From IMG/VR virus record IMGVR_UViG_3300035660_000098, positions 1 to 20,991 of that record: 20,991 nucleotides of DNA. One strand, 5' to 3'. Made by a program: the position numbers and the translations under genes. The notes below the pieces were generated by a model. It made no database searches, was not told the origin of the DNA, and saw nothing but the letters and a program-made list of their open reading frames with translations. This document shows positions 1-20,991 of this stretch, one piece after another. This DNA comes from a virus. Each line of letters starts with the position of its first letter. Position 1 is the stretch's first letter.

Positions 1-156
1 GCTTAAAGAAGGCCGAAAATGGGCAGCTTGAAAGATATTTTTAAGTGGTTTTTACAAATGTAACTTCTTGTGGATTCAGCACTTACGGCGGGTCTGTGAC
101 ATTAGTTTGGTCGGCCGGCGTCAGGATAAACGGGATCAGAATGTGGCAAGGGTATC

Positions 157-1152
157 GTGACTAAAGCAGCGAAAATAGCAGTGAAACAGGCTCTAAAGCG
201 GTCACATCCTGCGAATCTCAGTTGCGACCGATCCATCTCAGCCAAACAGGCAACACCTTCGGCTCGTCCAGTGTCAAATCTGACGGCGCCCCGCGTCCGC
301 AAACTCGGTTATGACTTCGCGACGATGGTCGCCGCGGCGGCACACCTGGGCCGTCGTTACGATCTGGCGCGGCTGCTCACGGCACACGCCGATCTGGCGG
401 CTGCCTGGTCGCGTGGCCAATTTCTCCGGAATCTTCAGGGTCTTGCGGCCACAGGCACCACGGTCGCCGAAACTGCTAATCGGCTGGGCCTGCCCGTGGA
501 GGAGCTACAAAGCCGTCTCGCGACAGATCTGGAGCTGGCCAATGTCTGGAACCAGGCCCGGTTGACTACGGCTGTCGAAATCAAGGCAAGTTGGCTCGCC
601 AAGGCGAAAGAAGGCAACGCCCGCGCGATGGCGCAGGTTGAGATCTCCTTGGCCAATGAGATCGCCCGCGCCGCGATGGATATTCACACCGTGCCTGAAG
701 ACCAGATGTGTGAGATTACCACCGTAACGCGGCAGACGCTCAATCGGTGGCTCCGGGAGGAGGCCATGCCGCGCAACGCCGGCGAGACAACCTATGACCT
801 GCCCGCCGTCTGGATTTGGCACGAGGCGTTCACCAGGAAACGCTGCGGCGCCGGCACGGGTCCCAGCGAGCCGGACCGTCTTCGCGATGTCAAGGCGGAA
901 CGGCTCGAATTGGAGCTCGCCGCCCGCAAGGGGGAGTTGATCTCTTTGGACTCGGTCAAGGAAGGTCTCCTGGCCCGCGAGCGGGCCCTGCTGGCGGTGT
1001 TGGAGCACGTCCCCGAGCAGTACGGCCACATCCTGGCCGGCAAGACCCATCAGGAGATCCAGCGGACGTTGGAGCAGCTCGCGAAAGACCTGATGGTCGC
1101 CTGGTGCCGCGGAATCAAAGAACAGATGACAAGTGATCAGGAGAAAGTCTGA
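157..1152 (+). CDS. Small terminase subunit, gpNu1-like, with an N-terminal extension
   Basis: This is probably the DNA-recognition subunit of the packaging motor, which binds the packaging site and recruits the large subunit. Residues about 184-225 resemble the winged-helix domain of lambda gpNu1: TTVTRQTLNRWLREEAMP, then a YDLPAVWIWHE segment. A charged helical stretch follows (about 239-288, with RLRDVKAERLELE) and then a basic C-terminus, as expected for oligomerisation and TerL contact. The protein has 331 residues, much longer than gpNu1 (181). Residues about 50-170 form a second helical region with a possible helix-turn-helix (TTVAETANRLGLPVEELQSR). The start is GTG at 157, with AAGGG 5 bases upstream. 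The stop overlaps the next start as TGATG. The family call rests on motifs plus the position before terL. Confidence 0.72.
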   Translation: MTKAAKIAVKQALKRSHPANLSCDRSISAKQATPSARPVSNLTAPRVRKLGYDFATMVAAAAHLGRRYDLARLLTAHADLAAAWSRGQFLRNLQGLAATGTTVAETANRLGLPVEELQSRLATDLELANVWNQARLTTAVEIKASWLAKAKEGNARAMAQVEISLANEIARAAMDIHTVPEDQMCEITTVTRQTLNRWLREEAMPRNAGETTYDLPAVWIWHEAFTRKRCGAGTGPSEPDRLRDVKAERLELELAARKGELISLDSVKEGLLARERALLAVLEHVPEQYGHILAGKTHQEIQRTLEQLAKDLMVAWCRGIKEQMTSDQEKV

Positions 1153-1361
1153 TGGCACAAATTGAATGTTTCTTGCGGATCGGCGGGTTGGAATTTCCCG
1201 TGACGATTGTGGGGCAAGGCGGTTTCCGGCGGGGTGATGTTTTTGACCTGCCGCCGGGGATACCGGAGCGAATTGAGATCTACCTTACGCAAGCCGACCG
1301 AATAAAGATCGAGAACGCCCTACGCGGAGTCGAATCATCGATCAAAAACCAGAAATCATAA
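1152..1361 (+). CDS. Small protein of unknown function between the terminase genes
   Basis: A 69-residue protein, not recognised. The ATG at 1152 overlaps the stop of the small terminase gene (TGATG) and AGGAG lies 9 bases upstream, so it is translationally coupled and very likely real. The body is beta-rich (FLRIGGLEFPVTIVGQGGF), followed by an acidic/basic helix. The last residues (SSIKNQKS) are encoded by a heptanucleotide repeat tract that elsewhere is intergenic, so the original C-terminus may have been altered when the tract arrived. There is no membrane segment or metal motif. Its position suggests a packaging accessory, but that is only context. Confidence 0.65.
   Translation: MAQIECFLRIGGLEFPVTIVGQGGFRRGDVFDLPPGIPERIEIYLTQADRIKIENALRGVESSIKNQKS
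1333..1360 (+). repeat. Heptanucleotide repeat tract, 4 units
   Basis: Four consecutive 7-bp units: AATCATC, GATCAAA, AACCAGA, AATCATA. The tract belongs to the same family as the spacer tracts elsewhere in the window, but here it is translated as the end of the upstream small gene. Units are more degenerate than in other copies. Confidence 0.55.
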
Positions 1362-1363
1362 AG

Positions 1364-1390
1364 GAAAAGGCCAGGCCGCTGGGCCTTTTC
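1364..1390 (+). promoter_or_regulatory. Hairpin just upstream of terL
   Basis: GAAAAGGCC (1364-1372) pairs perfectly with GGCCTTTTC (1382-1390) across a 9-nt loop. It ends one base before the GAGGAGGAG ribosome-binding region of terL. No T-run follows, so I do not call it a terminator. It could modulate terL translation or be an RNA processing site. Part of it also lies in an open frame upstream of the terL ATG, so it may be partly coding if a non-ATG start is used. Confidence 0.4.
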
Positions 1391-1411
1391 GAGGAGGAGC
1401 GGGAACTCCTG

Positions 1412-3259
1412 ATGCCCCGGGAGCGGCCGGATATGGTCGCCTGGGCCCAGAGTCATTATGTCCTGCCCACCGGCGACGTGGCGGTGGCGGGTCCCTGGTC
1501 GCCGGAGTATGTGCCGTTCTGGGTGGAGCCGATGCGGTGGCTGTCTTCGAGCCTGCTGCGGCAGCTCAACGTCGCCGCCTGCACCCAGGCCGGCAAGACC
1601 GAGACTTCGAACATCTTCATTAGCTACCGCTCCGACGTGGAACCTTCGCCGAAGCTCCTCATCCTGCCCACGGAGGATGCCGTGAAGGAGCGGCTGGAGA
1701 TGCGGTTGAAGGCCGTGATCCGGTCGAGCCCCCACCTGCTCAAGATGTTCGGTGACGACATCCGCAATTTCAATATCAGCAAGGCCAACCGTTTCGGCCG
1801 GGCGATCCTGTACATCGGCTGGGCGAATAGTCCGATCAGTCTCTCGGACCGGCCCGTGTGCGATGTGGTGCTCGATGAGCTTGCGAAGTATCCGCACGCC
1901 GTGGGCCGGGAGGCCGACCCGGTCTCGCTGGCCAAAAACCGTCAGCGGACGTTTCAGCACAAGTCCAAACTCCTGATCGTTTCCTCGCCGATTCTGGAGG
2001 ACGATCCGTTCTGGCTGGCCTGGCTCGCGGGCGATCCCTACGACTGGTGGGTCCGGTGCCCGTTCTGCGGCGCCTGGCATCAGATGCGGTGGGAGCACGT
2101 CCATCTCGATCACGATGACCGCGGCAAGCTCCTGGCCCCGCGCGAGTACACCCGGGGCGGTCACGCTCGCTACGTCTGCCCGCGCTGTGGGGCCTTCTGG
2201 ACGGAATACGAGCGCTGGCAGGCGGTGACGGCCGGCCAGTGGGTCCAGGCAGGAGCGACGGTCGAGACGGACGGACAGATCAAGGGCGGCCGGCCCGCCG
2301 GTCCGGTCCGGTCGATCCGGGTGCTCTCGATCATGCTGCACCCGATCTTTCAAACGATAGACGGCCTGGCGGCGGACTGGGCGGCCGCCCAGATCGCCAA
2401 ACGCCAGGGCAACGTCAAACCGCTCCAGGATTTCATCAATAACCAGCTCGCCGAGCCGTGGAAGGAGACGGCGCGGGCCACGCCGCTGGACCTGCTCCGC
2501 AAGCACATTGGCCTAATCCCCTCCAGCGTGGTGCCCGATGGCACGCTCTTCCTCACGCGGGGGATCGACGTGCAGCTCGATCATTTCTACGTCCTGGACG
2601 TCGCCTGGGGCGATCTCGCGCAGGCCTGGGTGGTTTTCTATGGCCGGATCGATACGGGCGACACGGAGCGGCTCTCGAACTGGGGTCCGCTGGAATCCTA
2701 CCTCAAGAGCGGCTGGCCCCTGGCGAGCGACTCCTCCAAGCGTCTGCATCCCGTCCTCGCCTCGATCGACTGCGCGTACCACACGGAAGAGACGCTGACT
2801 TTCGCCCGCCAATGCCAGCGGCAGGGGATCAAGCTCGTGCCCGCCCGCGGCTCGGAGCACGAGCACATGCGCCGGGGGATCGTCCGGCCGTTCAAGGACG
2901 CCTCGAAGAACATCCTCCGCTACGACATGAACGTGGACCACTATAAGAGCATTCTGCACTCGATGCTCTACGTGACGCAGGACCCCGGCCCCGGCTATCT
3001 GCACCTGCCGGCGGATACCCAGGACGAACTGCTGATCCACCTCTCCAGTGAGGAGGCCCGCGATATCCCCTACAAGGGCCGCCGCTTAGTGATCTGGGTG
3101 AACAAGCGGGAGCAGCCGAACCACTGGTGGGACTGCTTAGTGCACGCCCGCAACGCCGCCGAGCTGATCGGCGTCCGCTGGCTGGACCCGGCGGCGGCCC
3201 GGCCGAGCCGGCCGGAAGGAAAACCGGTGGGACCACTGGCGATCCGGACGCAATACTGA
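1412..3259 (+). CDS. terL: Terminase large subunit, GpA family
   Basis: This is the packaging ATPase-nuclease that cuts concatemeric DNA and pumps it into the prohead. The 615 residues are close to lambda gpA (641). A Walker A-like loop TQAGKTE lies at 58-64 and a Walker B strand DVVLDE at 151-156. Two CxxC pairs (C216/C219 and C256/C259) form a zinc-knuckle-like insertion between ATPase and nuclease. The nuclease part shows the expected acidic residues: D386 in GIDVQ, D453 in SIDCAYH and D574 in NHWWDCLVHA. The start is ATG 1412, with GGAGGAG at a rather long 12-base spacing. The same frame stays open upstream to 1277 without ATG, GTG or TTG, and reads protein-like (LGLFEEERELL), so a rare start upstream is possible. 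Confidence 0.95.
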   Translation: MPRERPDMVAWAQSHYVLPTGDVAVAGPWSPEYVPFWVEPMRWLSSSLLRQLNVAACTQAGKTETSNIFISYRSDVEPSPKLLILPTEDAVKERLEMRLKAVIRSSPHLLKMFGDDIRNFNISKANRFGRAILYIGWANSPISLSDRPVCDVVLDELAKYPHAVGREADPVSLAKNRQRTFQHKSKLLIVSSPILEDDPFWLAWLAGDPYDWWVRCPFCGAWHQMRWEHVHLDHDDRGKLLAPREYTRGGHARYVCPRCGAFWTEYERWQAVTAGQWVQAGATVETDGQIKGGRPAGPVRSIRVLSIMLHPIFQTIDGLAADWAAAQIAKRQGNVKPLQDFINNQLAEPWKETARATPLDLLRKHIGLIPSSVVPDGTLFLTRGIDVQLDHFYVLDVAWGDLAQAWVVFYGRIDTGDTERLSNWGPLESYLKSGWPLASDSSKRLHPVLASIDCAYHTEETLTFARQCQRQGIKLVPARGSEHEHMRRGIVRPFKDASKNILRYDMNVDHYKSILHSMLYVTQDPGPGYLHLPADTQDELLIHLSSEEARDIPYKGRRLVIWVNKREQPNHWWDCLVHARNAAELIGVRWLDPAAARPSRPEGKPVGPLAIRTQY

Positions 3260-3274
3260 CCGCCGGGGCGGCGG

Positions 3275-3294
3275 GATTTGTGATTTACGATTTA
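3275..3294 (+). repeat. Heptanucleotide repeat tract, about 3 units
   Basis: GATTTGT, GATTTAC and GATTTA run in tandem in the gap after terL. It is the same 7-bp family as the other spacer tracts, in the GATTT orientation. The next gene keeps its own AAAGGA ribosome-binding site downstream. Confidence 0.6.
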
Positions 3295-3311
3295 AGAAAG
3301 GAAAAACAAAC

Positions 3312-3620
3312 ATGACCAAACAGGAGCCGCAAGCGAAACAGTGGATCTTCCTCTCACCCATCAAGTGCCCACGGTGTAAACAGTACGATACCCAGGCGAC
3401 GCACACGGATTCGGAGCGGGGGATCCAATACCGCAAGTGCCGCCGCGCCACCTGCCGGCGGAAATTCTCGGTCGATGGGGCGTCCGTGCCCGCCCTCGTC
3501 GAGGATGTCCCTATCGCGGCGGCTCTCCCCTGCCCGCACTGCGGCAAGGATTACCAGCGTCAAAGTGACCTAACGAAACACATTTTGAGAACCCATCAAG
3601 GAGAAATGAACCATGGATGA
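3312..3620 (+). CDS. Small zinc-binding protein: zinc ribbon plus C2H2 finger
   Basis: A 102-residue protein with two metal sites. The first is a zinc-ribbon-like pattern, CPRC near residue 19 paired with a KCRRATC segment near 43. The second is a textbook C2H2 finger near the C-terminus: CPHC, 12 residues, H, 4 residues, H, ending ILRTH. That spacing is the classical eukaryotic-type finger, also known in Ros/MucR-type and some phage proteins. It probably binds nucleic acid. Position after terL suggests a packaging or late-gene regulatory accessory, but no specific role can be read. AAAGGA precedes the ATG. The 3' end overlaps the next gene by 8 bases. Confidence 0.75.
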   Translation: MTKQEPQAKQWIFLSPIKCPRCKQYDTQATHTDSERGIQYRKCRRATCRRKFSVDGASVPALVEDVPIAAALPCPHCGKDYQRQSDLTKHILRTHQGEMNHG

Positions 3621-3948
3621 AACAGAAACACTCCAGCAACCATCAAAAATCAACGGTCAAACTTCCGAGGTCCTCGATCCCGACCTCACCCGGTGGCTGC
3701 TGGAGAATCCCGTGCTCCACGCCGCCCTCCAGGAGGCCCGGGAATGTGGGCGGTGGCTGGTCACGGTGCACCGCAAGGTCAAAGACTCGCCGCCGGACGA
3801 TCTGGCCGGGCGGGCCGTGCGGTGTGATTTCCCCGCCGATTGCCTTCTCGATGCCATGCGGGGCATGTGCCGCTCGCTCCTGATGGACGAACAGCAGGCC
3901 CGGCAGCTCGACGGGCATCAGTGCGCGGACAAAAACCAGTGGAGATAA
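3613..3948 (+). CDS. Hypothetical protein in the terminase unit
   Basis: A 111-residue soluble protein, not recognised. AAGGAG lies about 9 bases before the ATG, and the gene overlaps the zinc-finger gene by 8 bases, so translation is probably coupled. It is rich in charged and helical segments (DPDLTRWLLENPVLHAALQEA) with several cysteines (the ECGRW, RCDFPADC and MCRS segments, and one near the C-terminus) but no clear CxxC metal site. No signal or membrane segment is seen. Codon use and overlap make it a real gene; function is unknown. Confidence 0.7.
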   Translation: MDETETLQQPSKINGQTSEVLDPDLTRWLLENPVLHAALQEARECGRWLVTVHRKVKDSPPDDLAGRAVRCDFPADCLLDAMRGMCRSLLMDEQQARQLDGHQCADKNQWR

Positions 3949-3988
3949 TCCTCCGCGGCGGATAGAATCGAGGTAAAAGAGAAACGTT

Positions 3989-4177
3989 ATGGAAATCCGG
4001 ACTTGGCAAGATGCCATCATCGCGTTGTGTCGAATCGCGCGGTCCCATCTTCACTCGGACCTGGACTATTCGGTGATCCAGGATTTGGATCAGCTCGAAC
4101 AGGACATCCGCCGGATCGAAAGCGGTCCCGACGCGGCCGGCGGATCAGGCGTGGCCCCCCGCCCGCGTGCCGTCTGA
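3989..4177 (+). CDS. Small hypothetical protein ending the terminase unit
   Basis: A 62-residue product. The first 45 residues form a plausible acidic helical protein (MEIRTWQDAIIALCRIA, then a VIQDLDQLEQDIRRIE helix). The tail is a low-complexity Gly/Pro/Arg run. The ribosome-binding site is weak: GAGG lies about 15 bases upstream and AGAGA closer. It ends just before a perfect inverted repeat and an intrinsic terminator, which fits the last gene of a transcription unit. Small size and weak RBS keep confidence moderate. Confidence 0.5.
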   Translation: MEIRTWQDAIIALCRIARSHLHSDLDYSVIQDLDQLEQDIRRIESGPDAAGGSGVAPRPRAV

Positions 4178-4192
4178 GCGGGCGGGAAGTGC

Positions 4193-4219
4193 AGATTCTT
4201 CCAGACTCTGGAAGAATCT
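4193..4219 (+). promoter_or_regulatory. Perfect 12-bp inverted repeat, 3-nt loop
   Basis: AGATTCTTCCAG at 4193-4204 is followed by loop ACT and the exact complement at 4208-4219. The stem is mostly A/T and G/A-rich and is not followed by a T-run. It lies between the last terminase-unit gene and an intrinsic terminator. It could be an operator for a dimeric regulator, an RNA-processing hairpin, or an extra terminator arm. Confidence 0.6.
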
Positions 4220-4229
4220 AAGTGCTCGC

Positions 4230-4254
4230 GCCGGATTTTCCGGCTTTTCCTCTT
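4230..4254 (+). terminator. Intrinsic terminator after the terminase unit
   Basis: GCCGGA (4230-4235), loop TTT, TCCGGC (4239-4244), then TTTTCCTCTT. This is a 6-bp GC-rich stem followed by a T-rich run, as in rho-independent terminators. It follows the last small gene of the first block and precedes the leader of the gpW-like/portal block. The T-tract is interrupted by CC, so strength is uncertain. Confidence 0.55.
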
Positions 4255-4281
4255 GCTAAGGATTTACCGATTGCCGAAATT

Positions 4282-4309
4282 GTAAATAGTAAATCATAAA
4301 TCGTAAATA
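4282..4309 (+). repeat. Heptanucleotide repeat tract, 4 units
   Basis: GTAAATA, GTAAATC, ATAAATC, GTAAATA in exact tandem. It lies between the terminator and the two-hairpin leader. The AT-rich stretch could host a promoter for the next block, but I could not identify convincing -35/-10 boxes. Confidence 0.65.
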
Positions 4310-4315
4310 CTATTC

Positions 4316-4389
4316 GGGGCCGGGCAGGGCCATACGCACCTGCGCGGCCCCGCAGAGCTGCCTCTCTGCTTCAGACGTTGCCCTTTTTT
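4316..4389 (+). promoter_or_regulatory. Two-hairpin leader upstream of the head gene block
   Basis: Hairpin 1 (4316-4351) is a 7-bp stem GGGGCCG/CGGCCCC, a 1x1 mismatch, a 5-bp stem GCAGG/CCTGC and a 10-nt loop. Hairpin 2 (4352-4369) abuts it directly: GCAGAG/CTCTGC with loop CTGCCT. A T6 run at 4384-4389 follows. GGGCA inside hairpin 1 (4322-4326) can instead pair with TGCCC (4379-4383) immediately before the T6 run, so two exclusive folds exist. That is the layout of an attenuator or riboregulator. It ends about 15 bases before the start of the gpW-like gene. I do not recognise it as a named RNA family. Confidence 0.45.
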
Positions 4390-4404
4390 ATTGAGTGGAA
4401 CGAA

Positions 4405-4674
4405 ATGGCTCTTACGAGCACCAGCACGTTGACCGACGCTTTGAGCCAGTACAAGAACAGTCTGGCCTGGTGGGAGTCTGCGATCAAGGCGTCGAGTCTG
4501 CTGGAGGCGGTGCTCTATCTTTTGGCCTGCAAGCCGGAAACGATCGCGGCGGCGGACCAGAGCGTGAGTTTCGCGTCCCTGGAATCGTTGCGGGGGACGC
4601 TCGAAAAGCAGGTCGTGAACCTGGGATCGGCGGCCCAGCGCGTCTCGTTCACATCGGGAAAGATGTTGATGTAA
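4405..4674 (+). CDS. Head-tail joining protein, gpW-like
   Basis: An 89-residue protein located exactly where lambda W lies, between terminase and portal. Lambda gpW (68 residues) is added after packaging and makes the connector fit the tail. Here LEAVLYLLACKPETIAAAD followed by a short strand (QSVSFASL) and a helix (LESLRGTLEKQVVNL) mirrors the gpW layout of helix, beta-hairpin, helix. The frame extends upstream to a TTG at 4378, but I chose ATG 4405 because GAGTGGA lies just upstream and the TTG is buried in the leader. The stop TAA directly abuts the portal ATG. Sequence similarity is weak; context carries much of the call. Confidence 0.65.
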   Translation: MALTSTSTLTDALSQYKNSLAWWESAIKASSLLEAVLYLLACKPETIAAADQSVSFASLESLRGTLEKQVVNLGSAAQRVSFTSGKMLM

Positions 4675-6210
4675 ATGGGCAAGAGCGTCACCATCCTGGG
4701 TTCTGACGGCCGGCCGGTTCGCACGGCCCGGCAGCGGACCCAATCCGCCGACGGCCGCCATGAGATCGTCATGGACGGGATCGGCGGCGCCTACGCGGCT
4801 ACCGGCTATCATTCCCGCTCCATCGCGGTCAGCGAAGGTCAATCCTATAGCCAAGGGTCCGGCGAGCAGCATCAGCGGTTCGACCGCCATATCCTGGTCG
4901 ATGAGTCCCGCGGCCTGGACCGGGACAATCCACTGTACGCCTCTATCATCGACACCGCGATCACCTATATCCTCGGCTCCGGTTTTTCACTTCAGAGCGA
5001 GCCCAAAATCGAGCAGCTCTGGAACGATTGGTGGCGGTCCCCCGAGATCACGAACCGGCTCAGCGGCGGCGAGGTCGAGCAGATGGTGCTCCGGGAGATC
5101 ATCTTGTGTGGGGACCACCTGATCGTCAAAACAAAAAAGGGCCTGATCGATCTGATCGAGTCGGAGCGGCTGGCCCAGGGCAATCGGACAAGTACGGGGA
5201 TCGCGACGGACAGTCTCGGCCGGCCCACGCGTTTCTCCGTCTGCGCCTATGGCAAGAATGGGATGCTCAATTATAGCAAAGAGACGCCGTACAAGGCGGA
5301 TCAGGTGATCTTCTTAGCCTGTCCCCGGCGGCCTTCGGAGCTGCGGGGGATGCCCATCCTCCAGAGCACGTTCGCCATGCTGCACCGCATCAACGATACC
5401 TGCGACGCGGAGGCGATCGCGATGCAGCTCCAGGCCCGCTTAGCCATTGCGATCAAAAAGACGCAGGCGGCGCAAATGGGCTACCTGGAGAGCAAGGACG
5501 ATGCGGGGCAATCGACCACGGAGGACACCGGCGCCTTCACGACCCGGATCACGGAACTGAAATACGCGATCATCGCCCACCTGGAGCCGGATGAGGACGT
5601 GACCACGATCGAGCGGAACATCCCCGGCAAGGATTTCCCGCAGTCGCTGCGGATGTTCCTGCGGCTGATGGGTCTGCCGTTGGGGATGCCGCTGGAGCTG
5701 GTGCTCCTGGATTGGACCCAGAGCAACTACAGTCAGAGCCGGGCCGTGATCCAGCAGGCCTACGAGCGGTTCGTTAAATGGCAGACCAAGCTGATCGCTT
5801 TTTTCTACGATCCCCTGCTCCGCTGGAAGCTCGCGCAGTGGGAGGAGCAGAAACTGCTCGGGAATAAGGCGGCGAAAAATGTCAAGTGGGAATGGATCAC
5901 GCCGACCTCGCCCTGGATCGATCCGCAGAAGGAAATGGAGGCGGTGGGCCTAAAATTGGATCGCGGCCTGACCACGCACGGTCGGGAGTGCAAGGCATTG
6001 GGGATCGACCGTAACGACGTCAACGATGCCCGCGAGGCGGAGATCCGCGACGCGATCAAGCGGGTGCAGAAGATCAAGGAGGACACCCAGGTGGCGGTCC
6101 CTTGGCAGGTCTTCGCGGGCGCCGTGACGGCCCCGGCGGCGAAGAAACCGGAGCCGGCTCCGGCGGCGGAAAATGACAAAAACCAACCGGGAGTGGATGA
6201 GAATGCCTGA
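4675..6210 (+). CDS. Portal protein, lambda gpB family
   Basis: This forms the dodecameric ring at one capsid vertex through which DNA enters and to which the tail attaches. The 511 residues match the family (lambda gpB is 533). RGLDRDNPLYASIIDTAITY near 80-100 is the usual N-terminal helical signature. Residues about 220-260 carry the conserved block PSELRGMPILQSTFAML followed by an acidic DAEAIAMQLQARLAIA helix, typical of Phage_portal_2. The C-terminal ~35 residues are Ala/Pro/Lys-rich and disordered. The ATG immediately follows the TAA of the gpW-like gene with no Shine-Dalgarno sequence of its own, so translation is coupled. The 3' end overlaps the protease gene. Confidence 0.93.
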   Translation: MGKSVTILGSDGRPVRTARQRTQSADGRHEIVMDGIGGAYAATGYHSRSIAVSEGQSYSQGSGEQHQRFDRHILVDESRGLDRDNPLYASIIDTAITYILGSGFSLQSEPKIEQLWNDWWRSPEITNRLSGGEVEQMVLREIILCGDHLIVKTKKGLIDLIESERLAQGNRTSTGIATDSLGRPTRFSVCAYGKNGMLNYSKETPYKADQVIFLACPRRPSELRGMPILQSTFAMLHRINDTCDAEAIAMQLQARLAIAIKKTQAAQMGYLESKDDAGQSTTEDTGAFTTRITELKYAIIAHLEPDEDVTTIERNIPGKDFPQSLRMFLRLMGLPLGMPLELVLLDWTQSNYSQSRAVIQQAYERFVKWQTKLIAFFYDPLLRWKLAQWEEQKLLGNKAAKNVKWEWITPTSPWIDPQKEMEAVGLKLDRGLTTHGRECKALGIDRNDVNDAREAEIRDAIKRVQKIKEDTQVAVPWQVFAGAVTAPAAKKPEPAPAAENDKNQPGVDENA

Positions 6211-7540
6211 GAGCAAGATTGAAGTGGGCCTGCTGACGGAATTGGCGATGGAGCCGTGGGCGATGGAGCCGGGCCGATTACAGAGCCTTTTCCTCCGGGT
6301 CCGCGACCAGGCGGCGGCCTTCGCCGCCCTGGCGAAAGTCTCGATCGACCGCCCCAAACCCGCGCTGCGCGTCGATGGCACGATCGCCATGATTCCAATC
6401 AGCGGGATTCTGATGAAGCAGGTCCCGTCCTGGATGGCCTTTTTCGGGATCGACGGCACGGCCTACAGCGACATCCGCGACCTGGTCAACCAGGCGGCGG
6501 ACGCCAAGCAGGTGACGGCGATTCATCTGGTGGTGGATTCGCCCGGGGGCACGGTGGCGGGCGTGGCGGACGCCGCCGCGGCGATCCGGTCCGCCCGCAA
6601 GCAGAAGCCGGTGACGGCCCACGTCCAGGACCTCGCCGCCTCCGCCGCTTATTGGCTCACCGCGCAAGCCGAGCGGATCACGGCCGACCTCAACGCCGAG
6701 ATCGGCAGCATCGGCGTCTATACCGTCTACGATGATTTCTCCCGGTTCGTCGCCAATGCAGGAGTGGTCGTCCATGTCATCGCCTCCGGAGAGCACAAGG
6801 GCATGGGAGTATTCGGGGCGGCCATTACGCCCGCTCAGATCGCGGCGGTCCGCGAAGTCATTGATGGGATCGCTGCGAATTTTCGTGATGCCGTGGCTTC
6901 TGGTCGCGGGTTATCCGCCGCCGAAGTCGAGCTCCTTTCGACGGGCCAGCTCTGGGAGGCCAAGGCCGCCCTCGCCCATAAGTTGATCGATGGGATCGGC
7001 CGGCCGTCCGCCGGCCAGAATCCGCAATCCGAAATCCAAAATCCGAAATCACAAGAAGGAGTACCGAACGTGGAAACGACTACCCAACCCCAAGCAGCGG
7101 CCCCGGATATCGAGAAGATGAAGACGGAGGCCGCCGCGCGGGAACGGACCCGGCTCACGGAAATGGTCGCGGCGTTCCCGAAGGACCCGAAATTCGCGAT
7201 GGAGCAGTTCTCCGCCGGCGTCACGGTCCAGGAGGCCAAGGCCGCTTATTGCGACACCCTGATGAACGCCCAGAAGCCGGAACCCGATGAGGAAGGTGTG
7301 GCGGGCACGCCGGGATATCAGCACGGCGGGTATCAAGGGGGCAGTCCGGGTCCCGGTTCGGCCGGCGGATTCCTCCCGGCCGTGCGTTCCTACGCCCGCG
7401 AGCGCAAATGCAGCCGGATCGCGGCGATTCAGGCCGTCCGGACCGAGTCGCCGGATCTCTACGAGAAATTCCGCGCCGAGTCCCGGCCGCCGATGGTCCA
7501 CGGCCGCTGCAAACGCGTCAGCGTGGAGTTGGGCTCCTGA
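6203..7540 (+). CDS. S49 prohead protease with C-terminal scaffold, gpC/Nu3-like
   Basis: This is the capsid maturation protease, whose C-terminal part serves as scaffold. The S49 (SppA-type) domain spans about 55-265. It shows SPGG at 113-116, the nucleophile Ser147 in DLAASAAYW and the general-base Lys199 in GEHKG. A short linker (NPQSEIQNPKSQ) is encoded by a heptanucleotide repeat tract and leads into an acidic, helical scaffold-like part. That part has a Gly-rich region and a basic C-terminal helix (SRIAAIQAVRTESPDLYEKF). I chose ATG 6203 because GGGAG lies 8 bases upstream; ATG 6173 would add 10 residues. It overlaps the portal end by 8 bases. Length (445) matches lambda gpC (439). Confidence 0.92.
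   Translation: MPESKIEVGLLTELAMEPWAMEPGRLQSLFLRVRDQAAAFAALAKVSIDRPKPALRVDGTIAMIPISGILMKQVPSWMAFFGIDGTAYSDIRDLVNQAADAKQVTAIHLVVDSPGGTVAGVADAAAAIRSARKQKPVTAHVQDLAASAAYWLTAQAERITADLNAEIGSIGVYTVYDDFSRFVANAGVVVHVIASGEHKGMGVFGAAITPAQIAAVREVIDGIAANFRDAVASGRGLSAAEVELLSTGQLWEAKAALAHKLIDGIGRPSAGQNPQSEIQNPKSQEGVPNVETTTQPQAAAPDIEKMKTEAAARERTRLTEMVAAFPKDPKFAMEQFSAGVTVQEAKAAYCDTLMNAQKPEPDEEGVAGTPGYQHGGYQGGSPGPGSAGGFLPAVRSYARERKCSRIAAIQAVRTESPDLYEKFRAESRPPMVHGRCKRVSVELGS
7019..7053 (+). repeat. Heptanucleotide tract inside a coding region, 5 units
   Basis: AATCCGC, AATCCGA, AATCCAA, AATCCGA, AATCACA make exactly five 7-bp units. They are translated in frame as the linker between protease and scaffold. The same family fills intergenic spacers elsewhere, so this looks like a former gene border or an inserted tract that stayed open. 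Confidence 0.75.
7070..7540 (+). CDS. Nested scaffold protein with internal GTG start
   Basis: An internal in-frame start, GTG 7070, preceded by AAGAAGGAG with about 8 bases spacing. It would yield the last 156 residues of the protease gene as a separate scaffold, as lambda Nu3 is made from within C. The product is acidic and helical near its N-terminus (PDIEKMKTEAAARERTRLTE), has a Gly-rich flexible middle and ends in a basic helix suited to binding capsid protein. The strong Shine-Dalgarno directly behind a spacer-type repeat is the best evidence. Expression of both forms is inferred. Confidence 0.65.
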   Translation: METTTQPQAAAPDIEKMKTEAAARERTRLTEMVAAFPKDPKFAMEQFSAGVTVQEAKAAYCDTLMNAQKPEPDEEGVAGTPGYQHGGYQGGSPGPGSAGGFLPAVRSYARERKCSRIAAIQAVRTESPDLYEKFRAESRPPMVHGRCKRVSVELGS

Positions 7541-7575
7541 TCGAATCAGTGGTCATCTGATCGAAAGGGCCGACG

Positions 7576-8298
7576 ATGGCCGAGCAAACGAATGGCACGA
7601 TGGGATTTCCGGTAGCCGCCGCAGTGACCGCGTTTCGGCGGGTCAAGCTCGACGCGGCGGGCCGGGTTGCACACGCCGGCGCCAGCGACTACGGAATCGG
7701 CGTCGCGCAATTTGCTCAGGTCATTCCCGGCCTGCAAGTGGCGGTGCGGTCCTGGCACGAGGGATCGCTCATCATCGAGGCGGCCGGGGCTATCACCGCC
7801 GGGGAGGAGGCGTTCGCGGCCTCCGCCGGCCGGATCGCCGCCACCGGAACGCTCCTGATCGGCACCATTTATACGGCCGCCAGCGGGGCGGGCAGCGTGG
7901 TCGAGGTCTTCCCGCATCTCGGCGTCATGCAATCGTCGAGCAGTATTTCAAGCAGCTCCTCCTCCTCCAGCAGCAACTCCAGCTCCTCGAGCACTTCCTC
8001 CTCATCGACCAGCTCCTCGTCATCGAGCCTGTCGGTTTCCAGTTCGACGAGTTCTTCATCTTCGAGCCTGTCGGTTTCCAGTTCGACCAGCTCTTCCTCA
8101 TCGAGCCTGTCGGTTTCCAGCTCGACGAGTTCTTCATCATCGAGCCTGTCGGTTTCCAGCTCGACGAGTTCTTCATCTTCGAGCCTGTCGGTTTCCAGCT
8201 CGACGAGTTCCTCTTCGTCGAGCCTGAGCAGTTCCAGCTTTTCATCGTCCAGTTTAAGTTCCGTCAGCCTGTCATCGAGCAGTTCTTCGAGCGGGTAG
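7576..8298 (+). CDS. Capsid decoration protein with 120-residue polyserine tail
   Basis: Residues 1-119 form a compact beta-rich domain like the DUF2190 capsid-cement family. They include AVTAFRRVKLDAAGRV, a GIGVA strand, and an ITAGEEAFAASAGRIAATG stretch. The gene lies between scaffold and major capsid protein, the position of lambda D. Residues 120-239 are almost all serine, with Leu, Val and Thr at regular places. A 13-residue unit (SLSVSSSTSSSSS) occurs five times. AAAGGG precedes the ATG. The next gene is a paralogue, about 57% identical over the first 120 residues by hand alignment, but with only a short serine tail. A surface location of the tail follows from known cement proteins; its job is unknown. 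Confidence 0.85.
   Translation: MAEQTNGTMGFPVAAAVTAFRRVKLDAAGRVAHAGASDYGIGVAQFAQVIPGLQVAVRSWHEGSLIIEAAGAITAGEEAFAASAGRIAATGTLLIGTIYTAASGAGSVVEVFPHLGVMQSSSSISSSSSSSSSNSSSSSTSSSSTSSSSSSLSVSSSTSSSSSSLSVSSSTSSSSSSLSVSSSTSSSSSSLSVSSSTSSSSSSLSVSSSTSSSSSSLSSSSFSSSSLSSVSLSSSSSSSG
8026..8220 (+). repeat. Five tandem 39-bp repeats encoding polyserine
   Basis: Units begin at 8026, 8065, 8104, 8143 and 8182 with AGCCTGTCGGTTTCCAG. A sixth, degenerate start lies at 8221. Each unit encodes 13 residues in the decoration-protein frame. Units differ only at a few bases, mostly silent serine changes or single Ser/Thr-type positions, so the array is recent or being homogenised. It is a place where tail length could change by slippage or recombination. 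Confidence 0.9.
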
Positions 8299-8330
8299 CC
8301 GGCTCATAGACAATCAAAGGAGATTGAATC

Positions 8331-8711
8331 ATGGCAGAACAAAGACAATGGCCGATCGCGCTGCCCGCCGCCTCGGCGGTCACCGCCTTTCGGCGAGTGC
8401 GTTTGAACGCGGCGGGCCGGGTCTCGCACGCGGGCGCGAAGGATTACGGGATCGGCGTGGCCCAAGCCGCCCAGGCCACGGTGGGCAAGGACGTCACGAT
8501 CCGCGGGTACGACGAGGGCACGGTCAAAATCGAGACCTCCAGTCTCATCGTGGCCGGCAAGAGGGTCTACGCCTCCGCCAACGGCTGCGTGGCGGCCACG
8601 GGCACAGTGTTGATCGGGACCGCCTATAAGGGCGCTTCAGGCAGCGGCTCGATCGTGGAGGTCATCGTCCACCGGGGCCTGCTCCAGTCGTCCAGCTCCT
8701 CCTCGTGGTAG
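8331..8711 (+). CDS. Second capsid decoration protein, short serine tail
   Basis: A 126-residue paralogue of the preceding protein, aligning without gaps over residues 1-120 (68 identities by hand count). Shared blocks are AVTAFRRV, AAGRV, HAGA.DYGIGVAQ and TG..LIGT.Y. It ends in QSSSSSSW, so the serine segment starts at the same residue but is only six long. AAAGGAG precedes the ATG. It follows the other copy by 32 bases and comes before the major capsid gene, so both are probably displayed on the head. Two cement proteins could occupy different sites or compete for one. Confidence 0.85.
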   Translation: MAEQRQWPIALPAASAVTAFRRVRLNAAGRVSHAGAKDYGIGVAQAAQATVGKDVTIRGYDEGTVKIETSSLIVAGKRVYASANGCVAATGTVLIGTAYKGASGSGSIVEVIVHRGLLQSSSSSSW

Positions 8712-8750
8712 GAACGGAATAGAAAACAGCGATTCGGTTCGAAAGGAATC

Positions 8751-8767
8751 CTCCGCCGGCGGCGGAG
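8751..8767 (+). repeat. CTCCGCC palindrome before the capsid gene
   Basis: CTCCGCC (8751-8757), GGC, GGCGGAG (8761-8767). A related sequence starting AATCCTCCGC lies in the gap at 3946-3963. No T-run follows, and the capsid gene's AAGGAAAGGA site lies right after it. It may be a small dispersed palindrome or a stabilising 5' hairpin on the capsid message. Confidence 0.5.
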
Positions 8768-8787
8768 TCTAAGGAAAGGACATCATC

Positions 8788-9747
8788 ATGTCAGTACAGT
8801 ACACGGGTTTCAGCACGCCGCGCGAGGATTTGGGCATGGCGCTGCACGAATTCGATCCGTCGTCGCAGGGGCTGATCGCGACGCAGGTCCTGCCGATCCG
8901 GGCGGTGCGGAAGCAGGCGGCCAATTTCAGCATGATCTCGCGGGAGAACAAGAAGAACGCGGAGCGCGTGAAGCGCGCCGCCGGCAGTGCGTTCGCCCGC
9001 GTGCACATGCGGGCGGAGGATCTAGCCTATGCCTGCGAGCTCTACGGCCTGGAGGCCCCGCTCGCCGACGAGGACCGGGACAACTACGAGGACGACTTCA
9101 ACGCCGAGATGGAGCTGACGCAGTTGATCAACCTGCTGCTGCTGCTCGATCTGGAGATCGAGGTCGCGGCGCTGGTCTTCAATACGGCCACGTGGACGGG
9201 CGGCGGCCTCTACGTGGACCACAACGCGGCCCCCTGGGACGCCGCGGCCACGGACATCATTGCCCAGGCCGAAGAGGCCAAGGAATACGTCCGGCAGAAC
9301 TGCGGCCAGCCGGCCAACGCCCTGGTCATCAGCGCCAAGACGCTCTCGAACATGCGGCTCAATACCGGGATCAAGGGCGCGTTTCCCGGCATCGCGACGC
9401 TGACCTATTCCGCCCTGATCGGCAATCTGCCGGGCATTCTCGGCATCGAGCGAATCCTCGTGGGCGGCCAGGTCTACGACACGGCGGACGAAGGACAGGC
9501 CTCCACGATGGCGGATATCTGGCCGGACGATTACGCGATGTTCGCCCGGCTCAATAGCTCGGCAGACAGTCTCTGGGCGCCGGGTCTGGGCCGGACGATG
9601 GCCTGGCGGTCGGTGTCCTCCGATCTGGTCGCGACGGATCAGTACCGGGAAGAGCAGACAAAATCGGACATCTTCCGCGTGGAGCACGCCCTGGATCCGC
9701 TGATCCTCAATAAATACTGCGGGTTCCTGATCAAGATCGACGCGTAA
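8788..9747 (+). CDS. Major capsid protein, HK97-fold, E-type
   Basis: This is the main shell subunit. The 319-residue length is close to lambda gpE (341). After an N-terminal arm (residues 1-30) come typical features of the family. These are a long helix (ELTQLINLLLLLDLEIEVAA), an N-W-motif region with HNAAPWDAAATDII, an AKEYVRQNCGQPANALVIS strand-helix, and a C-terminal beta region (DIFRVEHALDPLILN). It has a strong double ribosome-binding site (AAGGAAAGGA). It carries no serine tail, unlike its neighbours. The family assignment is from pattern and order (scaffold, cement, capsid). Confidence 0.9.
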   Translation: MSVQYTGFSTPREDLGMALHEFDPSSQGLIATQVLPIRAVRKQAANFSMISRENKKNAERVKRAAGSAFARVHMRAEDLAYACELYGLEAPLADEDRDNYEDDFNAEMELTQLINLLLLLDLEIEVAALVFNTATWTGGGLYVDHNAAPWDAAATDIIAQAEEAKEYVRQNCGQPANALVISAKTLSNMRLNTGIKGAFPGIATLTYSALIGNLPGILGIERILVGGQVYDTADEGQASTMADIWPDDYAMFARLNSSADSLWAPGLGRTMAWRSVSSDLVATDQYREEQTKSDIFRVEHALDPLILNKYCGFLIKIDA

Positions 9748-9811
9748 CATGGGTCCATCCGCGGCCGAATCGGTCGGAACAGCAGTGCGACTTTTTTTGA
9801 GGATTTCGGAC

Positions 9812-10039
9812 ATGGAGACGAATCTCGAAGGCTGGCTGGACAGTCCCGTTACCCAGGCGGTGATCGAGCAGATCGCCACCCGGGTGACGCAGCAGGTGAT
9901 CGAGACGCACATTCAGTGCTGTCCGCACGGCCAGATGTTGAGCAAGGGCCGGTCGATGCTCATCGGCCTTTGCATCGGCAGCGGGGTGGCGGGCGGCGGC
10001 GTCGTCGCCCTGGTGTCCAAAATGCTGATGGGGATATGA
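9812..10039 (+). CDS. Small protein with C-terminal membrane segment
   Basis: A 75-residue protein. I chose ATG 9812 because GAGGA sits 8 bases upstream; the open frame runs back to ATG 9749, which lacks a site. The N-terminal part is an amphipathic helix (SPVTQAVIEQIATRVTQQVI), then CCPHGQ, then a glycine-rich hydrophobic stretch (IGLCIGSGVAGGGVVALVSK) that should be one transmembrane helix. Between capsid and head-completion genes this is unexpected. It may be a holin-like, lipid-interacting or minor virion protein. The family is not recognised. Confidence 0.6.
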   Translation: METNLEGWLDSPVTQAVIEQIATRVTQQVIETHIQCCPHGQMLSKGRSMLIGLCIGSGVAGGGVVALVSKMLMGI

Positions 10040-10042
10040 GCG

Positions 10043-10381
10043 ATGAGCGATGCCGCCGTCACGATGGATCTGGCCGCCGAGGCGGCGTGGGTGAGCCTGG
10101 ACATCGAGCCGATCACCTACACGCCGATCGGCGGCGCCGGTCTGGCCCGTTCCGCCCTCGTGCGCCGGCTGGTGCCGCAGGAGATTTCCGGTCTGGGCCG
10201 GGCCCCGGAAGCGATGGTCACGTTGCGGAATCATGCCGCCGCCGGCCGCCTGAGCTCGAACGTGGATACCGGCGGGGACAGGATTTCCTGGTCTCCGAAA
10301 CGCGGTGCGGCCGCGAAGGTCTCACGGGTCCTGGAAATCGTCTCGGCAAACGGCGGTTTCGTGACGGTCCTGGTCGGGTGA
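10043..10381 (+). CDS. Head-tail connector, gpFII-like
   Basis: A 112-residue protein at the position of lambda FII, where the attachment protein for tail docking is encoded. The C-terminal half fits the beta-barrel pattern of that group: a GDRISWSPKRGAAAKVSRVL segment, then IVSANGGFVTVLV. Gly-Asp-x-x-x-W followed by a V-x-x-I strand is usual there. The N-terminal part (EPITYTPIGGAG) would be the flexible loop. A weak GGGGA site precedes the ATG, and the gene is 3 bases behind the previous stop. Similarity is only at pattern level, so an HK97 gp9/10-type connector is also possible. Confidence 0.6.
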   Translation: MSDAAVTMDLAAEAAWVSLDIEPITYTPIGGAGLARSALVRRLVPQEISGLGRAPEAMVTLRNHAAAGRLSSNVDTGGDRISWSPKRGAAAKVSRVLEIVSANGGFVTVLVG

Positions 10382-10386
10382 CCCAT

Positions 10387-10421
10387 TTGATGTTTGATTT
10401 TTGATGTTTGATTTTTGATTT
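10387..10421 (+). repeat. Heptanucleotide repeat tract, 5 units
   Basis: TTGATGT, TTGATTT, TTGATGT, TTGATTT, TTGATTT in exact tandem. It starts 5 bases after the stop of the connector gene and ends 11 bases before the ATG of the gpZ-like gene. It leaves no room for a good Shine-Dalgarno sequence. Confidence 0.85.
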
Positions 10422-10432
10422 TCGCTGGAATC

Positions 10433-11059
10433 ATGGCAGATAGTGCACTACTGGCGGTTCGGTACGATCATGCGGCTTTGCAGGGATTGGCCCGGCAGGT
10501 GGCGGGGATTCGGGGCGGTCTTGCCCGAGTCGTGCCGGCGGCGCTCAATCGCACGGCCGCATGGACTCGCACGCGGCAGCGCCGGGAAGTGGCGAGCCAA
10601 TGCCGGATCAAGGTCCGGGCGGCGGACCGACTCCTGCGGACCGACAAGGCCGGCGCCGCCAAATGGAACGCCCAGTGCGAGATCCTGAATCGCCGGGTCG
10701 GGATCGGCAAATTCATCGCGCGGGGAAAGGGGCACGTCACGGCGCAGTTTCCGAGTGGTCTGTCCCTGAGTTATCCGCGCCATTTCCAGGCAATCATGCC
10801 CACCGGTCATAAAGGCGTATTCGTACGGGCCCGGGTCGTCAAGCCGGGGATCAGTATCCGCCGGCCGGAACACGTCGGCCGGGGCCGCCACGGCTGGTAC
10901 AAGTACGCGACGGAATTGCCCATCTACGAGCAGCGGGAGCGGCTCGGCATCGTGATGCGGATGGATTGGCTGCCCGCTCTACAGATCGCCGGTTCGGCCC
11001 AACTGCAAAAAGAGATTGACTCGAAAATCGCCTGGGTGACGGCAAAGGGAAAAGGGTAA
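10433..11059 (+). CDS. Minor tail protein, gpZ-like
   Basis: A 208-residue basic protein matching lambda Z in place and style. Z acts at the tail end that joins the head. ALNRTAAWTRTRQRREVA (about 40-57) is the usual helix of the family. The strand pattern after it (GIGKFIARGKG, then MPTGHKGVFVRA) matches the conserved central part, and ELPIYEQRERLG corresponds to the C-terminal LPI motif. The frame extends to TTG 10415, but that lies in the repeat, so ATG 10433 is chosen. Only a weak CTGGAA precedes it; the heptanucleotide tract takes the usual place of the ribosome-binding site. Confidence 0.78.
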   Translation: MADSALLAVRYDHAALQGLARQVAGIRGGLARVVPAALNRTAAWTRTRQRREVASQCRIKVRAADRLLRTDKAGAAKWNAQCEILNRRVGIGKFIARGKGHVTAQFPSGLSLSYPRHFQAIMPTGHKGVFVRARVVKPGISIRRPEHVGRGRHGWYKYATELPIYEQRERLGIVMRMDWLPALQIAGSAQLQKEIDSKIAWVTAKGKG

Positions 11060-11061
11060 TC

Positions 11062-11532
11062 ATGGCCGCTTCGATTCGCGAACGGATTTCCGAATGGCTC
11101 CGCACGGAGGCGGCGAAGATCTCCGGCGTCACGGCCTTGCGGCCGAAGCGCGTCTTCTGGACCGAGGAGCTGACGAAGGACTTGACGGCCGTGATCCGCC
11201 AGCGGTCCTGCCTTATCGATGATGCGGATAAGACTGACCTGATTTTCGAGCAGGAATACAAAATCACGATAGCCGTGATCGATCGGGACACGGCGGCCGC
11301 CTCGCTCGACACCCGGATCAATCTCGTCATGGCGGCGATCGTCAAGGCCCTGGCGGCGGACCCGTCCTGCGGCGGCCTCGCCGATTCGAATGGCATGACC
11401 CTGAAGGAGATCGTCTCGCTCCAGGAGGATAGCAACGAGCCGCTGGCGCCGGGCGTCACGGGCGAGAGCCTGCTGCTGCAAGTTAAATTTTCCACGTTGA
11501 AAACAGACCTCAGCGCCGCCGGCGGTGTCTGA
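11062..11532 (+). CDS. Tail terminator, gpU-like
   Basis: A 156-residue protein at the position of lambda U, which caps the tail tube and stops its growth. The alpha/beta pattern fits: an N-terminal helix (IRERISEWLRTEAAKI), a strand pair (FEQEYKITIAVIDRD), a helix (RINLVMAAIVKALAAD) and a last strand (ESLLLQVKFSTL). AAAGGG precedes the ATG 2 bases after the previous stop. It is longer than gpU (131). The exact subfamily is uncertain, but position between the Z- and V-like genes supports the role. Confidence 0.68.
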   Translation: MAASIRERISEWLRTEAAKISGVTALRPKRVFWTEELTKDLTAVIRQRSCLIDDADKTDLIFEQEYKITIAVIDRDTAAASLDTRINLVMAAIVKALAADPSCGGLADSNGMTLKEIVSLQEDSNEPLAPGVTGESLLLQVKFSTLKTDLSAAGGV

Positions 11533-11547
11533 CGAAAGGAGTAATCC

Positions 11548-11982
11548 ATGCTCGGTAAAGGAACCACGCTGACCGGCTCGGTGACGGGCCTGATCGGCCA
11601 CATCCGGAACATCAACTTCGAGGGCACCAAGGTCGACAACCTCGACAACACGGACGCCGACACCCCCGGCTATCACCGCACGTTCGAGCCGGGCCTGATC
11701 GACTCCGGCCGCTTCACCTGCGAGGTCCTCTACAACGCGACCTACGCCTGGGCGGTCCTGGCGGCGCTGAAGAACCGCGTCACGGAAAGCTGGAAGGTCC
11801 AGTTCGCCGACGGCCGCCGCCGGTGGTTCTGGGGCTATCCCGACGATAGTTCGCTCGCGGGTCCGCACGATGCCCTGGTCAGTTACAATTTCGGCATCAA
11901 GATCACCGGGGCGATCACGAGCAGTTCGTCCTCCTCCAGCAGCTCGTCGAGCCTGTCCTCCTCCAGCAGTTCCTCGGCCTAA
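11548..11982 (+). CDS. Major tail tube protein with polyserine C-terminus
   Basis: A 144-residue tail tube subunit, gpV-type. The core (1-124) shows the family pattern: TGLIGHIRNINFEG, then DNTDADTPGYHRTFEPGLID, FTCEVLYN, and the strand WKVQFADGRRRWFWGY. Residues about 125-143 are nearly all serine. In lambda gpV an Ig-like domain follows the tube core and decorates the tail outside; here a serine tail takes that place. AAAGGAG precedes the ATG. With hundreds of copies per tail, the tail tube would be coated with serine strands. That display is inferred from homologous tube structures. Confidence 0.85.
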   Translation: MLGKGTTLTGSVTGLIGHIRNINFEGTKVDNLDNTDADTPGYHRTFEPGLIDSGRFTCEVLYNATYAWAVLAALKNRVTESWKVQFADGRRRWFWGYPDDSSLAGPHDALVSYNFGIKITGAITSSSSSSSSSSSLSSSSSSSA

Positions 11983-11995
11983 ACGAAAAAAGGGG

Positions 11996-12076
11996 CACCA
12001 CGGAGACACGGAGAACACGGAGAAGAAAGAATAAATGTTTTCCGGTTTTCTCTGTGACCTCTGTGCCTCGGTGGTG
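11996..12076 (+). repeat. CACGGAG/CTCTGTG imperfect inverted repeat
   Basis: A 29-bp left arm (11996-12024, three CACGGAG-type units) and a 29-bp right arm (12048-12076) are reverse complements with seven mismatches, separated by 23 bases. The whole gap between the tail tube and chaperone genes consists of it. I recall this palindrome as dispersed in Planctomycetota and other environmental genomes, where right arms are often miscalled as proteins starting like MFSGFLCDLCAS. That is memory, not a search. It is probably a host-type mobile repeat. Confidence 0.75.
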
Positions 12077-12097
12077 AATAGTAAAAGGAGAAACGAC

Positions 12098-12466
12098 ATG
12101 ACACTGACGCGCGAGCAAATCTTGGCGCACCAGAAACTCAAGCAAAAGAAGGTGGATTTCCCGGCCCTCGGCGGCGAGATGCTCTTCCAAGAGATGGGGG
12201 CGGACGACTGGGAGAATTTCGATCGCAAGGCCCCGAACTATTCCATCCGGCTGTTCATCGCCGGGGCCATCGACGAGAAGGGGATCAAGCTCTTCAGTGA
12301 CAAGGACGTCAATCACTTAGCCGGCAAGGGCGCCCACCTGATCGAGAAGGGGGCCCGGGCGGTCCTGGAGCTCTGCGGCGTACTGCCGGAGAGCGAGGAG
12401 GAGATCCTAAAAAACTCCAAGCCGACCCCGCCCGCGCCCAAGAATGGCGAATCGCCCTCGGCCTGA
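12098..12466 (+). CDS. Tail assembly chaperone, short form, gpG-like
   Basis: A 122-residue soluble protein between the tail tube and tape measure genes, the position of lambda G. It binds the tape measure protein during tail assembly. The body is helical and charged (MTLTREQILAHQKLKQKKVD, then GADDWENFDRKAPNYS). The last 16 residues are low-complexity Pro/Lys/Ser. ATG 12098 has AAAGGAG in front. The frame opens upstream to 12035, but that part lies in the dispersed inverted repeat, so I reject the longer form. A slippery heptamer at codons 104-106 gives a longer product. Confidence 0.85.
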   Translation: MTLTREQILAHQKLKQKKVDFPALGGEMLFQEMGADDWENFDRKAPNYSIRLFIAGAIDEKGIKLFSDKDVNHLAGKGAHLIEKGARAVLELCGVLPESEEEILKNSKPTPPAPKNGESPSA

Positions 12467-12735
12467 ACCGGACCCGGGCGGAGCTGCTGGCGGGCGTCAC
12501 CTGCTCGGAACTGGCGACGCTGCGGGTCCTCGACGGGGTCCGGGCTTTCGGCGAGCGGCGGGCGGATTTGCGGGCGGCGAAATTGGCGATGCACGTAGTT
12601 GCCTGCCTGCGGTCGAGCAAGAGCGGCGTCGTGCACCTGGAGGAGTTCCTCCTGCGGAGCCTGGACGATCCGGAGCCGGAGGAGCGGAACTTCGACACGC
12701 CTGAGCGGTTCGACGCCCAGGCGGGTTTGGTCTGA
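12098..12735 (+). CDS. Tail chaperone frameshift fusion, gpGT-like
   Basis: A -1 shift at A AAA AAC (12409-12415) joins residues 1-106 of the short form to a second frame read from 12415 to the stop at 12733-12735. The fusion has 212 residues. The second part reads as a real protein: DPARAQEWRIALGLNRTRAE, then a leucine-rich helical middle (SELATLRVLDGVRAFGERRA) and an acidic tail. It has no start codon near its beginning and no RBS, so the shift is the only evident way to make it. In lambda, gpGT is made by the same -1 strategy, and both forms are needed for tail assembly. Only its efficiency is unknown. Confidence 0.82.
12409..12415 (+). promoter_or_regulatory. -1 ribosomal frameshift site A AAA AAC
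   Basis: In the chaperone frame the codons are CTA AAA AAC, giving the slippery X XXY YYZ heptamer. Downstream, CCGCCCG (12428-12434) can pair with CGGGCGG (12475-12481), and GGCG AAT CGCC forms a small hairpin between them. These could act as the stimulator, though the first stem begins 12 bases after the site, a little far. Confidence 0.75.
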
Positions 12736-12769
12736 AATCAAAAATCAACAATCATAAATCATAAATCAC
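12735..12769 (+). repeat. Heptanucleotide repeat tract, 5 units, abutting tape measure ATG
   Basis: AAATCAA, AAATCAA, CAATCAT, AAATCAT, AAATCAC. The first base is the last base of the frameshift product's TGA, and the last base directly precedes the tape measure ATG. The spacer therefore consists of repeat only, with no Shine-Dalgarno sequence. Confidence 0.9.
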
Positions 12770-14968
12770 ATGGCCGACACCTGGCAAAAATCCGGCATCG
12801 AGTACATCGTCAAGGACTCCACGCGCACGGGCGTAGCGGGCGTGCAGAAGAGTTTGCAGACCCTCGAAAAGACCGCCCAGGGCGTCAGCAAGATGCTGGG
12901 CACGGCCCTGGCGGTCGGCGTCGGCTACGTGGGAATCTCCAAGCTGGTCAGCGGCTATCAGGAGGTGGCCCAATCGATCAGCGACACGGCCAAAGCGGCG
13001 GACATCCTCCAGATCTCGACGGAGAGCATGAGCGGCCTCAAGTACGTGGCGGAGCAGTCGGAGGTCGCGGGGGCCTCGATGGTCACGTTCCTGGAGCGGC
13101 TGACCCGATTCGGAGCGGAGGCGGCCCAGGGTACGGAGGCGGCGCGAATCGGCCTGCAGCAACTGGGACTCAGCGCCAAAGAGTTGAGCGAGACCAGTCC
13201 TGATCAGGCGATTCGCAAGCTGGCGGACGCCTTCCAGACGATCCCCAACGCCTCGGACCAGATGCGGCTCGCGTTCGACATCTTCGGCCGGGGCGGCGCC
13301 GAGATGCTAAAGGTCCTGCGTCTCGGCAGTGCCGGGATCGATGAGATGATGGTCCGGGGCCAGAAGTTGGGCGGGGTCTTGACCGAAGTGGACGCGGCCC
13401 TGGCGCACCAGGCGGAAGTCGCCTTGAAGGAACTCCGCACGATTAAGAAGGCGATCCAGGACCAGCTCGTGGTGCAGGTGGCTCCCTATATCGCGGCGTT
13501 GGCGGGCCGTCTTGCGGACGCGGCGGCGGCCGGCGGCGGGTTCGGCGAGACGGTGACGAGTGCGATGGAATCCGTCGCGGTCGCGGCGGGCAAAGTGCTG
13601 GATATCCTCATCAAGATCGAGAACATCAAGAACTCGGTGGCCCTGCGCGCTTACGACGCCGCCTTTAAGAAGGATGTCTTCGATACCACCAAAGAGGTCT
13701 ACGCGGACCAGATGAAGCGGGAGGGGAAACAGCCTTGGAGCCTGCTGGGCAAGGGCGGGGTGAGGTACGAGAACCGCTGGGCCCAGGCGGAGGAGATCGT
13801 CCGCAAAGACCGGACTCCCGCCTACGAGGCGGGCCGGGCCCCGCTGGTGCAGGAGGCGAGCAACGCCGAGCAAACCAAGACCTATTTCGCTCAACTTCGC
13901 CAGCGGGCCCAGGGGATCCGTGAGCAGGCGGAGACGGAGGCCCGGATCAAGGAATACGGCCGCAGCCCGATGGCAGTTTCGAATCCAGCGGGAGTGATGC
14001 CGACGGAGCAGGAGATCAAAGACGCCGAGCAGGCCATCCAAGAAGAAGAGCGAGCGGTCCGGCGGGCGGCGGAGGGGATGCAGCGGCTCCGGGACCGGGT
14101 CTCGGAGATGGACGCCGCGACGGAGACGGAGATCGAGGTGGTGCGGCGGGCGGGGGACGCCCACGGCAAATTGGGCGAGATCGTGCGTTACGAGATGACG
14201 GTCCGCGAAGCCTATGGGGATAGTGTCGATGAGGTGACGCGGCGCTTGGAGAATCATCGCCGCGCGCTGGAGCTCCTGTCCCGGGTCGAGTTTTCGAACC
14301 GGTCGCTCGATGACCTGGGCCAGACCTTGACGGACATCGCGTTCGACTTCAAGAACGCCAGCCAGTACGCGGAGCAGTTTTTCAACACCCTCGCCCGCCG
14401 CGCGACCAACGAATTTATCATGCAGCCCTTCATGGATGCGATCAAGCCGGGCGTCGCCTCGCTCTTTGCCGGCGGCGGTCGTCAAAGTTACGGCAGTCTC
14501 GATACCTCCGTCGGCTCGAATTATCAGGCGCAGTCTGATTTCTACGGCTATAGCGCCGAGGTCCATCACGCGGGCGGCGGGGTTGGGGATGCTGGTCAGA
14601 CCCGCTATCTGCCCGTGGGCGCTGCCGATCGCTATCTCGCTTCGAACGAGCGGCTGATCGTGGCGCGGGTGGGCGAGGAGGTCCTGACCGAGCAGGAATC
14701 CCGCCGCCAGCGCGTCGCCGTCTATCATGGCGGGGGCATCGTCGGCGGCTCGGCCGAGGCGGCCAGTGTCCCGGCATCGGGCGGTGCCGCGGGCCGGCCG
14801 GACAAAGTCGAGGTCCGGATCAGCAACCCGCCGGGCAGTCCGCTGGAGGCGACGGGCGCCCAGATCTCCTTCGACGGTCCCACGATGATCGTCGGCGTGA
14901 TCCTCGACAACATCCGGCGGGGCGGCGTGATGCGGGACCAGATCCGCATGACGGCGCGGGGGGGGTAG
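12770..14968 (+). CDS. Tail tape measure protein, gpH-like
   Basis: A 732-residue protein that sets tail length and is later released into the cell with the DNA. A hydrophobic stretch lies near 40-60 (GTALAVGVGYVGISKLVSGY). A lambda-type DIFGRGGAEMLKVL motif sits near 165. A coiled-coil-like, Glu/Arg-rich region spans about 410-460. The C-terminal part has the usual short motifs HHAGGGVG (about 598), then NERLIVARVGEEVLTEQE and YHGGGIVGG (about 651). At about 0.15 nm per residue the tail would be near 110 nm, an estimate only. The ATG has no Shine-Dalgarno; the heptanucleotide tract abuts it. Confidence 0.92.
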   Translation: MADTWQKSGIEYIVKDSTRTGVAGVQKSLQTLEKTAQGVSKMLGTALAVGVGYVGISKLVSGYQEVAQSISDTAKAADILQISTESMSGLKYVAEQSEVAGASMVTFLERLTRFGAEAAQGTEAARIGLQQLGLSAKELSETSPDQAIRKLADAFQTIPNASDQMRLAFDIFGRGGAEMLKVLRLGSAGIDEMMVRGQKLGGVLTEVDAALAHQAEVALKELRTIKKAIQDQLVVQVAPYIAALAGRLADAAAAGGGFGETVTSAMESVAVAAGKVLDILIKIENIKNSVALRAYDAAFKKDVFDTTKEVYADQMKREGKQPWSLLGKGGVRYENRWAQAEEIVRKDRTPAYEAGRAPLVQEASNAEQTKTYFAQLRQRAQGIREQAETEARIKEYGRSPMAVSNPAGVMPTEQEIKDAEQAIQEEERAVRRAAEGMQRLRDRVSEMDAATETEIEVVRRAGDAHGKLGEIVRYEMTVREAYGDSVDEVTRRLENHRRALELLSRVEFSNRSLDDLGQTLTDIAFDFKNASQYAEQFFNTLARRATNEFIMQPFMDAIKPGVASLFAGGGRQSYGSLDTSVGSNYQAQSDFYGYSAEVHHAGGGVGDAGQTRYLPVGAADRYLASNERLIVARVGEEVLTEQESRRQRVAVYHGGGIVGGSAEAASVPASGGAAGRPDKVEVRISNPPGSPLEATGAQISFDGPTMIVGVILDNIRRGGVMRDQIRMTARGG

Positions 14969-14970
14969 GC

Positions 14971-15005
14971 GATTTATGATTTACGATTTACGATTTACGA
15001 TTGAG
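14971..15005 (+). repeat. Heptanucleotide repeat tract, 5 units
   Basis: GATTTAT, GATTTAC, GATTTAC, GATTTAC, GATTGAG in exact tandem, beginning 2 bases after the tape measure stop. The last, diverged unit supplies part of the GAGGGAAG ribosome-binding site of the next gene. Confidence 0.85.
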
Positions 15006-15016
15006 GGAAGATGCTG

Positions 15017-15559
15017 ATGTCGTCCAGCTCGATTTCATCCAGCCTTTCATCTAGCTCGCTCAGCTCCCTGTCGGTCTCCTCGTCGTCGCTCAGTTCATCG
15101 AGCTCAGCCTCCGTCAGCTCTTCCTCCTCGCTATCCTCCAGCTCCAGCAGCAGTTGCGGCCTGGATTTTCCGGAATTGATGAGGGCCTCGGCTCGGGGCT
15201 TTCCCCAGGAGTTCGTGATCGACCCGGGCGTGGCTGCGGCCCAATTGGGCAATGGCCGCACCCGCACCCGCCGCGAGTGGCAAGACGCCTTTCGCGGCTG
15301 GCGGGACCGGCTCATCAATTGCAGTACGGCCGATTACGCCATTTTCGAGACCTTCTATCGGGTCACCGCCCATCGCAGCGTGCGGCCGTTCACATGGACC
15401 AATCCCCGGACGCAGGAGCGGGTCCTGGTCCGCTTCTGGTTTCGGGAGCCGCCGCGCTGGCAGCGGGTCGTGGACCATCAGATCGAGTGGGCAGTGGATT
15501 TCACGCTGGCCGAATGCGCCGGGGCGACGGGCACCGGCTATGGAGGCGCGGATGTGTGA
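15017..15559 (+). CDS. Minor tail protein, gpM-like, with N-terminal polyserine
   Basis: A 180-residue protein. Residues about 2-47 are nearly all serine with scattered Leu, Val, Ile and Ala. The remaining part reads like tail-tip protein M: TRTRREWQDAFRGWRD, then YAIFETFYRV, FTWTNPRTQERVLVRFW, a PP-R-W turn and VDFTLAEC. Position directly after the tape measure agrees (lambda H-M order). I chose ATG 15017 rather than 15011 because GAGGGAAG then has a 6-base spacing. It is the only protein here with the serine segment at the N-terminus, so the site of the segment has moved or was gained independently. Confidence 0.78.
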   Translation: MSSSSISSSLSSSSLSSLSVSSSSLSSSSSASVSSSSSLSSSSSSSCGLDFPELMRASARGFPQEFVIDPGVAAAQLGNGRTRTRREWQDAFRGWRDRLINCSTADYAIFETFYRVTAHRSVRPFTWTNPRTQERVLVRFWFREPPRWQRVVDHQIEWAVDFTLAECAGATGTGYGGADV

Positions 15560-15650
15560 TATTTGATGTGTGATGTTTGATTGAATTGGAGGCGGGCGTG
15601 CCCGCAAGAGTCTTGAAATCAAAAATCAAAAATCAAAAATCAAACATACC
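15551..15650 (+). repeat. Composite repeat: two opposed heptamer tracts around two palindromes
   Basis: A GATGTGT/GATGTTT-type tract (15551-15585, five units) is followed by the palindrome GCGGGC GT GCCCGC (15592-15605), the palindrome CAAGA G TCTTG, and four AAATCAA units (15616-15643). The two heptamer tracts are in opposite orientation, so the element is an inverted repeat overall. The left tract includes the stop codon of the gpM-like gene; the right ends 7 bases before the next ATG. A near copy lies at 20170-20277, with an additional partial copy after it. Confidence 0.85.
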
Positions 15651-16496
15651 ATGAAGCAGATCCCGGACCTCATTCTGCGGCGGCTGAAAGAGCTGGAGAC
15701 AACGGAGCCGTTCGTCGCCCTCCTGGACGTGGCGATCAACGACATCGCCGATACCCACATCCGCCTGGCCCGCAATACCCGGACGATCACGTTCGGCGGG
15801 GTAGACTACGTGCCCGCCGCCTTCGACATGCAGGTCCTGGGCGTCACGAAGAGGGAGGGGATTCCGCAGTTCGACCTGGCGATCAGCGACGTAGAGGAGC
15901 GGCTGCGGCCCTCGCTCTATGCGACGAACTATTTCCGGGGTGCGACCCTGACGATCGCGATTGTCATGCCGGACGCCCTCGCCGTCTATTACCAGGACCT
16001 GATCACGGAGTACAGCATTCTCAAAGCCCGGCCGCAAGCGGAGTGGGTCTATCTGACGATCGGCGGGCCGGACCTATTGCGGAAGCGGTTCCCATGTGGC
16101 CGATTCTTTGCGGACCTCTGCGAGTACCGGTTCGGGACCGATCCCCGCTGTCCCTACGTCCCGATGGCGGTCGATGCGGTCGGTCACGCCGCGGCCGGCC
16201 GGGTCACGGTCACGGCGGCCGGCCACGCGTTCGAGACGGACGATCAGGTGACACTGGCCGGAATCGTGGGGATTACCCCGTCCCTGACGGGCAACTACGT
16301 AGTGGAAAAGCATGATGCCAACAGCTTCCACCTCGACAGCACCGACGGCGCTAATTACGCCGGGGCCTATACGGGCGGCGGCACGGCGGGTTTCACGATC
16401 TGCGAGCGGAACCTGGACGCCTGCCGAAAACGGGCCGCGACGCTGCACTTCTGGGGCTGCGTGGGCCTCCGCAATCGCGTGGCCCGACTGGCTTGA
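15651..16496 (+). CDS. Minor tail protein, gpL-like, with an inserted domain
   Basis: A tail-tip protein of 281 residues. Lambda gpL holds an Fe-S cluster through four cysteines. Here cysteines C149, C157 and C167 (FPCGRFFADLCEYRF and DPRCPY) and C251 and C258 (ICERNLDACRKRA) give the same order. Between C167 and C251 lies an extra beta domain (about 180-247) with GHAFETDDQVTLAGI, then YVVEKHDANSFHLDSTDG. It resembles the FCCH-like modules often seen in phage tail proteins. The N-terminal 140 residues match the gpL beta barrel (ITFGGVDYVPAAFDMQ). No Shine-Dalgarno is present; a heptanucleotide tract precedes the start. The gene overlaps the next by its stop if TTG 16493 is used. Confidence 0.82.
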   Translation: MKQIPDLILRRLKELETTEPFVALLDVAINDIADTHIRLARNTRTITFGGVDYVPAAFDMQVLGVTKREGIPQFDLAISDVEERLRPSLYATNYFRGATLTIAIVMPDALAVYYQDLITEYSILKARPQAEWVYLTIGGPDLLRKRFPCGRFFADLCEYRFGTDPRCPYVPMAVDAVGHAAAGRVTVTAAGHAFETDDQVTLAGIVGITPSLTGNYVVEKHDANSFHLDSTDGANYAGAYTGGGTAGFTICERNLDACRKRAATLHFWGCVGLRNRVARLA

Positions 16497-16498
16497 AA

Positions 16499-19400
16499 AT
16501 GATAAATCAAACATCGAACATCAAAAATCAAACTTCCGGCAATTGCTGGCGGCTCGTTCAAGCGACCCGTCAGGCGGCCGGTCTCGCCATGCCGGATCAG
16601 TTGCCGTGGTTGGCCGGTCTCGTGCGCGGCCCGGCCGGACCCGCCCGCTTCGTCCGTCTCGCCGCCCCGCAGACCTACGCCATCGTCGCGATCCGGATGG
16701 GGGAATACGTCACGCACCTCGGCGTGGTGCTCTCACCGCAGGAGTTCCTCCACGCGACGGACGCGGGACCACGGGTGGAGCGGATCGAGGCGTGGGCCCC
16801 CCGGATCGAGGGCTTCTACGAGTTCGCGTACCCCGCCCTCCCGCCCGGCCGTGAGGAAAGCGGCGCCGTGCCGGGGTCCCTGACGATCCTCACGAATCCC
16901 CTGACCGGCGCCACGCGGGCCGCGGCTGGTCCTGCCGCGGGCCGCAGTATCGCCGAATGGTTGGCCCAGGAAGGCGTCCCGGCGGCGGCCTGCCTCTTGA
17001 ATGGGGAGCCGTTGGGACCGAAGGAATGGTCCTATCGTCCCCGGCCCGGGGACCGCGTGCAGGTGATCGTTCTCGTGGGCAAGGACACGCAGATGATGGG
17101 CATGATCCTGATGGTGATGCTCGCCGTCGTGTCCTACGGAGTTGGGGGCTATGTCGGCGGGGCAGCGGGCCTTGGTTGGGGTCAGGGTTGGGGTGCGGCG
17201 GCCGCCGCCGGCATTATGATCGGCGGGTCGCTGCTGCTGAATACCCTGCTCGCCCCCGGCGCCCCGGACGCGGCCCAGGCCCGGCAGGCGCAATGGAGCG
17301 ATCAGACCATCCAGGCCCAGGGCGGGGCGGTCCCGAAAATCTATGGCGACGTGCGGGTCCACGGCAACATCATCGGCCATTACAGTGAGTTGGGAGCCGT
17401 GACCACCCGGGGCCTGCAACCAGCCTGGTGGATTGCCATCGAAGAGGGTTGGCGGCAATTCTTTAATTTGACTAATCCAGAATTGAATACCCCTATCACG
17501 GCGACGCCGGTCAAATTGAGCACGCAGCACCTCCGGAATGTCCTGATCTGTTTCGGGGAAGGCCCCATCGGCAGTTTCGACGTGTCCTCGCTCCGAATCA
17601 ACGACCAATCGATTACCGACCTGGCCGGCGTGGCCGTCGAATATCGCAACGGCACGCTCGAACAGACGGCAATGAGCAAGTTCAACACGGAGACCCCGAT
17701 CGAATTCTTCGCCGGCTACGTGCTGCCCTATGACACCAATGTCCGGACGTACACCCTGCCGGGCACCGGCTACGATGACGCCGAGGTGACGGTCGTCTAT
17801 ACGAACGGCATCTGGAGCATGGACCAAAGCGAGCTGGTTCCGCAGCGGGTGGTGCTCAAGGTCGAGGTTGGGGACGCGGTGGGGAATACGTGGCAAACGC
17901 TCTTTGCCGGGTTCGTGTGGGGCGAGACGACGAATCCCCTGCGCGTCGTTTACCGCGCCTCCACGACCTACGAGGGCGGAGCGCCCCTGGCCATCACGCG
18001 GGCGATGCAGCCCCGCTTTCGGGTGACGCGGATCGAGCCGAGTTATCAGGGCACCACCTGGGGCGGCGACTGCATGATCGGCGAGGTCCGGGGCATCCTG
18101 AACGAGGTCTTCGAGCATCCGGGCAAGGTCCTCATGCAGATCTCCGCCCTGCCCTCCGATCTGCTCTCCGGCTCGCTTGACGTCAGTATCGTGGTTCACG
18201 GCTCCATTCTGCAGCGTTGGGATGCGGCGGCCAACCCGCCGGCCTGGGTGCTGGACGCGGTCAAGCCGCAGAACCCCGCCTGGATCGATTATGACATCCT
18301 GACGTATCCGCTCATCAGCGGCGATGGGATAGGGACACCCTACGCCGTCGAGGAGTATCGGGGCGTCGATCCGGACACGATCGATCTGACGGGTTTCCTG
18401 GCCACGGAGGTCCTGGCGGATGGCCAGGTCCCGGACGGCCTGGGCGGCGCCGGACTGGAGAATCGGATCGAGATCGACACCGTCTTCGGGGAGACGGGCA
18501 ACGTGTATGACGCGGTCCGGCGGATCGGGGTGACGGGCCGGGCGGGCCTCGACCTGCGGGGCAATCAGGTGGGGCTCTGGTGCGACGACGCCCGCGTGCC
18601 TTGCGGCCTGTTCGGCGACGGCAATTGGCTGAAGGACTCCTGGGAGCCGGACCCGATCCCGCAGGCGGACCGGGCGGCGGAGCTGGAGATCGTCTATTAC
18701 GACCAGGATAACGGGGATGAGCAAACGCCGATCCTGGTGCCGGACCTGGAGATCGAGACGACGAACCGGTCAGCGATCGATTGCCGGGGCACCCGGCGGC
18801 GGAGCGAGGCCTGGCGGACGGGCCGGTACAATCTCGCCCGCAATCGCCTGCTGGATCTCGCGGGCCGGTTCGCGACGGACATCGACGGCATCATTTACGA
18901 GCCGGGGGACGTGCTCTATATCCAGTTGCCCGGCCGGTCCTGGGGCGGCCGCTTGGCGGCGGTGGATTCCGGGGCGGATACGGTCACGCTGGACCAAGAC
19001 GTCCGGACGTCCGCCGGCGCTTGTCTGATCGTCCAAGTCCGCGATTCCGTGACGGGCGGGCAGGCGGCCGGCTATCGGCTGGTGGCGTCGCTCGCCGGGC
19101 GGGTCGTCAGTTTCGCGGGCGCCTGGATTTTCCCGGCGGGCGTGACGGCGGCGGCGGCGGCGGATGACGCCTATCTGTTCGGTCCCGCCGCGATCCTGAC
19201 CGACACCTTCGAGGTGATGGAGGTCCAGCCGCAGGCGCACCTGCAATTCGGGATCTCGGTGATCCGCTACGCCGCCGGGGTGTACACGGCGGATGATGAA
19301 GAGTCGGGGATCTCGATCGATTCCGGCGTGGCGGTCGATCCGCCCACGGCCGGACCGCCGCGGCCGCCGACGCCGGCCCAAATGGCCGCCCTGCTGCCGC

Positions 19401-20167
19401 CGGGCGCCTTAGCGCCGCCGCCCAGCCGGGGTCTGCGCGTCTCCGCCCTCGACGTGACGGGCGATGGCGACGATACGATCTCCTGGCTCGCCGGCAGCAT
19501 CTCCTACGCGGGCTACGTCTATCCGATCGTCGCCGGCGCCACGACGGATAAATACGTCTGGTTCGATCCCGGCGCCGTGGACCCCTTGACCCTGAAAACC
19601 GGTGCGACCTGGCCCGCCGATCCCGACATCTACAAGATGTTCATCAACGTTGCCGGCCAGCCGGTGGCGCTCTACGGCCAGCAGGTGGTCGGCGAGGACC
19701 CGGCCGGCGTCCTGCCGCTCTTGGTCGATGGCTCCCGGGTCGCGGCCAAATTGGGGATCACCGGCCACGCCTGGTTCGACGCCGAGTATGACAACGGCAA
19801 TTCCGGCGCGGCTAAGACGATCGACTGGCACAACGGCAATAAGCAGCTCCTGACCCTGACCGCGAGCTGCAATTTGACGTTCACCAATCCGGACGGCGCG
19901 GCGAACCTGGTCCTGCGGCTGATCCAGGGCGGCGCGGGCGGCTACACGCTGACCTTGCCCCCGAGCACCTATATCGTGGGCGGGACGGCCTTGACCTTGA
20001 GCGCGGCGGTCGGAGCCGAGGACATTCTGACCCTCTATTACCCCGGCGGCGGCAAGGGCTACCGGGTGGTGGCGGCGGCCTCGCAGCAATTGTCCAGCTC
20101 ATCGAGCACGTCGTCGTCGTCGTCATCCTCATCGGAATCGTCGTCCAGCTCCTCGGGAGGGGCATAG
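16499..20167 (+). CDS. Fused tail-tip protein: NlpC/P60 (K) + I + J (host specificity)
   Basis: A 1222-residue fusion. Residues about 14-110 look like an NlpC/P60 cysteine peptidase (lambda gpK C-domain): C16 in GNCWRLV, H73 in THLGVVL and H85 in FLHA. Residues about 125-195 match the ubiquitin-like gpI tail assembly protein (SIAEWLAQEGVPAAACLLNG). A hydrophobic Gly/Ala/Met stretch follows (about 198-250). From about 268 the gpJ core begins with QAQGGAVPKIYGDVRVHG. Near the end a beta module (KTIDWHNGNKQLLTLTASCN) is followed by polyserine (about 1198-1219). Because C16 must be kept, the start is ATG 16499 or TTG 16493. The first ~11 residues come from a heptanucleotide tract. No Shine-Dalgarno is present. 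The protein carries receptor binding. Confidence 0.85.
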   Translation: MINQTSNIKNQTSGNCWRLVQATRQAAGLAMPDQLPWLAGLVRGPAGPARFVRLAAPQTYAIVAIRMGEYVTHLGVVLSPQEFLHATDAGPRVERIEAWAPRIEGFYEFAYPALPPGREESGAVPGSLTILTNPLTGATRAAAGPAAGRSIAEWLAQEGVPAAACLLNGEPLGPKEWSYRPRPGDRVQVIVLVGKDTQMMGMILMVMLAVVSYGVGGYVGGAAGLGWGQGWGAAAAAGIMIGGSLLLNTLLAPGAPDAAQARQAQWSDQTIQAQGGAVPKIYGDVRVHGNIIGHYSELGAVTTRGLQPAWWIAIEEGWRQFFNLTNPELNTPITATPVKLSTQHLRNVLICFGEGPIGSFDVSSLRINDQSITDLAGVAVEYRNGTLEQTAMSKFNTETPIEFFAGYVLPYDTNVRTYTLPGTGYDDAEVTVVYTNGIWSMDQSELVPQRVVLKVEVGDAVGNTWQTLFAGFVWGETTNPLRVVYRASTTYEGGAPLAITRAMQPRFRVTRIEPSYQGTTWGGDCMIGEVRGILNEVFEHPGKVLMQISALPSDLLSGSLDVSIVVHGSILQRWDAAANPPAWVLDAVKPQNPAWIDYDILTYPLISGDGIGTPYAVEEYRGVDPDTIDLTGFLATEVLADGQVPDGLGGAGLENRIEIDTVFGETGNVYDAVRRIGVTGRAGLDLRGNQVGLWCDDARVPCGLFGDGNWLKDSWEPDPIPQADRAAELEIVYYDQDNGDEQTPILVPDLEIETTNRSAIDCRGTRRRSEAWRTGRYNLARNRLLDLAGRFATDIDGIIYEPGDVLYIQLPGRSWGGRLAAVDSGADTVTLDQDVRTSAGACLIVQVRDSVTGGQAAGYRLVASLAGRVVSFAGAWIFPAGVTAAAAADDAYLFGPAAILTDTFEVMEVQPQAHLQFGISVIRYAAGVYTADDEESGISIDSGVAVDPPTAGPPRPPTPAQMAALLPPGALAPPPSRGLRVSALDVTGDGDDTISWLAGSISYAGYVYPIVAGATTDKYVWFDPGAVDPLTLKTGATWPADPDIYKMFINVAGQPVALYGQQVVGEDPAGVLPLLVDGSRVAAKLGITGHAWFDAEYDNGNSGAAKTIDWHNGNKQLLTLTASCNLTFTNPDGAANLVLRLIQGGAGGYTLTLPPSTYIVGGTALTLSAAVGAEDILTLYYPGGGKGYRVVAAASQQLSSSSSTSSSSSSSSESSSSSSGGA
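16504..16531 (+). repeat. Heptanucleotide tract within the K-I-J N-terminus, 4 units
   Basis: AAATCAA, ACATCGA, ACATCAA, AAATCAA, translated as part of MINQTSNIKNQTS. This is a spacer tract that became coding, or a gene start that lies upstream of it because the catalytic cysteine follows immediately. Confidence 0.75.
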
Positions 20168-20169
20168 TG

Positions 20170-20277
20170 GATGTGTGAAGTGTGATGTTCGAAGTGTGAT
20201 GTTTGATTGAGGTTGGAGGCGGGCGTGCCCGCAAGAGTCTTGAAATCAACAATCAAAAATCAGAAATCAAAGATCAC
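20170..20277 (+). repeat. Composite repeat, second copy
   Basis: Six GATGTGT-type units (20170-20211), GCGGGC GT GCCCGC (20219-20232), CAAGAGTCTTG, then five AAATCAA-type units (20243-20277). It matches the element at 15551-15650 in order and orientation. Together they flank the L and K-I-J genes as direct copies. Confidence 0.85.
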
Positions 20278-20282
20278 AAAAT

Positions 20283-20344
20283 GAGGCGGGCGTGCCCGCA
20301 AGAATCTTGAAATCAACAATCAAAAATCAGAAATCAAAAAGGCC
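20283..20344 (+). repeat. Composite repeat, third (partial) copy
   Basis: It lacks the left heptamer tract. GCGGGC GT GCCCGC (20286-20299), CAAGA A TCTTG, then AAATCAA, CAATCAA, AAATCAG, AAATCAA (20310-20337). The central base of the second palindrome differs (A instead of G), but both arms are kept. It is followed by ATGAAGCAG, as is the copy at 15651. Confidence 0.8.
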
Positions 20345-20425
20345 ATGAAGCAGAACGGGCACGCCGATCTACTGGGCGGCCCTCTTGACCAACTTCGGCA
20401 CACCGCCGGCATAGAAAGGAATTGA
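20345..20425 (+). CDS. Tiny ORF (26 codons), possibly a remnant
   Basis: The product begins MKQNGHADLL and ends at TGA 20423-20425. Its first three codons (ATGAAGCAG) equal the start of the gpL-like gene, also directly after a composite repeat copy. Beyond those codons the two sequences differ. The AAAGG just upstream is too close to act as a normal site. It may be a relic carried with the repeat, or chance. The following gene starts 2 bases later. Confidence 0.25.
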   Translation: MKQNGHADLLGGPLDQLRHTAGIERN

Positions 20426-20427
20426 TT

Positions 20428-20991
20428 ATGGCTTTGCTGATGCAGGAGAGCTTTGATTTTTACGCCTCAACGGCGAGTCTTTTGGATTCGGCGTGGACCA
20501 GAGCCACGGGTTCACTCTCCTTTCCGGGTGGGCGTCGATCTTCACGCGCAGCCTCGGTTAGTGGTTATGCCACTGGTTTAACATATTGGATTTCGTACAA
20601 CCTCCCTGTAGAAAATACTGGGGTCATCTGGTGGGGATTTGCGTTTGCCCAAGAGGCATTAGCGGGGGTGAATACGGAATGGATTCGGGTGAAATCGGCG
20701 GCCCCGGCCTCCGGCAACCAATTTACTCTAGATATCACCGCCGCCGGTCGCGTGCGGGTCAAAGTCTCGGCGGCGGGCGCCGTTCTGGCCGAGAGTGCGG
20801 ACGGCGCGATAAAACTGGATGGGACGTTCCAGTTCATCGAGATCGGCTTTCAATGTGCCGCGAGCGCCTCCGTGGCGGTCTGGGTGAACGGCGTGTCCGT
20901 GTTGTCCGGTAATGCTTTGAATCTGCGGCAATCGGGTGCGGGTGGCTGCGGCCGACTGGTTTGTGGGAGTCCAGCCAATAACGTCGCTAAC
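20428..20991 (+). CDS. Tail protein with lectin-like beta domain, 3' end outside window
   Basis: An open frame of 188 codons from ATG 20428 to the window edge without a stop. AAAGGA lies about 8 bases upstream. It starts MALLMQESFDFYASTASLLD, then shows a SWTRATG-type turn, strands and a WINGVSVLSG-like segment (VWVNGVSVLSGNALNL). This pattern is typical of concanavalin/LamG-like domains in phage tail proteins, where MxxxSFDxY starts are common. It lies right after the host specificity protein, so it is probably a fiber or accessory adsorption protein. Codon use is less GC-biased over the first ~200 bases than in upstream genes. The family is inferred from pattern only. Confidence 0.65.
   Translation, partial: MALLMQESFDFYASTASLLDSAWTRATGSLSFPGGRRSSRAASVSGYATGLTYWISYNLPVENTGVIWWGFAFAQEALAGVNTEWIRVKSAAPASGNQFTLDITAAGRVRVKVSAAGAVLAESADGAIKLDGTFQFIEIGFQCAASASVAVWVNGVSVLSGNALNLRQSGAGGCGRLVCGSPANNVAN

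Follow-up and report, generated by a model that had tools for sequence, protein, structure and literature searches.

The window, a viral fragment of 20,991 bp from IMG/VR (record IMGVR_UViG_3300035660_000098), contains a lambda-type phage head module with the gene order terminase, portal, protease/scaffold, decoration and capsid. The module includes a GpA terminase (1412-3259), a portal protein of the lambda family immediately upstream of the gene under study (4675-6210, + strand; PF05136, 1.7e-46), a cement/decoration-like phage protein with a poly-Ser tail immediately downstream of it (7576-8298, + strand; phrog_673, 1.7e-12, with a PF09956 match of 0.0036 that is below the cutoff), a second cement-like protein (8331-8711) and the major head protein (8788-9747, + strand; phrog_1005, 3.1e-43). 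Long serine-rich tails or stretches occur in several structural proteins of the window (7951-8298, 8690-8711, 11928-11980, 15020-15140 and 20100-20167), and one of these stretches is built on a 39-nt repeat unit.

The gene between the portal and decoration proteins is a fused open reading frame (6173-7540, + strand; probable start ATG 6203, downstream of GGAG at 6190-6193), which combines an S49 head maturation protease with a C-terminal domain that is very probably a scaffold. It matches PF01343 (1.6e-29) and, over residues 22-373, the head maturation protease family phrog_53 (1.7e-63), and is the same in two further assemblies (0 mismatches in 1368 nt). Residues S143 and K195 (A1 numbering, residue 1 at 6215) are invariant in the aligned proteases, and presumably represent the Ser/Lys pair of the S49 family. 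A protein scan of genome contigs found no relative.

The protease domain ends with the residues LID at 6991 and is followed by a linker of 26 codons (6992-7069, + strand; 15-49 codons in relatives), which is predicted to be disordered. Within this linker, and shorter than it, lies a heptad array of the unit AATCCGN (7019-7050, + strand), which TRF reports as a period-7 array of 4.6 copies with 88% match, and which has five ATC cores spaced exactly 7 nt apart (7020-7050). These AAATCNN-type heptads are translated in frame between the two domains as QNPQSEIQNPKSQ (NPQSEIQNPKS over the array), and the frame of the gene continues across the array and the following start as QNPQSEIQNPKSQEGVPN-V(GTG). 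Directly behind the repeat is the Shine-Dalgarno sequence AAGAAGGAG (7053-7061, + strand), translated within QEG(V) and with its GGA-G kept in register, whose GGAG is separated by 8 nt from an in-frame GTG (7070-7072). The initial annotation, which had read five repeat units as a protein-coding linker with the AAGAAGGAG element and a GTG immediately after it, is thus confirmed on both points. AlphaFold2, run with 18 relatives, gave a pLDDT below 50 at residues 271-297 (about 7025-7105), a predicted low-confidence stretch that would cover most of the repeat-encoded part and extend over the nested start into the first residues of the scaffold. Three further phage sequences that are 74% identical to the window (L005-L007), and whose linkers are identical to each other, retain five units in the same frame, followed by the Shine-Dalgarno sequence GAAGGAG and a GTG. 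When L021 is compared with L023 and L027, its whole linker, including the Shine-Dalgarno sequence and the nested ATG, is seen to be tandemly duplicated in frame, which is a further sign that the linker tolerates repeats.

The nested scaffold start

To the GTG corresponds a putative nested gene of 156 aa in the frame of the protease (7070-7540, + strand), which shares the stop at 7540, starts at a conserved alignment column, and encodes a domain that is homologous across relatives and predicted to be helical. Searches of 7070-7540 for a match to a Pfam or curated scaffold family found none; its putative role as a scaffold is drawn from its position, the homology of the layout and the helical prediction.

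We aligned 53 relatives from viral contigs, and in the 48 with a fused C-terminal part looked, over the 75 codons that follow the protease domain, for an in-frame ATG, GTG or TTG with 5 nt or more of Shine-Dalgarno match. Such a start is present in 34 of the 48, against 12.8 predicted by synonymous codon shuffles of the same genes and 8 in the two out-of-frame readings pooled; equally long control windows from the protease part contain one in 9 of 141 cases. About 14 of the 48 have no Shine-Dalgarno match of this length in the scanned stretch. These relatives, whose identity reaches down to 32%, are not independent of each other, and the counts are to be read accordingly. Among the 20 genes that have a glycine four codons ahead of the nested start, this glycine is encoded by GGA in 19 and by GGG in the remaining one, as against a gene-wide GGA count of 245 of 1859 glycine codons (13%). 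All 20 have a G as the first base of the codon after it, which specifies V, D, E, A or G. As GGA and the following G are kept while the residue varies, GGAG is constrained as RNA rather than as peptide. In 20 of 25 genes the stretch from -45 to +18 of the nested start is also less structured in the RNA than its synonymous versions (mean z 1.1; 1.9 for the window gene), and on average it is weaker in structure than 93% of windows from the same gene. Between the window and L005 the GGAG and the GTG are unchanged while the surrounding bases differ; the GTG of the window is a weaker start codon than the ATG of most relatives. Taken together, the excess over the shuffles, the register of GGAG and the relaxed RNA make it very probable that 7070-7540 is a nested scaffold gene, in line with the earlier proposal of a scaffold with its own start behind the linker.

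This arrangement recalls that of lambda, whose overlapping genes C and Nu3 are a classical case (Shaw and Murialdo 1980, as cited in PMC8508860); in both P2 and lambda the protease and scaffold are encoded by one gene (PMC8508860). The window gene shares with lambda C/Nu3 and with the lambdoid phage 434 (OL657226), which has an annotated nested Nu3 with its own ribosome-binding site, an S49 protease, a C-terminal scaffold in the same frame, a conserved internal Shine-Dalgarno sequence and start, and a common stop; as in lambda, it is located between the portal and the decoration/capsid genes. It differs from lambda in that the proteases are only about 27-36% identical, the nested start is GTG instead of ATG, and the linker is repeat-encoded. 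On all the sequence features tested, the layout of the window works like lambda C/Nu3.

The scaffold is also found outside the S49 context. In L241 (2347-3435) a scaffold homologous to that of the window (BLASTP 1e-14) is fused to an unrelated head maturation protease, which matches phrog_3244 and has no similarity to the S49 domain. At the joint, a Shine-Dalgarno sequence and an ATG can be read off the sequence AAGAAGGGAGAGGTGATG, which the stricter scan did not re-detect. The scaffold has hence been transferred as a module together with its start, though without the repeat. In a separate set of loci (L249-L254), a protease and a probable major capsid protein share one open reading frame of about 700 aa, in which an AAGGAG...ATG that is conserved in frame directly precedes the capsid part. 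The general rule seems to be that a rare protease is placed ahead of an abundant structural protein, with the latter having its own start.

Heptad arrays in the phage and in bacterial genomes

The linker array belongs to an AAATCNN heptad family that recurs throughout the window. On both strands of its 21 kb, arrays defined by an ATC core at exact 7-nt spacing and A-richness, with 3-5 units or more, number 10 at a minimum of three units, against 0.29 expected from dinucleotide Markov sequences (0.03 for arrays of at least four units). The nine others lie between genes or at gene ends; an intergenic one resembling that of the linker (12737-12767, + strand) stops 2 nt before the ATG at 12770 and occupies the same place in L005-L007. 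As intergenic gaps in phages are short anyway, we do not count the proximity of arrays to start codons as proof of function. Three sites also have arrays in L005-L007: all of these phages have one in the linker and one at the tape-measure start, and L006 and L007 have one at a third site. At this third site, which is intergenic and upstream of the gene at 10.4 kb (10389-10419; L006:10189-10205), the units are of TTTGATG type in the window and of ATTTCGG type in L006, which gives the impression that the array was replaced or homogenised. An element consisting of a GC-rich palindrome joined to a heptad array, GAGGCGGGCGTGCCCGCAAGA(G/A)TCTTGAAATCAA, is present in three intergenic copies (about 15588-15644, 20210-20275 and 20283-20335).

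The same heptad is widespread in bacteria. The exact 25-mer AATCCGAAATCCGAAATCCGAAATC occurs in at least 119 stretches of bacterial genomes, mostly MAGs, and the phyla among the matches listed include Acidobacteria, Verrucomicrobia, Planctomycetes, Bacteroidetes, Chloroflexi, Deltaproteobacteria and several CPR groups. The 7.4-Mb genome of the acidobacterial MAG SZAS-13 has about 2,800 matches to an 18-mer and 0 to the reversed pattern. In this MAG (L108, L114, L119, L157; G001) a reverse array is often followed by a forward array about 80-100 nt later, and such inverted pairs could form long hairpins. The fetched loci contain 231 arrays, of which 68 in the forward and 21 in the reverse sense are located within open reading frames of at least 250 aa; these frames are mechanical calls instead of curated genes and make up 70% of the DNA; arrays are hence depleted in genes yet far from excluded from them. 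Ten array-bearing frames from unrelated uncultured bacteria (L198, L188, L163, L150, L176, L197, L208, L216, L160 and L154) were identified through NCBIfam as conserved enzymes, in the order of these loci GltX, GlmU, UvrA, HypF, two LeuRS, PBP2, QueA (with its array in reverse sense), CCA transferase and HdrA. In these ten the arrays fall inside the NCBIfam-matched parts, in the case of the LeuRS of L197 only by way of several separate matching stretches. When aligned with solved structures, the array falls in a gap, of 13 residues in GltX and of 7 residues in GlmU. The loop that holds it varies in length among GlmU and UvrA relatives of 60-84% identity, which have other sequence in place of the array; tolerant loops are hence filled by different sequences, of which the heptad is one.

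The unit AATCCGA has no stop in any of the six frames, and AATCCGN is open in the forward frames. Since 7 is coprime to 3 and the unit is free of stops, every forward frame yields the same cyclic peptide, NPKSEIR. We lean, by a modest degree, to the view that AATCCGA-type arrays are cross-phylum repeats open in all frames that invade, or grow in, those loops and linkers of essential proteins that tolerate them, in both bacteria and phages, with the phage linker being a case that doubles as the leader of a nested gene. Under such a reading total length, and not the phase of insertion, would matter, as all forward frames give NPKSEIR.

A literature search on the AATCCGA-type heptad found nothing on it, while TAACTGA and other repeats have been described. 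The Rickettsia palindromic elements are likewise dispersed repeats tolerated in frame within coding genes, and are long, palindromic and confined to one genus, whereas the heptad is short and tandem. The TAACTGA heptads of Beggiatoaceae, cyanobacteria and Bacteroidetes (PMC4679880) are also 7-nt tandem units that occur in distant phyla, mostly in intergenic regions and often before starts, but sometimes in open reading frames; they have stops in all three forward frames, unlike the AATCCGN unit of the window, which therefore does not belong with them. The repeats within open reading frames of Borgs (PMC9879509) resemble the linker array in being tandem repeats of an extrachromosomal element that encode disordered stretches. 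However, their unit lengths are all divisible by three and they are almost never common to different genomes, whereas the AATCCGA-type unit has 7 nt and is common to many phyla.

Origin of the heptad linker

To see which came first, the layout or the repeat, we used a protease-domain tree built without the linker columns. The window and L005 form one branch (100/99), with L008 (100/99) and next L014 (97/93) just outside it. L008 (50% identical) and L014 (44%) have a nested Shine-Dalgarno sequence and ATG without the heptad; L227 (48%) agrees with them, and phage 434 is also nested without the repeat. The phage relatives from GenBank are all below 60% identity, and are thus informative only for the layout. 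As the repeat-free L008, L014 and L227 are already nested and the repeat is derived on the tree, the fused nested layout appears to be older than the repeat; with L008, the nearest repeat-free phage, only 50% identical, slight room is strictly left for an earlier repeat that was lost in it. Linker lengths are similar with or without the repeat (26 codons in the window, 27 in L008, 25 in L014), arguing against a clean insertion. The repeat would then either have come in from elsewhere and displaced linker sequence, or have expanded locally, in both cases within a disordered linker that was already fused.

These observations suggest the following explanation. Ribosomes from the 5' start would make a small amount of the protease-scaffold fusion, in which the C-terminal scaffold domain may carry the protease into the prohead, and ribosomes from the Shine-Dalgarno sequence and GTG (7053-7072) would make a larger amount of free scaffold. 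The heptad array would have come into, or expanded within, the linker of this already nested gene, as one copy of the widespread, mostly intergenic AAATCNN family that is tolerated in frame in linkers and loops. Its AATCCGN units would code for a disordered polar peptide, and its A-rich RNA would keep the nested start unstructured; being stop-free as well, the array suits both jobs of the linker. Going by the sequence evidence, we give this explanation as a whole, a lambda C/Nu3-type nested pair with a heptad array that arrived or expanded later in its linker, a probability of about 0.78.

A role of the heptad beyond tolerance, in which it was selected as a translation leader of the nested gene, for example by being unstructured or binding S1, is unlikely. 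It would fit with the weakly folded RNA of the nested start and with the maintenance of arrays at the orthologous tape-measure start in L005-L007, and TAACTGA heptads too occur just before start codons, with a proposed translational role (PMC4679880). However, L008, L014, L020 and L023 have equally low structure without any heptad, and the AATCCGA unit is found elsewhere inside enzymes with no start nearby.

Less probable still is that the nested start goes unused and that the fusion is the sole product, from which the protease cuts the scaffold free. This is the described mode of P2, where gpO, like the Mu I/Z-type genes and the window gene, combines protease and scaffold in one gene, but with release by self-cleavage. 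Proteases of this type are known to self-cleave, and the disordered linker is plausible as a cut site; yet the retention of GGAG as RNA, the excess of starts over synonymous shuffles and the relaxed RNA would all be left unexplained.

The initial annotation had taken the repeat as the seam of a fusion, where separate genes were joined through a readable intergenic spacer while the second kept its own start, and had offered this as a route to the lambda C/Nu3 layout. The setting of the array is suggestive of such a history, as nearly all the other arrays of the window are intergenic, several end 2-25 nt before a start codon, and in the linker, likewise, 19 nt separate the array from the nested start; the scaffold is also modular, being found behind an unrelated protease in L241. 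However, the tree contradicts it, for the nearest repeat-free relatives, L008 and L014, as well as the lambdoid phages, are already fused and nested. Relatives with a separate protease and scaffold, which the seam would predict, were sought with the scaffold domain alone, and this search found no homologous scaffold gene apart from a protease. In L044 the protease ends early and is followed by a separate gene, but this has no established scaffold homology and there is no heptad. Six further candidates for a separate scaffold (L052, L060, L087, L064, L061 and L072) were rejected, as HK97-type capsid proteins follow in them. Nor do all relatives share a conserved non-repeat linker, the pattern that had been named as speaking against a seam; their linkers are non-repeat and variable. 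Hence the lambda C/Nu3-like layout of protease and scaffold stands, while its origin through the spacer is very improbable, as the layout predates the repeat on the tree.

Finally, a contingency switch, in which 7-nt slippage shifts the frame and leaves the protease without its scaffold part, with initiation at GTG 7070 continuing to supply free scaffold, is hardly credible and was rejected as the main function of the array: gain or loss of one unit in silico does give fusions of 313 or 374 aa in the window and 340 or 291 aa in L005 (vs 455-456) with the nested gene intact, but the array is short, interrupted and contains unit variants, exactly five in-frame units are kept in two lineages 26% apart, and the arrays are identical, with no length variant, in all assemblies seen.

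Implications for phage head genes and coding repeats

The nested layout as such is already known and the repeat-encoded linker is new; less expected is the readable heptad that recurs across phyla. Judged by the conserved start signals, the nested protease/scaffold start is a general trait of a large group of uncultured phages, conserved at the RNA level, and not a peculiarity of lambda; a scaffold with its own start can also pair with unrelated proteases. The heptads indicate that a short repeat family can enter coding sequence with little regard to frame, and is found inside housekeeping enzymes of many phyla. Of these results, the cross-phylum readable heptad most deserves separate study. 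Such a repeat family would be a simple source of new disordered linkers and loops.
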